Positions 1 through 64,000 of a stretch of 64,000 nt of DNA are shown piece by piece. Source of the stretch: Intrasporangiaceae bacterium. Lineage in GTDB: Bacteria; Actinomycetota; Actinomycetes; Actinomycetales; Dermatophilaceae. The notes beneath the pieces are model-generated. The model was not told the DNA's origin and did not search any database. It worked only from the letters and a program-made list of their open reading frames with translations. The DNA is taken from the NCBI GenBank assembly GCA_021324575.1, contig JAJPIW010000074.1, positions 1 to 64,000 on the forward strand, written 5' to 3'. Made by a program: the position numbers and the translations under genes. How positions within the stretch are numbered: the first letter of the stretch is position 1; each line of letters starts with the position of its first letter.

Positions 1-345
1 CCCCGGGTGCCGGACCTCGCCCGCGCCTGGTCGACCACCCGCGCGGCGGCTGCGGTCTCCCTGTGGGGCGACCGGCTGGACGGTGCCGTGGTTGCCATCG
101 GCAACGCGCCCACGGCGCTCTTCCACCTGCTCGAGCTGGTCCTCGACGGGGGGCCTCGGCCCGCGGCCGTCGTCGGTATGCCGGTCGGTTTCGTCGGGTC
201 GGCCGAGTCCAAGGTCGCCCTGGCCGAGCACGTGCTCCCCGGGGGTGGCCAGCTGCCGTGGATCGTGGTCCACGGCCACCGGGGCGGGTCGGCCATGGCG
301 GCCGCGACGGTCAACGCCCTCGCCACCGAGTCCGAGCTCGCATGA
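1..345 (+). CDS. cobH: Precorrin-8X methylmutase CobH, C-terminal part
   Basis: This is the 3' end of a gene that begins before the window; the reading frame is open from base 1. CobH moves the C-11 methyl group of precorrin-8X to C-12, giving hydrogenobyrinic acid, in the aerobic B12 pathway in the cytoplasm. About 114 of the usual 200-210 residues are visible. They include the conserved stretch around [13 protein letters not shown] near base 92 and the [11 protein letters not shown] segment near base 181, both typical of the CobH/CbiC family. The stop TGA overlaps the ATG of cobIJ by four bases, so the two are translationally coupled. The 5' part and the promoter lie outside the window. Confidence 0.93.
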
Positions 346-1928
346 GCACCAGCGTCGCCCGTATGCCGGTCGGTCGCCTCTACGGGGTGGGCGTCGGCCC
401 GGGCGACCCCGAGCTGGTCACCCGCAAGGCGGCCCGGCTGATCGCGGCGGCCGACGTCGTGGCCTACCACGCGGGCACGAGTCGGGCCTCGATCGCGCGC
501 TCGATCGCAGACGACCTCATCAGGCCCGGGACCGTCGAGGAGGAGCTGCGCTACCCCGTGACGACAGGCATCGTCGAGCACCCCGGCGGCTACCACGCGT
601 GGCTGGGCGAGTTCTACGACGCCTGCGCCCAGCGCCTCGCCATCCATCTCGAGGCCGGCCGGACCGTCGTCGTCCTGGCCGAGGGCGACCCGATGTTCTA
701 CGGGTCGTTCATGTACCTCCACGACCGACTCGCCGACCGCTTCCCGACGGAGGTCGTGCCCGGCGTGACGGCTCTGTCCGGCGCCACCGCCGTTGCGGCA
801 CAGACCCTCTCGCGCCACGAGGATGTCCTGACCGTGCTGCCCGGAACGCTGCCGGTGCCCGAGCTGGCCCGCCGGCTGGCCGACACCGACGCCGCGGTCA
901 TCATGAAGCTCGGTCGCACCTTCGCCGGGGTCCGCGAGGCCCTGCACCAGGCCGGCGTCCTCGACCGCGCGATCTACGTCGAGCGCGCCACCCGCGACGG
1001 CCAGCGCATCCTGCCCGTCGCGGACGTCTCCGCCGACACCGTCCCGTACATGTCGATCGTCGTCGTGCCCGGTCAGGACCGTCGCGCCGACGCGGCCGGC
1101 CGCGCCGCTGACTCCCCCAGCTCGACGCAGGCCGGGCAGCCCGTGGACCCCGCGTCGGGTGCTCCGACCGCCGGCACCGTCCACGTCGTCGGGCTCGGCC
1201 CCGGCCCGGACCACTGGCTCACGCCCGAGGCCAGCGAGGTCCTCGCCACCGTCGGTCACGTCGTCGGCTACGGCCCCTACGTCGACCGTGTTCCGCAACG
1301 AGCGGGCCTGACCCGCCATGCCTCCGGCAACACCGTCGAGGTCGACCGGGCCCGTGCCGCCCTCGACCTGGCCCTGCGCGGCGAGGACGTCGCCGTGGTC
1401 TCCGGCGGCGACGCCGGCGTCTTCGGGATGGCCTCGGCCGTGTTCGAAGCGGTAGAGGCGGATCTTCCGGCATACCAGAAGGTCCCGGTCCGGGTCCTGC
1501 CCGGGGTGAGCGCCGCGCAGGCTGCAGCCGCCCTCGTGGGCGCGCCGCTCGGTGCCGACTTCGCCGTGATCAGCCTCTCCGACCGGCTCAAGCCCTGGCC
1601 GGTCGTCGCCGAGCGGCTCCGGGCGGCCGCGGCGGCCGACCTGGTCATCGCTGTCTACAACCCGCGCTCCCGGGCCCGACCTCGCCAGCTCCACGAGGCC
1701 CGTGAGGTCCTCCTCGGGGTGCGGGACCCGGCGACCGTCGTCGTCGTCGCCCGCGACGTCGGCCGCGAGGAGCAGTCCTCGAGGGTGACCACGCTGGGCG
1801 ACTTCGACCCGGACTCGGTCGACATGAAGTGCCTCGTCATCATCGGGGCGAGGGGCACCCGGGTCAGCCCCGGCGGGCAGGTCTGGACGCCACGCTTCGT
1901 CCCCGACGATGTCGGCTCGTCGCGTTGA
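342..1928 (+). CDS. cobIJ: CobI-CobJ fusion: precorrin-2 C20- and precorrin-3B C17-methyltransferase
   Basis: A 528-residue fusion of two SAM-dependent tetrapyrrole methylases. The N-terminal half (about 1-240) is CobI-like, with the [12 protein letters not shown]-binding loop at residues 17-25 and the [10 protein letters not shown] loop further on. An Ala/Ser/Pro-rich linker spans about residues 250-277. The C-terminal half (about 281-525) is CobJ-like, with [12 protein letters not shown] and the [11 protein letters not shown] loop, plus the YNPRSRARP segment typical of C17-methyltransferases. The two domains act at consecutive C-20 and C-17 methylation steps; CobI-CobJ fusions are known in actinobacteria. 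ATG at 342 is chosen because it overlaps the cobH stop; longer versions of the frame run antisense-like through cobH. A cobalamin riboswitch begins 34 bases after the stop, so the next unit is separately controlled. Confidence 0.93.
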
Positions 1929-1962
1929 CCGGGCGCGAGCGCACCGATAGGTTGACCGCACG

Positions 1963-2061
1963 CATGACGACCAAGGAATCCGGTGAGAGTCCGGAACGGT
2001 TGCGCCACTGTCAGTCCGTGGGGTGAGAACCCGCAGGCGAGTCAGACCCTTCGTCGTCATG
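1963..2061 (+). promoter_or_regulatory. Cobalamin riboswitch 1 (leader of cbtB-cbtA)
   Basis: The segment shows the conserved cobalamin-aptamer order: GGAATCCGGTGAGAGTCCGG, then the B12 box-like GCGCCACTGT, then GAGTCAGACC. A closing helix pairs CATGACGAC (1963-1971) with GTCGTCATG (2053-2061). The leader ends 46 bases before the cbtB ATG at 2107. In the known class, binding of adenosylcobalamin represses the downstream gene, here cobalt uptake. Ligand preference (adenosyl- versus methyl- or hydroxocobalamin) was not determined. Confidence 0.9.
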
Positions 2062-2106
2062 GGCCCTTTCCGCATCGTGGGACGCACACATCCCGTAGGA
2101 GGCACC

Positions 2107-2337
2107 ATGTCCAGTGCATCAGCGCCGAGCCTCGGCCGGTCCAAGCTCGCAGTCTCGCCGCAGGCCATCTCCGCCAGCCGCGCGGCCTTCGTCATCGGGG
2201 TGACGCTCCTCATGGCGTTGGCCGCCTACTACTTCGTCGGCGTCGACGAGGGCACGACCTCCGTCTTCGGCAAGACGCTCGTGCTCCACGAGTGGGTCCA
2301 CGACTCCCGCCACCTCCTCGGGTTCCCCTGCCACTGA
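2107..2337 (+). CDS. cbtB: Cobalt transporter small subunit CbtB
   Basis: A 76-residue membrane protein with one hydrophobic helix (about residues 26-44) and a histidine-rich C-terminus, HEWVHDSRHLLGFPCH. This is the CbtB pattern, where the terminal histidines are thought to bind cobalt. It partners with CbtA in a predicted cobalt uptake system. ATG 2107 is preceded by AGGAGGCACC, a strong ribosome-binding site; longer versions of the frame run into the riboswitch. It is the first gene of the riboswitch-1 unit, 17 bases before cbtA. Confidence 0.88.
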   Translation: MSSASAPSLGRSKLAVSPQAISASRAAFVIGVTLLMALAAYYFVGVDEGTTSVFGKTLVLHEWVHDSRHLLGFPCH

Positions 2338-2354
2338 CAGCACCGGGACCTCCG

Positions 2355-3278
2355 GTGGAACTTCGCATCGTTCTCCGGGGAGCCCTCTCCGGAGCCTTTG
2401 CCGGCCTGCTCGGCTTCGTCTTCGCGACGATCTTCGCCGAGCCGCTGATCGACCGGGCCATCACCTACGAAGCGGGTCGGACAGCCGTTCTCGACCAGCT
2501 CAACGTCGCGGCCGGGCGGACCACCTCCGCCGAGGGTCCGGAGATCTTCTCCCGCACCATCCAGTCGACCGTCGGCGCCGCGACCGGCGTGGTCGCCTTC
2601 TCGGCCGCCATGGGCGCGCTCGTGGCCGTCGCCTACGTCGTGCTGCACGGCCGGTTCGGCGTCCAGCCCCGCACGACGGCGTGGCTCATCGCGGGCTTCG
2701 GCTTCCTGGGCATCTACGCCCTGCCGTTCGCCAAGTACCCCGCCAACCCGCCCGCGATCGGTCACGACTTCACGATCGGCACCCGCGGAACCCTGTACCT
2801 GACCCTGGTCGCTGCCTCGCTGATCCTGCTCGGGCTGGCGTTCGCGCTGGCCCGCAGGCTGCAGCGAACGATGACCCAGGTCGCGGCAACGGTGACCGCC
2901 GCGGTCGCGTTCCTCGTCGTCTTCGGCGTCCTGGTCGGTCTGCTGCCGTCGCTGGGCCACCTGTCCGCGAACGTCGCGGCGAGCACCGACTTCGGCTTCG
3001 CCCGGGCCGCCACCGAGACCCCGCAGCCGATCACGAACATCCTGTCCAAGGCACTGACCATCGACGGCCGGCAGTACGCACCCGGCCAGATCGTCTACCC
3101 CGGCTTCGATGCGGACCTGCTCTGGAAGTTCCGCTGGTACGCCATCCTCAACCAGCTGCTCATCTGGACCACGATCGCCCTCGTCTTCGGCACTCTGCTG
3201 CAGCGGTTCCTCAGCGGACCGGCCGAGAAGCCGGCGCCTGCCGGGGGGCGGCCCGCCGACCTGGCAGCCGCGCGATAG
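2355..3278 (+). CDS. cbtA: Cobalt transporter CbtA
   Basis: A 307-residue polytopic membrane protein of the CbtA family. Hydrophobic helices fall at about residues 9-28, 73-97, 109-126, 146-166, 175-200 and 270-290. The N-terminus VELRIVLRGALSGAFAGLLG is typical of the family. GTG 2355 is chosen because it begins at this conserved N-terminus and follows GGGACCTCCG; the upstream frame overlaps cbtB and the riboswitch. With CbtB it is predicted to import cobalt for corrin insertion and would be shut off by B12 through riboswitch 1. The downstream FhuF-like gene begins within about 50 bases. Confidence 0.88.
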   Translation: MELRIVLRGALSGAFAGLLGFVFATIFAEPLIDRAITYEAGRTAVLDQLNVAAGRTTSAEGPEIFSRTIQSTVGAATGVVAFSAAMGALVAVAYVVLHGRFGVQPRTTAWLIAGFGFLGIYALPFAKYPANPPAIGHDFTIGTRGTLYLTLVAASLILLGLAFALARRLQRTMTQVAATVTAAVAFLVVFGVLVGLLPSLGHLSANVAASTDFGFARAATETPQPITNILSKALTIDGRQYAPGQIVYPGFDADLLWKFRWYAILNQLLIWTTIALVFGTLLQRFLSGPAEKPAPAGGRPADLAAAR

Positions 3279-3328
3279 ACCGCAGCCGTGACGAGGCGCC
3301 CCGCGAGGCCACCGACGTCGCGGGGCAG

Positions 3329-3991
3329 TTGGCGTTGCTCGGCCCGTTCTTCGCGGTGCGTACCCACCGGGCCGGTGACCCCGTCGACGCACCCTGGCGG
3401 CCGTTGTCCACGCTCGTCGACGACCCGGACTCTGTCGAGAGCCGGGTCCGGCGGACCCGGGAGGCCCTGTCGGGGATGGAACCCGAGCACCCGGTCGAGG
3501 TGCGGGTCGCCGCATCGGTGACCCACCTCGGACTCGTCGCCCGGGTCCTCGCGCCGGCCCTGGGTCTGGCCGTGCTCGGCCACGACGGCTCGGCGCTGCT
3601 GGAGGGCCGCGCGTGGTGGCAGGACGTCCTCGGCGGCCCGTACCCACTGTCCGTCGAGCCACCGTCGGCGGCCGCTACCCCCCTGGTGGTCGCGGGCTCA
3701 TGGGTCAGCACGGTGTCGACGACGATGAGCAGCCGGTATGCCGTGTCGCCGAGGGTGATCTGGGGCAACGTCGCCTCCGCGGTCCACAGCGCCGCCCGGA
3801 TGGTGGCGGCCGCCCGGCCCGAGCTCGGCCCGGCCGTCACCGCGGTGGCCGAGCAGCTGCTCGACGACCCACGCATCGACCCGGACGAGCGACCCGTCAC
3901 GCCGGCGTTCCGCCGGCGGAGCTGCTGCCTCCTCTACCGGGTCAGCGGGTCACGCGCTGCCGTCTGCGGCGACTGCGTCCTCGGGCCATGA
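3329..3991 (+). CDS. FhuF-like (2Fe-2S)-binding protein
   Basis: About 220 residues ending in the FhuF-type cluster motif: RRRSCCLLYRV followed by CGDC, a CC-x10-C-x2-C arrangement expected to bind a [2Fe-2S] cluster. FhuF proteins reduce ferric siderophores in the cytoplasm. The start is uncertain: no ATG lies in frame near the cbtA end, and TTG 3329 or GTG 3356 are the candidates; 3329 gives a normal family length. The gene follows cbtA closely and may be read from the cobalamin-riboswitch leader. It also adjoins a broken siderophore-esterase gene, so it could belong with iron uptake instead. It carries one copy of the genome-typical GTATGCC motif (base 3736), so it looks native. Confidence 0.75.
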   Translation: MALLGPFFAVRTHRAGDPVDAPWRPLSTLVDDPDSVESRVRRTREALSGMEPEHPVEVRVAASVTHLGLVARVLAPALGLAVLGHDGSALLEGRAWWQDVLGGPYPLSVEPPSAAATPLVVAGSWVSTVSTTMSSRYAVSPRVIWGNVASAVHSAARMVAAARPELGPAVTAVAEQLLDDPRIDPDERPVTPAFRRRSCCLLYRVSGSRAAVCGDCVLGP

Positions 3992-4134
3992 CGACGCCTC
4001 CGCGAGCATTCTGATCGCGGCCTCGATGGGCTGAGCCGGCCGAGTCCGCCGCTCGTACTGCGCGCAAATGGGTTCGCTGACTCACGAGCGATTGCTCCAG
4101 AGACGGCGACGAGACCAAGTGGGGAGGTCACTCG

Positions 4135-5045
4135 GTCTCGGATCGAGGGCCATCGCCTCCGCCAGAGCCAGCGCAGCGCTTCGGGTAGCAGTACACCTGT
4201 GCGGTATGTACGACATGGCCCGTGTCCGTGAGGACGCGGAAGTCGTAGGCCCCTTGGCCAGGGGGGCGGCGACCTTCAGGTTCTCGGCGAGCCAGTTCCT
4301 GGTTGGCTGGTCCCAGTTCAGATCGCGGCTGCCTGCCTGCAGAAATGCCCGCAGTGGGCGGCGGGGCCTGGACGCGATCAGGTTGGGATATGGGTTGCCG
4401 TCGAGCAGGTGGTCGCCGACCTAGACGAAACTCGACAGGAACCTGGCAACTTCGCCGAAGCGGTCCGGACGCATCCAAGCGGCAGTGAATGCGCAGGCGC
4501 CGCCGCTCCTTCCCCGGTGATCGCGGCATCGGGGGGGTCTTCGCTGAGGGTCCACCGATGGTTCACCAGCGGGAGTACCTCCGTGGCGATGAACGTGGAG
4601 TACCGGTCGTCGACCGCGCCGTATTCGGCGTTGCGGTTCTGGCGTGCGTCCGGACGAAGCAAACCCGGAAGGACACCGGGGTCGACGAAGACTCCGACCA
4701 CGGGTGGTATCTGGCCTGCGTGCACCACGTTGTCCAGCACGATGCCAGCGCGGACTTCGCCATCGGGGTTCAGGTTCGACCATCCGTCCTGGAACACGAT
4801 GAACGGTGACGGTGCCGCCGGGTCGACCCGGCCGGGATATGCACCCAGCCCGTCGCGCGGTGCCGGGGTAGAGCCGGCTCTCGGGCAGCTCGATCTCCAC
4901 CATCTCGCCCAGGGCACCTCCCGTCGCCGGAAAGAGTCTGGTCCGCACTCGTACCGGACCGCGGACAGGTTGCCCGGCAGCCGGTGATACGCGAGTGCCT
5001 CCACGTGCCCAGACCATACGGAGCATGGAACGATCGTCCAACCAT
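4135..5045 (-). pseudogene. Enterochelin-esterase-like hydrolase, multiply frameshifted
   Basis: No single frame covers this gene, but fragments in the three minus-strand frames line up in family order. EMVEIELPESRLYPGTAR (near 4900) is followed by SPFIVFQDGWSNLNPDGEV (near 4800), the nucleophile region GGACAFTAAWMRPDRFGEV (near 4480), then RRPLRAFLQAGSRDLNWDQ (near 4340), and finally LLPEALRWLWRR (near 4160), where the frame changes again just after the GH of the catalytic histidine. At least four frame changes are needed. Such esterases cleave ferric enterobactin-type siderophores. The segment lacks the GTATGCC motif and looks lower in GC than its flanks. Bases 3992-4134 and 5046-5219 hold no recognisable gene. 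Confidence 0.8.
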
Positions 5046-5219
5046 ATTTCGCGCAGTCCACGCGGCCGGAGCCCACTCTCGGAGACTCCGAGTTCATTGG
5101 CCGAATGACGACCGGTGATCGGCGCGGATGAATACTCGGCGAGGGCGGTCGTCGCGCCAGGTCATCGGGTGCACGCTGAGTACCCGGTGTGCGAGTGCGG
5201 GCCTGTGCTTGGATTCCTC

Positions 5220-6944
5220 ATGACGAGATTCGCCGAAAGCGTGCGCCGGGTCCCGCCCTCTCGGGGTCCTTGGTCGTATCTGGCGTGGCTGGTGCTGCAG
5301 CAGCGCCGGAGGGTTGCCCTGGGGGCGGTGCTGGGCGGGGCTTGGATGGTGGGGTTGGTGTTGCCTCCGTATCTGCTTTCTCGAGCCGTTGAGGCGCTAG
5401 CCGCTGGCCAGCGTGATGCCGTGATCCGGTGGTCGGTGGCTTTGGTGGTCACGGGTTCGGTCCTGGCCGGACTGGGGATCTGGCGTCATCGCACAATGAC
5501 GCAGGTGCGCATGGATGCCGCCTTCCGCACTGTCACCACGGTGACCGATCAGGCTCTGCGCCTTGGCGCCACACTGGATCGACGGACCCGGACCGGAGAG
5601 GTGGTGGCCATCGGGATCGGTGATGTGTGGACGATAGGTCGCAGTCTCACGGTGACAGGCCCCGGGGTGGGCGCCGCTTTGGCCTATGTGGTGATCGCGG
5701 TGATGTTGTTCCAGGTGTCGGCGCTGCTGGCGGCAGTCGTGCTGGGTGGGGTGCCGGTCCTGGCGCTGATCTTGGGGCCTGCGCTAGGCCGGCTACAGGC
5801 CGTCGGCGCGTCCTATCGCAGTCAGCAGGGAGTCTTGACAGGTCGGATCGTGGACATCATCGGTGGGCTGCCGGTCTTGAACGGGCTGGGCGGTAAGGAG
5901 ATCTACGCGAGCCGGTTCCGGCAGGAGTCCCAAGAGCTGCAACGGCAGGGCTACCAGGTCGGCCGCGTCACGAGCGTGATCCAAGCTGCCGGTCTGGGAT
6001 TGCCGACGTTGTTCCTGGCCGTCGTCGTGTGGCTAGCCGCCCGCCTCGCCGTCCAGGGAACGATTGCGGTCGGCGAGCTGGTCGCGGTCTATGGGTACGC
6101 CGCCGTCTTGGTGGTTCCGGTGTCATCCTTCATCGAGGGCGCTGTCGACGTCAGCCGGGCTCTGGTCGCTGGACGGCGCGTGACTGACTTCTTGGGGTTG
6201 AAACGCGAGGACGCTGCGGGAACCGAGCCAGTGCCGACCGACGGTGACCTCATTGACACAGTTTCCGGCGCCGGGGTGGCGGCCGGCAGCTTCACGGTTG
6301 TCGCCACAGCTCGGCAGAACGACGCCGTCGCGCTGGTCGATCGACTCGGCGGTCTCCGGCCCGGCGCGACCTGGAATGGTCAGTCGATCAGTGAGATGGA
6401 TTCGGCTGTGCTCCGCGAGCATCTGCTGGTGGCTGACCACGACGCGGACCTGTTCGCCGGAACCCTGGCCGAGGTTGTCTCTGGTCGGCGCGATGTCGTG
6501 GAGGAGGAGGTACTGCAGGCTCTTCACACGGCCGCGGCCGATGACCTCGTGCCTGCCCTGCCGGCCGGGATGGCCTCGAGGATCGATTCCGGTGGGCGAA
6601 ACCTGTCCGGCGGTCAGGGGCAACGGATCCGGCTGGCCCGCGCGTGCCTGGCCAACCCGAACGTTCTGTTGGCGGTCGACCCCACCTCCTCTGTCGATGC
6701 GGCCACCGAAGCCGCCATTGTGGAACGCCTGGCTCAGGCTCGCCGGGGCCGCACCACCTTGATCACGTCGACCTCGGCATCGATGCTGGCCCACGCGGAT
6801 CACGTTCACCTCATCAGCGGCGATCGGCTGATTGCCAGCGGCACCCACGCCAGCCTGATCCGTGACGAACCGGCCTATTCCGCCCTGGTGTTCCGCGGTG
6901 AAGCCCCAGGTTCCACCAAGCTCGAGGGCGGGCAAGTCTCGTGA
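5220..6944 (+). CDS. ABC exporter half-transporter with degenerate ATPase site
   Basis: A 574-residue type-I ABC exporter half: about six membrane helices in residues 20-320, then a nucleotide-binding domain. The signature motif is intact (NLSGGQGQRIRLARA), but the Walker A loop is missing; the expected GxxGxGKT position reads ATARQNDAVAL. The Walker B glutamate is replaced (LLAVDPTSS), and the switch histidine is gone (LITSTSASML). One crippled site is common in heterodimeric exporters, but losing Walker A entirely is extreme. Its partner follows with a four-base overlap. ATG 5220 is preferred over GTG 5115 because hydrophobic family-like sequence begins just after it. Neighbouring esterase remnants suggest siderophore export, which is only an inference. 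Confidence 0.88.
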   Translation: MTRFAESVRRVPPSRGPWSYLAWLVLQQRRRVALGAVLGGAWMVGLVLPPYLLSRAVEALAAGQRDAVIRWSVALVVTGSVLAGLGIWRHRTMTQVRMDAAFRTVTTVTDQALRLGATLDRRTRTGEVVAIGIGDVWTIGRSLTVTGPGVGAALAYVVIAVMLFQVSALLAAVVLGGVPVLALILGPALGRLQAVGASYRSQQGVLTGRIVDIIGGLPVLNGLGGKEIYASRFRQESQELQRQGYQVGRVTSVIQAAGLGLPTLFLAVVVWLAARLAVQGTIAVGELVAVYGYAAVLVVPVSSFIEGAVDVSRALVAGRRVTDFLGLKREDAAGTEPVPTDGDLIDTVSGAGVAAGSFTVVATARQNDAVALVDRLGGLRPGATWNGQSISEMDSAVLREHLLVADHDADLFAGTLAEVVSGRRDVVEEEVLQALHTAAADDLVPALPAGMASRIDSGGRNLSGGQGQRIRLARACLANPNVLLAVDPTSSVDAATEAAIVERLAQARRGRTTLITSTSASMLAHADHVHLISGDRLIASGTHASLIRDEPAYSALVFRGEAPGSTKLEGGQVS

Positions 6945-8686
6945 CGACCCAGGTGCTGCCGATTGCCCTTCCGATCCAGGTCCGTCGCGCGGCAGTTCGA
7001 GTTGTCAGTGCCGACCGCACCGCGTTCGCCCTGGTCGTGCTCACCAACTGCGCTGCCGCAGCCTCCGGACTGCTCGGCCCATGGCTGGTCGGACGGATCA
7101 TCAACAATGTCCAAGCTGGCGGGGGCGTCGCAGCGATCGACCGATTGGGTCTGCTCCTCGCTGCGGCGGCGGTCGGCCAGTTCGCGATCGGTTACGGGGC
7201 CCGTTACTTGGGCTTCCGATTCGGTGAACGAACCTCGGCCCGCCTCCGTGAGCAGTTGGCCGACCGGTTGATGCGACTGCCTGCTCGGACCGTCGAACGG
7301 ACCGGGACCGGGGATCTGACCTCCCGTGCCACCACTGATGCCGGGCAGGTCGCGTTCGTGCTCCGCGATGCCGCCCCAGAGGTTCTGTTCGCCGTGGTCC
7401 AGGCCGTGATCATCGTCGTCGCCGTCCTGCTGCTGTCACCGCTGCTCGGCGCAGTCGGGCTGGTTCCACTCCTCGCGATCCCCATGGCTCTTCGCTGGTA
7501 CCTGCGCCGCGCCCGCCCTGCGTACTTGGCCGAAAGCGCCGCCAGCGCCGAGGTAGCCGACGTTCTGGCCACTACCGCGGCGGGGGCCCGAACTGCCGAA
7601 GTACTCGGCCTGCAAAGGCGCCGTAGCGCCGCCTGCGTGAAGGCCGTCACCGTTGCGAACGACGCCATGCTCCGGACGTTGCGCCTGCGGACCGTGCTCT
7701 TCCCAACCATCGACATCTCCAGCACCCTGGCCGTCGGCGCGGTGTTCTGCATCGGAGGCCTGCTCTACCTCGACCAGACCATCGACCTCGGCACAGTGGT
7801 CGCGGCCACCCTCTACCTCCGGCAGCTCAGCACGCCGATCGACACGATCCTGATCTGGGTCGAGACGCTGCAAAGCAGCCTCGCCTCATTCGCGCGGATC
7901 GAAGGTCTCGCCGCCCAGGCCCGCCGCACCACCCCAGCAGCAGCACCCGTCGATCAAAACATCGTGGTCACCGACGTCTACTACGCCTACGACGACACCG
8001 ACGTCTTGAACGGAGTCAGCCTTGACGTGGAAGCCGGTGAACAACTCGCCATCGTCGGAACGTCCGGAGCCGGCAAAACGACTCTCGGCCGGCTCATCGC
8101 CGGCATCGACCGACCGCGTGCAGGATCGGTCACCGTCGGCGGCGCCGTCATCTCAGACCTTCCACCCGAACAGCTCCGCGAACACGTCGTCCTGGTCACC
8201 CAAGAACACCACATCTTCTCCGACCCTCTCCGCGACAACCTGACGATCGCTGCTCCCCATGCCACCGACGACCAACTGCTCGCCGCCCTCCGCGACGTTG
8301 GCGCCGGCTGGATTGACGAGTTGCCGGACGGCCTGAATACCGACATAGCGACACAGACCTTCAGCGGCGGCCAAGCCCAACACGTGGCACTGGCCAGAGT
8401 ACTTCTTGCGAACCCACACACCCTGGTACTCGACGAGGCCACAGCCCTCCTCGATCCCACTGCAGCACGCCACGCCGAACGCGCTCTCGCCGCAACGCTC
8501 AAAGGTCGCACCGTCATCGCCATAGCCCACCGACTCCACACCGCCCGCGACGCGGACCGCATTGCGCTGATGGACGCCGGCCAGATCATCGAACTCGGCA
8601 CCCACCACGAACTCACCAGAGCCAACGGCAACTACTCAGCGCTCTGGCAAGCCTGGCAGGAAGACGCGAACGAAGACGAGAACTGA
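6941..8686 (+). CDS. ABC exporter half-transporter, canonical ATPase
   Basis: A 581-residue exporter half with six predicted helices (residues about 20-320) and a complete ATPase domain: Walker A GTSGAGKTT, Q-loop region VTQEHHIF, signature FSGGQAQHVALAR, Walker B TLVLDEATALLD with the catalytic glutamate, and switch histidine IAIAHRLHT. It overlaps the preceding half by GTGA and should form a heterodimer with it, supplying most ATP hydrolysis. The substrate is unknown. Codon use is less GC-biased than in the flanking cob genes, and the pair lacks GTATGCC motifs, both consistent with acquisition from elsewhere. It ends 41 bases from the convergent cobM stop, with no clear terminator hairpin between. 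Confidence 0.92.
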   Translation: MTTQVLPIALPIQVRRAAVRVVSADRTAFALVVLTNCAAAASGLLGPWLVGRIINNVQAGGGVAAIDRLGLLLAAAAVGQFAIGYGARYLGFRFGERTSARLREQLADRLMRLPARTVERTGTGDLTSRATTDAGQVAFVLRDAAPEVLFAVVQAVIIVVAVLLLSPLLGAVGLVPLLAIPMALRWYLRRARPAYLAESAASAEVADVLATTAAGARTAEVLGLQRRRSAACVKAVTVANDAMLRTLRLRTVLFPTIDISSTLAVGAVFCIGGLLYLDQTIDLGTVVAATLYLRQLSTPIDTILIWVETLQSSLASFARIEGLAAQARRTTPAAAPVDQNIVVTDVYYAYDDTDVLNGVSLDVEAGEQLAIVGTSGAGKTTLGRLIAGIDRPRAGSVTVGGAVISDLPPEQLREHVVLVTQEHHIFSDPLRDNLTIAAPHATDDQLLAALRDVGAGWIDELPDGLNTDIATQTFSGGQAQHVALARVLLANPHTLVLDEATALLDPTAARHAERALAATLKGRTVIAIAHRLHTARDADRIALMDAGQIIELGTHHELTRANGNYSALWQAWQEDANEDEN

Positions 8687-8727
8687 CTGGTCGGTTCCGT
8701 CACCCGCACCCGCCTCCACACCGCCCC

Positions 8728-9474
8728 TCAGCCGTTCCCGCGCTCCCGGCTGCCGTAGAGGTGGGACTCGACGAACCCCTGCGCCCCGAGCGCCCGGCCG
8801 ACGATGATGACGGCCGCCTGCCGCAGGCCGTGCGCCTCGACCTGGTCGGCGATGTCCGCCAGGCTTCCGCGCAGGACGAGCTCGCCCGGCTGGCTCACCT
8901 GCGACCCGACGACGACCGGGCAGTCAGCGCCGTAGTGCGGGACGAGCTCCTCGGCCAGCCGCCGCGTGTGCCGGATGGCCAGGTGCAGCACGAGCGTGGC
9001 CCCGGTCGAGGCGAACGCGGCAAGCGACTCCCCCGGGGGCATCTTGGTCGAGTCCTTCTGGGCCCGTGTGAGGACGACCGACTGCGCCACCTCCGGCACG
9101 GTCAGCTCCCGCCCGACGAGTGCCGCCGTCGCGGCATACGCCGCCACTCCCGGGGTGACGTCCCAGGGGACGCCGGCCGCGTCGAGGCGGCGGGCCTGCT
9201 CGGCGACCGCCGAGTAGACCGAGGGGTCGCCGGAGCACAGCCGGGCGACGTCCTTGCCCTCGGCCGTCGCCCGGACGAGGTGCGCCGTGATGGCGTCGAG
9301 GTCGAGGTGCTGGGTGTCGACGAGCTCGGCGCCCTCGGGGCAGTGTGAGAGCACCTCCGCGTCCAGGTAGGTGCCCGCATACAGGCACACCGGGCTGGTC
9401 GCGAGCAGCCGCACAGCCCGCAGGGTCAGCAGGTCGGCGGCTCCCGGGCCGGCACCGATGAAGTGGACGGTCAC
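8728..9474 (-). CDS. cobM: Precorrin-4 C11-methyltransferase CobM
   Basis: A 248-residue SAM-dependent methylase of the tetrapyrrole family. The N-terminus VHFIGAGPGAADLLTLRA holds the GAGPG SAM loop, and LCSGDPSVYSA gives the second loop. The middle (DVTPGVAAYAA, VLTRAQKDSTKMP) matches CobM/CbiF. It methylates C-11 of precorrin-4 in the aerobic pathway. The GTG start at 9474 overlaps the cobL stop by four bases, so it is translated after cobL on the same minus-strand message. The longer upstream frame runs antisense-like through cobL and was rejected. Confidence 0.94.
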   Translation of the reverse strand: MTVHFIGAGPGAADLLTLRAVRLLATSPVCLYAGTYLDAEVLSHCPEGAELVDTQHLDLDAITAHLVRATAEGKDVARLCSGDPSVYSAVAEQARRLDAAGVPWDVTPGVAAYAATAALVGRELTVPEVAQSVVLTRAQKDSTKMPPGESLAAFASTGATLVLHLAIRHTRRLAEELVPHYGADCPVVVGSQVSQPGELVLRGSLADIADQVEAHGLRQAAVIIVGRALGAQGFVESHLYGSRERGNG

Positions 9475-10775
9475 GTGTCCTCCGCGAGTACTTGGTCGAT
9501 ATGCCGGGTGCTCGGGTCGAGCGGTTTGGTGGCACTCCACTGAACGACCGGGCGAGCCGGGGTCCAGGACAGGTGCCGGCCGAGCAGTGTCGCGTGCTCG
9601 ACGCCGATCCGGGTGAGGACTCCCCCGTACCGCTGGTGGGCGGCGACGACCGCAGCCTCGGTGCCGAGCGTGACGGCGTGCGCGACGATCCGGCCGGCCG
9701 GGGTCAGCCGGTCCCACGCGACTGCGACCACCTCGAGAGTGAGACCGCCGCCGATGAAGACCACGTCCGGGGCGTCGAGGTCGGCGAGGCAGTCGGCTGT
9801 GGCGCCGACGACGACGAGCACGTCGGGAGCGACTCCCAACGCGTCGGCGTTGGCGCGAATCCGCCCGGCTCGCAACGGGTCCCGCTCGACAGCCGTGGTA
9901 CGGGCGCGGGGGGCGGCGAGCGCCCACTCGATCCCCACGGCACCCGAGCCGGCCCCGAGGTCCCACAGGTGGGCGCCGGGGACCGGGCGCAGGTGGGCCA
10001 GCGCGGAGGCTCGCAGGTCGCGCTTGGTGATCTGTCCGTCGTGGTCGAAGGCATCCTCGGGCCGGCCCGGGGCGGGACCGAGGGCGGGCCGGGCGAGAGC
10101 ACCGACCTGGTCGACGACGACGCAGAGCACGACGAGGTCCGGTGTCGGAGCGGGGTCCCATGTCGACGCGGTCCCGGTCCGGGCTCCCTCGTCGGTTCCG
10201 CCGAGGTGCCACCACGCGGTGAGGGTCGAGTCGCCGCAACCGGCCGCCCGGAGCAGGTCGGCCACCGCCGCCGGAGTCGACCCGTCCGAGCAGAGCACGA
10301 CGAGCCGCTGCCCCGGGTGCAGGTGCCGCCGGATCGGCGACAGCGAGCGACCGACCACGGTCACGACCGTCGTCGCCTCGGCCGACCAACCCATCCGGGC
10401 CCGGGCCAGCGTCTCCGACGAGACCACCGGATGCACCCGGACGGCGTCGGCGCCCAGGAGACCGATGAGCGTCGACGCGATGCCGGACCGCAACGGGTCG
10501 CCGCTGGCCAGGGCAACGACCCCCCCGGGCTCCGGGAGACCGCAGCGGGATCCGGCACCCGGCGGACCGGCATACGCGCCGTGGGCCGCAAGGAGGTCCG
10601 GGAGACCGGTGGCAAGCGGGCTCGGCCACGGCGCCCGGACCTGTCCGTCGACGGGCGGCACGAGCGCGAGGTGCCTCGGCCCGCCGAGCAGGACTCCTGC
10701 ACCCAGGACGATCCGGCGCGAGGACTCCGGCAGGTCGGCGAAGCCCCCGTCGCCAAGGCCCACGACGTCGATCAC
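9471..10775 (-). CDS. cobL: Precorrin-6B C5,15-methyltransferase (decarboxylating) CobL
   Basis: A 434-residue bifunctional enzyme. Residues about 1-205 form the CbiE-like tetrapyrrole methylase domain (MIDVVGLGDGG, VALASGDPL). Residues about 230-434 form the CbiT-like Rossmann methyltransferase domain, with LWDLGAGSGAVGIEWA as SAM motif I and VVFIGGGLTLEV. Together they methylate C-5 and C-15 and decarboxylate the C-12 acetate of precorrin-6B. It is the first gene of the cobL-cobM minus-strand pair. Its start is about 30 bases from the divergent riboswitch-2 leader, so the two units share one short promoter region; cobL itself is not behind that riboswitch. Confidence 0.94.
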   Translation of the reverse strand: MIDVVGLGDGGFADLPESSRRIVLGAGVLLGGPRHLALVPPVDGQVRAPWPSPLATGLPDLLAAHGAYAGPPGAGSRCGLPEPGGVVALASGDPLRSGIASTLIGLLGADAVRVHPVVSSETLARARMGWSAEATTVVTVVGRSLSPIRRHLHPGQRLVVLCSDGSTPAAVADLLRAAGCGDSTLTAWWHLGGTDEGARTGTASTWDPAPTPDLVVLCVVVDQVGALARPALGPAPGRPEDAFDHDGQITKRDLRASALAHLRPVPGAHLWDLGAGSGAVGIEWALAAPRARTTAVERDPLRAGRIRANADALGVAPDVLVVVGATADCLADLDAPDVVFIGGGLTLEVVAVAWDRLTPAGRIVAHAVTLGTEAAVVAAHQRYGGVLTRIGVEHATLLGRHLSWTPARPVVQWSATKPLDPSTRHIDQVLAEDT

Positions 10776-10805
10776 GCCGACACCTTATGTGACATGATGT
10801 GCGCC

Positions 10806-10900
10806 GACGCAGGGTGAGGAATCCGGTGCGACTCCGGAGCGGTCCCGCCACTGTGAGCGCCCGGACCGACCGGTCGTGAGCCAGGACGTCGTCCTGCGTC
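10806..10900 (+). promoter_or_regulatory. Cobalamin riboswitch 2 (leader of the chelatase-cob operon)
   Basis: The closing helix pairs GACGCAGG (10806-10813) with CCTGCGTC (10893-10900). Inside are GGAATCCGGTGCGACTCCGG, the nearly canonical B12 box GTCCCGCCACTGT, and GTGAGCCAGGAC. GAGCC just inside the aptamer and GGCTC just after it (about 10903) could form an alternative pairing that acts as the switch. The first start codon of the operon is 73 bases further on. B12 binding should lower expression of the chelatase, cobO, cobB-cobC, cobA, cobS, cobU and cobD genes. Confidence 0.94.
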
Positions 10901-10972
10901 ACGGCTCCTCGGGACCCCGACCGGGCCATCGACGACCGGCGAGCGTGGTCACTCGCCAGGAGGATCGACTCC

Positions 10973-13036
10973 GTGCCCGGCTTCCCCTTCTCGGCCATCG
11001 TCGCCGCCGATGACATGGCGCTGGCGCTCGTCCTCACGACGGTCGCCCCCGAGGTGGGTGGGGTACTCGTCCGCGGCGAGAAGGGCACTGCCAAGTCGAC
11101 CATGGTCCGGGCGCTCGCCGAGGTCCTGCCCGATCAGCGCATCGTCGCGGACTGCCGCTTCGGTTGCGACCCCGCCCATCCCGACCCGACCTGCCCGGAC
11201 GGTCCGCACCGCGCCGATGCCGCTACCTCGACCCGGCCGGCCCGGCTCGTCGAGCTGCCGGTCGGTGCCACCGAGGACCGGGTCATCGGCTCCCTCGACC
11301 TGTCCCGTGCGCTGGGTGCCGGCGAGACCGCCTTCGAGCCCGGCCTGCTCGCCGGCGCGCACCGCGGCATCCTCTACGTCGACGAGGTCAACCTCCTGCA
11401 CGACCACCTCGTCGACCTCCTCCTCGACGCAGCCGCCATGGGCCGCAACACCGTCGAGCGCGACGGCGTCTCCATCTCGCACGCCGCCCGGATCGTCCTC
11501 GTCGGCACGATGAACCCCGAGGAGGGCGAGCTTCGACCGCAGCTGCTCGACCGCTTCGGGCTCACCGTCGAGGTGGCCGCGTCCCGCGAGCCGGCCGAGC
11601 GGGTCGAGGTCGTCCGTCGGCGACTCGCCTTCGACGCGGATCCGGACGGCTTCGCCGCGACGTATGCCGCACCGCAGGGCGACCTGCGCGACCGGATCCG
11701 CTCCGCGCAGGCGACCCTGCCGTCCGTTGCGCTGAGCGAGTGGGCACTCACCAAGATCGCGACGGTCTGCGCCGGGTTCGACGTCGACGGGATGCGCGCG
11801 GACCTGGTCACCGCCCGAGCGGCCCGCGCGCACGCCGCCTGGCAGGGCCGCACCGAGGTGACCCGCGAGGACATCCGGGTCGCCGCCCGGCTCGCCCTGC
11901 CGCACCGGCGCCGGCGCAACCCGTTCGACGCCCCGGGCCTGGACGAGGACCTGCTCGACGCCCTGCTCGGTGAGGACGAGCCGGATTCCGACCCCGAGCC
12001 GGACGCCCCGCCGCCGGGCGACCGCGCCGATGACCCCGACGCCGGTGTCGACGACGACCCGGAGTCGAGCGACCCGGCAGACACGACCTCACCGCCCCCT
12101 GCGGGGCCCGATTCACCGGACGCACCGTTCACGCCCGAGTCCCCTGACTCGCCTGACTCCCCGGAGCCGGCCGCCGAGCCAGTTGCTGAGCCGGAGCCGA
12201 GCCGCGCCGAGGCGCCGGTCACGGCCACGGTCGCCGCGGCATACGAGCCGTATCGCGCCCGCCGCCTGCAGGTCCGCGGAGTCGGCGAGGGCGAGGCCGG
12301 ACGGCGGAGCCGCGCCATCACCTCCTGGGGCCGCACCGTCGGCGCGGCCCCGATCGGCGCCGGCCGCCTCCACCTGCCGGCGACGATCACGGCCGCCGCG
12401 CCGCACCAGGGCCGACGCGGGCGAACCGACCGGGTGGTCCTCCATGCCGACGACCTGCGCCACCGGGTCACCCAGGGCCGCGAGGCCAACCTCGTCCTGC
12501 TCGCCGTCGACGCATCGGGCTCGATGGGCGCCCGGCAGCGGATGAGCGATGTCAAGACCGCCGTCCTGAGCCTGCTCGTCGACGCCTACCAGCGCCGCGA
12601 CCGGGTCGGTGTCGTGACCTTCCGCGGCGACGGAGCCAGCCTCGCGCTCCCCCCGACCTCCTCGGTCGAGGCCGCCGCCCGGTGCCTCACCGACCTCCCG
12701 CACGGCGGTCGGACCCCGCTCGCCGAGGGCCTGCGGACCGCGGCCCGGGTGCTCGAGCTGGAGCGGATCCGCGACCCGCGGCGTCGGCCCCTGCTCGTCC
12801 TCGTCACCGACGGGCGGGCCACGAGTGGCGCCGATGCCCTGGTTCGAGCCCGCTTCGTCGCCGACCGCTGGCGCGCGACCGGGGTCGACGCCGTCGTCGT
12901 CGACTGCGAAGCCGGCCGGTTCCGGATGGGACTGGCCGCCGACCTCGCCCACCGGATGGGCGCCGAGCACGTCCCGCTCGGCGAGGTGGCAGCCGCCAGC
13001 CTGGTCAGCGTCATCCGAGAGAGGAGGGCCGCCTGA
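10973..13036 (+). CDS. BchI/BchD-type chelatase fusion (putative cobaltochelatase subunits)
   Basis: A 687-residue fusion. Residues 1-325 are an AAA+ ATPase like magnesium-chelatase ChlI/BchI, with Walker A GEKGTAKST (35-43) and Walker B LYVDEVNLL (about 135). Residues about 330-415 are an acidic, Pro-rich linker typical of BchD proteins. Residues about 505-687 are a von Willebrand A domain with the metal site DASGS (about 514-518). In this pathway the protein probably drives cobalt insertion together with a CobN subunit; no cobN is in the window. GTG 10973 follows an AGGAGG-type site. It is the first gene of the riboswitch-2 operon, and its stop overlaps the cobO start by one base. Confidence 0.88.
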   Translation: MPGFPFSAIVAADDMALALVLTTVAPEVGGVLVRGEKGTAKSTMVRALAEVLPDQRIVADCRFGCDPAHPDPTCPDGPHRADAATSTRPARLVELPVGATEDRVIGSLDLSRALGAGETAFEPGLLAGAHRGILYVDEVNLLHDHLVDLLLDAAAMGRNTVERDGVSISHAARIVLVGTMNPEEGELRPQLLDRFGLTVEVAASREPAERVEVVRRRLAFDADPDGFAATYAAPQGDLRDRIRSAQATLPSVALSEWALTKIATVCAGFDVDGMRADLVTARAARAHAAWQGRTEVTREDIRVAARLALPHRRRRNPFDAPGLDEDLLDALLGEDEPDSDPEPDAPPPGDRADDPDAGVDDDPESSDPADTTSPPPAGPDSPDAPFTPESPDSPDSPEPAAEPVAEPEPSRAEAPVTATVAAAYEPYRARRLQVRGVGEGEAGRRSRAITSWGRTVGAAPIGAGRLHLPATITAAAPHQGRRGRTDRVVLHADDLRHRVTQGREANLVLLAVDASGSMGARQRMSDVKTAVLSLLVDAYQRRDRVGVVTFRGDGASLALPPTSSVEAAARCLTDLPHGGRTPLAEGLRTAARVLELERIRDPRRRPLLVLVTDGRATSGADALVRARFVADRWRATGVDAVVVDCEAGRFRMGLAADLAHRMGAEHVPLGEVAAASLVSVIRERRAA

Positions 13037-13650
13037 TGGCCCAGGGACAGACACCGGTCACCGCCGAGGACGGGCTCACCACCCGGCAGCGCCGCACCAG
13101 CCCGCTCGTCGTCGTCCACAGCGGCGAAGGCAAGGGCAAGTCGACAGCGGCCTTCGGCCTGGCGCTACGCGGCTGGAGCCAGGGGTGGTCGATCGGGGTG
13201 TTCCAGTTCGTCAAGTCGGCTAAGTGGCGGATCGGTGAGGAGACCGCCCTGCTGGCCCTGGACGAGGTGCACCGGTCGACCGGGCAGGGGGGCCCCGTGC
13301 AGTGGAACAAGATGGGGTCCGGCTGGTCGTGGTCGCGCAAGGCCGGGACCGAGGAGGACCACGCCGCCGACGCCCGGGAGGGCTGGGCCGAGATCAAGCG
13401 TCGGCTCGCCGAGCAGGCGCACACCCTCTATGTCCTCGACGAGTTCACCTACCCGATGAAGTGGGGCTGGGTCGACGTCGACGACGTCGTCGACACCCTG
13501 CAGTCCCGCCCGGGCTACCAGCACGTCGTCATCACCGGCCGCAACCCCGACCCTCGCCTGCTGTCGGTCGCCGACGTCGCGACCGAGATGACCAAGCTGG
13601 CCCACCCCTTCGACCGCGGTCAGAAGGGCCAGAAGGGCATCGAGTGGTGA
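13036..13650 (+). CDS. cobO: Cob(I)yrinic acid a,c-diamide adenosyltransferase CobO
   Basis: A 204-residue protein with the P-loop GEGKGKST (30-37) and the family motifs FQFVKS, KMGSGWSW and YVLDEFTYPM. CobO attaches the 5'-deoxyadenosyl group of ATP to cobalt(I) corrinoids, making the upper ligand of coenzyme B12. The length is normal. ATG 13036 overlaps the preceding stop by one base. The next gene begins 8 bases after its stop. Confidence 0.95.
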   Translation: MAQGQTPVTAEDGLTTRQRRTSPLVVVHSGEGKGKSTAAFGLALRGWSQGWSIGVFQFVKSAKWRIGEETALLALDEVHRSTGQGGPVQWNKMGSGWSWSRKAGTEEDHAADAREGWAEIKRRLAEQAHTLYVLDEFTYPMKWGWVDVDDVVDTLQSRPGYQHVVITGRNPDPRLLSVADVATEMTKLAHPFDRGQKGQKGIEW

Positions 13651-13657
13651 TGGCGTC

Positions 13658-16219
13658 GTGGTGAGCCTGCCCCGCGTCGTCATCGCGGCCGCCGCCTCCG
13701 GGCAGGGCAAGACGACGGTGGCCGTCGGCATCATGGCGGCGCTGACCCGCCGCGGTCTGGCGGTGTCCCCGGGCAAGGTGGGGCCGGACTACATCGACCC
13801 CGGCTACCACGCGCTGGCGACCGGGCGTCCCGGCCGCAACCTCGACCCGTGGCTCACCTCACCGGAGCTCATCGGTCCGCTGCTCCGCCATGGGGCCAGT
13901 ACGCCGGACCCCGCCGACCTCGCGGTGATCGAGGGCGTCATGGGCCTGTTCGACGGGCGGATCGGCACCGACGGCTTCGCCTCCACCGCCCACGTGGCGG
14001 CCCTGACCCGCTCTCCTGTCGTCCTCGTCGTCGACATCTCCTCGGCCGCCCGGACGGTGGCCGCAACCGTCCACGGGCTGCGAACGTTCGACCCGCAGAT
14101 CGACGTCGTCGGTGTGGTGCTCAACAAGTCCGGCAGCGCGCGGCATGCCGGCGAGGTCCGCCGCGCCGTCGAGGCCACCGGCCTGCCGGTCCTGGGGGTA
14201 CTGCCCCGCGACGCCGGCATCGCGGCGCCCTCGCGACACCTCGGGCTGGTGCCGGCCGCCGAACGCGCCGATGCCGCCGCCGGACTGGACCGGCTGGCCG
14301 AGCAGACCGCGGCTCACATCGACCTCGACGCCGTCCTGGGCCTGGCCCGGTCCGCCCCCGACCTGGACGTCGAGCGGTGGTCGCCCGCTGCGGCGCTGGC
14401 GCCACACTCCTCGCGTCTGCGGATCGGAGGGTCGGAGCCCTCAGATCCGCAGACGCAAGGAGTGGTCGCCGTCGCGGGCGGTCGAGCCTTCACCTTCCGG
14501 TATGCCGAGACCGACGAGCTGCTCCGAGCCGCCGGATGTGAGCCGGTCGTCTTCGACCCGGCCACCGACTCGTCCCTGCCGACCGGGACGAGCGGCCTCT
14601 ACCTCGGGGGCGGGTTCCCCGAGTCCCACGCCCGAGCCCTGGCCGGCAACGCGCCCCTCCTCGCCGAGATCCGCGACGCGGTGTGGGCCGGCCTGCCCAC
14701 CGTGGCCGAGTGCGCCGGGCTCCTCTACCTGGCCGCGTCGCTCGACGACCATGCGATGGTCGGCGCGGTCCCCGCCCGGGCGGCCATGCACCCGCGCCTC
14801 ACGCTGCGCTACCGAGAGGCGACGCTGCCCGTCGACGGCATCCTCGGGGCTGCCGGGACCACCGTCCGAACCCACGAGTTCCACCGCACGAGAACCAATC
14901 CCGCGACCCAGGGGGTCGGCGCCTGGCTCGTCGACGACGCGCCCGACGGCTTCGCACTGGATCCCGCCGGTGTCGGCCGCCCGACCGTCCACGCCTCCTA
15001 CCTGCACGTGCACTGGGCGGGAACGCCCTCGCTCGCAACGTCCTTCGCGGACGCGGTCGAGGCCTTCGCGGTGGGACCGGCGCGTGCCGGCACGGCGCCG
15101 GCTCGGCCGTCCGTCCACGCGGTGACGGCTCCCGCCCCGCTGACAGTCGGGCCGGCGGCTCGGCCGACCGACCCGCTCGACCACCATGGCGATGCCGAGG
15201 TCCGCGGCGACGGCTCGGCCCTGGTCGACCTCGCCGTCAACGTCCGGCTCGCCGAGCCCCCCGCCTGGCTCGCGGAGCTGATCCGCGACTCGACGTCCCG
15301 GCTGTCGGCCTACCCCGACCCGTCCGCGGCGCGAGCCGCGCTCGCCCGTCGGCACGGAGTCCCCGAGGACGCCGTGCTCCCGACCAGCGGGGCCGCGGAG
15401 GCGTTCACCCTCGTGGCCCGAGCCGTCGCCGGGCGGCACCCGCTCGTCGTGCACCCTGCGTTCACCGAACCCGAGGCCGCGCTGCTGCGAGCCGGTCGGG
15501 TGCCCGAGCGGCACATCCTGCGCGCCGAGACCGGCTTCGCGCTGGACCCGGACTCGGTCGACCCGCGGGCCGACCTCGTCGTCGTCGGCAACCCCACGAA
15601 CCCCACCGGTGTGCTCCACGCGCGCAGGACCCTCGACGCCCTTCGTCGTCCCGGCCGGGTGCTCGTCGTCGACGAGGCGTTCGGCGACGCCGTCCCGGGA
15701 GAGCCGGAGACGATGATCGGCCCGGACCTGGAGGGCGTCCTCGTGCTGCGCTCGCTGACCAAGACGTGGGGCCTGGCGGGTCTGCGCGCCGGCTACGTCG
15801 TCGGCGACCCCCTGCTGATCGCCGCCCTCGGCGAGCACCAAACTCCCTGGTCGGTGTCCACCCCGGCCGCGGAGGTCATGGTGGCGACCGCCTCACCGGA
15901 GGCGGTCGACGAGGCCGCCACTGCCGCACGCGCCACCGCCGCGGACCGGGTGCACCTCGTCCAGGGACTGGAGGCGCTCGGTCTGCGGCCGACCCCGGGC
16001 GTCGCTCCCTTCGTCCTCGTCGACGTCGGAGCCGGGGTCCGAGAAGCGTTGCGGGACAAGGGGTATGCCGTGCGACGGGGTGACACGTTCCCGGGCCTGG
16101 GCGCGGGCTGGGTCCGCATCGCGGTGCGGGACCGGGCCACGACCGACGGCCTGCTGGCGGCTCTCGACTCGGTGCTCACGGCCCGCTCCGCGACGGGCGA
16201 GGAGGTGCGCAGCGCATGA
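13658..16219 (+). CDS. cobB: CobB-CobC fusion: cobyrinate a,c-diamide synthase plus PLP-dependent aminotransferase-like domain
   Basis: An 853-residue fusion. Residues 1-245 are the P-loop amidoligase half of CobB (ASGQGKTT at 13-20; VGPDYIDPGYH; EGVMGLFDG). Residues about 270-465 are the class-I glutamine amidotransferase half, with the cysteine in AECAGLLYL (about 352). Residues about 500-850 are a PLP-dependent class I/II aminotransferase-like domain of the CobC/Rv2231c type, with NPTNPTG, DEAFGD and the lysine in SLTKTWGLAG (about 701). The CobC-type domain is expected to serve aminopropanol-phosphate arm supply or a related step. A 60-base palindrome lies in frame between the first two domains. 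GTG 13658 or 13661 can be the start. The stop overlaps cobA by four bases. Confidence 0.9.
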   Translation: MVSLPRVVIAAAASGQGKTTVAVGIMAALTRRGLAVSPGKVGPDYIDPGYHALATGRPGRNLDPWLTSPELIGPLLRHGASTPDPADLAVIEGVMGLFDGRIGTDGFASTAHVAALTRSPVVLVVDISSAARTVAATVHGLRTFDPQIDVVGVVLNKSGSARHAGEVRRAVEATGLPVLGVLPRDAGIAAPSRHLGLVPAAERADAAAGLDRLAEQTAAHIDLDAVLGLARSAPDLDVERWSPAAALAPHSSRLRIGGSEPSDPQTQGVVAVAGGRAFTFRYAETDELLRAAGCEPVVFDPATDSSLPTGTSGLYLGGGFPESHARALAGNAPLLAEIRDAVWAGLPTVAECAGLLYLAASLDDHAMVGAVPARAAMHPRLTLRYREATLPVDGILGAAGTTVRTHEFHRTRTNPATQGVGAWLVDDAPDGFALDPAGVGRPTVHASYLHVHWAGTPSLATSFADAVEAFAVGPARAGTAPARPSVHAVTAPAPLTVGPAARPTDPLDHHGDAEVRGDGSALVDLAVNVRLAEPPAWLAELIRDSTSRLSAYPDPSAARAALARRHGVPEDAVLPTSGAAEAFTLVARAVAGRHPLVVHPAFTEPEAALLRAGRVPERHILRAETGFALDPDSVDPRADLVVVGNPTNPTGVLHARRTLDALRRPGRVLVVDEAFGDAVPGEPETMIGPDLEGVLVLRSLTKTWGLAGLRAGYVVGDPLLIAALGEHQTPWSVSTPAAEVMVATASPEAVDEAATAARATAADRVHLVQGLEALGLRPTPGVAPFVLVDVGAGVREALRDKGYAVRRGDTFPGLGAGWVRIAVRDRATTDGLLAALDSVLTARSATGEEVRSA
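14405..14464 (+). repeat. In-frame inverted repeat inside cobB
   Basis: Two 27-base arms (14405-14431 and 14438-14464) pair with only two mismatches around a six-base loop. The core arm reads GCGTCTGCGGATC and its complement GATCCGCAGACGC. The frame stays open and encodes about 20 Ser/Gly/Gln-rich residues between the ATPase and amidotransferase halves of CobB. Ordinary coding constraint would not give such symmetry. It resembles a small palindromic element inserted in a tolerant linker. Confidence 0.85.
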
Positions 16220-17229
16220 GGGTCGACCTGACCGGCCGTCGCACCCGGGTGCTCGTCCGCGATCCCGGACCGCGGGTCGCCGAGACGGTGCACGCGCTGA
16301 TCGAGGAGGGCGCCCGGGTCGACGTGGAGGGCAGCAACCCGGTCGTCGCGGACCTCGCCCACCGCGGACTAGTGACGACCGTGACCGAGCCGGACTACCC
16401 GGCATACGACCTCGTTCTCCGTGACCTGCTCGGCGAACCCCCTTCCGGTGCAACGAAACCCACCCAAGGTCGAGTCGTCCTCGTCGGCGGCGGACCAGGG
16501 AACCCCGACCTGCTCACCCTCGGTGGGCTGGCGGCCCTGCGCGAGGCCGACGTCGTCGTCTGCGACCGGCTCGCCCCCCTCGGCATCCTCGACACCCTCG
16601 ACCCGCGGCCCGAGGTCATCCACGTCGGCAAGATCCCGCGCGGCGAGCACACGCCGCAGGAGCGGATCAACGAGATCCTCGTCGAGCAGGCGCGGGCCGG
16701 ACGGACGGTGGTCCGCCTCAAGGGCGGGGACAGCTTCGTCTTCGGCCGCGGTGGTGAGGAGTGGAACGCGTGCGTGGCGGCCGGGATCCCGGTCTCGGTC
16801 GTCCCCGGCGTGACGTCGTCCATCGCGGCTCCGGCGCTCGCGGGCATCCCGGTGACCCATCGGGATGTGACCCAGGGTTTCGTCGTCGTGTCCGGACATG
16901 TCGGCCCGGGTGACCCCCGGGGGACCGTCGACTGGGCGGTCCTGGCTCGAACCGGGATGACGCTGGTCATCCTGATGGGGGTCGCCGTCCTCGACGCCAT
17001 CGCGACCACCCTTGTGGCCGCCGGGCTGGACCCCGCGACGCCGGCGGCCTGCATCGCCGATGCCGGGATGCCGAGCCAGCGCATTGTCCGCGGAACCGTC
17101 ACCTCGATCGCCGGGCTGGCCGCGGCCGCGGGTATCGGGGCACCGGCCGTCACGGTCATCGGCCCGGCCGTCGACGCCCTGTCCCCGGCACCTGACGACC
17201 TATCCCCAGCATCCGGCGGTTCGCGGTGA
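16216..17229 (+). CDS. cobA: Uroporphyrinogen-III C-methyltransferase CobA with relic CysG-type N-terminus
   Basis: A 337-residue protein. Residues about 88-325 are a full SUMT domain (VVLVGGGPGNPDLLTL, RLKGGDSFVFGRGGEE, THRDVTQGF) that makes precorrin-2 from uroporphyrinogen III with SAM. The first 85 residues (LTGRRTRVLV, GARVDVEG, YDLVLRDLLG) resemble a worn-down, shortened Rossmann half of siroheme synthase CysG. They lack an intact GxGxxA dinucleotide motif, so dehydrogenase and ferrochelatase activity are not expected. The start overlaps cobB (ATGA) and the stop overlaps cobS (GTGA). Confidence 0.92.
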   Translation: MRVDLTGRRTRVLVRDPGPRVAETVHALIEEGARVDVEGSNPVVADLAHRGLVTTVTEPDYPAYDLVLRDLLGEPPSGATKPTQGRVVLVGGGPGNPDLLTLGGLAALREADVVVCDRLAPLGILDTLDPRPEVIHVGKIPRGEHTPQERINEILVEQARAGRTVVRLKGGDSFVFGRGGEEWNACVAAGIPVSVVPGVTSSIAAPALAGIPVTHRDVTQGFVVVSGHVGPGDPRGTVDWAVLARTGMTLVILMGVAVLDAIATTLVAAGLDPATPAACIADAGMPSQRIVRGTVTSIAGLAAAAGIGAPAVTVIGPAVDALSPAPDDLSPASGGSR

Positions 17230-18014
17230 GCGCGGGAGATGTCGGCATCGGCGCGCGGCTCGCCGTGGGAACCTTGACGATCGTCCCGGTCGGCCGACTC
17301 CCGGCCGTCGACCGCGCGGCGGCCCGATGGGCGATGGTTCTCGCACCACTCGCGGCCGTCCCGCTCGGAGTCCTTGTCGGCGGGGTCGTCGCCCTGGGCG
17401 CGGTCGTCCACCTCCCCGCGGCGGCGCTCGGGGCGGTCGCCTGCCTGGCCCTGGGCTGGGCGACCCGGGCCATGCACTGGGACGGGCTGGCCGACACCGC
17501 CGACGGGCTCGCGGCCGGATGGGACCGGGAACGCGCACTCGCCGTCATGCGCCGCGGCGACGCCGGCCCGGTCGCGATCGCCGTCCTCGGGCTCGTCCTC
17601 CTCGCCGACGCCGTCTGCTTGGGCGCCCTGGCGGCGCACCCCTTCGGCTGGCTGGTCGCCGGCGCCTCGGTCGTTGCTGCCCGCGCGGCCTGCGCGGTGA
17701 CCTCGGCCCGAGGAGTGCCTGCCGCCCGGCCTGACGGTCTCGGCGTCGTCGTGGCGGGCTGCGTCCCACCAAGCCTCGCCGCCGTCGTCGCCCTGGCGGG
17801 CACCGCGATCGTCGCCGCCGCCGGCCACCTCGCCGGGCTCTCCGTCGTCTCGTCGCTGGCGGCCCTCCCGCTCGGGCTCCTGGCCGTCGTCGTCCTCGTG
17901 CGGAAGTGCGTGCGCATGCTGGGCGGCGTCACCGGCGACGTCATGGGCGCCGGCATCGAGGTGGCGCTCGCCGCGACCCTGCTCGTCCTCTCCACCGGGT
18001 CGTGGCCGGCGTGA
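17226..18014 (+). CDS. cobS: Adenosylcobinamide-GDP ribazoletransferase CobS
   Basis: A 262-residue integral membrane protein with about seven hydrophobic segments and the family motif MHWDGLADTADG (about residues 80-91). CobS joins alpha-ribazole to adenosylcobinamide-GDP in the last assembly steps of B12, at the cytoplasmic membrane. RGDAGPVAI follows as in other CobS proteins. GTG 17226 overlaps the cobA stop and its own stop overlaps cobU, so the group is tightly coupled. The order cobS-cobU-cobD is sensible for nucleotide-loop assembly. Confidence 0.93.
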   Translation: MSAGDVGIGARLAVGTLTIVPVGRLPAVDRAAARWAMVLAPLAAVPLGVLVGGVVALGAVVHLPAAALGAVACLALGWATRAMHWDGLADTADGLAAGWDRERALAVMRRGDAGPVAIAVLGLVLLADAVCLGALAAHPFGWLVAGASVVAARAACAVTSARGVPAARPDGLGVVVAGCVPPSLAAVVALAGTAIVAAAGHLAGLSVVSSLAALPLGLLAVVVLVRKCVRMLGGVTGDVMGAGIEVALAATLLVLSTGSWPA

Positions 18015-18562
18015 GAACCCTTGTGCTGGGCGGGATCCGGTCCGGAAAGTCAGCCGTTGCCGAGCGACTCGTGACCGGAGCCTCCCTGGCGAGCGAGTCG
18101 TCGGTGACCTATGTCGCCACCGGCCCACGCAGTGACGACGCCGACTGGGCCGACCGGATCGCCGCGCACCGGGCTCGCCGGCCGCCCACCTGGCACACGG
18201 TCGAGTCGACCGACCTGCCGGCAGCGTTCGCCGAGCTGACCGGTCCCGCCGTCGTCGACGGGCTCGGGACCTGGCTCAATGCCCAGCTGGACGAGCTCAG
18301 GGTGTGGGAGTCGCCTCGGGCTACGTGGGAACCCGCGATCGACGCACGGGTCACGGCCCTCACCGGGTCGATCCGAAGCCATCCCCACGATCTGGTCCTC
18401 GTCTCCGACGAGGTCGGACTCACCCTCGTCCCCGACAACCGGGCCGGCCGGCTCTTCGCCGACTGGCTGGGCCTGACCAACCAACGGGTGGCCGATGCCT
18501 GCGACACCGTCCACCTCGTCATCGCGGGCCAGGTGCTCACCGTGAAGTCACCCGGGGCGTGA
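18011..18562 (+). CDS. cobU: Adenosylcobinamide kinase / guanylyltransferase CobU
   Basis: A 183-residue bifunctional enzyme with the P-loop GGIRSGKS (7-14) and the CobU motifs DGLGTWLNAQL and DEVGLTLVPDNRAGRLFAD. It phosphorylates adenosylcobinamide and then transfers GMP to it, giving the CobS substrate. GTG 18011 puts the P-loop at the normal distance from the N-terminus and overlaps the cobS stop by four bases; the longer frame lies inside cobS. Length is normal. Confidence 0.94.
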   Translation: MRTLVLGGIRSGKSAVAERLVTGASLASESSVTYVATGPRSDDADWADRIAAHRARRPPTWHTVESTDLPAAFAELTGPAVVDGLGTWLNAQLDELRVWESPRATWEPAIDARVTALTGSIRSHPHDLVLVSDEVGLTLVPDNRAGRLFADWLGLTNQRVADACDTVHLVIAGQVLTVKSPGA

Positions 18563-18569
18563 CGGCGTC

Positions 18570-19523
18570 GTGAGGCCCGACGACGTGGCGATCGGACTGG
18601 TCCTCGGGTATGCCGCGGACCGGGTTCTCGGTGACCCGCACCGATGGCATCCGGTCGCCGGGTTCGGCCGCGCCGCAACAGTTCTGGAGAAGTACTCCTA
18701 TGCCCCGCGCCGGCGGTCCGGCGCCCTCCACGAAGCGGTCCTCGTCGGCGGCGCGATCGGCCTGGGCCTTGCGCTGCGCCGCCTCCCCCACCCGCTGCAG
18801 GTCCCGACGCTCGCCGCCGCCACCTGGGCCGTCCTCGGTGGCCGGTCGCTGAGCCGTGAGGCGGAGGCCATGGACTCGCTCCTGCTCGCGGACGATCTGG
18901 ACGGCGCACGCTCGCGGATCCGCAACCTCGTCGGACGCGACCCCTCCCATCTCGACGCCGACGAGCTGGCCCGCGCCTGCGTGGAGTCGGTCGCCGAGAA
19001 CGGCGCCGACGCCGTCGTCAGCCCCCTCTTCTGGGGTGCGGTCGCCGGCCTGCCCGGCCTGGTCGGCTACCGGGCCGTCAACACCCTGGACGCCATGGTC
19101 GGCCACCGGTCCCCTCGGTACGCCGAGTTCGGTTGGGCCGCAGCCAGACTGGACGACCTGGCCAACTGGGTTCCGGCCCGCCTGACGGTCGGCGCGACCG
19201 CACTGGCCACCGGGTCACTCGCGCGTGCACGGCATACGTATGCCGTGGTGCGACGGGACGCACCGGCCCACCCGAGCCCCAACGCCGGGCCGGTCGAGGC
19301 GGCCTTCGCCGCCGCGCTGGGCCGACGGCTCGGGGGCCGCAACGACTACGACGGGGTTCCGGAGGATCGCGGCCGGCTCGGCGACGGCCCGCCAGTCACC
19401 CCGGCCGACATCGCCAGGGCGGTCCGGCTGCAGCGACGGGTCGGCCTGGTCGCCCTCGGCCTGGTGGTCACCGGCCGGATCCTGGTCAGGGCAGCGCGGC
19501 CAGGCAGGCGGCGACGGTCGTGA
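18570..19523 (+). CDS. cobD: Adenosylcobinamide-phosphate synthase CbiB/CobD
   Basis: A 317-residue membrane protein of the CbiB/CobD family (naming differs between species). Family landmarks are DRVLGDPHRWHPVAGFG (residues about 17-33), VESVAENGADAVVSPLFWG and YRAVNTLDAMVGH. It joins the aminopropanol arm to adenosylcobyric acid. GTG 18570 starts 7 bases after cobU. The 3' end overlaps the tail of the convergent cobK gene by 38 bases. Confidence 0.94.
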   Translation: MRPDDVAIGLVLGYAADRVLGDPHRWHPVAGFGRAATVLEKYSYAPRRRSGALHEAVLVGGAIGLGLALRRLPHPLQVPTLAAATWAVLGGRSLSREAEAMDSLLLADDLDGARSRIRNLVGRDPSHLDADELARACVESVAENGADAVVSPLFWGAVAGLPGLVGYRAVNTLDAMVGHRSPRYAEFGWAAARLDDLANWVPARLTVGATALATGSLARARHTYAVVRRDAPAHPSPNAGPVEAAFAAALGRRLGGRNDYDGVPEDRGRLGDGPPVTPADIARAVRLQRRVGLVALGLVVTGRILVRAARPGRRRRS

Positions 19524-20214
19524 CCTCGCGCGCCCCCTGCGGGGCAGCGGGCCGGGCGAGGACGACGACGGGAACGCCGAGCTGGGCGGCCGCATCGAGC
19601 TTGGCGCTCGTGTAGGAGCCGCCGGAGTCCTTGGTCACGAGCACGTCGACCCGGTGCCGGCGCAGGAGCGCCACCTCACCGGCCACGGCATACGGACCGC
19701 GGTCCTCCACCACGCTCCACCGCGCAGGCGGGGGTTCGTCGAGCGGCTCGACGACCCGCACGAGCACGTCTCGGTCGGTCCAGCCGGCGAACGCCGGGAG
19801 GGTCTGTCGGCCCGAGGAGATGAACGGACGCTGCCCGAGCGACCCGGCCGTCCGGCATACGGCCTCCAGACTGGTCTCCCAGTGCCAGCCGGCCGCGTCC
19901 GGACGGTCCCCCCAACCCGGGCGGGCGAACCGGACCACCGGCACACCGGCCCGGGCACCCGCCTCCCGGGCGTGCCCGGACATCGTCGTCGCGAAGGGGT
20001 GGGTCGCATCGACGACCGCCGACAGCCCCTCGGCGGCCAGGTATGTCGCCAGGCCCTCGACCCCACCGAAACCACCGATCCGGACCCTGCCGACCGGCAG
20101 CCGGGGGCGGCTCACCCGACCCGCGAGGGACGACACCACGTCGATGCCGTCGGCGTCGAGCGCTGCCGCAACCTCACGCGCCTCAGCAGTCCCGCCCAGC
20201 ACCAGTACGCGCAC
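19486..20214 (-). CDS. cobK: Precorrin-6A reductase CobK
   Basis: A 242-residue NADPH-dependent reductase of the CobK/CbiJ family. The N-terminus MRVLVLGGTAEAREVA is the nucleotide loop. VVDATHPFATTMSGHA and LVTKDSGGSYTSAKLDAA are the family signatures. It reduces precorrin-6A to precorrin-6B. It reads toward cobD and overlaps its end by 38 bases tail to tail. The GTG start is about 100 bases from the divergent riboswitch-3 leader, and no riboswitch is seen on its own strand. Confidence 0.94.
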   Translation of the reverse strand: MRVLVLGGTAEAREVAAALDADGIDVVSSLAGRVSRPRLPVGRVRIGGFGGVEGLATYLAAEGLSAVVDATHPFATTMSGHAREAGARAGVPVVRFARPGWGDRPDAAGWHWETSLEAVCRTAGSLGQRPFISSGRQTLPAFAGWTDRDVLVRVVEPLDEPPPARWSVVEDRGPYAVAGEVALLRRHRVDVLVTKDSGGSYTSAKLDAAAQLGVPVVVLARPAAPQGAREVTTVAACLAALP

Positions 20215-20310
20215 GGGCGGACTCTACCGGGGTGTCTGCGGCCGGTCCGTGCGCTGCTCGGCGTCGGATAGAGTGCCCTTTGCCGCCGTGCTGGCGGCAC
20301 CACGCGCCTT

Positions 20311-20409
20311 GCCCAGGGGAAGCCGGTCCGAGTCCGGCGCTGACCCGCAGCCGTAGGCCGCCCGCGACAGCTCGTATGCCGCGTGGCCGGTGAGCCGGAA
20401 TGCCTGGGT
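20311..20409 (+). promoter_or_regulatory. Cobalamin riboswitch 3 (leader of the B12 capture operon)
   Basis: The closing helix pairs GCCCAGG (20311-20317) with CCTGGGT (20403-20409). The core reads GGGGAAGCCGGTCCGAGTCC followed by GGCGCTGACCCGCAGCCGT, and GTGAGCCGGAATGCC follows; this is the other common form of the cobalamin aptamer. A short hairpin (TGCCGCC/GGCGGCA) precedes it. About 115 leader bases separate the aptamer from the first ATG at 20526 and could hold the expression platform. It controls a surface protein and an ECF transporter, not a biosynthesis gene. Confidence 0.9.
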
Positions 20410-20525
20410 CGGGCGAGCGGCTCCACTGACCGTCGAGGAACGCGGGACGGAGCCTGAGACTGCCGGGAGGCCGGCGGCTCGGGCCGATCGCCACGAACCG
20501 CTGCCCAGAAAGCAGGATCTCCCTC

Positions 20526-22109
20526 GTGAGACTCTCGTCCACCCGCCCCCTCAGCAGGGGCTTCGCCGTCGCGCTCGCTGCCGCCGCTCTGGCCCTGTCC
20601 CCCGCCGTCGCGCACGCTGACGACACCCCCACCGTGACGACCACCAGCCCGGCCCCCACGGTGACGACGAGCACCTCGTCGAGCTCGACGAGCACCTCCA
20701 GCGCGACAAGCACGTCATCCTCCGGGTCGACGAGCGCGCCCGCGACGACCGACGGCTCGACGACGTCGACGACCAGCCCATCCAGCGCGACCACGACGAC
20801 GAGCGCGACCGGCTCGGCGACGTCCACCACCTCGGCTTCGGCCGCGAAGTCGGCCGAAAGCCTTGTGCCGTTCGGCCGCGCGACGTCGCGGTTGGCCAAG
20901 GCGCTCCCCGGCGGCAGCTCGGCCCAGGCCGACTATGCCGCTGGGTTCGTGGCGCGCACGCTGGCCGCCGGGGACGACCACTACAACTACCCCGGGTCGA
21001 CCTACTTCGACGGGGGCAACACCATCGACGCCATCCTCGGACTCGACGGCGCGGGCGTCGGACGCGACCAGGCCGACGCCGCCTACGCCTACCTGGTGGC
21101 CCATCTCGGCGACTACGACGGCGCCAACGCCGCCTCGCAGTACGCCGGGCCGACCGCCAAGGCGCTGCTGGCCGTCGTCGTCCACGGTGGCGATCCGACG
21201 GACGTGAACGGCGTCAACCTGGTCCAGGCCCTCGATGACGCGCTCGGCGCCGTGGAGCCCGGCAGGTACTCAGACCTGCCCGTCGACTGTGGCTTCGCGC
21301 AGTGCGACTACTCCAACACCACCGGGCAGTCCCTCGCTCTCATCGCGGTGGGCCGGGCGACCGGCGAGATCCCCGAGGACGCGCTCCAGTTCCTCCTCGC
21401 CCAGCAATGCCCCGACGGTGGCTTCCGCGGCGACCCCAGCGCGGACGGCTGCACGAGCGACGCCGATGCGACCGCCTTTGCGGCCCAGGCCGTGCTCGGA
21501 GCGGGCGAAGACGACGCGGCCGGTGCCGCGCTCGACTTCCTCGCCGGGCATCAGCAGGCCAACGGCGGTCTGGTCAACCAGGACGGCCAGGTCAATGCCA
21601 ACACCACGGCCGTGGCCGGACAGGCCTTCGCGGCAGCCGGCATGACCGACGAGCTGACGGCCGCCCAGGGGTTCCTTGCCTCACTGCAGATGGACTGCAC
21701 CTTCGCGGCGGGACTTCGCGGCGGAGTCGCCTTCACCGCCGCTGACTACTCGGCCCTCAAGGCCGACCCCGGCAACGCCGATGCCCTCGGCCGGGCCGAG
21801 CGCGCGACGACTCAGTCCACCCTCGCGCTGGCCGGCGGCTCGTTGCTGGACGTCACGAAGGACGGGGCGACTGCGGCGACCCCGGCTCCGAGCTGCTCCA
21901 CCGCGACCTCGACGAGCTCCACCTCATCGACGACCACCCACGCAGGGGCCCCCGGGACGAGGACCCCGGCGGCGCCCGCGACCGACCCCGGCTCGTTGGC
22001 GTTCACCGGTGCGCAGGTGTGGCCGCTCGCCCTCATCGCGCTCGCACTCATCCTGGTCGGCGCTCTGGCTCTGGTCAGCACACGCCGCCGTGGCGGCGCG
22101 CACGCGTGA
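20526..22109 (+). CDS. Sortase-anchored alpha/alpha-toroid protein, intrinsic factor/transcobalamin alpha-domain-like
   Basis: A 527-residue exported protein. Residues 1-32 are a signal peptide (cleavage likely after AVAHA). Residues about 33-115 are a Ser/Thr stalk. Residues about 125-440 form an alpha/alpha-toroid related to prenyltransferase/terpene-cyclase folds, with repeated units such as CPDGGFRGDPSADGC and QQANGGLVNQDGQ. A second Ser/Thr-rich stretch leads to the sorting signal LAFTG (491-495), then a hydrophobic helix and an RRR tail. LAXTG is the class E sortase signal, so the protein is probably joined to the cell wall. The same fold forms the alpha domain of intrinsic factor and transcobalamin. 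Directly behind a cobalamin riboswitch and before an ECF importer, it is most likely a B12 capture protein; binding is inferred. Confidence 0.82.
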   Translation: MRLSSTRPLSRGFAVALAAAALALSPAVAHADDTPTVTTTSPAPTVTTSTSSSSTSTSSATSTSSSGSTSAPATTDGSTTSTTSPSSATTTTSATGSATSTTSASAAKSAESLVPFGRATSRLAKALPGGSSAQADYAAGFVARTLAAGDDHYNYPGSTYFDGGNTIDAILGLDGAGVGRDQADAAYAYLVAHLGDYDGANAASQYAGPTAKALLAVVVHGGDPTDVNGVNLVQALDDALGAVEPGRYSDLPVDCGFAQCDYSNTTGQSLALIAVGRATGEIPEDALQFLLAQQCPDGGFRGDPSADGCTSDADATAFAAQAVLGAGEDDAAGAALDFLAGHQQANGGLVNQDGQVNANTTAVAGQAFAAAGMTDELTAAQGFLASLQMDCTFAAGLRGGVAFTAADYSALKADPGNADALGRAERATTQSTLALAGGSLLDVTKDGATAATPAPSCSTATSTSSTSSTTTHAGAPGTRTPAAPATDPGSLAFTGAQVWPLALIALALILVGALALVSTRRRGGAHA

Positions 22110-22936
22110 CGGCGGCTCTGCGTCACCTCCTCGCCGCCGGGCTCCTGCTCGGCGGTGGGGTGGTCACCCTGGCACCGGCGACCCCGGCGTATGCCGCGGC
22201 CTGCTCCACCACCTCGGGCGTCACCGTGGTCATCAACTCATCAAGGTCCTGCGCTGCGTCCGGCGGAAGCGCACTGTCGGTGCTGAGGCGGGTGGCCAGC
22301 ACGACGATGGTGCAGACCGACCCCGGGTTCCTCTGTCGGATCAACGGCGCCCCGTCCGACCAGGCGTGCGTCCGGGACCCTCCTGGCAGCGCGTACTGGG
22401 CCTTCTTCACCGCTACGCGCGGTGGGTCCTGGCACTACGCGACGGTGGGTGTGGGTGGCTACAACCCGCCCGCCGGCACGGTGATCGGCTTCTCCTTCGG
22501 GGCCGGGGCCGCCCCCGCGGCCTCGGTCCCGCCGAGGCTTTCGACGCCTACCCCGAAACCCAAGCCGACGCCGAAGCCGACGGTCAAGGCGACACCGAAG
22601 CCATCGGCATCGGGGTCACACTCGACCTCGGCGCAGCAGTCGACGGCCGGCCACTCCGCCACCCGCCCCGTCGTCGGCTCCTCGAGCAGGACGTCGCCCC
22701 CCGGAACGAGTGCCAGCTCGAGCGCAGCGACAACGTCCACCATCACGTCATCCACCACCGCCACCTCGACGCCCTCCACGGCGGGCGGAGCGGTCGCCGT
22801 GGGTCCGATCGAGCCGACCGCCAACACCTCGTCCACCGGGTCGGCCTGGCCGTTCGCGGGCGGGGTAGCCGTCGTCGCCGCCCTCGGCGGGCTCGCGGCA
22901 TACGGTGCCCGTCGTCGTCGACTCGGTCAGCACTGA
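22106..22936 (+). CDS. Membrane-anchored DUF4430 protein, transcobalamin beta-domain-like
   Basis: A 276-residue exported protein whose GTG overlaps the preceding stop by four bases. A signal peptide ends near residue 30 (PAYA). Residues about 33-130 match the DUF4430/transcobalamin C-terminal pattern: SALSVLRRV, FLCRINGAPSDQAC, GSAYWAFFTA, HYATVGVGGY and GTVIGFSFG. Then come Pro/Lys and Ser/Thr-rich linkers (about 140-240) and a C-terminal membrane helix (about 248-266) followed by RRRR, so it should sit on the outer face of the membrane. In transcobalamin and intrinsic factor this beta domain caps B12 held by the alpha domain. Here the two domains are separate adjacent proteins. No sortase motif is clear in this one. 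Confidence 0.8.
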   Translation: MTAALRHLLAAGLLLGGGVVTLAPATPAYAAACSTTSGVTVVINSSRSCAASGGSALSVLRRVASTTMVQTDPGFLCRINGAPSDQACVRDPPGSAYWAFFTATRGGSWHYATVGVGGYNPPAGTVIGFSFGAGAAPAASVPPRLSTPTPKPKPTPKPTVKATPKPSASGSHSTSAQQSTAGHSATRPVVGSSSRTSPPGTSASSSAATTSTITSSTTATSTPSTAGGAVAVGPIEPTANTSSTGSAWPFAGGVAVVAALGGLAAYGARRRRLGQH

Positions 22937-22948
22937 CCGGCGCCGTCG

Positions 22949-24031
22949 TTGGCGCCGGCCCTGCCCCGAGCCCTGCACCCCGTCGCCTGGTGGGTGTGGG
23001 CGATCGGGCTCGCGGTGGCGGCCAGCCTGACCGCCAACCCGATCCTCCTGGCCCTCATCCTGGCCGTCGTCACCCTCGTCGTGACCAACCGGAGGACCGG
23101 CTCGCCGTGGGCGAAGGCCTTCCGGCTGTACGTCATCCTCGGGGCGTTCGTGGTCCTGAGCCGCCTCGTCCTGCACCTGCTCGTCGGGCTGAAGGTCGGT
23201 GAGCACCGGTTGTTCTGGCTGCCCTCGGTCACGCTGCCGTCCTGGGCCGCCGGGATCAATGTCGGCGGCACCGTCTACCTGGAAGGGCTGCTCGCGGCCG
23301 GCCTCCAGGGGCTGCGCCTCGCGACGATGATCGTGTGCATCGGCGCGGCCAACGCCCTGGCCAACCCCAAGCGCCTGCTCCGGGCGCTCCCGGGGTCCCT
23401 GCAGGAGATCGGCACTGCCGTCATCGTGTCGGTCACGGTCGCTCCGCAGCTGGCCGAGAGCGTCCAGCGGGTGCTGCGAGCCAGGCAGCTGCGCGGCCAG
23501 AACGCCGGTGGGCTCCGCTCGGTGCGCCAGGTCGCGCTGCCCGTCCTCCAGGACACCCTCGACCGGTCGCTGTCGCTGGCCGCGGCGATGGACTCCCGCG
23601 GCTACGGTCGTCGGGTGACCGAGTCCAGCCAGGAGCGCAGGTGGGGGTCGGCCGCGCCCTACGCCTCGTTCGCCGGGCTGATCGGCGCGAGCATCGGGCT
23701 CTTCGGGCTGCTCTCGGCCGACACCCCGCCCGTCCTCGGGGCGCCGCTGCTCGGTCTCGGGCTTGTCCTCGCCGTGGTCGGGCTGCGCCTCGGCGGCCGC
23801 GGCGTCCACCGGACCACCTATCGCCCGGACCCCTGGTCGTGGCCCGAAACCCTCACTGCCGCAACGGGTCTCGCTGCTGTGGTCGGGAGCATCGTCGCCT
23901 CGCACCTCGACCCCCAGTCCATGTCGATGCCGGTCCTTCCGCTCGGCTGGCCGGGCCTGCCCTGGGTCGCCGCGGCCGGCATACTCCTCGCTGCCCTGCC
24001 CGGGTACCTCACCCCCGAGCCGCCCCGATGA
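22949..24031 (+). CDS. ecfT: ECF transporter transmembrane subunit EcfT
   Basis: A 360-residue integral membrane protein with the two EcfT coupling motifs, ARQLRG (178-183) and DSRGYG (215-220), which carry the Ala/Ser-Arg-Gly signature that contacts the ATPases. Hydrophobic helices occur at about 12-45, 60-80, 105-135 and after 240. The start is TTG 22949, 12 bases after the DUF4430 gene. Its stop overlaps the ATPase start by four bases. The C-terminal extra helices make it longer than the usual 250-residue EcfT, as in the predicted actinobacterial B12 system CbrV/CbrU/CbrT type. Confidence 0.88.
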   Translation: MAPALPRALHPVAWWVWAIGLAVAASLTANPILLALILAVVTLVVTNRRTGSPWAKAFRLYVILGAFVVLSRLVLHLLVGLKVGEHRLFWLPSVTLPSWAAGINVGGTVYLEGLLAAGLQGLRLATMIVCIGAANALANPKRLLRALPGSLQEIGTAVIVSVTVAPQLAESVQRVLRARQLRGQNAGGLRSVRQVALPVLQDTLDRSLSLAAAMDSRGYGRRVTESSQERRWGSAAPYASFAGLIGASIGLFGLLSADTPPVLGAPLLGLGLVLAVVGLRLGGRGVHRTTYRPDPWSWPETLTAATGLAAVVGSIVASHLDPQSMSMPVLPLGWPGLPWVAAAGILLAALPGYLTPEPPR

Positions 24032-25800
24032 ACCCCGCCATCCGCTTCGACCAGGTCACGGTCACGTATGCCGGGGAGGCCACTCCGGCGCTGCGCGAGG
24101 TCGACCTGGCCATCGAGGAGGGCGAGCTCGCGCTCGTCGTCGGCCGGACCGGCAGCGGCAAGTCGACCCTCCTCGGCGCGGTCAACGGCAACGTCCCGCA
24201 CTTCACCGGGGGCACCCTCGCCGGCCGGGTGACGGTCTGCGGACGCGATACCCGCACCCACCGGCCGCGCGACCTGGCCGACCTCGTCGGAGTCGTCGGT
24301 CAGGACCCGGTCGCCGGGTTCGTCACCGACACGGTCGAGGAGGAGCTGGCCTACGGGATGGAGCAGCTGGCGCTCCCCCCCGAGGTCATGCGCAAGCGGG
24401 TCGAGGAGACCCTCGACCTGCTGGGCATCGCCGACCTGCGTGCCAAGCCGCTCGCCCAGCTGTCCGGCGGCCAGCAGCAACGGGTCGCCATCGGGTCGGT
24501 GCTCACCGCCCATCCGCGCGTCCTCATCCTCGACGAGCCGACCTCGGCGCTCGACCCCACCGGCGCCGAGGAGGTGCTGGCGGCGATCACGCGGCTGGTG
24601 CACGACCTCGGGGTCACCGTCGTCCTCGCCGAGCACCGGATCGAGCGGGTCATCCAGTACGCCGACCTCATCGTCCACGTCTCACCCTCCGGCGTGGTCA
24701 CCTCCGGCCTGCCGGCCGCGATGATGGCGACCTCCGACGTCGCGCCGCCGATCGTCGAGCTCGGCCGGTATGCCGGGTGGTCGCCTCTGCCGCTCTCGGT
24801 TCGTGACGCCCGCCGGGCCGCCGCCCCGCTCCGGGCTGCCCTCCCTGCCGTACCCCGGCCCGCCCTCGCCACGTCACGATCTGTCCCAATTGTTCCGGCA
24901 GTCACCGTCACTACTGGAACAATTGGGTCAGATCGTGACGGGGGCTTGGTCGCACGCGACGTCGTGGTCCGGCACGGCGATCTGGTGGCCGTCGCCGGGG
25001 TGTCGCTCACACTGTATGCCGGAGAGGTCACCGCGCTCATGGGCCGCAACGGCGCGGGCAAGTCCAGCCTCATGTGGGCCCTCCAGGGCACCGGCTCCCG
25101 AACCTCCGGCCGGGTCGCCGTAACCGCCACACCCCACTCTCAGTCACCGGGTCCGGATCGGCGCACCGGGGCCTCTGCGTCGGGCCCACCGTCGGACCCT
25201 CCCCCGGCCCCGCTCGACCCGGCGGACCTGTCGGCCGCCGATCGGCGACGCCTCGTGGGGCTCGTGCCCCAGTCGGCGTCGGACCTGCTGTACCTCGACA
25301 GCGTCGAGCAGGAGTGCGCCCAGGCCGACCGGGAGAGCCACGCCGCCGCGGGGACCTGCGCCGCCCACCTCGAACGGCTCGCACCCGGCATACCTCCCGA
25401 CCGTCACCCGCGCGACCTGTCCGAGGGGCAGCGGCTCGCCCTCGTCCTCGCCATCCAGCTCACCGCGGACCCACCCATCGTGCTCCTCGACGAGCCGACC
25501 CGCGGCCTCGACTACGCCGCCAAGTCCGCCCTCGCGAGCGCCCTGTCCGAGCTGGCCGCCGGCGGCCGGACCGTGCTGCTGTCGACCCACGACGTCGAGT
25601 TCGTCGCCACCGTCGCCGACCGGGTCGTCGTCATGGCCGAGGGCGACATCGTTGCCGACGGCCCGACCACCGAGGTCGTGGTGGCCTCGCCCGCGTTCGC
25701 CCCGCAGGTGGCCAAGATCCTCGCCCCGCTCCCCTACCTGACCGTCGACGACGTCCGCCGCACTCAGACGGCCACCGACACCTCGCCTACCGAACCATGA
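24028..25800 (+). CDS. ecfA: ECF transporter double ATPase (EcfA-EcfA' fusion)
   Basis: A 590-residue fusion of two ABC ATPase domains. The first (about 1-250) has Walker A GRTGSGKST (39-47), signature LSGGQQQ and Walker B VLILDEPTSALD. The second (about 308-570) has GRNGAGKSS, the variant signature LSEGQRLALVLAI and IVLLDEPTRGLD. They power an ECF importer with EcfT and the S-component. A Pro/Ala-rich linker (about residues 255-307) contains a 69-base palindrome, and a second low-complexity insert follows the second Walker A. ATG 24028 overlaps ecfT and the stop overlaps the S-component. Fused EcfA pairs are known; the palindrome is the unusual part. Confidence 0.92.
   Translation: MNPAIRFDQVTVTYAGEATPALREVDLAIEEGELALVVGRTGSGKSTLLGAVNGNVPHFTGGTLAGRVTVCGRDTRTHRPRDLADLVGVVGQDPVAGFVTDTVEEELAYGMEQLALPPEVMRKRVEETLDLLGIADLRAKPLAQLSGGQQQRVAIGSVLTAHPRVLILDEPTSALDPTGAEEVLAAITRLVHDLGVTVVLAEHRIERVIQYADLIVHVSPSGVVTSGLPAAMMATSDVAPPIVELGRYAGWSPLPLSVRDARRAAAPLRAALPAVPRPALATSRSVPIVPAVTVTTGTIGSDRDGGLVARDVVVRHGDLVAVAGVSLTLYAGEVTALMGRNGAGKSSLMWALQGTGSRTSGRVAVTATPHSQSPGPDRRTGASASGPPSDPPPAPLDPADLSAADRRRLVGLVPQSASDLLYLDSVEQECAQADRESHAAAGTCAAHLERLAPGIPPDRHPRDLSEGQRLALVLAIQLTADPPIVLLDEPTRGLDYAAKSALASALSELAAGGRTVLLSTHDVEFVATVADRVVVMAEGDIVADGPTTEVVVASPAFAPQVAKILAPLPYLTVDDVRRTQTATDTSPTEP
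24872..24940 (+). repeat. In-frame inverted repeat inside the EcfA fusion
   Basis: Arms of 31 bases (24872-24902 and 24910-24940) pair with three mismatches around a seven-base loop. The arms contain the AT-rich block CCCAATTGTTCC and its complement GGAACAATTGGG, strikingly unlike the GC-rich flanks. The frame stays open and encodes about residues 282-304 of the inter-ATPase linker. The sequence looks like an inserted palindromic element rather than ordinary coding DNA. Confidence 0.88.
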
Positions 25801-26612
25801 GCCGTACCAACGCGATTCGCCTCCGCTGGCGGTCCACGCTAGCCGTCGCTCTCGTCTCGGTCGCCGGCCTGATCGCCTTCCTCTGGCCGCTCTTCGCCGG
25901 CCCACACTCCTCGATCACCCGGAACGGCGAGGCCCCGCTCGTCTTCGCGCTCATGCTCCCTCTCCTGCTCGCCGTCGTCCTCGCCGAGATCGCCGAGGGC
26001 GGCCTCGACGTCAAGGCGGTGGCCATACTCGGCGTCCTGTCGGCCGTCGGCGCCGCCCTTCGACCGCTGGGTGCCGGCACGGCCGGGCTGGAGACCGTGT
26101 TCTTCCTGCTCGTGCTCGGCGGCCGGGTGTTCGGTGCCGGCTTCGGCTTCGTCCTCGGCGCCACGACCCTGTTCGGCTCGGCGCTCATCACCGGTGGCGT
26201 CGGCCCCTGGCTGCCGTTCCAGATGATCGGCGCGGCGTGGATCGGGCTGGGCGCCGGCCTCTTGCCGCCCGCCCGGGGGCGCTGGGAGCTCGCTCTGCTC
26301 GCGGCATACGGGGGGATCGCCGGGCTGGTCTACGGGGCACTCCTCAACTTCTCGTTCTGGCCGTTCGCGACCGGCGGCGGGACAGGGGTGTCGTTCGTCC
26401 CCGGCGGCCCGATGCTGGACAACCTGCACCGGTTCGTCGTCTTCTCGGTGACGACGTCCCTCGGCTGGGACATCGGCCGCGCCCTGACCAACGTCGTCCT
26501 CATCGTCCTCACCGGGCGGGCCGTCCTCGGCGCACTCCGTCGAGCCGCCCGCAAGGCCGCGTTCGACGCGCCCGTCACCTTCGCCGAGCCACCCGCCACA
26601 ATGGGCAGGTGA
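25797..26612 (+). CDS. ECF transporter substrate-binding (S) component, probably for cobalamin
   Basis: A 271-residue membrane protein with about six hydrophobic helices (near residues 12-33, 45-63, 72-90, 98-120, 128-150 and 225-245). GGRVFGAGFGFVLGATTLF and FQMIGAAWIGLGAGLL resemble ECF S-components predicted for B12 in actinobacteria (CbrT-like). It should bind the vitamin and dock on EcfT. Substrate assignment rests on the cobalamin riboswitch and the upstream transcobalamin-like genes, not on any residue seen here. ATG 25797 overlaps the ATPase stop, and the stop overlaps the following oxidase gene. Confidence 0.82.
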   Translation: MSRTNAIRLRWRSTLAVALVSVAGLIAFLWPLFAGPHSSITRNGEAPLVFALMLPLLLAVVLAEIAEGGLDVKAVAILGVLSAVGAALRPLGAGTAGLETVFFLLVLGGRVFGAGFGFVLGATTLFGSALITGGVGPWLPFQMIGAAWIGLGAGLLPPARGRWELALLAAYGGIAGLVYGALLNFSFWPFATGGGTGVSFVPGGPMLDNLHRFVVFSVTTSLGWDIGRALTNVVLIVLTGRAVLGALRRAARKAAFDAPVTFAEPPATMGR

Positions 26613-27961
26613 CCGACTTCCGCGGCCAGGTCGACGACCCGGACATCAAGGCGACGTATGCCGTGGACCAGTCCGTGGCCACTCCGCCGGAGGGCGACTT
26701 CACCCTCGTCCGGGCCCGCGACCTGGCCGACGTCGTGGAGGTCCTCACCGAGGCGCAGGCTCGCGGCATACCCGTCGTGCCGCAGGGCGCCCGCAGCGGC
26801 CGGGCCGGTGGCGCGGTGGCGGTCGAGGGCGGCATCGTGCTCAACGTCATGGGCCTGGCCGGGGTCAGCACGGTCGACGATGTCGAGGGCATCGCGGTCT
26901 GCGGGCCGGGAACGGTGACCGCGGACCTCAAGCAGGCCGCGGCCGCCCACGGCCTGTTCTACCCGCCGGACCCGGCATCGGTCGCGTTCTGCTCGGTCGG
27001 CGGCAACGTGGCGACCAACGCCGGCGGGCTGTGCTGCGTCAAGTACGGCGTGACGGCCGACCACGTCCGCGGCCTGCAGGTCGTCCTGGCCGGCGGCGAG
27101 GTGATCCGGACCGGGCGGCATACGGCCAAGGGCGTAGCCGGGCTGGACCTCACCGGACTCTTCGTCGGTTCGGAGGGAACTCTCGGCGTCGTCACCGAGG
27201 TGGTGGCCTCGCTCCTGCCCGCACCGGCGCCCGCGCTCACCGCCCTCGCCACCTTCGACTCCCTCGACGCCGCCTCGCGCGCCATCGTCGCGCTCCGCCG
27301 TGACCCGCACCGGCCGAGCATGGCCGAGCTCCTCGACGCCTTCTCCATCAAGGCGGTCCAGCAGCTGGGCGACTACGGCTTCCCGTCCGACTGCGCCGCC
27401 GTCCTCCTCGTCCAGTCCGACCGCGACGGGCACACGCGCGAGGACGTCCAGCGCTACGGCGACCTGCTCTCGACCGCCGGCGCGACCGAGATCGCGGTCG
27501 CGGACGACCCGGCCGAGGCCGAGGCCCTGATGGCGGGGCGCCGGGTGGTCAGCACCGCGCTGGAGGGCCACGGGGCCCGGATGGTCGAGGACGTGTGCGT
27601 CCCGATCGCGCGGCTCACCGAGCTGGTCGAACGGTCCCAGTCCGTATGCCGGTCGCTGGGGGTCGAGGTCGCGTTCTCCGGCCACGCGGGAGACGGCAAC
27701 CTGCACCCGTCGCTCTTCTTCGACGCCGGCGACCCGGCCAGCCGGGAGCGGGCCGAGGCCGCCTTCGGGGAGATCGTCGACCTCGCGTTGGGGATGGGCG
27801 GCACGATCACCGGCGAGCACGGAGTCGGCTCGCTCAAGGCGCCCTGGCTCCGTCGCGAGCTGGGTGACGCCGAAATCCAACGCCAGCAACGGATCAAGGC
27901 CGTCTTCGACCCGGCCGGGATCCTCAATCCCGGGCGCGTGTACCCACCTTTGGCAGGATGA
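26609..27961 (+). CDS. FAD-binding oxidase, GlcD / D-lactate dehydrogenase type
   Basis: A 450-residue flavoprotein of the FAD-linked oxidase superfamily. The N-terminal PCMH-type FAD domain shows VVPQGARSGRAGG, GGNVATNAGGLCCVKYG and GLFVGSEGTLGVVTEV. The C-terminal domain shows AFSGHAGDGNLHPSLFF and TITGEHGVGSLKAPWL, typical of GlcD/Dld enzymes that oxidise 2-hydroxy acids such as glycolate or D-lactate. GTG 26609 overlaps the S-component stop by four bases, so it is probably in the riboswitch-3 operon; the longer frame is inside the S-component. Why a hydroxy-acid oxidase is coupled to a vitamin importer is unclear. Confidence 0.88.
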   Translation: MTDFRGQVDDPDIKATYAVDQSVATPPEGDFTLVRARDLADVVEVLTEAQARGIPVVPQGARSGRAGGAVAVEGGIVLNVMGLAGVSTVDDVEGIAVCGPGTVTADLKQAAAAHGLFYPPDPASVAFCSVGGNVATNAGGLCCVKYGVTADHVRGLQVVLAGGEVIRTGRHTAKGVAGLDLTGLFVGSEGTLGVVTEVVASLLPAPAPALTALATFDSLDAASRAIVALRRDPHRPSMAELLDAFSIKAVQQLGDYGFPSDCAAVLLVQSDRDGHTREDVQRYGDLLSTAGATEIAVADDPAEAEALMAGRRVVSTALEGHGARMVEDVCVPIARLTELVERSQSVCRSLGVEVAFSGHAGDGNLHPSLFFDAGDPASRERAEAAFGEIVDLALGMGGTITGEHGVGSLKAPWLRRELGDAEIQRQQRIKAVFDPAGILNPGRVYPPLAG

Positions 27962-27965
27962 GCCC

Positions 27966-28505
27966 ATGAGTTCGATCGACGCCGACCCGACCGCTTCGTG
28001 GCTCTCCCGTGAGGAGCTGGACAGCGCCCGTGAGCGACTGCCGATCCTGTACGTCCACGCCGTGCCGGTGCGCGTCGACCACTCCGGCACGGTGACCTCG
28101 GTCGGGCTGCTCCTGCGCGTCTCCGCCGACGGCATCATCAACCGCGAGCTGGTGGCCGGTCGAGTGCTCTACCACGAGCGGATCCGCGACGCCCTGCTCC
28201 GGCACATCGAGAAGGACCTCGGGCCGATGGCGCTGCCCCGGATCCCGGTGAGCCCCGTGCCCTTCACGATCGCCGAGCACTTCCCGACGCCCGGCGTCAC
28301 GGCATACGTCGACCCGCGCCAGCACGCCGTCTCCCTCGCCTACATCGTGGCCGTCACCGGCGACTGCGCCCCACAGCACGATGCGCTCGACCTGGCCTGG
28401 CTCTCGCCGCACGAGGCACTCGACCCACAGCTCCTCATCGAGATGACCGGTGGCCACGGCGTGCTGCTCCGGCAGGCGTTGGCCCACCTCGGCCACGCCG
28501 TCTGA
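27966..28505 (+). CDS. DUF4916 / NUDIX-like family protein
   Basis: A 179-residue protein matching the actinobacterial DUF4916 family, a divergent NUDIX-hydrolase relative. Recognisable segments are WLSREELDSARERLPILYV, LLLRVSADG, HIEKDLGPMALPRIPVSP and YVDPRQHAVSLAYIV. The classical NUDIX box is not obvious, so hydrolase activity is uncertain. ATG 27966 begins 4 bases after the oxidase stop. A strong inverted repeat 29 bases downstream probably ends the message. Confidence 0.8.
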   Translation: MSSIDADPTASWLSREELDSARERLPILYVHAVPVRVDHSGTVTSVGLLLRVSADGIINRELVAGRVLYHERIRDALLRHIEKDLGPMALPRIPVSPVPFTIAEHFPTPGVTAYVDPRQHAVSLAYIVAVTGDCAPQHDALDLAWLSPHEALDPQLLIEMTGGHGVLLRQALAHLGHAV

Positions 28506-28533
28506 GCCGAGTCCTCGGCCCGCTGGCTCGGAG

Positions 28534-28593
28534 TCGAGTGATCACGACGCTCGGGGATCCCGCGAGGCACCCCCGAGAGTCGTGATCTCTCGA
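28534..28593. repeat. Inverted repeat of the TCGAGTGATCACGAC family, between convergent genes
   Basis: Arms of 23 bases (28534-28556 and 28571-28593) pair with two mismatches around a 14-base loop. The outer arm reads TCGAGTGATCACGAC. The same 15-base sequence forms the arm of another inverted repeat at 53716-53775, so this is a dispersed element. Both copies lie between convergent genes, so they can serve as two-way terminators. Confidence 0.85.
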
Positions 28594-28644
28594 TCCTTCC
28601 CACCTCTCGTCAGGAGGAGCGGGGCGGAGTGGGATCGGCTGGGG

Positions 28645-29397
28645 TCAGCCGGTGAACTCGTCGCGCGTCCGCTTCATGCTGTGTGCCTCGCGGGCCGCGG
28701 CCTCCTCGGGCGTCGGCGCGGTCCCGCCGAGCCGCGCGGGGAGGAACTTCAGGTCGTCGCCGGTCAGGGTCGGGTAGCGCGACTGCTGCTCGTGGAGCTG
28801 CGCCACCATCACCGCGTGGAGGTGGTCGTTGATCGCCTCGGCGTCGCCCTTGCGCGGCGCCTCGATCGGCTCGCCGATGGTGATGAAGATCGGGAAGCTC
28901 GTGCGGCCGAGCCGCTTGGGGATGTTCTTGGTCCACACCCGCTGGCTGCCCCAGATGGTCGTCGGCAGAATCGGGACGCCGGCGGCCTGGGCCATCCGGA
29001 CGGTGCCGCTCTTGAACTCCTTGAGCTCGAACGACAGCGAGATCGTCGCCTCGGGGAAGACACCGACCACCTCCCCGGCCTTCAGCGCGTTGACCGCCGA
29101 GCGGAACGACGCGGCACCGGCGTTGCGGTCGACCGGGATGTGCTTCATCCCGCGCATGAGCGGCCCGGCGAGGTTGTGCCCGAAGATCGACTCCTTGGCC
29201 ATGAACCGGACGAGCCGCTTGGCCGGGAGAGCCGCGTACCCGGCATACGTGAAGTCCATGTAGCCGGTGTGGTTGATCGCCATGACGGCGCCACCGGTGC
29301 GGGGCACGTTCTCGGCCCCGCGGATGTCGAACTTGAGGCCCTGGGCCTTGAAGACGGTTCGGGCGACGGCCAGCACCGGCGGGTAGACGTACTCCAT
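28645..29397 (-). CDS. 1-acyl-sn-glycerol-3-phosphate acyltransferase family protein (PlsC-like)
   Basis: A 250-residue acyltransferase with the HX4D catalytic motif in INHTGYMD (residues about 41-48) and the FPEATISLS block (about 114-122). PlsC-family enzymes add an acyl chain to lysophosphatidic acid at the membrane. The length fits the family. It is on the minus strand, 9 bases after the M20 dipeptidase gene. It may share that message but has no obvious functional link to it. Confidence 0.9.
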   Translation of the reverse strand: MEYVYPPVLAVARTVFKAQGLKFDIRGAENVPRTGGAVMAINHTGYMDFTYAGYAALPAKRLVRFMAKESIFGHNLAGPLMRGMKHIPVDRNAGAASFRSAVNALKAGEVVGVFPEATISLSFELKEFKSGTVRMAQAAGVPILPTTIWGSQRVWTKNIPKRLGRTSFPIFITIGEPIEAPRKGDAEAINDHLHAVMVAQLHEQQSRYPTLTGDDLKFLPARLGGTAPTPEEAAAREAHSMKRTRDEFTG

Positions 29398-29406
29398 GAC
29401 GCGAGC

Positions 29407-30807
29407 CTACGGCGTACGGGCCGCAGCGACACCGGCGAGCTCACAGACGAACAGCGCCTGGGCGATCGCGGTGCGCCGCAGCTCCCCCGGGTCGACGCTC
29501 TCGTTGGGCCCGTGGATCCGGCAGGCTGGCTCCTCGACCCCGAGCAGGAGGATCTCGGCGTCCGGGTGCAGCTCGGCCAGCGCCGTCGCCAGCGGGATCG
29601 AGCCGCCCTGACCGGTGGTCACCGGGTCGGTGCCGAAGGCCGTGCGCATGGCCCGGTTCATGGCGGCGTATGCCGGTCCGTCGGTGGCGAGGCGAAGCCC
29701 CTGCCCGAGCGAGACCGGCCTGACCTCGACCCGGCCCCACGGCGTGTGCCGCTCCAGGTGGGCGACGAGCAGCTGCTGGGCGTCGGCGGCCCGCATCGAC
29801 GGCGGGACGCGGAGGTTGACCACGGCCCGGGCCGTGCCCTGGACCGCCGCCGTGACCTGGGCGATGGGCGGGACGTCGATGGCGAGCACCGTGGCCGCCG
29901 GCCGGGCCCAGAGGAGGTCCCCGACCGTGCCGCCATCGGCCCCGGTGAGCGGCTCGACGCCGTCGACGACCGCCGCGTCACCCCGGAACCGTTCCACGTC
30001 GTATGCCGCGCCGTCCCAGACCCCGTCGTGCGCGAGTCCGTCGATGGTCGTCTCGCCGTTCGCGTCGCGCAGGCTGGCCAAGGCCATGAGCAGGGCCTGC
30101 AGGGCATCGGGGGCGGCGCCGCCGTACATGCCTGAGTGGGCGGGGTGGTCCATTGTCCTCACCGTGACGATGACGCTGCCCGTGCCGCGCAGTGATGTCG
30201 TGAGGGTTGGCAGTCCGAGCTCGATGTTGCCGGTGTCGGCGAGGAGGATCGCGTCGGCCGCCACCAGGTCGGGGCGGGACCGAGCCAGCTTCTCCATGCC
30301 ACCGCTGCTCTGCTCCTCGGACCCCTCGACGACGACCTTGACCGTCACCGGCCACTCACCGAGCACCTCGCGAACCGCCTCCAGGGCGATCATGCTCGCG
30401 ACGAAGTTGCCCTTGCAGTCGGCCGATCCCCTTGCATACCAACGGCCTTCGCGATCGGTGAGCTCCCACGGCGAGCTGTCCCACGCGTCGAGGTCGCCGG
30501 CCGGGACGACGTCGTGGTGGGTGTAGAAGAGCACGGTCGGGGCACCTGCCGGGCCGGCGGACCGGCCCACGACGGCGACCGACCCGTCCGGTGTCTCGAT
30601 CGCCTCGACCTCCTCGAAACCCACGGCGCGCACCATCGCCGCGACGTCGGCGGCGGCCGCCCGGCACTCCTCGGCCGGCTCGATCGCCGGGTTCGCGACC
30701 GAGCGGTGGGAGACCAGACGGGCCAGGTCGACCCGAGCGCCCGGCATACGGGAGTCGACGGCGGCGGTGACCGCGGCGACGAGCGCGTCGTCGAGGGAGA
30801 CCGTCAC
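29407..30807 (-). CDS. M20 family dipeptidase / deacylase
   Basis: A 466-residue zinc peptidase of the M20/ArgE family. Metal-ligand motifs are in FYTHHDVVPAGD, ARGSADCKGN, VEGSEEQSSGG and LLADTGN, and the dimerisation lid domain lies in the middle (TMDHPAHSGMYGGAAPDAL). These enzymes hydrolyse dipeptides or N-acyl amino acids. GTG 30807 overlaps the preceding esterase stop by four bases; longer versions of the frame run through that gene. It is the last hydrolase of the five-gene ATP-grasp set that starts at 34890. Confidence 0.9.
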   Translation of the reverse strand: MTVSLDDALVAAVTAAVDSRMPGARVDLARLVSHRSVANPAIEPAEECRAAAADVAAMVRAVGFEEVEAIETPDGSVAVVGRSAGPAGAPTVLFYTHHDVVPAGDLDAWDSSPWELTDREGRWYARGSADCKGNFVASMIALEAVREVLGEWPVTVKVVVEGSEEQSSGGMEKLARSRPDLVAADAILLADTGNIELGLPTLTTSLRGTGSVIVTVRTMDHPAHSGMYGGAAPDALQALLMALASLRDANGETTIDGLAHDGVWDGAAYDVERFRGDAAVVDGVEPLTGADGGTVGDLLWARPAATVLAIDVPPIAQVTAAVQGTARAVVNLRVPPSMRAADAQQLLVAHLERHTPWGRVEVRPVSLGQGLRLATDGPAYAAMNRAMRTAFGTDPVTTGQGGSIPLATALAELHPDAEILLLGVEEPACRIHGPNESVDPGELRRTAIAQALFVCELAGVAAARTP

Positions 30808-31529
30808 GGAACCAGCTGGTCGAGGTAGAGGGGCAGCATCTCCCACCAGGTGGGCCAGTCGTGCTTGTAGGCCGGGCCCCAGTCGTCGACCCGGTTGGGG
30901 ACGTCCTTGGCGCCGAGCGCGTTCGCGGCGTTCCAGGACTCCCCGACGTTCTCCCACTCCCCCGAGCCGGAGGCCAGCACGATGTTGGCCCGGCGCAGCC
31001 GTTCGAGGCTCTCGCCCTCGAGGCCGGGCAGGAAGTGCAGCGGAGAGGCGAAGTACATGTCGTCGGTGAACGGGCCGCCGATGAACCGGGTGATGTCGTA
31101 GGTTCCGCTCATGCAGACCGCGGCGTCGAAGAGGTGCGGGAAGCGGCAGGTCACCGCGAGGGCGTTGAAGGCACCGATCGAGGCACCGGCCGCGATGATC
31201 GGCTGTGGCCCGGAGGAGTCCTCGATGATGGCCGGTACGACCTCGCTGGCGATGGCCTGCTGGTAGGCGTTGAACAGCCACATCCGGTACTCGGTCGAGC
31301 CCTCGTCGGCCTGCATCGCCTTCCCGGCGGCGCTGTCGCACGAGTAGACCTTGATCCGGCCGTCGTCGATGAGCGGTTGGATGAACCGGATCAGCTTGTG
31401 CCGCTCGACCTCCTCGGCATCGCCACCCGCCGTCGGGAAGAGGAGGACGGGGATCCCGTAGTGGCCCCAGCGGACCAGGGTGATGTCCCGGTCCATCCGG
31501 GGCGAGTGCCAGCGCTCGGTGACCTTCAT
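30804..31529 (-). CDS. Alpha/beta-hydrolase, putative esterase
   Basis: A 241-residue alpha/beta-hydrolase related to the putative esterase (Fes/EstA-like) group. GHYGIPVLLFPTAGGDAEE marks the N-terminal strand and IIAAGASIGAFNALA holds the nucleophile elbow GASIG. KHDWPTWWEMLPLYLDQL at the end carries a candidate catalytic His. There is no signal peptide, so it should act in the cytoplasm. ATG 31529 is chosen for the family-like N-terminus (MKVTERWHSP). It sits between a second esterase and the M20 peptidase, and the substrate is unknown. Confidence 0.82.
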   Translation of the reverse strand: MKVTERWHSPRMDRDITLVRWGHYGIPVLLFPTAGGDAEEVERHKLIRFIQPLIDDGRIKVYSCDSAAGKAMQADEGSTEYRMWLFNAYQQAIASEVVPAIIEDSSGPQPIIAAGASIGAFNALAVTCRFPHLFDAAVCMSGTYDITRFIGGPFTDDMYFASPLHFLPGLEGESLERLRRANIVLASGSGEWENVGESWNAANALGAKDVPNRVDDWGPAYKHDWPTWWEMLPLYLDQLVP

Positions 31530-31569
31530 GGGCAAACCTTCCTGACGGTGGTGCGGGACGGGTGTGGGA

Positions 31570-32718
31570 CTACTCGTACACGAACTTCTGGGGTCCTGGA
31601 TAGATCCAGGACAGGCCGTCGCGGAGCCGGTCGCGCCAGTCCTCCCAGTTGTGGCCGTCCCGGGCCTCGACATAGCGGACCGTGATCCCCGCCTCGCGGA
31701 AGACGGGGACCATCGAGCGGTTGGGCGTGATGAGCGGCTCGTAGGTCCCGCAGCTCATGAAGATCCGGTCGACGACGCGGGTCGGCTTGGCCCGGTACCG
31801 GTTGACGAACTTGACGACCGGGTCGAACGCCGGCCCGCCACCATGCTCGGTGCCGATGTCGGTGAAGACGAGCGAGGCCGACTGGAGCAGGAGCGAGCCG
31901 TAGAAGCCGGGGTACCGGACCGCCGTCGACAGGGCCGCGATCCCGCCGAAGCTGGAGCCCATGAGGCACCGCCCCTCGGCGGAGGTGATGAGCGGCAGCC
32001 GCTCGGTGAGGGCCGGCACGAGCTCGCGGGACACGAACCGGGCGTGCGGCGCGTGGTTGGGGTACTCGCGCAGCCGGTCCCGGGGCGGCAGGAACACCGC
32101 GACGAGGGGCGCGACGTCGAGCCGGTGGATGAGGTTGTCCAGCACCGTCTTCATCGCGGCGTACTGGAGGTAGTCGCCCCCGTCGTGGACGACCAGGAGC
32201 GGGTAGCGCTGGGCAGTGCTGTAGCGCGCGGGCAGGTAGAGCCAGTACGGCTGGTCGCGGCGCAGCGCCTTGGACCGCATGCTCTCCTCGAGCAGCTGTC
32301 CGGGGCGCGCGTTGGGGTCGTGGTGCACCCACTCGGGCACGGCATACCCCGTCGCCGCGCACACCGAGCTCGACCCCACCGGCGAGTGCGCCGCCCGCGG
32401 GTTGAGCGGGTCGTTGAACCGCTCGTAGTGCTCCCCGCGTCGGGTCTCGATCTGGTACTCGACCCGCGAGCCCTCGGGCAGGACGGTCGTCGCGGCCCAC
32501 AGGTCGGTGTCCGGGAGCCGGCGCATGACGAGCGGGTCGGGCAGGCCGACCACCCGATGGCGCACCGCCACCGCGTCGGCCTCGCCGCGGTAGAGGAACG
32601 TGGCCCGCTCGCCCTCGATGATCGGCGAGCCGAACCGGCCGACGAACCGGTCGATCTGGCCGGCGTCGAGCGGTTCGTGGTCGCGGAGCCGGTTGATGGC
32701 CAGGCGGCTGGTCATCAT
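31570..32718 (-). CDS. Enterochelin-esterase-like alpha/beta-hydrolase
   Basis: A 382-residue protein with an N-terminal beta-sandwich-like domain (about 30-150) and a C-terminal Fes-type hydrolase domain. QPYWLYLPARYSTAQRYPLL opens the hydrolase domain, CLMGSSFGGIAAL holds the nucleophile elbow GSSFGG, and ARDGHNWEDWRD carries the likely catalytic His. Unlike the broken esterase at 4.1-5.0 kb, it is intact. It overlaps the S51-like gene by four bases. In this set it may cleave an ester or amide made by the ATP-grasp enzyme; siderophore cleavage is also possible but unsupported. Confidence 0.85.
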   Translation of the reverse strand: MMTSRLAINRLRDHEPLDAGQIDRFVGRFGSPIIEGERATFLYRGEADAVAVRHRVVGLPDPLVMRRLPDTDLWAATTVLPEGSRVEYQIETRRGEHYERFNDPLNPRAAHSPVGSSSVCAATGYAVPEWVHHDPNARPGQLLEESMRSKALRRDQPYWLYLPARYSTAQRYPLLVVHDGGDYLQYAAMKTVLDNLIHRLDVAPLVAVFLPPRDRLREYPNHAPHARFVSRELVPALTERLPLITSAEGRCLMGSSFGGIAALSTAVRYPGFYGSLLLQSASLVFTDIGTEHGGGPAFDPVVKFVNRYRAKPTRVVDRIFMSCGTYEPLITPNRSMVPVFREAGITVRYVEARDGHNWEDWRDRLRDGLSWIYPGPQKFVYE

Positions 32719-33677
32719 GCGCGCCTCAGCTCGTGGATGGCGCCGTCGACGCCGAGGACGCGCGACCCGCCGGGCAGCCCGCCGTCGGCGGTGACGTCGA
32801 GGATGACGCCCTCGTCGAGGAGGAGGCAGTGCCGGTCACCGAAGCGCCGGGCGAGGATCGCCGACCGCGGCTTGTCCTCGAGCCGGAGCCTCGTCCGCGC
32901 GTGCGGCAGGGCGACGACGCCTGACACCCGGGCCAGGCCGCGGTCGAAGAGCTCGGTCTCGCTCGCACCTTGCGGCCCGTGGTCGTGGAAGAGGACGACC
33001 TCCTCGGTGAGCGCCATCGCGCCGGCGGACCAGGCGATGACCGGGAGCCCCGGGGCCGGGTCGATGGAGAACAGCCGCAGGGTCCGAAGGAGGGTGCCGA
33101 CGTTGCCGCCGGGCAGGACGACGGCAGCAGCCGCCGCCAGCGCTGCCTCGATCTCCCCGCGGTGCCAGCCGATCACGCCGCTGGTGGCGGCCCGCTCCAC
33201 GAGGTCGCCGTCGTCGTACAGCGCCCCGAGCCTGGCCAGGTACCAGTCGTCGACGTGCCGGACCACCTCGATCGCGTCGTCCAGGGCCCCGTATGCCGTG
33301 TCGTCGCCATCGGCGAGAAGCCGCCGCTGCACGGCATACGCGCCGTCGAGGGCGTACTGCAGCCGCAGCCGGTAGATCGAGAGGAGTCGCTCGTGCCGGT
33401 CCCGGAAGGCGAGCGCCGACGCGGCGAACCGGCGGTCCTTCTCGAGCACGTCGAGCATCCGGTGGTAGAGGCGCAGGTGGTGGGCGCGGCCGTCGAGGGC
33501 GGTGTCGAGCTCGCTGACCTCGTCCTCGCGCTCCTCCCACCCGGAGTTGATGACGGCGACCGGGCCGTCGGTGTCCAGGGAGCGCAGCGCGGCGGTCGCC
33601 GTCTGCTTGAACCGCTGCGGACCGAGCAGAAGGGTCCGGGGGGTGGCCGACGCGGGGTGGAACTCCTCAGCCGGCAT
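32715..33677 (-). CDS. Peptidase S51 / cyanophycinase-like protein
   Basis: A 320-residue class-I glutamine-amidotransferase-like protein with the serine nucleophile elbow AWSAGAMAL (about residues 216-224), which marks the S51 family (dipeptidase E and cyanophycinase) rather than Cys-dependent amidotransferases. VVLPGGNVGTLLRTL and ALPHARTRLRL flank it as in the family. These enzymes cut aspartyl or beta-aspartyl bonds. Residues 60-165 are an extra helical segment. The start overlaps the end of the ATP-grasp gene by 11 bases, so the pair is tightly coupled. Confidence 0.8.
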   Translation of the reverse strand: MPAEEFHPASATPRTLLLGPQRFKQTATAALRSLDTDGPVAVINSGWEEREDEVSELDTALDGRAHHLRLYHRMLDVLEKDRRFAASALAFRDRHERLLSIYRLRLQYALDGAYAVQRRLLADGDDTAYGALDDAIEVVRHVDDWYLARLGALYDDGDLVERAATSGVIGWHRGEIEAALAAAAAVVLPGGNVGTLLRTLRLFSIDPAPGLPVIAWSAGAMALTEEVVLFHDHGPQGASETELFDRGLARVSGVVALPHARTRLRLEDKPRSAILARRFGDRHCLLLDEGVILDVTADGGLPGGSRVLGVDGAIHELRRA

Positions 33678-34890
33678 GGACCGAGATCGTACGACCCACG
33701 TCGTCGAGCATCTCGCGCAGGCGGTCGTAGTCGGGGTGCCGCATCCGGACGTAGGCGTTGGCCATGTAGCCCGCCTCGACCGGCTGGGTGTGGTGGCCGA
33801 CCGGCGGGAAGTGGCCGTCGATCACCCATTCGCCATAGCGGGCCTGGATGTCCTCGATGCCCGTGTAGCCGGTGATCACCCCGTCGCGGTCCGGGCGCAG
33901 GGCGATGATGCCGGCCGAGTAGGGCCGGGTCATGGGCCGCTCCGGACGACCGTGCACGATGACGTGGGCCCACTCGCGGTACACGTCGACGTCGTTGGCC
34001 GCCGAGTACAGGTCCCAGCAGCCGACCCCCGGGGGGCGGCAGCCGATCTCGGAGAACTTCAGTCCCTTGGGCCCGTTGAACCACTCCATATGCGTCGCCG
34101 ACGTCCCGATGTCCAGGGCCTCGATGACCCGCTGCCCGAGCCCGGCGACCTCGGCGTAGAAGGGCGAGTCGGCCATCCGGTTGGTCGTGATGAACTGCGG
34201 GGAGACCCACCGGGTCCGCATCGCCTCCAGGACGTTGGGGTAGTAGTGCGTGGTCCAGTCGTGGACGACCCGGTTGTCCTGGGCGATCGTGTCGTAGAAG
34301 CCCTCGTGGCCCTCGACGAACTCCTCGACGGCGATCGAGGTGGCACCACTGTTCCAGAACAGGGTGATCGCCTGGGCCAGCTCGTGGTCGTCGTCGACCC
34401 GCATCGTGTCCTGGGCGCCGGCCCCGGCCCGCGGTTTGAGGATGAGCGGGTAGCCGATCTCCTTCGCGAACGCCCAGATCTGGTCGGCGCTGTCCGCGGC
34501 GGTCGACGCCGCGGTCGGCACACCGGCCGCGCGCAGCGCCTCCTTCATCGAGGGCTTGTCGCGGCACAGCCAGGTCGCGCGGACCGACGTGCCGGGTATG
34601 CCGGTCGCCTCCCGGACCTCGGCGGCTGGCATCGTGTGGGCCTCCACGGTCGCCTCGAGCCGGTCGACCCAGACCCGTGACTGGACGAACCGGACGGCGT
34701 CGATCATCTCGCCGACGTTGGTCACCGAGCCGACCTTGTAGTAGCCGGTCATCGCCGATCGCAGCTCGTCGTCCAGGGCCCACTCCTCGCCCTCGCCGAT
34801 GCCGATGACGTTTGCGCCCCCCGAGGCGAGGGCCAGGACGAACCGCCGCTGGTTTCCCGGGAACGTGGGCTCGACGAAGATGATGTTCAC
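33667..34890 (-). CDS. ATP-grasp carboxylate-amine ligase-like protein
   Basis: A 407-residue ATP-grasp protein. The N-terminal domain starts MNIIFVEPTFPGNQRRFVLA. The nucleotide-binding part shows YPLILKPRAGAGAQDT with the conserved lysine, and IAVEEFVEGHEGFYD. FSEIGCRPPGVGCWDLY supplies the metal-binding residues. These enzymes join a carboxylate to an amine through an acyl phosphate. It is the first gene of a minus-strand set with an S51-like peptidase, two esterases and an M20 dipeptidase. That mix suggests synthesis and turnover of a peptide-like small molecule. The product is not known. Confidence 0.85.
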   Translation of the reverse strand: MNIIFVEPTFPGNQRRFVLALASGGANVIGIGEGEEWALDDELRSAMTGYYKVGSVTNVGEMIDAVRFVQSRVWVDRLEATVEAHTMPAAEVREATGIPGTSVRATWLCRDKPSMKEALRAAGVPTAASTAADSADQIWAFAKEIGYPLILKPRAGAGAQDTMRVDDDHELAQAITLFWNSGATSIAVEEFVEGHEGFYDTIAQDNRVVHDWTTHYYPNVLEAMRTRWVSPQFITTNRMADSPFYAEVAGLGQRVIEALDIGTSATHMEWFNGPKGLKFSEIGCRPPGVGCWDLYSAANDVDVYREWAHVIVHGRPERPMTRPYSAGIIALRPDRDGVITGYTGIEDIQARYGEWVIDGHFPPVGHHTQPVEAGYMANAYVRMRHPDYDRLREMLDDVGRTISVHAG

Positions 34891-34911
34891 GGGTCTGACC
34901 CTAGTGCGCGG

Positions 34912-35008
34912 CCCCTCCGGTTTATCGGGTCACCCGATAAACCAGAGGGGTACAGAGCTGCCAACTCTGTACCCGTCGACCTTGTCGGGTGAAGCCGACA
35001 AGGTCGGC
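34912..35008. repeat. Three contiguous hairpins
   Basis: Three inverted repeats lie end to end in 97 bases. The first has 19-base arms with one mismatch (34912-34950, core GGTTTATCGGGT). The second has perfect 10-base arms GGGTACAGAG (34948-34957, 34965-34974) and shares three bases with the first. The third has perfect 12-base arms CGACCTTGTCGG (34977-34988, 34995-35006). The loops differ, as do the arm sequences. The block lies between the end of the ribbon-helix-helix gene and the start of the ATP-grasp gene, both on the minus strand, so it can terminate the upstream message. Confidence 0.9.
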
Positions 35009-35016
35009 GCCACCGC

Positions 35017-35214
35017 TCAGTCCTGGCCAGGCGGGCGGCCGCGACGAGGGAGCGGCCCCGCAGCCCGCGGCATACGACCCGCGTCCGTCAGCGCCCGGCG
35101 CAGCAGCATCTCGACCTGGGCGTTGACGCTACGCAGCTCGTCGTCGGCCCACCGGACGAGCGCATCGTGGACGGCGGGGTCGATCCGCAGGAGGACGTGC
35201 TTGCGCTCGCTCAC
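35017..35214 (-). CDS. Small ribbon-helix-helix-type protein
   Basis: A 65-residue protein beginning [20 protein letters not shown], followed by [20 protein letters not shown], which looks like an Arc/ribbon-helix-helix DNA-binding unit. The C-terminus is basic. Its GTG overlaps the stop of the truncated SPFH gene by four bases. In many actinobacteria a small protein of this kind directly follows an SPFH gene. No partner toxin gene is visible, so a toxin-antitoxin role is not supported. Confidence 0.75.
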
Positions 35215-35924
35215 CAGTACCTCACGAGTACAGGGAGCCCGCGTTCACGATGGGTGTCCTGGGCGTAGGCCAGGTGCGAGATCCGCACCTCGACGACCTC
35301 GACGCCGGCCACGGTCACCCGCTCGGCGACCTCGCGGGCCAGCTCATCGGAGACCAGGTCGGTCGCCCCGCGCAACGACACGCTCTCGCCGTCGGCCTCG
35401 TCGTAGGGGTGGCTCGTCGCCACGTGTCGCAGCGCCGACTCGGACTGGACGGTGACGAAGTCGCGATAGCTGTCCACGGCATACGTCGAACGCGCCGTGT
35501 CGACGACCTGCCAGACGACGATGGCCGCGATGTCGACCGGGTTGCCGTCGGCGTCGTTGACCTTCAGGTGGTTCGTCTCGAAGTTCCGGACCCGGAGGCT
35601 GACCCCGCGGCGGACGGTGAGCGGCAGGACGCACCAGAACCCGGGCCGCCGGACCGTGCCCACATAGCTGCCGAAGAACTGGATGACCGAGGTCTGCACC
35701 GGCGCGACGACGACGAGCAAGGTCGCGACGAGGACGGCAACCACGATGGGCACCCAGAGCCACCCATGGTGGCCGGCGACGAGCACCTTGACGGCCCACC
35801 CGCAGGCGAAGAGGACGATGACCCCGAGCCAGCCGCTCACGGCCAGGGCAGGCCGCTCCGAGATGTCGACACGGGTACTGCGGAGGCCCACGCGGCCGGG
35901 GCCACTGGAACCGTCGATGGACAT
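35211..35924 (-). pseudogene. SPFH/band-7 protein with internal deletion and frameshifted tail
   Basis: A 237-residue open frame with two membrane helices (about 30-75) and most of an SPFH domain (VQTSVIQFFGSYVGTVRRPG to VEVVEVRISHLAYAQ). The family normally goes on for about 80-100 more residues and ends in a VNxGSLY-type tail. Here the frame jumps from HLAYAQ straight to a short unrelated end, while the plus-one frame just before the stop still encodes [10 protein letters not shown] followed by TGA. This is the mark of an internal deletion that joined the domain to its own tail out of frame. The shortened protein may still be made, but it lacks the helical region. ATG at 35924 is preceded by AGAGGAG. 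Confidence 0.72.
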
Positions 35925-35949
35925 GGTGTACTCCTCTGCCGGGTTAATC

Positions 35950-35968
35950 TGATATCAATCAGATATCA
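35950..35968. promoter_or_regulatory. Operator-like inverted repeat upstream of the SPFH gene
   Basis: TGATATCAATCAGATATCA is an inverted repeat with seven-base arms TGATATC/GATATCA and a five-base spacer, in a markedly AT-rich patch 26 bases before the SPFH start. The position suits a repressor site overlapping the minus-strand promoter. The binding protein is unknown; the downstream ribbon-helix-helix protein is one candidate. Confidence 0.5.
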
Positions 35969-36116
35969 CTTAATGAGCGTGGGCACCACCCCCACAACCG
36001 GGGCATGCGTTCAGCGGGCGCCATCGACCCGCTGATCCGGGTCGAGCGGATCTACCGGTCCTGCACAAAGCTCCGGTCGGGCCGCCACCAGGACCGCGAA
36101 GAGCCTTCGGCCCCGC

Positions 36117-36791
36117 TCAGGCCGGGTGCGGCGCCGCGTCCGGCCGGTAGGACGGGCTCGGGACCCGGCGCTCCCCGGTCGGCTGCACGACGAACCAGCC
36201 GACGTCCCAGCCGCCCAGCGCGAGCCGCCGCTCGGTCAGCTCGTCGCGCCGCAGGACGCCGACCCGGCCGCTCGCGGGCTCGTAGACGTCGAGCACCCGG
36301 TCGCCGTCACCGGGCAGGACGAGCACCACGTGCCGCGGCAGCTTGGCGTCGCCGACATAGAGCAGCCCCGGCTCCCCCTCGGCCACGACGTCGACCAGCC
36401 GGTCGTAGGTCGCCGCGAGCCCCTCCGCGGATTCGGCACGGACGAGCTGCACGGCATACCGCGTCCCTCGTCTCGCCGCACCGAACTCCAGCTCGTGCTT
36501 GGCCCCCCACGGCGGGGTGCCGAGCGCGTGCGGCCACGGCAGCTGGGGACGGCGGTAGGCGCCCAGGAGAGCGTTGGTGCGGCTCATGACAACCCGCTCG
36601 TATGCCGCGAACCTCGCCTCGGTCGTGTCTCCGCCGGGCGTGCCGGGCAGCGCCGGCGAGCCGGTGTGGACCCACTGCGCGAAGAGCGGGTCGACGAGCA
36701 TCCGGGCCACGGTCAGGCAGGCCGACCCGCAGGTGACCGGTGACTGTTGCACCGGGCCGACATCGCCAACGTTGAGCCGGAAGGTCGCCAC
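36117..36791 (-). CDS. C39-like cysteine-protease-fold protein
   Basis: A 224-residue protein with a papain-like arrangement. GPVQQSPVTCGSACLTVAR gives the Gln and nucleophile Cys, LPRHVVLVLPG gives the His, and VLDVYEPASGRV gives the Asp, in C39-like order. No signal peptide or membrane segment is seen, so it is probably cytoplasmic. The start is uncertain; GTG 36791 is closest to conserved sequence. It follows the 1029-residue transferase gene on the same strand by about 60 bases. Substrate unknown. Confidence 0.6.
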   Translation of the reverse strand: MATFRLNVGDVGPVQQSPVTCGSACLTVARMLVDPLFAQWVHTGSPALPGTPGGDTTEARFAAYERVVMSRTNALLGAYRRPQLPWPHALGTPPWGAKHELEFGAARRGTRYAVQLVRAESAEGLAATYDRLVDVVAEGEPGLLYVGDAKLPRHVVLVLPGDGDRVLDVYEPASGRVGVLRRDELTERRLALGGWDVGWFVVQPTGERRVPSPSYRPDAAPHPA

Positions 36792-36849
36792 CGCCCTATC
36801 GTTGCCGAGCCGTTGTGAAACTGCCACCCCAGCCCACCGCAGCTGTCGG

Positions 36850-39800
36850 CTACCGCCGCAGGTCGCGTTGGTCCCGGATGGTTCGAGCAATGGCGAGGGC
36901 ACGTCGCTTGATCCTGAACCGCTTGTTGATGGTGAGCGCAGCGCGGTACAGCGGCGTCGAGCGCTCCGCGGAGATCTCCGGGTTGCGGGTCTTGGGGAAC
37001 TGCCCGAGCCGAAGATGCCGTAGCACGTCCTTCGCGGTGTAGCCGGGAGCGAACTCGATCTCCTTGGAGCCGAGCTCGACGGCGTCCCGCAGAGGACCCA
37101 GCACCTCGACGAACTGGGGCTCTTTGCGGTTCTCCTTGTAGTGGATGAAGGAGAACCGGTGCAGCGCCCGACCGACTCCGTCCCGGTCCACGAAGTCGGT
37201 CGTCGCGAACCGTTCGGCGAACTCAAGCAGCACGTTCTCCAGTGCCCGCTGCAGCAGGACGTCGTGCTTTCGCGGTTCGATGATCTGGACGACCTCATCG
37301 CCCTGACGCTCGTAGCCGAGCACCGTCCCGTATGGGAGGTTGGCAAAGACCGCCTCCATGGCCAGTAGCGACTGCCTGCTCGCCGTGTAGTTGTGCCGAA
37401 TCGACTCGCCCTCGGTCTGGTAGATGCTCCGGGCGTAGTAGAACGGGGTGGCCAAGGGACGACCAGCGAGCGTGCCGAGGATGCGTACGAGGCAGTCCTG
37501 CGTGTAGCCACGACCCCAGTACTCGACCACCGCGAAGGGCTCGTCGAGGTTCATGTGTGCGCCCAGGTAGGCCCCGACCAGTTCGCGTTCAGCCCTGGCG
37601 ACGGCCAGGAGGTGGTCGTTGAAGTCCTTGGAACCGCCCATCACCTCGACGACCTCGGCGACCTGCTTCTTGGTCAACGACCGCTGGGTGGCGAAGGCGG
37701 CATACTCGGGGAACATCGTCGTGAAGTCGGCGACGCTGAGCCGAGCGGCCTTGAGCAGGGCGGGCCCGGAGTGGGTGTTCGCAAGGCTGCCGTACTCGCC
37801 GAACGTGTCGGCGTCCACGGTTTCGACCTGCGAAGCGACCCGCCAGGCCTCTCGCGACCCGTAGATGTACCGCGTCTTCAAGGGGTAGTCGTGCGCCGCG
37901 ATGAGCGCGTCCGCCACGAGCTTGAGGTGGTGGCCGTCGCGTGAGACGAAGTAGAGCGTCTGGTAGCCGCGAGCAAGACTGTCGCGGAGGACCCAGTCGA
38001 TGTACGGGATCAGGTTGAGCGCGACGAACTCCAGGGCGAACTGGTCGCGCAACCCGAAGGGCCGGCTCCTTAGCAGGTCACGCACGATGCCGGCGACGAG
38101 GAACCCGTCGTAGGTCGGGACCGATACGGTGAGGCTTGTCTCGAACGGCCCGTCCAGGGCGGTCTTGGGGATGAGCTCGCTGCGGATGCCCAGCTCGGCC
38201 GGCCGCTTCTCGTCGGCGTTGGGACTGTCCCCGACGTGCACCCAGTCGGCGAAGTCGTAGCCCACCTCGCGATAGGCCTCGATGAAGAGCTTGCGCGTCG
38301 TCTTCTGGTAGCCGCTCTCGTTGGACAGGAACAGCGGCAGCTCGGCGAGCATCGGGTCGGCGATGCGCAGCAGCTCGGTGACCACCTCGAGGTCGAGGTA
38401 CATATCACTGAGCAGGATCACCTTCTCGCCGGCCCCGACCAGCTGGCGGACCCGCTGGATCATCGCCGCATCGGGAATGCAGCTGCGCAGCTCGCCCTCG
38501 ATCTCCCACTGTTCGAGCAGCGCGCGCTGCTCATCGGTGAGCTCGTACAGGGACTGGATGCGGTCGAAAATGTCCGAGAAGTGGATCTCCAGCAGACCGG
38601 TCTGAAGGTTCCCTGGGGTCCTGCGCCTGGTGTCCCGGACCGCGCCCTCGGCCTGCATACGCAGCTCGGGGTAGTTGTCCACCAGGAACAACGGGAAGCC
38701 ACCGGCCTGCCGCGCTCTGGTCTGGACGTAGTAGAACACCGACACCGGCACGACACCGCGGCGGTGGATGAGGGTGTCGAAGACGTCGAAGCTGTACAGC
38801 GTCGGAAGCTGCAGCTCGCGCGGTCGGAACTCCAACGCACGGTCGACCAGAACTTCAAAGGTCTCCGGCGTGGAGTAGGCCCAGAAGACGTCGTTGATGC
38901 GGGCCAGCTCATCCGAGTCCACGGTGCAGTCCTCAGACAGCAGAGCAAGAAGCTCCTCGAAGGTCTCCGCCTTCGGTCCGCACGAGAGAGCGTCGTAGTC
39001 CAGTGCCGTCGCCACCGTGGAGTCCCCCTCCTCGAGGTCGAACACGTAGCGGATGACCTGGGTCACGCCGGCGGCGAGCATGTCGTAGAGGATCGAGGAG
39101 TAGTCGACGATAGCCAGGTCGATCGAGGGGAAGATCTCGTAGATATCGTCCCGGCTGTCCCAGAAGTACAGCCACGGCGAGCTCCCGTAGAGCTCCTTGA
39201 GCCGGAGGAACTCGGCGTCCTTCTCCAGCAGCGGGTGCATCTTCAGGATGAGCATCGTGTTCTGGGCTTCGAGGGTCTGGATCAGCTCCTCGGGATGCGG
39301 GAACGCCTCACGCAGCAGGCCCAGCTTTCGGGTCTCGCGCCTGGTGGGACACCAGACGGCGATCCGGGCATCGGATGGGGCGCCGCTGCGCGCCCGGATG
39401 TCGTGGTCGAAGGTGCGGACCTCGCCGAAGCGCTTCTGATAGAGGTTCTGTGGGTACCCCCCACGGATGATGACCTCGTCATCGAGTCCGATCTGCTCAC
39501 GGAAGTGCTGCTCCATGAGCGGAGAGGTGACCAGGAAGAGCTGGGTGTTGCGGTAGATCTCGTTGAACTGGATGTACTTGCGCGCTACCGGTTCGGACAG
39601 ATTTCCGGGGCGGAGCATCCGCTCGATGTGCTTGACACCCACCCCGTGCCACAGGTTGAGCAGCACCGCACCGCGAAGCTGCTCAGGGAAGTGCTCCTTG
39701 ACCTGGTTGACGACGTTGACGCCGGCCTTGGACATCAGCTCGCGGCCTCGGATCGAGTCGAACCGGTAGGCCGAGTAGCCAAGAGCGCGCACCGCGTCGA

Positions 39801-39939
39801 TGGTCTTCTGCGAGTGGGCCAGCCAGTGGGCCTCGATCTCGGGCCTCTGATTGACGACGTAGAGGAACAGCCACTTCGGGTTCCCCGAGAACGCGTCACC
39901 GCTGTTGAAGACCCAGATCTTCTGGTCCCGCGCTGTCAT
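36850..39939 (-). CDS. CDP-glycerol glycerophosphotransferase / HAD-domain protein
   Basis: A 1029-residue multidomain protein. Residues about 1-375 are a TagB/TagF-like glycerophosphotransferase domain (LLNLWHGVGVKHIERM, IAVWCPTRRETRKLG, ILKMHPLLEKD, DLAIVDYSSILYDML). Residues about 383-615 are a HAD hydrolase domain (YSFDVFDTLIHRR, VILLSDMYLDLEV, WVHVGDSPNADEKRP). The remaining 400 residues are uncharacterised (YFVSRDGHHLKL, VVEYWGRGYTQDCL) and match the COG5610 type. It probably modifies a teichoic-acid-like or surface glycan polymer from the cytoplasmic side. ATG 39939 follows GGAGGG. The longer frame begins within the intergenic region. Confidence 0.85.
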   Translation of the reverse strand: MTARDQKIWVFNSGDAFSGNPKWLFLYVVNQRPEIEAHWLAHSQKTIDAVRALGYSAYRFDSIRGRELMSKAGVNVVNQVKEHFPEQLRGAVLLNLWHGVGVKHIERMLRPGNLSEPVARKYIQFNEIYRNTQLFLVTSPLMEQHFREQIGLDDEVIIRGGYPQNLYQKRFGEVRTFDHDIRARSGAPSDARIAVWCPTRRETRKLGLLREAFPHPEELIQTLEAQNTMLILKMHPLLEKDAEFLRLKELYGSSPWLYFWDSRDDIYEIFPSIDLAIVDYSSILYDMLAAGVTQVIRYVFDLEEGDSTVATALDYDALSCGPKAETFEELLALLSEDCTVDSDELARINDVFWAYSTPETFEVLVDRALEFRPRELQLPTLYSFDVFDTLIHRRGVVPVSVFYYVQTRARQAGGFPLFLVDNYPELRMQAEGAVRDTRRRTPGNLQTGLLEIHFSDIFDRIQSLYELTDEQRALLEQWEIEGELRSCIPDAAMIQRVRQLVGAGEKVILLSDMYLDLEVVTELLRIADPMLAELPLFLSNESGYQKTTRKLFIEAYREVGYDFADWVHVGDSPNADEKRPAELGIRSELIPKTALDGPFETSLTVSVPTYDGFLVAGIVRDLLRSRPFGLRDQFALEFVALNLIPYIDWVLRDSLARGYQTLYFVSRDGHHLKLVADALIAAHDYPLKTRYIYGSREAWRVASQVETVDADTFGEYGSLANTHSGPALLKAARLSVADFTTMFPEYAAFATQRSLTKKQVAEVVEVMGGSKDFNDHLLAVARAERELVGAYLGAHMNLDEPFAVVEYWGRGYTQDCLVRILGTLAGRPLATPFYYARSIYQTEGESIRHNYTASRQSLLAMEAVFANLPYGTVLGYERQGDEVVQIIEPRKHDVLLQRALENVLLEFAERFATTDFVDRDGVGRALHRFSFIHYKENRKEPQFVEVLGPLRDAVELGSKEIEFAPGYTAKDVLRHLRLGQFPKTRNPEISAERSTPLYRAALTINKRFRIKRRALAIARTIRDQRDLRR

Positions 39940-40072
39940 CAACCCTCCACTTTCAGTTGCGCCTGGACGTCGTGTGCACTCGCGCCGACGCCCGCCACGT
40001 CGAGCGGGCACGTGGCGGCAGTCGGGTGGGCAACGCTACCCCAGACGGCACTCAGTTCTGGCCCGGTGCGGG

Positions 40073-41356
<1,284 letters not shown>

Positions 41357-41389
41357 AGCTGCTCCTCCATCACCGATCGTCCACCACAC

Positions 41390-41863
41390 GCGGCCAGGGG
41401 TTGCCGGGTGCTGCCGTGACGCCGACGCTACCTGCCCACGTCATCACAGACACCCATTGAAACCCCGGTGTCGGGGGCGCGTCGCGTTTGTCCGCTGAGG
41501 GCGGACAGCGGTCCCGTATGCGGTTCAGCTCGCCGTTGGGTGCCCAGGGGCTCGCCACCGATGCGCCCTCGAGCGAGGCCTCGCGACGGTGTGCCGACCG
41601 GCTGGCATGGACCGGCTGGCGCACTCGCTTCCGCACGGGAGTGGCTGCCGGCCCCGCACTGGCCGGGCCTGCGGTCGACTGGCCACCGGAGACTCCGCTG
41701 GCCAGTCGACCCAGGTGACGACCAGTCGGGGGCATCAGCTGCCTCAGACGCGGCAGCGGCAGCCGCTGGCAGGACCGGACGGCTTACCGAACTGGCTACC
41801 GGACCGGAGTGGCTGCTCCCACAACCACGACGGTTCGGTAACCGGTGCAGTCGCCCAGCCCGA
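41390..41863. other. Non-coding, palindrome-rich stretch between clpX and the CSC-motif gene
   Basis: No frame here looks like a gene. The clpX promoter must lie at its left end. It contains several inverted repeats: TGTCCGC/GCGGACA near 41490, a near-perfect 39-base palindrome at 41673-41711, and TTACCGAAC paired with GTTCGGTAA (41784-41792, 41833-41841) around an inner GGAG/CTCC stem. There is also a direct repeat of GACCGGCTGGC near 41600. The right end follows the CSC-motif gene and may terminate it. Confidence 0.6.
41673..41711. repeat. Near-perfect 39-base palindrome
   Basis: Arms of 19 bases (41673-41691 and 41693-41711) pair with one mismatch and almost no loop. The outer arm is GGTCGACTGGCCA. 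With so short a loop it could extrude as a cruciform or bind a dimeric protein; as RNA it would form a stiff hairpin antisense or sense to the end of the CSC-motif transcript. No gene covers it. Confidence 0.85.
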
Positions 41864-42277
41864 TCAGCCTGAGCCGCGACCGCCCCCCGTGGCTCGGCCG
41901 CCCCGGCCAAGGGTCCAGATCGCCAGCAGGCCGGTCACCAGTGCCAGCCCGATGACCCAGCCGCGGCCGGACTGAGCGGGCGCCGAAGCCTCCGGTCCGA
42001 GCCCACGCTGCCCGCCGGATGTCGGGCTCGCGGTTGCTGCGTCGGTCGTCGCGGTCGTTTCGGTCGGGCCGTGCTGATCGGAGACCTGGCCGACGAAGAC
42101 GGCGTCCGCGGCCGCCACCCGCTCCGCCGTGGAGCCGACCGCGCACGAGCACGCCCAGGACGGCGCGGCGCCGGCGCTCACGAGCCCGCCGAGTGCCAGC
42201 AAGAGCACCAAGCCAAGACGCACGTATGCCGCCCGCCCAGCTGAGCGGACGGCATACGTCGTCGTTGTCGAGGTCAC
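41864..42277 (-). CDS. Short exported protein with a CSC motif and C-terminal helix
   Basis: A 137-residue protein. Residues about 18-42 form a signal-like helix ending at SWA, followed by CSCAVGSTAERVAAADAVF and VGQVS. This opening resembles tissue-inhibitor/netrin-like actinobacterial surface proteins, where the Cys-x-Cys follows the cleavage site. The family's middle domain (around 100 residues) is missing; a Thr/Ser-rich stretch leads directly to a C-terminal membrane helix (about 108-124). The GTG start overlaps the AlgJ-like stop by four bases. Its first 30 codons contain a GTATGCC hairpin and are duplicated in degraded form at 44970-45065. Confidence 0.55.
   Translation of the reverse strand: MTSTTTTYAVRSAGRAAYVRLGLVLLLALGGLVSAGAAPSWACSCAVGSTAERVAAADAVFVGQVSDQHGPTETTATTDAATASPTSGGQRGLGPEASAPAQSGRGWVIGLALVTGLLAIWTLGRGGRATGGGRGSG
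42170..42265 (-). repeat. Diverged direct repeat, copy 1 (5' end of the CSC-motif gene)
   Basis: This stretch and 44970-45065 match base for base at a constant offset of 2800, with roughly four in five bases identical by eye. Shared blocks include GCCAGCAAGAGCAC, GTATGCCGCCCGCCC and GCGGACGGCATACG. Copy 1 is the start of an intact gene. The two copies flank the MBOAT/AlgJ-like pair. Confidence 0.85.
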
Positions 42278-43443
42278 GGGGAACCCGCCGCGAGCGACAC
42301 GCCTAGCGCCTTGGCGGTCGCACGCTGGAACTTAGGGTCGACGAACATCGTCTTGGTTCCTACCCACCTCTCGACGACCTCGATGACGACCGTGTCGGAG
42401 GCCTTGATCTGGGCAACGGTGTCGGCCTGTGAGAAGTGGTGTGTCCAGTAGAAGCTCCCGTCGGCGAACAATGGCCTCAGCGCGTCCAGGCCGTAGTAGG
42501 TGAACGAGTCACCCAGGAGCAGGGTGCGTCCGGGCAGGGCGTTGGTGGGGCCGCTGACCGTCCAGTGCTGCGGGCCGTAGTACTCCCCACCGCCGTCAAA
42601 AGTCTTGTCGAAGGCGTCGAGATGGACCGTCCCGCCCACCGAGACCTCACGCGAGGGAGCTCGCTCGGGGCTGGTCAGGCCGTTGAGCGCAAAGAGGTCA
42701 CCATGTCGGGTCGCCGTCGCAGCGGTGGCCCGGAATGAGGAGGCCTGTTGCGGGGCCAGCATCGAGTACAGCTGTTGTCCGTAGATGGAGGCACCTACCG
42801 TGCTCCAGTGGGTGTCCGTGCGCCAGTACGGTTGCAGGCCCTTGGCCTGGGCCTGTTGAAGTGGCGCCAGGATATCCAGATGGAGGGGACTGGTCATGCT
42901 CTTGATGACCCGCTGCTCGCCCGCTATGGCCGAGCGTCCGCACCCACCCGTCGGTACACGGCCTGGCAACTGGTCCGTGGCCACCGAGGACTTGTCTGGA
43001 GCGACCGTGAAGACGACCCGCCGACCTGAGTCGTGGATGATCTGAGCCAGATCCAGAATCCTGGCCAGGTAGGACGGGTAACGAGTCTTGAACTGGCAGG
43101 CGTGATCCCAGTCGTCGGCGAGGAACAGGTATCCGTCATCGCCACGGACGACCTTGTCCGTGGTTAGCTCGCGGAGCCCGTGGTAGGCGATCCAGCTGTT
43201 CGCGTGCACGGCCTGGGCCCGGCCCGGCAGCTGGTCCGTGGCCCACGCGGACACGTTGTCGAGGGCGGCCCAGCCCGTCGAGAAGTCGGGCCGCGGTGCG
43301 GGCGGCCGGTTCTCGATGGCCTGCGGCCTGACTCCGAGTAGGTGTGCAACAGCCGGGCAGAACACGAAGCCGAAAGCGACGAGCGCCGCAAGGACCGTGC
43401 GCACGCGCCGAGCAGCTCCGGGGTGCTTGGGTTGTTCGACCAT
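42274..43443 (-). CDS. AlgJ/AlgX-like SGNH-fold O-acetylation protein
   Basis: A 389-residue protein with an N-terminal membrane anchor (about 15-36) and an exported SGNH-type domain. TDTHWSTVGASIYGQQL and LLLGDSFTYYGLDAL give the DTHW and GDSF signatures of AlgJ/AlgX-type proteins that take part in O-acetylation of extracellular polysaccharides. VVRGDDGYLFLADDW is also typical. ATG 43443 lies 9 bases after the MBOAT gene, its natural membrane partner. Codon use is less GC-biased than in the flanking clp genes. Confidence 0.85.
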   Translation of the reverse strand: MVEQPKHPGAARRVRTVLAALVAFGFVFCPAVAHLLGVRPQAIENRPPAPRPDFSTGWAALDNVSAWATDQLPGRAQAVHANSWIAYHGLRELTTDKVVRGDDGYLFLADDWDHACQFKTRYPSYLARILDLAQIIHDSGRRVVFTVAPDKSSVATDQLPGRVPTGGCGRSAIAGEQRVIKSMTSPLHLDILAPLQQAQAKGLQPYWRTDTHWSTVGASIYGQQLYSMLAPQQASSFRATAATATRHGDLFALNGLTSPERAPSREVSVGGTVHLDAFDKTFDGGGEYYGPQHWTVSGPTNALPGRTLLLGDSFTYYGLDALRPLFADGSFYWTHHFSQADTVAQIKASDTVVIEVVERWVGTKTMFVDPKFQRATAKALGVSLAAGSP

Positions 43444-43452
43444 TTCGAGCCC

Positions 43453-44895
43453 TCAGAACTGGAAGTAGAGGAAGGGACTGAAGGTTCCGGCGACGGCGAC
43501 GATGGCGGCATAGGGAGCGAGCGCGTATGCCGTTCCACGTACCGCCAACCGGACGCGCGGACTGGTCCGCTGAAGGCCGTCGATGACCTGGCCGGTGGCC
43601 CAGGTGGCCGGCAACAGCGCGGTGAGCAGGAGGATCACGAGCAGCACGAGCCGATGGGGCGTGAGCAGCATGGCGACGTCGGGGTCGAGATGCCACGAAC
43701 CCGTCGGGCGAACCATCGCGGTGATCATGTGGCCGGCTTCGGTCAGCGTCTTGGCCCGGAACAGCACCCAGCCGAAGATCACGATGAGGAGCGTGAGACC
43801 TCGCCGGAGCCACACGAAGCCCTCGGCCCTGGCGATGCCCGTCGCGCGCTCGAGGGTCAACCACGCACCGTGGTAGATCCCCCAGAGGACGAAGGTCCAG
43901 GCCGCCCCGTGCCAAAGACCGGTCGTGAGGAACACGATACCCAGGTTCCTGTAGGTGGCGACCGTGCCGTGCCGGTTGCCGCCGAGGGGGACGTAGAGGT
44001 AGTCGCGGAACCATCGTGACAGCGACATGTGCCACCGCCGCCAGAAGTCGGTTATCGACACAGCGGAGTACGGACGGTTGAAGTTCTCGGGCAGACGCAG
44101 CCCGAACATGGCACCCAGCCCGATGGCCATGTCGCTGTACCCGGAGAAGTCGAAGTAGATCTGGGCGGTGTAAGCCAACGCTCCGATCCAGGCCGTCGTC
44201 GTCGAGGGGTGATCCACGGCAAACGCGGCATCGGCCACGCGGGCGATCGAGTCCGCGATGGCAACCTTCTTGAACAACCCCCAGGCAAAGCGCGGAAAAC
44301 CGTTGATGAAGTCGGCAACCTTGTCGTGCTTCTGCTGCTGCAGCTGGTCGGCGATCTCGTGGTAGCGGACGATGGGGCCGGCGATGAGTTGGGGGAACAT
44401 GGCGATGTAGGTCATGAACGTCAACGGGTTCCGCATCGGTGGCCGCGATGCCCGGTGCACGTCGATGACATAGCTCAAATGGTGAAAGGTGAAGAACGAG
44501 ATGCCGATGGGCAGCGCCAGCGAGACCACTCTGGTATCGCCCAGACCCAGGTTGCGCGAGAGCGAGTCCACGATGTGCGAAGCGAATCCCGCGTACTTCC
44601 ACAGGGCCAGGACGCCGAGGTCCGCCACGACGGCACCGACCATCACTGCCGTGTCGGCCGGCCACCGACCAAGAGAGCGCGGGTTCTCCTTGAGACGTCC
44701 GATGAGCAGCCCTGCGCCATAGTTGACGACCATCACGCCCAACAGCAGAAAGACGAACTGCTTGCCGCCCAGGGCGTAGAACGCCAACGACGAGACTGCG
44801 AGCACTCCGTTGCGTGCCTGGTGTGGGAGCACCCAGTGCAGCATCAGGACAGCTGGCAGGAAGTACCAGATGAAGACGGGGGCGGCGAACGACAC
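43453..44895 (-). CDS. MBOAT family O-acyltransferase (AlgI-like)
   Basis: A 480-residue membrane-bound O-acyltransferase with about 11 hydrophobic helices. Family landmarks are VSLALPIGISFFTFHHLSYV, YIAMFPQLIAGPIVRYHEI, FWRRWHMSLSRWFRDYLYVP and TTGLWHGAAWTFVLWGIYHG, the last with the catalytic His. It moves acetyl groups across the membrane for addition to a surface glycan by the AlgJ-like partner. The start is GTG 44895. With the next gene it forms a two-gene cassette inserted between clpP2 and clpX. Confidence 0.93.
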   Translation of the reverse strand: MSFAAPVFIWYFLPAVLMLHWVLPHQARNGVLAVSSLAFYALGGKQFVFLLLGVMVVNYGAGLLIGRLKENPRSLGRWPADTAVMVGAVVADLGVLALWKYAGFASHIVDSLSRNLGLGDTRVVSLALPIGISFFTFHHLSYVIDVHRASRPPMRNPLTFMTYIAMFPQLIAGPIVRYHEIADQLQQQKHDKVADFINGFPRFAWGLFKKVAIADSIARVADAAFAVDHPSTTTAWIGALAYTAQIYFDFSGYSDMAIGLGAMFGLRLPENFNRPYSAVSITDFWRRWHMSLSRWFRDYLYVPLGGNRHGTVATYRNLGIVFLTTGLWHGAAWTFVLWGIYHGAWLTLERATGIARAEGFVWLRRGLTLLIVIFGWVLFRAKTLTEAGHMITAMVRPTGSWHLDPDVAMLLTPHRLVLLVILLLTALLPATWATGQVIDGLQRTSPRVRLAVRGTAYALAPYAAIVAVAGTFSPFLYFQF

Positions 44896-44969
44896 GACGT
44901 CCTTATGGGCGAGATGGACCAGGGCCGCGGCCTAGCGTAATTCGGTCCGCCAGATGGCTGCGGCAGGCG

Positions 44970-45065
44970 CGCAGCACTCACGAGTCCGCCGGTTGCCAGC
45001 AAGAGCACGAACCCCAGACGTGCGTATGCCGCCCGCCCGGGTGGGCGGACGGCATACGCAGTCGA
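44970..45065 (-). repeat. Diverged direct repeat, copy 2 (truncated 5' end of the CSC-motif gene)
   Basis: Read on the minus strand, this encodes YAVRPPGRAAYARLGFVLLL and ATGGLVSA, matching YAVRSAGRAAYVRLGLVLLL and ALGGLVSA of the intact gene at 41864-42277, then loses similarity just before the CSC motif. It is a remnant with no complete gene. See copy 1 at 42170-42265 for the alignment. Confidence 0.8.
45022..45059 (-). terminator. Hairpin built from GCGTATGCCG arms, after clpP2
   Basis: Arms of 17 bases with one T/G mismatch surround a four-base loop, and the outer ten bases are GCGTATGCCG/CGGCATACGC. It lies 28 bases past the clpP2 stop, so it probably ends the clpP message. No U-run follows, as is usual in actinobacteria. 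A matching hairpin is found at 42222-42259. Confidence 0.7.
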
Positions 45066-45086
45066 TCGGCTCCGAGGGAGGCCGGC

Positions 45087-45758
45087 TCAGGCTTCGGCAG
45101 AGGCCTTGCGGGACGCGAGGACCTCGTCGATCAGGCCGTACTCCTTGGCTTGGGCGGCCGAGAGGATCTTGTCGCGCTCGATGTCCACGCGGACCTGGTC
45201 GGGCGTGCGGCCGGAGTGCTGGGCGATGGTGTCCTCGAGCCAGGTGCGCATCCGGAAGATCTCGTTGGCCTGGATCTCCACGTCGCTGGCCTGACCGCCG
45301 CCGCCCTCGACCGCCGGCTGGTGGATGAGGATGCGGGAGTTGGGCAGGGCGAACCGCTTGCCCTGCGCGCCGGCACCGAGGAGCACGGCCGCCGCCGAGG
45401 CGGCCTGGCCGATGACGAAGGTCTGCACGTCGGGCCGGATGTACTGCATCGTGTCGTAGATCGCCGTCATCGCGGTGAACGAGCCACCGGGCGAGTTGAT
45501 GTACATGAGGATGTCGCGGTCGGGGTCCTGGGACTCCAGCACGATGAGCTGGGCGATGACGTCGTCGGCGGACGCGTCGTCGACCTGCACGCCGAGGAAG
45601 ATGATCCGGTCCTCGAAGAGCTTGGTGTAGGGGTCGAGGCGCTTCATCCCGTAGGAGGTGCGCTCCTCGAACTGGGGCAGGATGTAGCGGCTGCTCGGGG
45701 CGGCATACGAGCCGTGCGAGCCGGGCACCATGAGGCGGCTGGTGGGGTCTGGGTTCAT
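45087..45758 (-). CDS. clpP2: ATP-dependent Clp protease proteolytic subunit ClpP2
   Basis: A 223-residue serine protease subunit. The catalytic Ser lies in GQAASAAAVLL, His in RILIHQPA, and Asp in the following helix (DIERD region). It forms mixed ClpP1P2 rings with the upstream paralogue, served by ClpX or ClpC. The ATG at 45758 gives an N-terminal extension before PSSRYILPQFEERTSYG; a later start at MVPGSHG is possible. It begins 46 bases after clpP1. Confidence 0.95.
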   Translation of the reverse strand: MNPDPTSRLMVPGSHGSYAAPSSRYILPQFEERTSYGMKRLDPYTKLFEDRIIFLGVQVDDASADDVIAQLIVLESQDPDRDILMYINSPGGSFTAMTAIYDTMQYIRPDVQTFVIGQAASAAAVLLGAGAQGKRFALPNSRILIHQPAVEGGGGQASDVEIQANEIFRMRTWLEDTIAQHSGRTPDQVRVDIERDKILSAAQAKEYGLIDEVLASRKASAEA

Positions 45759-45804
45759 GTCGTTCGTGTCTCTCTGCGCGTCGGTCGTCGTGGGAGCGGG
45801 GCGG

Positions 45805-46431
45805 TCAGTCCGCGGTGACCGGGTTGGCGGCCTTGGGGCCGGCCTGCTCGGCCTTGCTGATGACGTGGTCGACGAAGCCGTACTCCAGAGCCTGCTCGGC
45901 AGTGAACCAGCGGTCGCGGTCGGAGTCCTCGGTGATCTTCTCGACGGTCTGGCCGGTGTGGTCGGCGATCAGCTCGGCCATCTGCTTCTTCATGGCGAGC
46001 AGCAGCTCGGCCTGGATCTTGACGTCGGTGGCCGTGCCGCCGATGCCGCCGAGCGGCTGGTGCATGAGGATCCGGGCGTGCGGGGTGGCGTAGCGCTTGC
46101 CCTTGGTGCCGGCCGACAGGAGGAACTGGCCCATCGAGGCGGCCATGCCCATCGCCACGGTCGCGACGTCGTTGGGCACCCACTGCATGGTGTCGAAGAT
46201 GGCCATGCCGGCCGTCACCGAGCCGCCGGGGCTGTTGATGTAGAGCCAGATGTCGGCGTTGGGGTCCTCGGCGGCCAGCAGGAGCATCTGCGCGCAGATG
46301 GCGTTGGCGTTCTCGTCGCGGACGTCGGAGCCGAGGAAGATGATCCGCTCCTTGAGGAGTCGGTTGAAGATGTGGTCGTCGAGGCCGAGCTGGGACGAGG
46401 CTCCAGCGGCGACGGGGGTGGTGCTGCTCAC
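45805..46431 (-). CDS. clpP1: ATP-dependent Clp protease proteolytic subunit ClpP1
   Basis: A 208-residue ClpP paralogue with the catalytic Ser in [12 protein letters not shown], His in [10 protein letters not shown] and Asp in the EDSDRDRWF region. In actinobacteria ClpP1 and ClpP2 must combine for activity. GTG 46431 is preceded by AGGAGA at a good distance; longer versions of the frame lie antisense-like in the UbiA gene. The pair is one transcription unit on the minus strand. Confidence 0.95.
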
Positions 46432-46489
46432 GGCGTCTCCTGCACGGGGGTGTTCACGGGTAGCTGCTGGGTTGTTCTGCACGTGGACC

Positions 46490-47560
46490 CTAACGTCGGG
46501 TACCAGCGCTGGAATCCCGTATGCCGCCCGTGTTCGCCATGAGCGCAAGGGCCCGACCCCCTCCCGGCCGGGGTGCCGGGCCGTACGTGACCATGATCCG
46601 GGCCTGCCAGAGCAGCAAACCGGTCGTGGTGAGGAGGAAGCCGGCGGCCACCGGGGCCGAGATGCCGGCAGGCCCGGCGGACAGGGTGATGAGCAGACCG
46701 AGGAGGAGGGCGCGGCCGACGATCGCGATCGCGCTGACGATCCGCTCGTCGCGCTTGGGCCCCTCGTCGACCGCCAGCCGGCGGAGGAGCGCGACGGCGA
46801 CTGCCGCGGTCGCCGCGACCTGGAGCCGGTGGACGAGGGTCGGGTGCGGGGTGGTGAGGATGAGCAGCGACGCCCCGACGACCCACGCGACGGCGCTGAA
46901 CCGGCAGGTGGCCGCGCGCCCGTGCCGGACGATGAACGTGCGCTTGCCGAACATCGCATCACCTCGGACGTCGCGCAGGTCCTTCAGGACGATCCGGGCG
47001 ACGAACCCGATGTACAGGGCGGCGAGCAGCCCCAGGTCGGAGGCCCGCACCACACCACGCCCGATGAGCAGCCCGACGAGGTATGGGGTCGCGACGTAGC
47101 AGGCGGGCAGCGCGAGCGAGGCGACCACGCCACGGTCGGCGAGCCGGACCGGGCGGAGACAGTAGCCGAGCATCACCACGAGCGCCGCCGTCGCGATGGC
47201 GAGGACGGCGCGACGAGCCTCACCCCCGAGCCCGTATGCCGCGACGAGCTCACCGCTCCCGGCCACGACGGCCAGTACGAGCATCGCACGACGGTGCGAC
47301 CTCCCTTGCAGGAGAAGGCGGTTGGAGCCCTCCACCGTGCCGGCCAGGTTGACTCGGTCGACCCGCTCGTCGGCGAGGTCATTGACGAGTGCCGAGCAGA
47401 CGACGAACGGGACGACCACGGCCGCGGCCCGCAGCATCCCGACGTACGAGACGTCGCCGGCCGCGGCCAGGCCGCACGCGGCATACGTCAACAGCAGCAC
47501 GACCACGGGCAGCCGGAGCAGCGCGCGGGCCACCCGCAGGGCTCCCCCGAGGCGGGTCAC
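46490..47560 (-). CDS. UbiA-family prenyltransferase
   Basis: A 356-residue integral membrane protein with about eight or nine helices and both aspartate motifs of UbiA enzymes: [12 protein letters not shown] (about 50-61) and DLRDVRGD (about 186-193). These bind magnesium and the prenyl diphosphate. The aromatic or other acceptor is unknown; menaquinone-type or SCO3242-like subfamilies are possible. GTG 47560 overlaps a 51-residue membrane protein gene by four bases. The C-terminus beyond about residue 310 is variable. Confidence 0.85.
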
Positions 47561-47712
47561 TTGTTGCTCCCGTACTGGCTCATGCCCCACACGGAGAGGA
47601 CGACCAAGCCGACCATCCCGAAGACCAGAACTGCGGCCAGGACCGCGACCGCGACCGAGATCCCACGGATGACCTTGCGCTGGGCCGCGGCCCGAGCCTC
47701 CCCCTCGTCCAT
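47557..47712 (-). CDS. Small single-helix membrane protein, 51 residues
   Basis: MDEGEARAAAQRKVIRGIS is followed by a hydrophobic helix (about residues 18-43) and the tail SQYGSNK. The topology is likely N-in. Its stop overlaps the UbiA start by four bases, which supports it as a real gene despite the size. It starts 15 bases beyond the MFS stop, on the same strand. No function is recognised; a small accessory to UbiA is possible. Confidence 0.65.
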   Translation of the reverse strand: MDEGEARAAAQRKVIRGISVAVAVLAAVLVFGMVGLVVLSVWGMSQYGSNK

Positions 47713-47726
47713 CTCGAGAGAATACG

Positions 47727-48938
47727 TCAGGCCGGGCGCTGCGGCTCCCGGACAGCGGGGACGACGAGGATCGCGACCGCCAGCAGGGCGCCGACGACGA
47801 GCAGTGAGCGCAGCACGCCGAAGTGGTCGCCGAGGAAGCCGAGCAGCGGCGGCCCGGCGATGAACGCGGCATACCCGATCGTCGCCACGGTGGACATCCG
47901 CGCGGCCGCGCGGGCCGGGTCGTCGGCCGAGGCGCTCATCCCGACGGGGAAGCCGAGCGAGGCGCCGACCCCCCACACGGCGGCACCGGCATACGCGAGC
48001 CAGGTCGGGCCGAAGACGACGAGGAGCGCACCGAGGACGGCCAGCGCGAAGGTGGCACGCAGGACCAGGACCCGGCCATAGGTGTCGAGGATCCGGGTGC
48101 CGACGAGCCGGCCGATGGTCATGAAGGTGAGGAACACGGCGAAAGCGAGGACGCCGGCCCAGTGCGGCACGCCGTGGCCCTCGACGAAGGCGACCGAGAG
48201 CCAGTCGTTGGCGGTGCCCTCGGTGAAGGCGGCGGCGAGGGTGACCAGGCCGATGAGCAGGGTGCGACGCTCGAACCAGGCCGAGCGCTGCGGGCTCTCG
48301 TATGCCGGCTGCTCACCCTCGGCGGCCGGGCTCGCTTCGAGGTCGCGCGGCAGGAACAGGCGCAGCTGCCACAGGCCGAGCAGCAGGACCACCCCGCCGG
48401 TGAGCAGGAGGTGGACGAGGATCGGGACCCGGCCCCAGGACAGCCCGGCGCCGATGAACGCCGAGAGGACGGTGCCGCCGCTGAAGGCCGCGTGGTAGTG
48501 GGGCATGGTCGTGCGACCGAGGAGGCGCTCGACGGTGGCCCCCTCGAGGTTCATCGCGACGTCCCAGATCCCGACGCCCATGCCGACGAAGAAGAGCGCG
48601 CCCGCCACCACCCAGCGGGAGTGGGCGACGTTGACCCCGAGCCCGATGCCACCCATGCCGAGCAGCGCCAGGGTCATCCCGACCCGGATGGTCTGGGCGG
48701 CGCCGAGCCGGCCGGCGATCCGCCCGGAGGACGGCATGGCGACCAGCGACCCGGCCGACGCGAAGAGCAGGGTCGCGCCCAGCGCTCCGGCGGAGAGGTG
48801 CAGCTCTGCCTTGGCGTCAGCGATCCGTGAGGCCCAGGAGGCGAAGGCGATGCCGGCCAGGCCGAAGACGACGAGCACGGAGAGGTGTGAGCTGCGCAGG
48901 CGGGCCGGGGTGAAGGCGGGGGCGGCGGTCATGGTCAT
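47727..48938 (-). CDS. MFS transporter
   Basis: A 403-residue protein with 12 predicted helices and a central cytoplasmic loop (about 190-215), typical of the FucP/YbjJ-like branch of the major facilitator superfamily. ASWASRIADAK and GRTTMPHYHAAFSGGTVLS are conserved in that branch, seen in sugar or unknown-substrate exporters. It is divergent from a LacI-type regulator gene, and tandem palindromes lie between the two. The LacI protein probably represses this gene. Confidence 0.9.
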   Translation of the reverse strand: MTMTAAPAFTPARLRSSHLSVLVVFGLAGIAFASWASRIADAKAELHLSAGALGATLLFASAGSLVAMPSSGRIAGRLGAAQTIRVGMTLALLGMGGIGLGVNVAHSRWVVAGALFFVGMGVGIWDVAMNLEGATVERLLGRTTMPHYHAAFSGGTVLSAFIGAGLSWGRVPILVHLLLTGGVVLLLGLWQLRLFLPRDLEASPAAEGEQPAYESPQRSAWFERRTLLIGLVTLAAAFTEGTANDWLSVAFVEGHGVPHWAGVLAFAVFLTFMTIGRLVGTRILDTYGRVLVLRATFALAVLGALLVVFGPTWLAYAGAAVWGVGASLGFPVGMSASADDPARAAARMSTVATIGYAAFIAGPPLLGFLGDHFGVLRSLLVVGALLAVAILVVPAVREPQRPA

Positions 48939-48992
48939 GGGGTGCTTCCGGGGTGGATCGCGGGCGTGGAGCGGGTGGGTCGACGTTTGTTG

Positions 48993-49020
48993 TCGAATCG
49001 ATTCGATCGAATCGATTCGA
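48993..49020. promoter_or_regulatory. Two tandem LacI-type operators
   Basis: The perfect palindrome TCGAATCGATTCGA occurs twice end to end (48993-49006 and 49007-49020), so the 28 bases are themselves a palindrome. The site sits in the 95-base gap between the divergent MFS and LacI genes. It ends 13 bases before the LacI start codon, so self-repression of lacI and repression of the MFS gene are both likely. Confidence 0.85.
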
Positions 49021-49033
49021 CTAGTATGGTCCG

Positions 49034-50110
49034 GTGACCGACTCGCGTCAATCCGAGGGCCGGGCCACCCTTCGGGACGTGGCGCGGTCCGCCGGGGTGT
49101 CCACCTCGACGGCGTCCCTCGTCTTCAGCGGCAAGGGCCCTGTGGCGCCGGCAACGCTCGAACGGGTCCGGGCCGCGGCGGTCGCGCTCGGGTATGCCGG
49201 CCCCGACCCCCTCGCGTCGTCGCTGCGGGCGGGGCGCGCCGGCGTCGTCGGGGTGCTCGTCGAGGGCCGGCTGCGCGACGCCTTCCGCGACCCGTTCGCC
49301 GTGACCATCCTGGACGGGCTCGCGGCGGTGCTCGACACCATCCCGGTCGGGATGCTGCTGCTCGCCCAGGACATCACCGACCACGGACGCGCCGTCGCCC
49401 AGCTCTCGACGACCGCCCTGGACGCTGTCGTCTTCTCGCTGTGCGGACCGGACGACAACCCGGCGGTCGACCACCTGGCGGCGCGCGGCATACCGATGAT
49501 CGGCACCGGGGCGCCCGCCGACCCGCGCGTGACCCAGGTGCTCATCGACGAGCGCGGGGCCATCGCGACGGCCACCGACCACCTGCGCTCGCTCGGCCAC
49601 GAGCGGATCGCCATGGTCGCCATGCCGCTCTCCCCCGACCGACGGACCGGGCCGGTGTCGGAGGAGAGGTTGCGAACCGCGACGTATGCCGATGCGCGGG
49701 AGCGTGCACACGGCTTCCGTTCCGTGATGGGCGCCGACGCCCCGATCGTCGAGGTCCCCATGCCGGGGGTCGAGGAGGCCCGGGCCGCCGCCGCGTCGCT
49801 GCTCGACCTGCCGGCCGACGAGCGGCCCACCGGGATCGTGGCCCAGTCCGACCTGCTCGCGGCCGGGGTGATCCGGGCTGCCGAGGAGCGCGGCCTGTCG
49901 GTCCCGGAGGACCTGTCGGTCACCGGGTTCGACGGGATCGACCTGCCGTGGCTGGCACACACGCTGACGACCATCGACCAGCACGCGACCGCCAAGGGCA
50001 CGCGTCTCGGGGACCTCGTCGCCAGGGCCCTGACCGGCGAGCCGATCGCCGACGTCACCCTGCCCACGGCGCTGCGGATCGGTACGACGACGGCACCGCC
50101 GCACCCGTGA
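49034..50110 (+). CDS. LacI-family transcriptional regulator
   Basis: A 358-residue regulator. Residues about 10-60 are the LacI helix-turn-helix (ATLRDVARSAGVSTSTASLV) and hinge, though the hinge leucine region reads ALGYAGPDPLASSLR. Residues about 65-350 are the periplasmic-binding-like sensor domain (GLSVPEDLSVTGFDGIDLPW near the end). It probably binds the tandem TCGAATCGATTCGA palindromes just upstream and controls the divergent MFS transporter. The start is GTG 49034. The inducer is unknown, probably a sugar. Confidence 0.93.
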   Translation: MTDSRQSEGRATLRDVARSAGVSTSTASLVFSGKGPVAPATLERVRAAAVALGYAGPDPLASSLRAGRAGVVGVLVEGRLRDAFRDPFAVTILDGLAAVLDTIPVGMLLLAQDITDHGRAVAQLSTTALDAVVFSLCGPDDNPAVDHLAARGIPMIGTGAPADPRVTQVLIDERGAIATATDHLRSLGHERIAMVAMPLSPDRRTGPVSEERLRTATYADARERAHGFRSVMGADAPIVEVPMPGVEEARAAAASLLDLPADERPTGIVAQSDLLAAGVIRAAEERGLSVPEDLSVTGFDGIDLPWLAHTLTTIDQHATAKGTRLGDLVARALTGEPIADVTLPTALRIGTTTAPPHP

Positions 50111-50203
50111 CCGGTCGAACCGGCACAATGTGAGTCGGCCGTCGACGCGCGGCCGATCGCTCACGGCCGGTCGACGATGACCGATCCCTGAAGGAGGGCA
50201 CCG

Positions 50204-50620
50204 ATGGATGAGGATGCGGCTCGGGAGCGGGCCGACCGGGCGCACTACCACGTCCGGGCGCAGCAGCGCCGTCAGGAGCAGGAGTCCGCCAAGGCCCAGG
50301 TGCTCGTCGACCGGTTCGTGGAGCTGGCGACCAAGGCGGGCCTGCCGACCGAGGAGCTGACCGCCCGCCCGTGGTCCGGCAGCGGCCGCTACCGGACCGG
50401 CGTCGTCGGCTGGTACCTGCGCCGCGACCAGTCGATCGGGGTGAGCCCGGCCGGCGGCTACTACGTCCTCGTCGTGCCGCCGGAGCGCTTCGGCCGCTGG
50501 CGCAGGGTGCCGGTCGAGCCGAGCCCTCCCCCGCTGCAGGTCGGGCAGGGTGCCCGCGACGGCGAGTCCGTCGCCCTGGACGTCCTCCTGGACATGCGGC
50601 TGCAGTGGGGCTCAACCTGA
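50204..50620 (+). CDS. Conserved hypothetical protein, 138 residues
   Basis: The N-terminus is charged and probably helical (MDEDAARERADRAHYHVRAQ), followed by a compact domain with GRYRTGVVGWYLRRDQSIG and GGYYVLVVPPERFGRW. No known catalytic motif or membrane segment is seen. ATG 50204 follows AAGGAGGGC, a strong ribosome-binding site. The gene lies alone between lacI and the convergent tig gene. Function unknown. Confidence 0.75.
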   Translation: MDEDAARERADRAHYHVRAQQRRQEQESAKAQVLVDRFVELATKAGLPTEELTARPWSGSGRYRTGVVGWYLRRDQSIGVSPAGGYYVLVVPPERFGRWRRVPVEPSPPPLQVGQGARDGESVALDVLLDMRLQWGST

Positions 50621-50746
50621 GGCCAGGCTCGCCGAGCCCGCGCACAGGCGGTCGCCCGCGATGCCCACCGATCTCGCGCTCGAGCGGTCACCGCATCACC
50701 TGAGCCGCCCCCACTACTGCCTGTTGGTGGGCGCGAGCCGACATGC

Positions 50747-50787
50747 GCCGCGGCCGCGCCCTCCCGAGGGAGACGCGCGGCCGCGGC
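50747..50787. terminator. Strong hairpin terminator after tig
   Basis: Perfect 13-base arms GCCGCGGCCGCGC (50747-50759) and GCGCGGCCGCGGC (50775-50787) flank an inner CTCCC/GGGAG stem. It lies 16 bases past the tig stop and 127 bases past the end of the convergent 138-residue gene, so it can end transcription from both sides. Confidence 0.85.
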
Positions 50788-50802
50788 ATACGAGCTGTGG
50801 GA

Positions 50803-52146
50803 TCAGACCTGGGCCGCAGCGCCGTCCTCGACCTCGACCACGTCGGCGTCCTGCGCCACGTCGTCGGACTCGACCTCCGCGCCGGGCACCGACTCGTTGA
50901 GGTCGACCGGGTTGCCGTCGGTGTCGGTGACAACCGCCTTCTCCAGGACCGCGGCGAGCGCCTTGCGACGGCCGACCTCCTGGACGATCTGCGGGATCTG
51001 GCCCTGCTGGTCGATGGCCGTGGCGAACTCGTTGGGGTCCATGCCGTACTGCTGGCTGGCCATGATGAGGTACTCGATGAGCTCGCTCTGCTCGACCTTG
51101 ACCGCCTCCTGCTCGGCGATGGCGTCGAGGAGGAACTGGGTCTTCATGGCCTGGCGGGTGCTCTCCTGCACCTCGGCGCGGTGGGTGTCGTCGTCGAGCC
51201 GGTTCTCGCCCTCGAGGTGCTCGGTGACCTCGTCGTTGACGATGCCCTCGGGAACCTCGATGTCGATCGTCGCGAGGAGGTGCTCGAGGACCTTGTCGCG
51301 GGCCTGGACGCCCTGCTCGAACTTCTTGGCCTGGGCGGCCTGCTCGGCGAGGTTGTCGCGAAGCTCCGCCAGCGTGTCGAACTCCGACGCCAGCTGAGCG
51401 AAGTCGTCATCGAGCTCGGGGAGCCGACGGACCTTGACGGACTGGACGGTGACGGTGCAGTCGGCGCTCTCACCCTCGTGGTCGCCGCCAGCGAGCGGCG
51501 CGGAGAAGTCCTTGGTCTCGCCGGCGCTCATGCCGACGAGGGCCTCGTCGATCCCGTCGAGCATGTTGCCCGAGCCCACCTCGTAGGAGACGCCGGTGAC
51601 GGTGTCGATCTCCTCCTCACCGATGTGCGCGGACAGGTCGATGGAGACGAAGTCGCCGGTCTCTGCCGGGCGCTCGACACCGACGAGGGTGCCGAAGCGG
51701 GTCTGGAGGTCGGTGAGGCGCTCCTCGATGTCGGCGTCCGAAGCCGCCGCCGCGTCGACCTGGACGGCGATGCCGGCGAGGTCGGGCAGGGCGATCGTCG
51801 GGCGGACGTCGGTCTCGACGGTGAAGACGAGCTGCTGGCCGGCCTCGACCGGCACCTCGGTCACGTCGACCTCCGGGCGGCCGATGGCGCGCACCTCGTT
51901 GTCCTCGACGGCCTGGCCGAAGAACTGGGGCAGCGCCTCGTTGACGGCCTCCTGGATGACCGCGCCGCGGCCCACGCGCTGGTCGATGATCCGGGCGGGG
52001 ACCTTGCCCTTGCGGAACCCGGGGACCTGGGTCTGGCTGCCGATGGTCGCGTATGCCGCGTCCAGGCTCGGCTTGAGCTCCTCGAACGGGACCTCGACGG
52101 TCAGCTTGACCCGGGTCGGGTTGAGGGTCTCGACGGCGCTCTTCAC
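50803..52146 (-). CDS. tig: Trigger factor (ribosome-associated chaperone)
   Basis: A 447-residue protein. The ribosome-binding domain carries VPGFRKGKVPARII (residues about 43-56), with the GFRxGKxP signature. The PPIase-like domain spans about 155-240 (VSIDLSAHIGEEE). The C-terminal helical arms hold QYGMDPNEF. An acidic tail (about 425-447) is typical of actinobacterial trigger factors. GTG 52146 is preferred because the family N-terminus starts there. tig normally neighbours clpP1, clpP2 and clpX; here 4.4 kb of other genes lie between. Confidence 0.95.
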   Translation of the reverse strand: MKSAVETLNPTRVKLTVEVPFEELKPSLDAAYATIGSQTQVPGFRKGKVPARIIDQRVGRGAVIQEAVNEALPQFFGQAVEDNEVRAIGRPEVDVTEVPVEAGQQLVFTVETDVRPTIALPDLAGIAVQVDAAAASDADIEERLTDLQTRFGTLVGVERPAETGDFVSIDLSAHIGEEEIDTVTGVSYEVGSGNMLDGIDEALVGMSAGETKDFSAPLAGGDHEGESADCTVTVQSVKVRRLPELDDDFAQLASEFDTLAELRDNLAEQAAQAKKFEQGVQARDKVLEHLLATIDIEVPEGIVNDEVTEHLEGENRLDDDTHRAEVQESTRQAMKTQFLLDAIAEQEAVKVEQSELIEYLIMASQQYGMDPNEFATAIDQQGQIPQIVQEVGRRKALAAVLEKAVVTDTDGNPVDLNESVPGAEVESDDVAQDADVVEVEDGAAAQV

Positions 52147-52435
52147 TGCAGGCACTCCAAGGGAAGGGAAGGTGGGGATGTCGCCGCTCATGGTAGCCGC
52201 CGCGGGCCGCGGGCCCGAATCGTCCGGGATGGCCGACGATCCGGCTCGCGAGCGCGAACGGACCGTCGACACCCATGACGAATGTCATGCATTTCGGTCA
52301 AGTTTTCGTCAGCGTTCCGTCATTCTTTCCCCAACTTCGACTCTCGAAGGTTGCTGAGAGCCCATCGCTGGGTTACCGACCGGTTGAGTTGCCGCGTGGC
52401 AACCCCGCCGCACCCCCTGCAATGGAAGGACCTTC

Positions 52436-53635
52436 ATGCGAAGCAAACTCCTGGCCGCCACCGCGGCCCTGGCTGCCGCCCTCGGTGCTGCCGCCGCCAT
52501 CCCGACGACGGCCTCTGCCGCTCCGGCGGCCGGTCACGCCAAGGCCCACTCCCAGCGCGTCTGTTCCACGCCGAAGGCCGGCTTCGCCGCCTGTGACGCG
52601 CTGAAGCTGGTCAACGACCAGGGCGCGGCGGTCAACGCGGCCGGGTCGGCCGTCACACCCAAGGCGATCTCCGGCAAGACCCCGGCAAACATCCAGGACG
52701 CCTACAAGCTCGCCGGACTGTCAGCAGGCGGTCGCACGGTGGCCATCGTGGACGCCTACGGCTACCCCAACGCCGAGCGCGACCTCGGGATCTACCGTGC
52801 CCAGTGGGGTCTGTCGGCCTGCACCAAGGCCAACGGCTGTCTCACCATCGTCAACCAGACCGGTGGCACCAAGCCGCCCAGGACCAACGTCGGTTGGGCC
52901 CAGGAACAGGCGCTCGACCTGGATGCCGTGTCGGCCGCGTGCCCGAGCTGCAAGATCCTCCTCGTCCAGGCCACGAGCGCATCGTTCGGCAACTTGGGGA
53001 CGGCCGTCAACTACGCCGCCTCGCGAGGCGTCGCTGCGATCTCCAACAGCTACGGCGGCGGCGACTCGGCCGACTCGAGCTACGGCTCCTACTACAACCA
53101 CTCGGGAGTCGCCGTGACCGCCTCGACGGGTGACAACGGGTACCAAGGCGCCAGCTTCCCGGCCTCCTCGCACTACGTGACTGCCGTCGGTGGCACCTCG
53201 CTCACGGGCTCGTCCAACGCTCGTGGCTGGAACGAGACCGTCTGGAGCGGTGCCGGCTCCGGCTGCACGACGCTCAACGCCGCACCGGCCGGCCAGACCA
53301 GCGCGATGACGAACTGCTCGGGTCGCGCCATGGCGGACGTTTCCGCCGTTGCGGACCCGGCGACCGGGCTCGCCGTCTACGCGCCGACGTCCAGCTCGTC
53401 GTCGTCGTGGGCCCAGTACGGCGGCACGAGCCTGTCCTCGCCGCTTGTCGCCTCGGTCTACGCCCTCTCCGGCAACACGTCCGGCTACGCCAACAACAAG
53501 CCCTACGCCCACCCGAGCGGGCTGTTCGACGTGACCTCCGGCAGCAACGGGCCCTGCGCGAGCTGGTGCTCGGCCAAGACCGGCTGGGACGGCCCGACCG
53601 GCCTGGGGACCCCGAACGGCACCAGCGCCTTCTGA
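52436..53635 (+). CDS. Secreted S53-family (sedolisin-like) serine peptidase
   Basis: A 399-residue exported protein with a signal peptide (about 1-28, cleavage after ASA). The S53 catalytic residues appear as Glu and Asp in AQEQALDLDAV and the nucleophile Ser in YGGTSLSSPLVA; the oxyanion Asp is in TGDNGYQGASFP. The prodomain is short (about residues 29-75), smaller than in classical sedolisins. Cysteine pairs (CTKANGC, CPSC) suggest disulfides. ATG 52436 follows GGAAGGA. The AT-richer upstream 290 bases, shared with divergent tig, probably hold both promoters. A terminator hairpin follows the stop. Confidence 0.88.
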   Translation: MRSKLLAATAALAAALGAAAAIPTTASAAPAAGHAKAHSQRVCSTPKAGFAACDALKLVNDQGAAVNAAGSAVTPKAISGKTPANIQDAYKLAGLSAGGRTVAIVDAYGYPNAERDLGIYRAQWGLSACTKANGCLTIVNQTGGTKPPRTNVGWAQEQALDLDAVSAACPSCKILLVQATSASFGNLGTAVNYAASRGVAAISNSYGGGDSADSSYGSYYNHSGVAVTASTGDNGYQGASFPASSHYVTAVGGTSLTGSSNARGWNETVWSGAGSGCTTLNAAPAGQTSAMTNCSGRAMADVSAVADPATGLAVYAPTSSSSSSWAQYGGTSLSSPLVASVYALSGNTSGYANNKPYAHPSGLFDVTSGSNGPCASWCSAKTGWDGPTGLGTPNGTSAF

Positions 53636-53655
53636 GGCCCCACACCCATCCCGGA

Positions 53656-53688
53656 GCGGCCCGTCACCAGTGCGAGGTGATGGGCCGC
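53656..53688 (+). terminator. Hairpin terminator after the S53 peptidase gene
   Basis: Arms GCGGCCCGTCACC (53656-53668) and GGTGATGGGCCGC (53676-53688) pair with one mismatch around a seven-base loop, 21 bases past the stop. TTCGG follows. A second palindrome is 28 bases further on. Confidence 0.8.
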
Positions 53689-53715
53689 TTCGGTGCAGTC
53701 CGCGCCGGCCGGACA

Positions 53716-53775
53716 TCGAGTGATCACGACATGCGGGCTCCAGATCCTCGACTCCCGAGAGTCGTGATCACTCGA
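53716..53775. repeat. Inverted repeat of the TCGAGTGATCACGAC family, copy 2
   Basis: Arms of 22 bases pair with mismatches only near the loop. The outer 15 bases, TCGAGTGATCACGAC, are identical to the arm of the element at 28534-28593 and here are complemented perfectly. It lies between the convergent S53 and NUDIX genes. Confidence 0.85.
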
Positions 53776-53810
53776 CTCGTCAGGACGGCGCCGTATGCCG
53801 GGCGCGGGCT

Positions 53811-54257
53811 TCAGCGTCTCGCCGACCACTCCCGGAGGGCGGGAAGGACGTGGTCGACCGTCAGCGGTGCGAGCAGCTCGGCACCAGGCCCGGTGCCGTC
53901 GGCAGCCCCCGCGGCGACGGTCACCCAGGCCAGCTCGGCGATCTCGGCACGGGGGCTGACGTCGACCGGCCGCTCGATGACGTGGACGACCGAGTCGACG
54001 ATCGCGCCGGGCTCGTTGGCGGCAGGCGCCTGCCAGTGACCCAGCACCTCGAGCTCTTCGGCGTGCAGGACGAGGCCGACCTCCTCCTCGGCCTCTCGTA
54101 CGGCGGCGGCCAGCGCAGCCTCGCCAGGCTCCAGCTTGCCCCCGGGGAGCATGAAGCGCTCGGTGCCCCGCTTGCGGACGACGAGGAGCCGCCCGGCATC
54201 GAGCACCGCGACGCTGGCAGTGACGAAAACCGTTGCCACGGAAGGGTTGTCAGTCAT
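53811..54257 (-). CDS. NUDIX hydrolase
   Basis: A 148-residue NUDIX protein. The NUDIX box starts at GGKLEPGEAALAAAVREAEE and ends EEVGL, matching Gx5Ex7REUxEExGU. It hydrolyses a nucleoside-diphosphate-linked compound, identity unknown. ATG 54257 is chosen for the family N-terminus (VATVFVTASVAVL). It lies 82 bases downstream of tRNA-Gly on the same strand, so it may be transcribed from beyond the tRNA or from its own promoter. Confidence 0.9.
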   Translation of the reverse strand: MTDNPSVATVFVTASVAVLDAGRLLVVRKRGTERFMLPGGKLEPGEAALAAAVREAEEEVGLVLHAEELEVLGHWQAPAANEPGAIVDSVVHVIERPVDVSPRAEIAELAWVTVAAGAADGTGPGAELLAPLTVDHVLPALREWSARR

Positions 54258-54339
54258 GGAGCGGGCGACTCCTGCGGAAGGACGGGCCGGCACGGCGGGC
54301 TCACCACCCGCGGAGCGGCGGTGAACCCGCCAAGGCCGG

Positions 54340-54410
54340 AGCGGGCGACGAGAATCGAACTCGCGTAGCCAGTTTGGAAGACTGGGGCTCTACCATTGAG
54401 CTACGCCCGC
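54340..54410 (-). tRNA. tRNA-Gly (anticodon TCC)
   Basis: Read on the minus strand, acceptor GCGGGCG pairs with CGCCCGC, and the D-stem GAGC, the anticodon stem CCAGT/ACTGG with loop CTTCCAA (anticodon TCC), and the T-arm with TTCGATTC are all present. The discriminator base is T and CCA is not encoded. It is 71 bases long. Confidence 0.96.
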
Positions 54411-54512
54411 ACGCCCCGCAGCCATCGGGCCGCAGAGCACGCGTTAGCCTAATGCCCGCCCTCGCGGCCGAGGAAATCGACGACGTCGACCACTCTCCCT
54501 CCGCGCGGACGA

Positions 54513-54589
54513 CGGGGTATGGCGCAGGTTGGTAGCGCGTCCGCTTTGGGAGCGGAAGGCCGCCGGTTCAAATCCGGCTACCCCGACCA
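54513..54589 (+). tRNA. tRNA-Pro (anticodon TGG)
   Basis: Acceptor CGGGGTA pairs with TACCCCG. The anticodon stem TCCGC/GCGGA holds loop TTTGGGA (anticodon TGG), and the T-arm contains GGTTCAAATCC. The discriminator A and the CCA end (54587-54589) are encoded. Its last 22 bases overlap, antisense, the 3' end of the PcaB-like gene. Confidence 0.96.
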
Positions 54590-55929
54590 GGTGCTCGCGC
54601 ACCGGTCACGACGGCCCGGGCTCGAGCGGCCGTCTCACGGGCCAGCCGGGCGCTGAGGCCGACGTGGGTTGCCGGGTCGAGCAGTCGTGACAGCTCCGAG
54701 GCGGACAGCGCGGCACCGACGACCGGGTCGTCCCTGAGCAGCTGGTCGAACGCGGCCTCGGTGGTGGACGCCAGGTGAGCCAGATGATGGACGAGGTCGT
54801 GCGCCCGCTGTCGCCCGATGCTCTCGGCGAGCGCCATCATGACCGCCTCCGCACAGATCAGGCCGCCGGTGAGGTCCAGGTTGGCCCGCATCCGGGCCGG
54901 GAACACGCACAGGCCGGACAGGATCTCGTGGAGGTCCCCGAGCGCTCCGACAGCGAGAGTGCAGGCCTGCTCGAGGACCTGCTCCATGAGCGCGGATCGG
55001 GCGCCGTCGACCTCGTGGGACTGGACAACGGCCTCGAGAGCCGTGGGTACCAGCCCCCGCACGCGCGCGCAGGAGGTGACCACGGACCCGCTCCGTTTGG
55101 GGTTGCGCTTCTGCGGCATCGTCGAGCTGCCCACGTCACCGTCGGGGACCGGCTCGGCGAGCTCACCGAACTCGACCGACATCAGCCGAGCCACCTCGTC
55201 GGCCACCGAGCCCGCCGTCGCGCAGGCCAGGCCCAGCACACAGACGAGCTCGGCGAACGGGTCGACGATATTGCGTGACGGGACTGGCATCGGCAACAGC
55301 CCGAGGCGGGCGGCCACGGCGGCCTGGACCTCGGGCCCACGCTCCCCCATCGCCGCGAAGGTCCCTGCGGCGCCCCCGGTCATGCACGTCAGCACGCGCG
55401 GCGCGCACTCGGCCAGACGCTCCAGATCATGCAGGAAGGCATCGACCCAGGCCGAGACTTTCAGTCCGAAGGTGATCGGAACCGCCTGCTGCCCGTGGGT
55501 GCGTCCGGCCATGACCGTCTCGGCATACTCCTCGGCGAGGTCGGCCAGGACACCGACGATCCTGCGCAGCAGGTCCTCGACCCCGTCGACCACGACCCGC
55601 AGCGCCAGCGACTCGCTCGTCTGCTGGATGTTCTGGGTGGTTGCGCCCCAGTGGACCCAGCCGCCCGCCTCAGGTCCGGACAGGGCGGCCAGCCCGGCCA
55701 CGAGGGGCACGAGGGAGTGACCGGTCCGAGCCTCCTCCCGCAGCAGCTCGGCGTCGTCGAACAGCTCCAGGTGCGCCACCGCGGCGATGCGGTCCGCTGC
55801 CTCCACCGGCACGATGCCGACCGCCGCCTGGGCCAAGGCGAGCGCGGACTCGACGTCGAGCTGACGCTGGAGCCGGCTCGGCCGGCCGAAGAGAGCGGCC
55901 ACGTCGGAGTGGCTGAACGGTTCGGTCAT
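54568..55929 (-). CDS. PcaB-like lyase (3-carboxy-cis,cis-muconate cycloisomerase family)
   Basis: A 453-residue member of the fumarase/aspartase superfamily. The signature GSSTMPQKRNP is at about residues 270-280, with HWGATTQNIQQTSESL and MAGRTHGQQAVPITFGLKVS in the usual order. The closest fit is PcaB, which acts in protocatechuate breakdown, but no other pca genes are here, so adenylosuccinate-lyase-like roles remain possible. ATG 55929 overlaps the trmB stop by four bases. The stop codon lies inside the antisense tRNA-Pro gene, so the last residues (GRGSRI) are encoded opposite the tRNA. Confidence 0.82.
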   Translation of the reverse strand: MTEPFSHSDVAALFGRPSRLQRQLDVESALALAQAAVGIVPVEAADRIAAVAHLELFDDAELLREEARTGHSLVPLVAGLAALSGPEAGGWVHWGATTQNIQQTSESLALRVVVDGVEDLLRRIVGVLADLAEEYAETVMAGRTHGQQAVPITFGLKVSAWVDAFLHDLERLAECAPRVLTCMTGGAAGTFAAMGERGPEVQAAVAARLGLLPMPVPSRNIVDPFAELVCVLGLACATAGSVADEVARLMSVEFGELAEPVPDGDVGSSTMPQKRNPKRSGSVVTSCARVRGLVPTALEAVVQSHEVDGARSALMEQVLEQACTLAVGALGDLHEILSGLCVFPARMRANLDLTGGLICAEAVMMALAESIGRQRAHDLVHHLAHLASTTEAAFDQLLRDDPVVGAALSASELSRLLDPATHVGLSARLARETAARARAVVTGARAPGRGSRI

Positions 55930-56609
55930 CCACCCATCGTGCCGCGCCGTGCCCGGATCTCGGCGATCGCCCTGCCCGCCGCTCGGCCCTTGGCCTCGAA
56001 CCCGTCCGTCGGCCGCCAAGCGGGCCGCTCCCCCACGGTGACGTCGAAGCCGCCGTGTGCAGCCAGCTGGGCCAGGGCGTGGGCGGCATATGCGCCCTGG
56101 TCGGTCGCGATGAGCAGGACGCCGCCGGGCACCAGCCGGTCGCGCACGAGATCGAGGGTGTGGGCCGTCACGAAGCGCCGCTTGGCGTGCTTGGACTTGG
56201 GCCAGGGGTCGGGGAAGAACAGGTGCACCGCCGTGAGCGACCCGGGGGCGATCCGGTCGGTCAGCAGCGGCACGGCGTCGCCGAGGTGGACCCGCAGGTT
56301 CGGCACCCCGGCTACCTCGGCCGCGGCGAGCATCCGGGCGATCCCGGGCGTGTGGACGTCTACGGCGAGGAGGTCGTGATCGGGATGCTCCGCGGCAAAC
56401 GCGATGGCGGACGCGCCGTGACCGCAACCGACCTCGAGGACGAGCGGTGCCACACGCCCGAACGCCGCGAGGGGACGCAGCGGTCCCTCCGGTATGCCGC
56501 GGAGCGGCAGGAAACGGGCCATCCGGTCCTCGGTGAGGGCCGAGAGGCGGCCGCGGCGCGCGGCATACGACCTGACCCAGGTGGGCCGGTCCAGATCGGT
56601 CCCGGTCAT
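55926..56609 (-). CDS. trmB: tRNA (guanine-N7-)-methyltransferase TrmB
   Basis: A 227-residue SAM-dependent methyltransferase with LVLEVGCGHGASAIAFA as motif I and the TrmB signature HLFFPDPWPKSKHAKRR. It methylates G46 in the variable loop of tRNAs. ATG 56609 begins at a family-like N-terminus (RPTWVRSYAARRGRLS). It is followed, overlapping, by the PcaB-like gene. The phosphatase gene ends 11 bases before it. Confidence 0.95.
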   Translation of the reverse strand: MTGTDLDRPTWVRSYAARRGRLSALTEDRMARFLPLRGIPEGPLRPLAAFGRVAPLVLEVGCGHGASAIAFAAEHPDHDLLAVDVHTPGIARMLAAAEVAGVPNLRVHLGDAVPLLTDRIAPGSLTAVHLFFPDPWPKSKHAKRRFVTAHTLDLVRDRLVPGGVLLIATDQGAYAAHALAQLAAHGGFDVTVGERPAWRPTDGFEAKGRAAGRAIAEIRARRGTMGG

Positions 56610-56619
56610 CGGTCGCTCG

Positions 56620-57753
56620 TCAGTCCCACGAGACGAGGACCACGGCCCGGTCGTCGCCGTCGCCGGACCGGGCCGCCCGGCAGATCTCGGCGGGCAGCCC
56701 CTTGAAGCCGCCGGCTCTGCTCGCCGCCACCCCGAGCATCCGGTCGACGCCGTCGGCGAGGTCGTGGGAGCGGGTCTCGATGACCCCGTCGGTGTAGAGG
56801 AGGACCGCGTCGCCGTGGCCGAGCTGGCCCTTGAACCGCTTGAAGGCGGCCGCCTCGATGACGCCGAGCAGCGGACCGCTGGTTCCCTCGAGCATCGACC
56901 AGCGGCCCGAGCCGGCGAGGTACTGGGCGGCCGGCGGGTGCCCCGCACAGCCGAGGTCGAACTCACCGGTGATCAGGTCGACCGCGAGGTGGACGCAGGT
57001 GGCGAAGCCCTCGGTCCACTGCTGGCGCAGGAGGTACTTGTTGGCCGCCACGAGGAACTCCTCCGGCCGCACCGACCCGAGCAGCCCGCCGAAGGCGCCG
57101 GAGAGCAGCAGCGCCCGGGTGCCCGCCTTGGTCCCCTTGCCGCTCACGTCGACGAGGACGAGCTCGAGCTGCTTGCCGTCGCGGGACAGGTTGGTGAGCA
57201 GGAAGTCACCGGAGAACGAGTTGCCGTATGCCGAGTTGAGCGCGGCCTCCGCGTACCAGCCGTGCGGGAGAGCGGGCAGCTCGCCGCCCGCGCGCAGCCG
57301 GTCCCGCAGGTCGACGAACATCTGCTCACCGGCGACGCCGGTGACGCCGAGCCGGTCCCGTGAGGCCGACACCCACAGCATGAACCCCATGACGACCATC
57401 TGGGCCGCCACCGCAAAGCCCCACATCCGGAACTGCGACGGCCCCTCGATGCTCGTCACGAACGTCCAGACGAGCAGGTACGCGTAGAAGGCGACGGTCG
57501 GCAACGGCCTCAGGAAGAGCCCGGCGAGGACGATGAACGGGCTGAGCAGGGAGATCGTCGGCAGCCGGCCCGGGTAGAGCAGCTGGAAGACCCCGAAGGC
57601 CGTGACGACCGTCATCAGCCCGATGAGGTAGACCAGCGTCAGGTGCCTGCGGACAGGCGCCATCACCGATCCGATCCGCCGCTGAAAGCGGCGGACGATG
57701 CCAGGGCGGCCGTGCCGGATCACGACATTCGGTGCCTGTGGTGGTGGGTTCAA
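56620..57753 (-). CDS. Membrane-bound PP2C/SpoIIE-type phosphatase
   Basis: A 377-residue protein with about four membrane helices (residues about 38-130) followed by a SpoIIE/RsbU-like Ser/Thr phosphatase domain. GNSFSGDFLLTNL and VDVSGKGTKAGTRALLL hold the first metal-binding aspartates, CAGHPPAAQYL is conserved, and VLLYTDGVIETRS and GDGDDRAVVLVSWD end the domain. Such proteins dephosphorylate anti-sigma-factor antagonists in stress signalling. The start is uncertain (TTG 57753, or an internal ATG at MAPVRRHLTLVYL). Bases 57754-57960 hold no gene that I recognise. Confidence 0.9.
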   Translation of the reverse strand: MNPPPQAPNVVIRHGRPGIVRRFQRRIGSVMAPVRRHLTLVYLIGLMTVVTAFGVFQLLYPGRLPTISLLSPFIVLAGLFLRPLPTVAFYAYLLVWTFVTSIEGPSQFRMWGFAVAAQMVVMGFMLWVSASRDRLGVTGVAGEQMFVDLRDRLRAGGELPALPHGWYAEAALNSAYGNSFSGDFLLTNLSRDGKQLELVLVDVSGKGTKAGTRALLLSGAFGGLLGSVRPEEFLVAANKYLLRQQWTEGFATCVHLAVDLITGEFDLGCAGHPPAAQYLAGSGRWSMLEGTSGPLLGVIEAAAFKRFKGQLGHGDAVLLYTDGVIETRSHDLADGVDRMLGVAASRAGGFKGLPAEICRAARSGDGDDRAVVLVSWD

Positions 57754-57960
57754 CGGGTCGACCTAGGTGTGATCGTCAGTCCCGCTACTACGGGCGGCTT
57801 GTCGACCGAGACTAGCTCAGCGCCCCATGGGGGGTCCTAACCCAACCTGCGCAAACGGTGCCAATCGGGCGTTTCCGGAGAGTTCCCCGGTGCGGGCGGG
57901 AGCAACCTCGGCCAAATGGGTGAGGCCGGTGGCACTGCGGTACCGCCGGCGCGCGCCACC

Positions 57961-58629
57961 TCAGTCGAAGATCGGGCCGACCCGGCGGCTGCGCTTGAGC
58001 TCGTAGAAGCCGGGGATCCCGGCGACGAGGACGCACCCGTCCCACAACCGGCCGGCCGCCTCACCCTTGGGGGCCGGGGTGACGACCGGGCCGAAGAAGG
58101 CCTCGCCGGCCACCGCGATGACCGGCGTGCCCACCTCGTCACCGACCAGGTCGATCGCGCGCTGGTGCGAGGCCCGCAGGAGGTCGTCGACCTCGTCGGT
58201 GTCGGCGAACCGGATCAGGTCGGCGGGCAGGCCCACGTCGGCGAGTCCGCCGATGGTGGCGTCGCGGTAGTCCTCCTTGCCCAAGTGGATGCGGGTGCCG
58301 ATCGCGTCATAGAGCGGCTTGACGACCTCCTGGCCGTGCTCTCGCTGGGCCGCGATGACGACCCGGACCGGTGCCCAAGCCTTGTCCATCATGGCGCGGT
58401 AGTTCTCGGGCAGGTCGCGGCCCTCGTTGAGGACGGCGAGGCTCATGACCGACCAGGTGACGTCGACCGGGCGGATCTTCTCGACCTCGATCATCCAGCG
58501 GGAGGTCATCCAGGCCCACGGACAGAGCGGGTCGAACCAGAACTCGGCCTGCTGGCGGGCGGTGTCTCGGGCGATGGTCGCGGGTGCGTGACTCGTCGTG
58601 GCGTCGACGATCGGTGTGTCAAGGCTCAT
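57961..58629 (-). CDS. DsbA-family, mycothiol-dependent nitroreductase-like protein
   Basis: A 222-residue thioredoxin-fold protein of the actinobacterial DsbA-like (Rv2466c-type) group. FWFDPLCPWAWMTSRWM gives the active site as Cys-Pro-Trp-Ala: the second cysteine of the CPWC of Rv2466c is absent, so the enzyme would depend on external mycothiol to complete its cycle. GTPVIAVAGEAFFGPVV supplies the cis-proline loop. ATG 58629. It is divergent from pepN with a 142-base gap. Confidence 0.85.
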   Translation of the reverse strand: MSLDTPIVDATTSHAPATIARDTARQQAEFWFDPLCPWAWMTSRWMIEVEKIRPVDVTWSVMSLAVLNEGRDLPENYRAMMDKAWAPVRVVIAAQREHGQEVVKPLYDAIGTRIHLGKEDYRDATIGGLADVGLPADLIRFADTDEVDDLLRASHQRAIDLVGDEVGTPVIAVAGEAFFGPVVTPAPKGEAAGRLWDGCVLVAGIPGFYELKRSRRVGPIFD

Positions 58630-58771
58630 GGCAAGAGCCAAGCACCAATCGCCCGACATTGTTCCCGGGGGGTCACCGTAGCCGTGGGAGGATGTCGCGT
58701 CGTCTGCCACGAACAGACTCGCATGCACCCGCTGGTGCACCCCACCCGAAGCCACCGCCAAGGAGACCACC

Positions 58772-61324
<2,553 letters not shown>

Positions 61325-61327
61325 TCT

Positions 61328-62197
61328 GTGGGCACGGAAGCACTGCGCAACCTCACCTGGGACGACGTGAGCTCCTGGTTCCTCGGCGACGGGCTGCGGA
61401 TCCTCGTCACGCTGGTCGTCGCCGTCGTCCTGCGCTGGCTGGCGCACCGGTTCATCCGGCGGGTCGTGCGGGTGACGACCGAGCGGGTGATGCCGGACAG
61501 CGAGGCCCGTGACCGCCACGTCGCTCGCGCCCGGACGATGGGCGCCCTGTTGCAGAGCATCGTCACCTGCTCGGTGGCGGCGGTCGCGCTCATCACGGTC
61601 CTCGGGCTGCTGGGCATCCCGCTCGCCCCACTCCTCGCGTCCGCCGGGGTCGGCGGTGTGGCGCTCGGCTTCGGCGCCCAGAGCCTGGTCAAGGACTTCC
61701 TCTCCGGCGTCTTCATGATCCTGGAGGACCAGTACGGCGTCGGCGACGTCATCGACACCGGCGAGGTGATCGGCACGGTCGAGGATGTCACCCTCCGGGT
61801 CACCAAGATCCGCGACGCCAACGGCGTGGCCTGGTACGTCCGCAACGGTGAGATCGTCCGGGTCGGCAACAAGTCCCAGGGCTGGTCGACCGCGATCGTC
61901 GACGTGGCCATCGCCTACACAGAGAGCGTCGAGCGCGCGGTCCCGGTCATCCGGGACGCCGCGGAGGCGATGTACGCCGACCCGGCCTGGAAGGACCTGA
62001 TGATCGACGCGCCGGAGGTCGTGGGCATCGAGTCGATGACCGGCGCGTCCGTGACGATCCGGACCATCGTCAAGTGCCACCCCCAGCAGAACCTCCCCGT
62101 CCAGCGCGAGCTCCGCGAGCGGGTGAAGCACGCCCTGGACGCGGCCGGTGTCAAGGCTCCGCCTCCCGTCCTGCCCTTCGGCGGGCCGCGCCCCTGA
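61328..62197 (+). CDS. Small-conductance mechanosensitive channel (MscS family)
   Basis: A 289-residue protein with three hydrophobic helices (about 14-35, 75-96 and 100-120). The pore-lining helix is LLASAGVGGVALGFGAQSLV, followed by the MscS beta-domain segment FMILEDQYGVGDVID. It opens under membrane stretch to release solutes. GTG 61328 begins 3 bases after pepN. A strong inverted repeat starts at its stop codon. Confidence 0.92.
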   Translation: MGTEALRNLTWDDVSSWFLGDGLRILVTLVVAVVLRWLAHRFIRRVVRVTTERVMPDSEARDRHVARARTMGALLQSIVTCSVAAVALITVLGLLGIPLAPLLASAGVGGVALGFGAQSLVKDFLSGVFMILEDQYGVGDVIDTGEVIGTVEDVTLRVTKIRDANGVAWYVRNGEIVRVGNKSQGWSTAIVDVAIAYTESVERAVPVIRDAAEAMYADPAWKDLMIDAPEVVGIESMTGASVTIRTIVKCHPQQNLPVQRELRERVKHALDAAGVKAPPPVLPFGGPRP

Positions 62198-62249
62198 TCG
62201 TTGGAGGTGAACGCACGCGTCCTGGCGCGTCCGTGCACCTCCAACCATC
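62196..62249. repeat. Long inverted repeat after mscS
   Basis: Arms of about 24 bases (from GATCGTTGGAGGTG at 62196 and CACCTCCAACCATC ending at 62249) pair with four mismatches around a short loop near 62220-62225. It starts inside the mscS stop codon. It probably terminates the pepN-mscS message before the globin gene, whose start is 27 bases beyond. Confidence 0.8.
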
Positions 62250-62275
62250 GGCGGGACACCTGAGAGAATGGGCGG

Positions 62276-62683
62276 GTGACCGACCCGACGCCGCCCGCCG
62301 CGGCCGCCGCTCCGACGTTCTTCGACCAGGTGGGGGGACACGACACCTTCGCCCGGCTCGTCCACGCCTTCTACCAGGGGGTCGCGGGCGACCCGGTCCT
62401 GCGGGCGTTGTACCCCGAGGAGGACCTCGGCCCGGCCGAGCGACGACTGCGGATGTTCCTCGAGCAGTACTGGGGCGGCCCGACGACGTACTCCCAGGAG
62501 CGCGGTCACCCACGCCTGCGGATGCGGCACAACCCGTATGCCGTGACCATCGACCAGCGCGACCGCTGGCTGCGGCACATGATGGCGGCCGTCGACACCC
62601 TCGACCTGGACGAAGCCCACGACCACGCCCTGCGCGACTACCTCGAACGCGCCGCCTTCATGCTCGTCAACACGCCCGACTGA
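62276..62683 (+). CDS. glbO: Group II truncated haemoglobin (trHbO-like)
   Basis: A 135-residue globin. [19 protein letters not shown] opens the fold, [20 protein letters not shown] contains the conserved Trp/Tyr region, and [18 protein letters not shown] gives the proximal His region, as in mycobacterial GlbO. It binds oxygen or nitric oxide through haem in the cytoplasm. GTG 62276. Bases 62684-62838 form the promoter region of the next gene and carry a GTTGAC/GTCAAC inverted repeat near 62731-62755. Confidence 0.93.
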
Positions 62684-62838
62684 GCCAGGACCGGGCTCCC
62701 GCGCGGCCCCGCCCCATCTACAGTCCACCCGTTGACAACCCGCGCAATCGTCAACTCACCGACACTTCACCCGGTCGCTCGCCCGACCGGTGGATCCGGC
62801 TTGGCCGACGCACCCGGCATACGGAAGGATCGTCGTCC

Positions 62839-64000
62839 GTGACCGACCTGCAGACCGCACCCGACACGACCCTCCTCCACGCCCCCGACGGGCCCGATGC
62901 CGCCTGGTGGCGGACCGCCGTCATCTACCAGATCTATCCCCGGTCGTGGGCCGACAGCAACGGCGACGGCCTCGGCGACCTGCCCGGCATCAGCGCCCGG
63001 CTGCCCTACCTGCGCGACCTCGGGGTAGACGCCATCTGGCTCTCGCCGTTCTACACCTCGCCGATGAACGACGCCGGCTACGACGTCGCCGACTACCGCG
63101 ACATCGACCCGATCTTCGGCACCCTCGACGACGCCGACACCCTGCTCCGCACGGCCCACGAGCTCGGGCTGAAGGTCCTCGTCGACCTGGTTCCCAACCA
63201 CTCCAGCTCCGAGCACCCGTGGTTCAAGGCGGCGCTCGCGGCCGGCCCGGGGAGCCCGGAGCGGGCGCGCTACATGTTCCGCGACGGCTTGGGCGCGGCG
63301 GGCGAGCTGCCGCCCAACAACTGGCGATCGGTCTTCGGAGGACCCGGCTGGACGCGCGTCACCGAGGCCGACGGCCGGCCCGGCCAGTGGTACCTCCACA
63401 TCTTCGACGTCACCCAGCCCGACTTCGACTGGACAAACCCCGAGGTGCGCTCGGAGTTCCACGAGGTCCTCCGGTTCTGGCTGGACCGTGGGGTCGACGG
63501 CTTCCGCGTCGACGTCGCCCACGGCCTGGTCAAGGAGGAGGGGCTGCCGGACTGGGACGCCCCGATGCACCTGATGGACTTCGACGTCGAGCCGACCGAC
63601 GAGGCCCCGCTGGACCACAACGGCAGCGAGCGCCGCCCGCCGATGTGGGACCAGGAGGGTGTCCACGAGATCTACCGCGGCTGGCGCCAGGTCATGGAGG
63701 AGTACTCCGAACCCGAGCGCATCCTCTGCGCCGAGGCGTGGGTCCAGCCCGAGGAGCGGCTGGCCCGCTACCTGCGCGCCGACGAGATGCACCAGGCGTT
63801 CAACTTCGAGTTCCTCGACGCAGGGTGGTCGGCCGAGGCATGGGCCAAGGTCATCGCCTCGAGCTACGCGGCCAACGACGCGGTCGACGCACCGACCTCC
63901 TGGGTGCTCTCCAACCACGACGTCGTCCGGCACGCCAGCCGCTTGGGGCTTGCGCAGGATGGGCTGCGCCCCAACGGAATTGGCGCTAACGACCCGCAGC
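62839..64000 (+). CDS. GH13 alpha-glucosidase, N-terminal part
   Basis: At least 387 residues of an oligo-1,6-/alpha-glucosidase-type GH13 enzyme; the gene runs off the end. The (beta/alpha)8 barrel shows AVIYQIYPRSWADSNGDGLG, VDLVPNHSSSEHPW, GFRVDVAHGL with the nucleophile Asp, CAEAWV with the acid/base Glu, and LSNHDVVRH. It hydrolyses alpha-glucosidic bonds in maltose, isomaltose or trehalose-related sugars in the cytoplasm. GTG 62839 is the most likely start. The 3' part is not visible. Confidence 0.93.
   Translation, partial: MTDLQTAPDTTLLHAPDGPDAAWWRTAVIYQIYPRSWADSNGDGLGDLPGISARLPYLRDLGVDAIWLSPFYTSPMNDAGYDVADYRDIDPIFGTLDDADTLLRTAHELGLKVLVDLVPNHSSSEHPWFKAALAAGPGSPERARYMFRDGLGAAGELPPNNWRSVFGGPGWTRVTEADGRPGQWYLHIFDVTQPDFDWTNPEVRSEFHEVLRFWLDRGVDGFRVDVAHGLVKEEGLPDWDAPMHLMDFDVEPTDEAPLDHNGSERRPPMWDQEGVHEIYRGWRQVMEEYSEPERILCAEAWVQPEERLARYLRADEMHQAFNFEFLDAGWSAEAWAKVIASSYAANDAVDAPTSWVLSNHDVVRHASRLGLAQDGLRPNGIGANDPQ

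Follow-up and report, generated by a model that had tools for sequence, protein, structure and literature searches.

Operon Organization and Host Context

What do two secreted, surface-anchored proteins do between a cobalamin riboswitch and an ECF importer, in a bacterium that appears to make its own B12? The window, the 64,000-nucleotide stretch of DNA analyzed here, comes from a high-GC actinobacterium whose nearest named relatives in our S-component search were Knoellia, Nostocoides, Phycicoccus and Janibacter. The original prediction described five coupled genes reading in the same direction behind a riboswitch, and this layout was recovered in every detail: the genes for P1, P2, EcfT, a double EcfA and an S-component follow one another on the forward strand, with four-base overlaps at the P1/P2, T/A and A/S junctions and a 12-base gap between P2 and T. 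A sixth gene, encoding a GlcD-type FAD oxidase (26609-27961, forward strand), starts inside the S gene with a 4-base overlap (GTGA at 26609) and is likely co-transcribed with the S operon in this genus group.

A B12 synthesis cluster lies upstream of the operon and encodes TP methylases, CbtA, a chelatase-type protein, BtuR/CobO and CobBC, along with CobA, CobS, CobD and CobK. CobN and many other cob genes are found in the host genome, and judged by this gene content the host is a B12 producer. Since it can apparently make the vitamin itself, why it should need an importer is not self-evident; the system may serve for salvage, for the recapture of leaked B12, or for uptake at times of costly synthesis. 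A single Peripla_BP_2 protein was found in the genome, which offers little scope for a BtuFCD system.

Cobalamin Riboswitch

The core of the aptamer is found at 20317-20404 on the forward strand and aligns to model positions 46-168 of RF00174. Its score of 32.4 bits is just above the gathering score of 31.5 and is marginal by itself, but the call is made more credible by the related operons (family and order), 35 of 38 of which carry a cobalamin-type aptamer upstream, in the sense orientation in 35/35 cases. Nineteen of these 38 upstream regions reach the Rfam gathering score and 16 more fall below it, with E values from 0.0002 to 0.48 and one match of the AdoCbl-II type. The claim that a cobalamin riboswitch heads the operon was therefore upheld by the window and its relatives together. 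In more distant families, 10/14 loci have a riboswitch at gathering score, placed immediately ahead of whichever P1 or P2 gene opens the operon. Extra P1 or P2 genes that stand apart from the main operon were also seen under cobalamin riboswitches of their own at loci L154 (minus strand), L168 (at 11264) and L178 (minus strand), which ties P1 and P2 themselves to B12, beyond the transporter alone.

The ECF Transporter

EcfT (22949-24031, forward strand) is a transmembrane component of the CbiQ type, matching PF02361 with an E value of 3.2e-13. The gene that follows it (24028-25800, forward strand) encodes a fused double ATPase, EcfA-EcfA', with two ABC_tran stretches and matches to ECF_ATPase models. 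The last component, S (25797-26612, forward strand), has about six TM segments and no Pfam match of its own in the window, while 9 of 14 relatives in its family match PF12822 (ECF_trnsprt; best E value 6.4e-11), and all three components named in the original prediction are thus accounted for. With T, A/A' and S encoded together, the operon holds a group I ECF transporter. A profile of the S family searched against PDB sequences gave no match to any solved S-component, CbrT included, so the substrate is not assignable by homology.

P2, a Predicted Transcobalamin-Type Beta Domain

P2 (22106-22936, forward strand) is a protein of 276 aa with a signal-like segment and a C-terminal TM segment, in agreement with the membrane anchoring proposed for it. 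It had also been called a DUF4430 protein, and here the sequence and the predicted fold gave different answers. None of 83 P2 relatives matched PF14478 (DUF4430) at an E value of 0.1, while 81 of the 83 matched NF040672 (SCO2322), and the P2 profile had no true match among PDB sequences. When the profile was compared using hhalign with 16 bona fide DUF4430 domains, 75 columns aligned co-linearly with an E value of 0.001 and a probability of 21%, a weak result, with the toroid control in the same comparison reaching 0.1%.

The AlphaFold2 model of the P2 ectodomain, built on the 83-sequence alignment, has a pLDDT of 84 and a pTM of 0.78. The best 14/14 Foldseek matches of this model against the whole PDB are transcobalamin or haptocorrin. 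VIA-align placed 15 chains at Z 9.6 to 10.5 over 87-89 residues with an rmsd of 2.5-3.3, of which 14 are transcobalamin, haptocorrin or intrinsic factor and the other is 3u7z from Ruminococcus gnavus; the best unrelated fold reached Z 5.6. Membership of DUF4430 by sequence was not borne out, but the transcobalamin-type beta fold was, at a Z of about 10. We predict from the model that P2 is a divergent relative of the DUF4430/transcobalamin beta domain at the level of the fold, and kinship with DUF4430 by sequence is suggestive only.

P1, a Wall-Anchored Toroid Protein

P1 (20526-22109, forward strand) is 527 aa long, begins with a signal-like segment and ends in LAFTG followed by a TM segment and a basic tail. 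One sortase gene is present in the genome, and P1 has the features of a LAXTG-type sortase substrate, in keeping with the wall anchor that had been proposed. LxTG-type tails were found in 40/109 P1 reading frames.

AlphaFold2 gave a confident alpha/alpha6 toroid for P1 (pLDDT 93, pTM 0.92). Its nearest folds are those of the squalene-hopene and drimenyl cyclases, with GH76 proteins also close. Transcobalamin appears among the Foldseek matches from rank 21 (E value 4e-4) and is not among the best 50 VIA-align matches, which does not exclude a likeness. P1 profiles searched against the PDB matched terpene cyclases and complement and macroglobulin toroids, with no transcobalamin among the matches listed. 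The model is that of a generic alpha/alpha toroid for which terpene cyclases score above transcobalamin, so the fold of P1 alone does not point to B12, and its assignment as half of a carrier rests mainly on genomic context. The toroid foreseen for P1 was confirmed by the model; a fold specific to transcobalamin was not.

Pfam gave no match between the window P1 and PF01122 (Cobalamin_bind), and weak matches for 8/66 relatives (best 2.4e-4). The fused protein at L119 matches this family co-linearly, with 186-258 aligned to 179-251. Among positions conserved at 90% or more in P1, 14/27 are concentrated around the N-terminal ends of the inner helices (p 0.001), and no such enrichment was seen for the outer helices (p 1.0). 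Going by toroid geometry rather than measured coordinates, these conserved positions would lie at the mouth of the toroid cavity. As a lead only, P1 has a conserved S-N-x-F-x-Q that resembles the corrin-contact TNYYQ of haptocorrin (PMC4350170), with the spacing off by one residue.

Conservation, Linkage and Fusions

The S-component was searched against named genomes, returning more than 500 relatives, of which 80 loci were kept. These loci come from Streptomyces, Micromonospora, Amycolatopsis, Saccharothrix, Kribbella, Nocardioides, Acidimicrobiia and others, and the system is present across the whole phylum Actinomycetota. Linkage was counted for those S loci that have 7 kb or more of upstream sequence, 60 in all: T and A are neighbours at 60/60, P2 at 59/60 and P1 at 52/60. 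Seven P2 loci have no detectable P1 close by, meaning that P1 is not always a neighbour. A search based on P2 in genomes of the family found the order P1-P2-T-A-S in nearly all loci read, and the recurrence of this order throughout the phylum excludes a chance arrangement. Among the outcomes that the original prediction said would count against it were homologues lying mainly beside non-B12 transporters. This check did not go against the prediction: what we found was a conserved ECF linkage together with cobalamin riboswitches.

At 8/80 loci P1 and P2 are joined in a single open frame, and both domain orders occur. The toroid comes first at L117, L119 and L133, and the beta domain comes first at L103, L115, L135, L153 and L171.

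Proposed Mechanism and Alternatives

We think it probable that P1 and P2 form a two-chain, transcobalamin-like corrinoid capture pair that feeds a dedicated, riboswitch-controlled group I ECF importer. The same two folds, some fusions, a cobalamin aptamer and a dedicated ECF importer occur together, and a two-chain capture device is the simplest reading of this. The wall-anchored toroid and the beta domain would be the halves of a carrier made as separate chains, with P2 held at the membrane via a long flexible stalk. The two would most likely close over one corrinoid, held between the mouth of the toroid and the beta domain, and would raise the local concentration of corrinoid at the cell surface. 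The corrinoid would then be released to the S-component, with EcfT and EcfA powering inward transport, and high intracellular cobalamin would turn the operon off through the riboswitch. The system and its regulation are well supported, and it is plausible that P1 and P2 bind a corrinoid and hand it over.

ECF systems normally work without a substrate-binding protein. The original prediction was of an animal-type carrier split over the wall (P1) and the membrane (P2) that closes over B12 and passes it to the S-component. In Actinomycetota such a pair, closing over one corrinoid and handing it across the wall, would take the place of a substrate-binding protein. We hold this fuller version only tentatively, as possible and falling somewhat short of an even chance: the predicted folds, the ECF module, regulation by B12, the conserved linkage and the natural fusions all speak for it, but the fold of P1 is not specific to transcobalamin.

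It is conceivable that the cargo is a corrinoid precursor or degradation product, such as cobinamide or an incomplete corrinoid, rather than cobalamin. The genes for CobU and CobS, the last cobinamide-finishing steps, adjoin S genes at L141, L161 and L173, the window operon itself adjoins the B12 synthesis cluster, and the CbrT importer takes up cobinamide besides cobalamin (PMC5997447). A transcobalamin-type pair would fit a complete corrinoid instead, a preference established for the animal proteins only, and we consider a precursor cargo unlikely, though not far-fetched. This alternative overlaps with the capture pair proposed above, which allows related corrinoids. It could also be that, in an ECF importer for corrinoids, P2 is the sole ligand-binding accessory and P1 is a wall protein put to another use, for example as a docking partner for P2, a store or a cell-wall enzyme. 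P2 is the more constant neighbour of the two, the fold of P1 is generic, and the isolated beta domain of transcobalamin has been solved with cyanocobalamin (5np4), all of which would suit a P2 that acts alone. This is harder to reconcile with the fusion of P1 to P2 in both orders, with an extra P1 gene under its own cobalamin riboswitch (L154), and with conserved P1 positions predicted to lie at the cavity mouth, and we regard it as rather unlikely.

Two further alternatives were weighed. Cobalamin riboswitches also regulate cobalt transporters, and EcfT is of the CbiQ type, so a CbiMQO-type cobalt importer, with riboswitch control reflecting the supply of cobalt to B12 synthesis, has to be considered. 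The S family matches the vitamin S-components of PF12822 and not CbiM, and it has no invariant histidine, a feature that speaks against a cobalt component of the CbiM type. The window also encodes a distinct cobalt transporter of the CbtA type (1983-3278), and P2 has the predicted fold of a cobalamin carrier. On these grounds cobalt import was disfavoured, and we find it scarcely credible. P1 could also be an enzyme (a terpene cyclase, glycoside hydrolase or prenyltransferase-like protein) working on surface molecules and linked to the importer only incidentally, as its closeness to the squalene-hopene and drimenyl cyclases and to GH76 would allow. The DxDD motif of class II cyclases is present in only 3/66 members of the P1 family, no column of the 66-member alignment has a majority histidine, and the linkage of P1 to P2 and the riboswitch extends throughout the phylum, making an enzymatic role very unlikely.

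Relation to Known Systems

The animal carriers clasp one cobalamin between a toroid and a beta domain (PMC1796856). P1 and P2 resemble transcobalamin, haptocorrin and intrinsic factor in both predicted fold types and in being secreted, and differ from them in being separate chains, anchored to the wall and membrane, with genes that lie together with those of an ECF importer. In sequence, P1 is only very weakly similar to the animal carriers, and any similarity of P2 is too slight for Pfam to detect. That bacteria have counterparts of these carriers is not a new idea. In 2007 Burroughs et al. proposed that transcobalamin-like SLBB proteins of bacteria act as scavengers of B12 or of its precursors (PMC1796856). 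These proteins often carry toroid domains and wall anchors and often adjoin CbiO/CbiQ genes, and the same study predicted a Gram-positive origin for the carriers of animals (PMC1796856). The proposal of a bacterial counterpart is in line with the predicted folds and linkage found here.

The predicted scavengers listed in that study come from low-GC Gram-positives, planctomycetes and euryarchaea, in hosts usually without key B12 synthesis enzymes, and their toroid may precede or follow the SLBB domain (PMC1796856). They are fused toroid-SLBB proteins or paralogous SLBB pairs, whereas the system described here is mostly split, belongs to the high-GC Actinomycetota, is found in a B12 producer and is missed by the DUF4430 model. 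Like the DUF4430 clade, P1 and P2 are secreted and encoded beside CbiO/CbiQ-type genes; in other Actinomycetota, true DUF4430 genes adjoin EcfT/EcfA-like genes within 1.5 kb at 20/29 loci. What was already known is the predicted existence of bacterial toroid/beta-grasp B12 scavengers beside CbiO/CbiQ (PMC1796856), and the new elements are an actinobacterial branch missed by Pfam, the split form in which it usually occurs, and a host that produces B12.

P1 and P2 belong near the SCO2321 and SCO2322 families (NCBIfam NF053823 and NF040672, respectively). P1 matches NF053823 at 2.7e-17, and both window proteins score far under the curated cut-offs (62.8/300 bits for P1 and 25.3/85 bits for P2). 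These family names state no function, and a literature search found no functional paper on SCO2321-SCO2325; an earlier assignment of the ECF family is possible.

Among importers, ECF-CbrT of Lactobacillus delbrueckii is a proven cobalamin importer and has T, A, A' and an S-component as seen here (PMC5997447). CbrT shares its ECF module with other S-components and has no extracellular carrier (PMC5997447), while the window S has a module of its own. The acI Actinobacteria have a predicted cobalamin ECF module behind cobalamin riboswitches, in hosts without B12 synthesis and, in the sections of that account drawn on here, with no surface carrier proteins mentioned (PMC5301498); the window host, by its genes, makes B12. 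BtuG of Bacteroides likewise captures B12 at the surface for an importer, but as part of a Gram-negative lipoprotein system (PMC6143338).

If the capture pair proposed here is correct, a function would be assigned to uncharacterised surface proteins found throughout the phylum, the SCO2321 and SCO2322 families, and there would be an ECF transporter with extracellular binding proteins of its own. It would also provide a testable bacterial relative for each half of the human carriers intrinsic factor and transcobalamin. The finding is relevant, too, to the capture and sharing of B12 within microbial communities, B12-making species included.

Palindromic element within the EcfA gene

Within the gene for the fused double ATPase EcfA lies a near-perfect palindrome of 75 bases with 37-base arms (24869-24943), placed in the linker that joins the two EcfA halves, where the reading frame is kept. 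The RNA of this segment folds at −54.6 kcal/mol (z −11). Its arm sequence, with the core CTGACCCAATTGTTCC, occurs in 34 copies in the genome, 17 forward and 17 reverse, compared to 0 for the control, and the palindrome is a dispersed palindromic element that in the case of EcfA is intragenic.

Riboswitches and neighbouring genes

A second cobalamin riboswitch at 10778-10910 (42.4 bits) outscores the other one in the window, and lies ahead of the gene at 10973-13036, which encodes an AAA/VWA protein of the chelatase type, and of a BtuR/CobO gene. Among the relatives, three loci carry an extra toroid or beta-domain gene that stands apart from the main operon and has a cobalamin riboswitch to itself (L154, 1911-3046; L168, 10914-11671; L178, 10922-11665). 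In one relative, the usual aptamer class is apparently replaced by an AdoCbl-II type match located upstream of the operon in L097 (L216, 750-847), which at 32.2 bits falls below the gathering score of 36.5.

Since the gene for a GlcD-type FAD oxidase (26609-27961) overlaps the S-component gene by four bases, and such a gene recurs downstream of S in L062, L064, L065, L067, L101, L104, and L105, the oxidase may be an operon member. In actinobacterial MAGs, the S-component genes of L141, L161, and L173 are followed by CobU and CobS at near-constant spacing, an arrangement that suggests cobinamide salvage.
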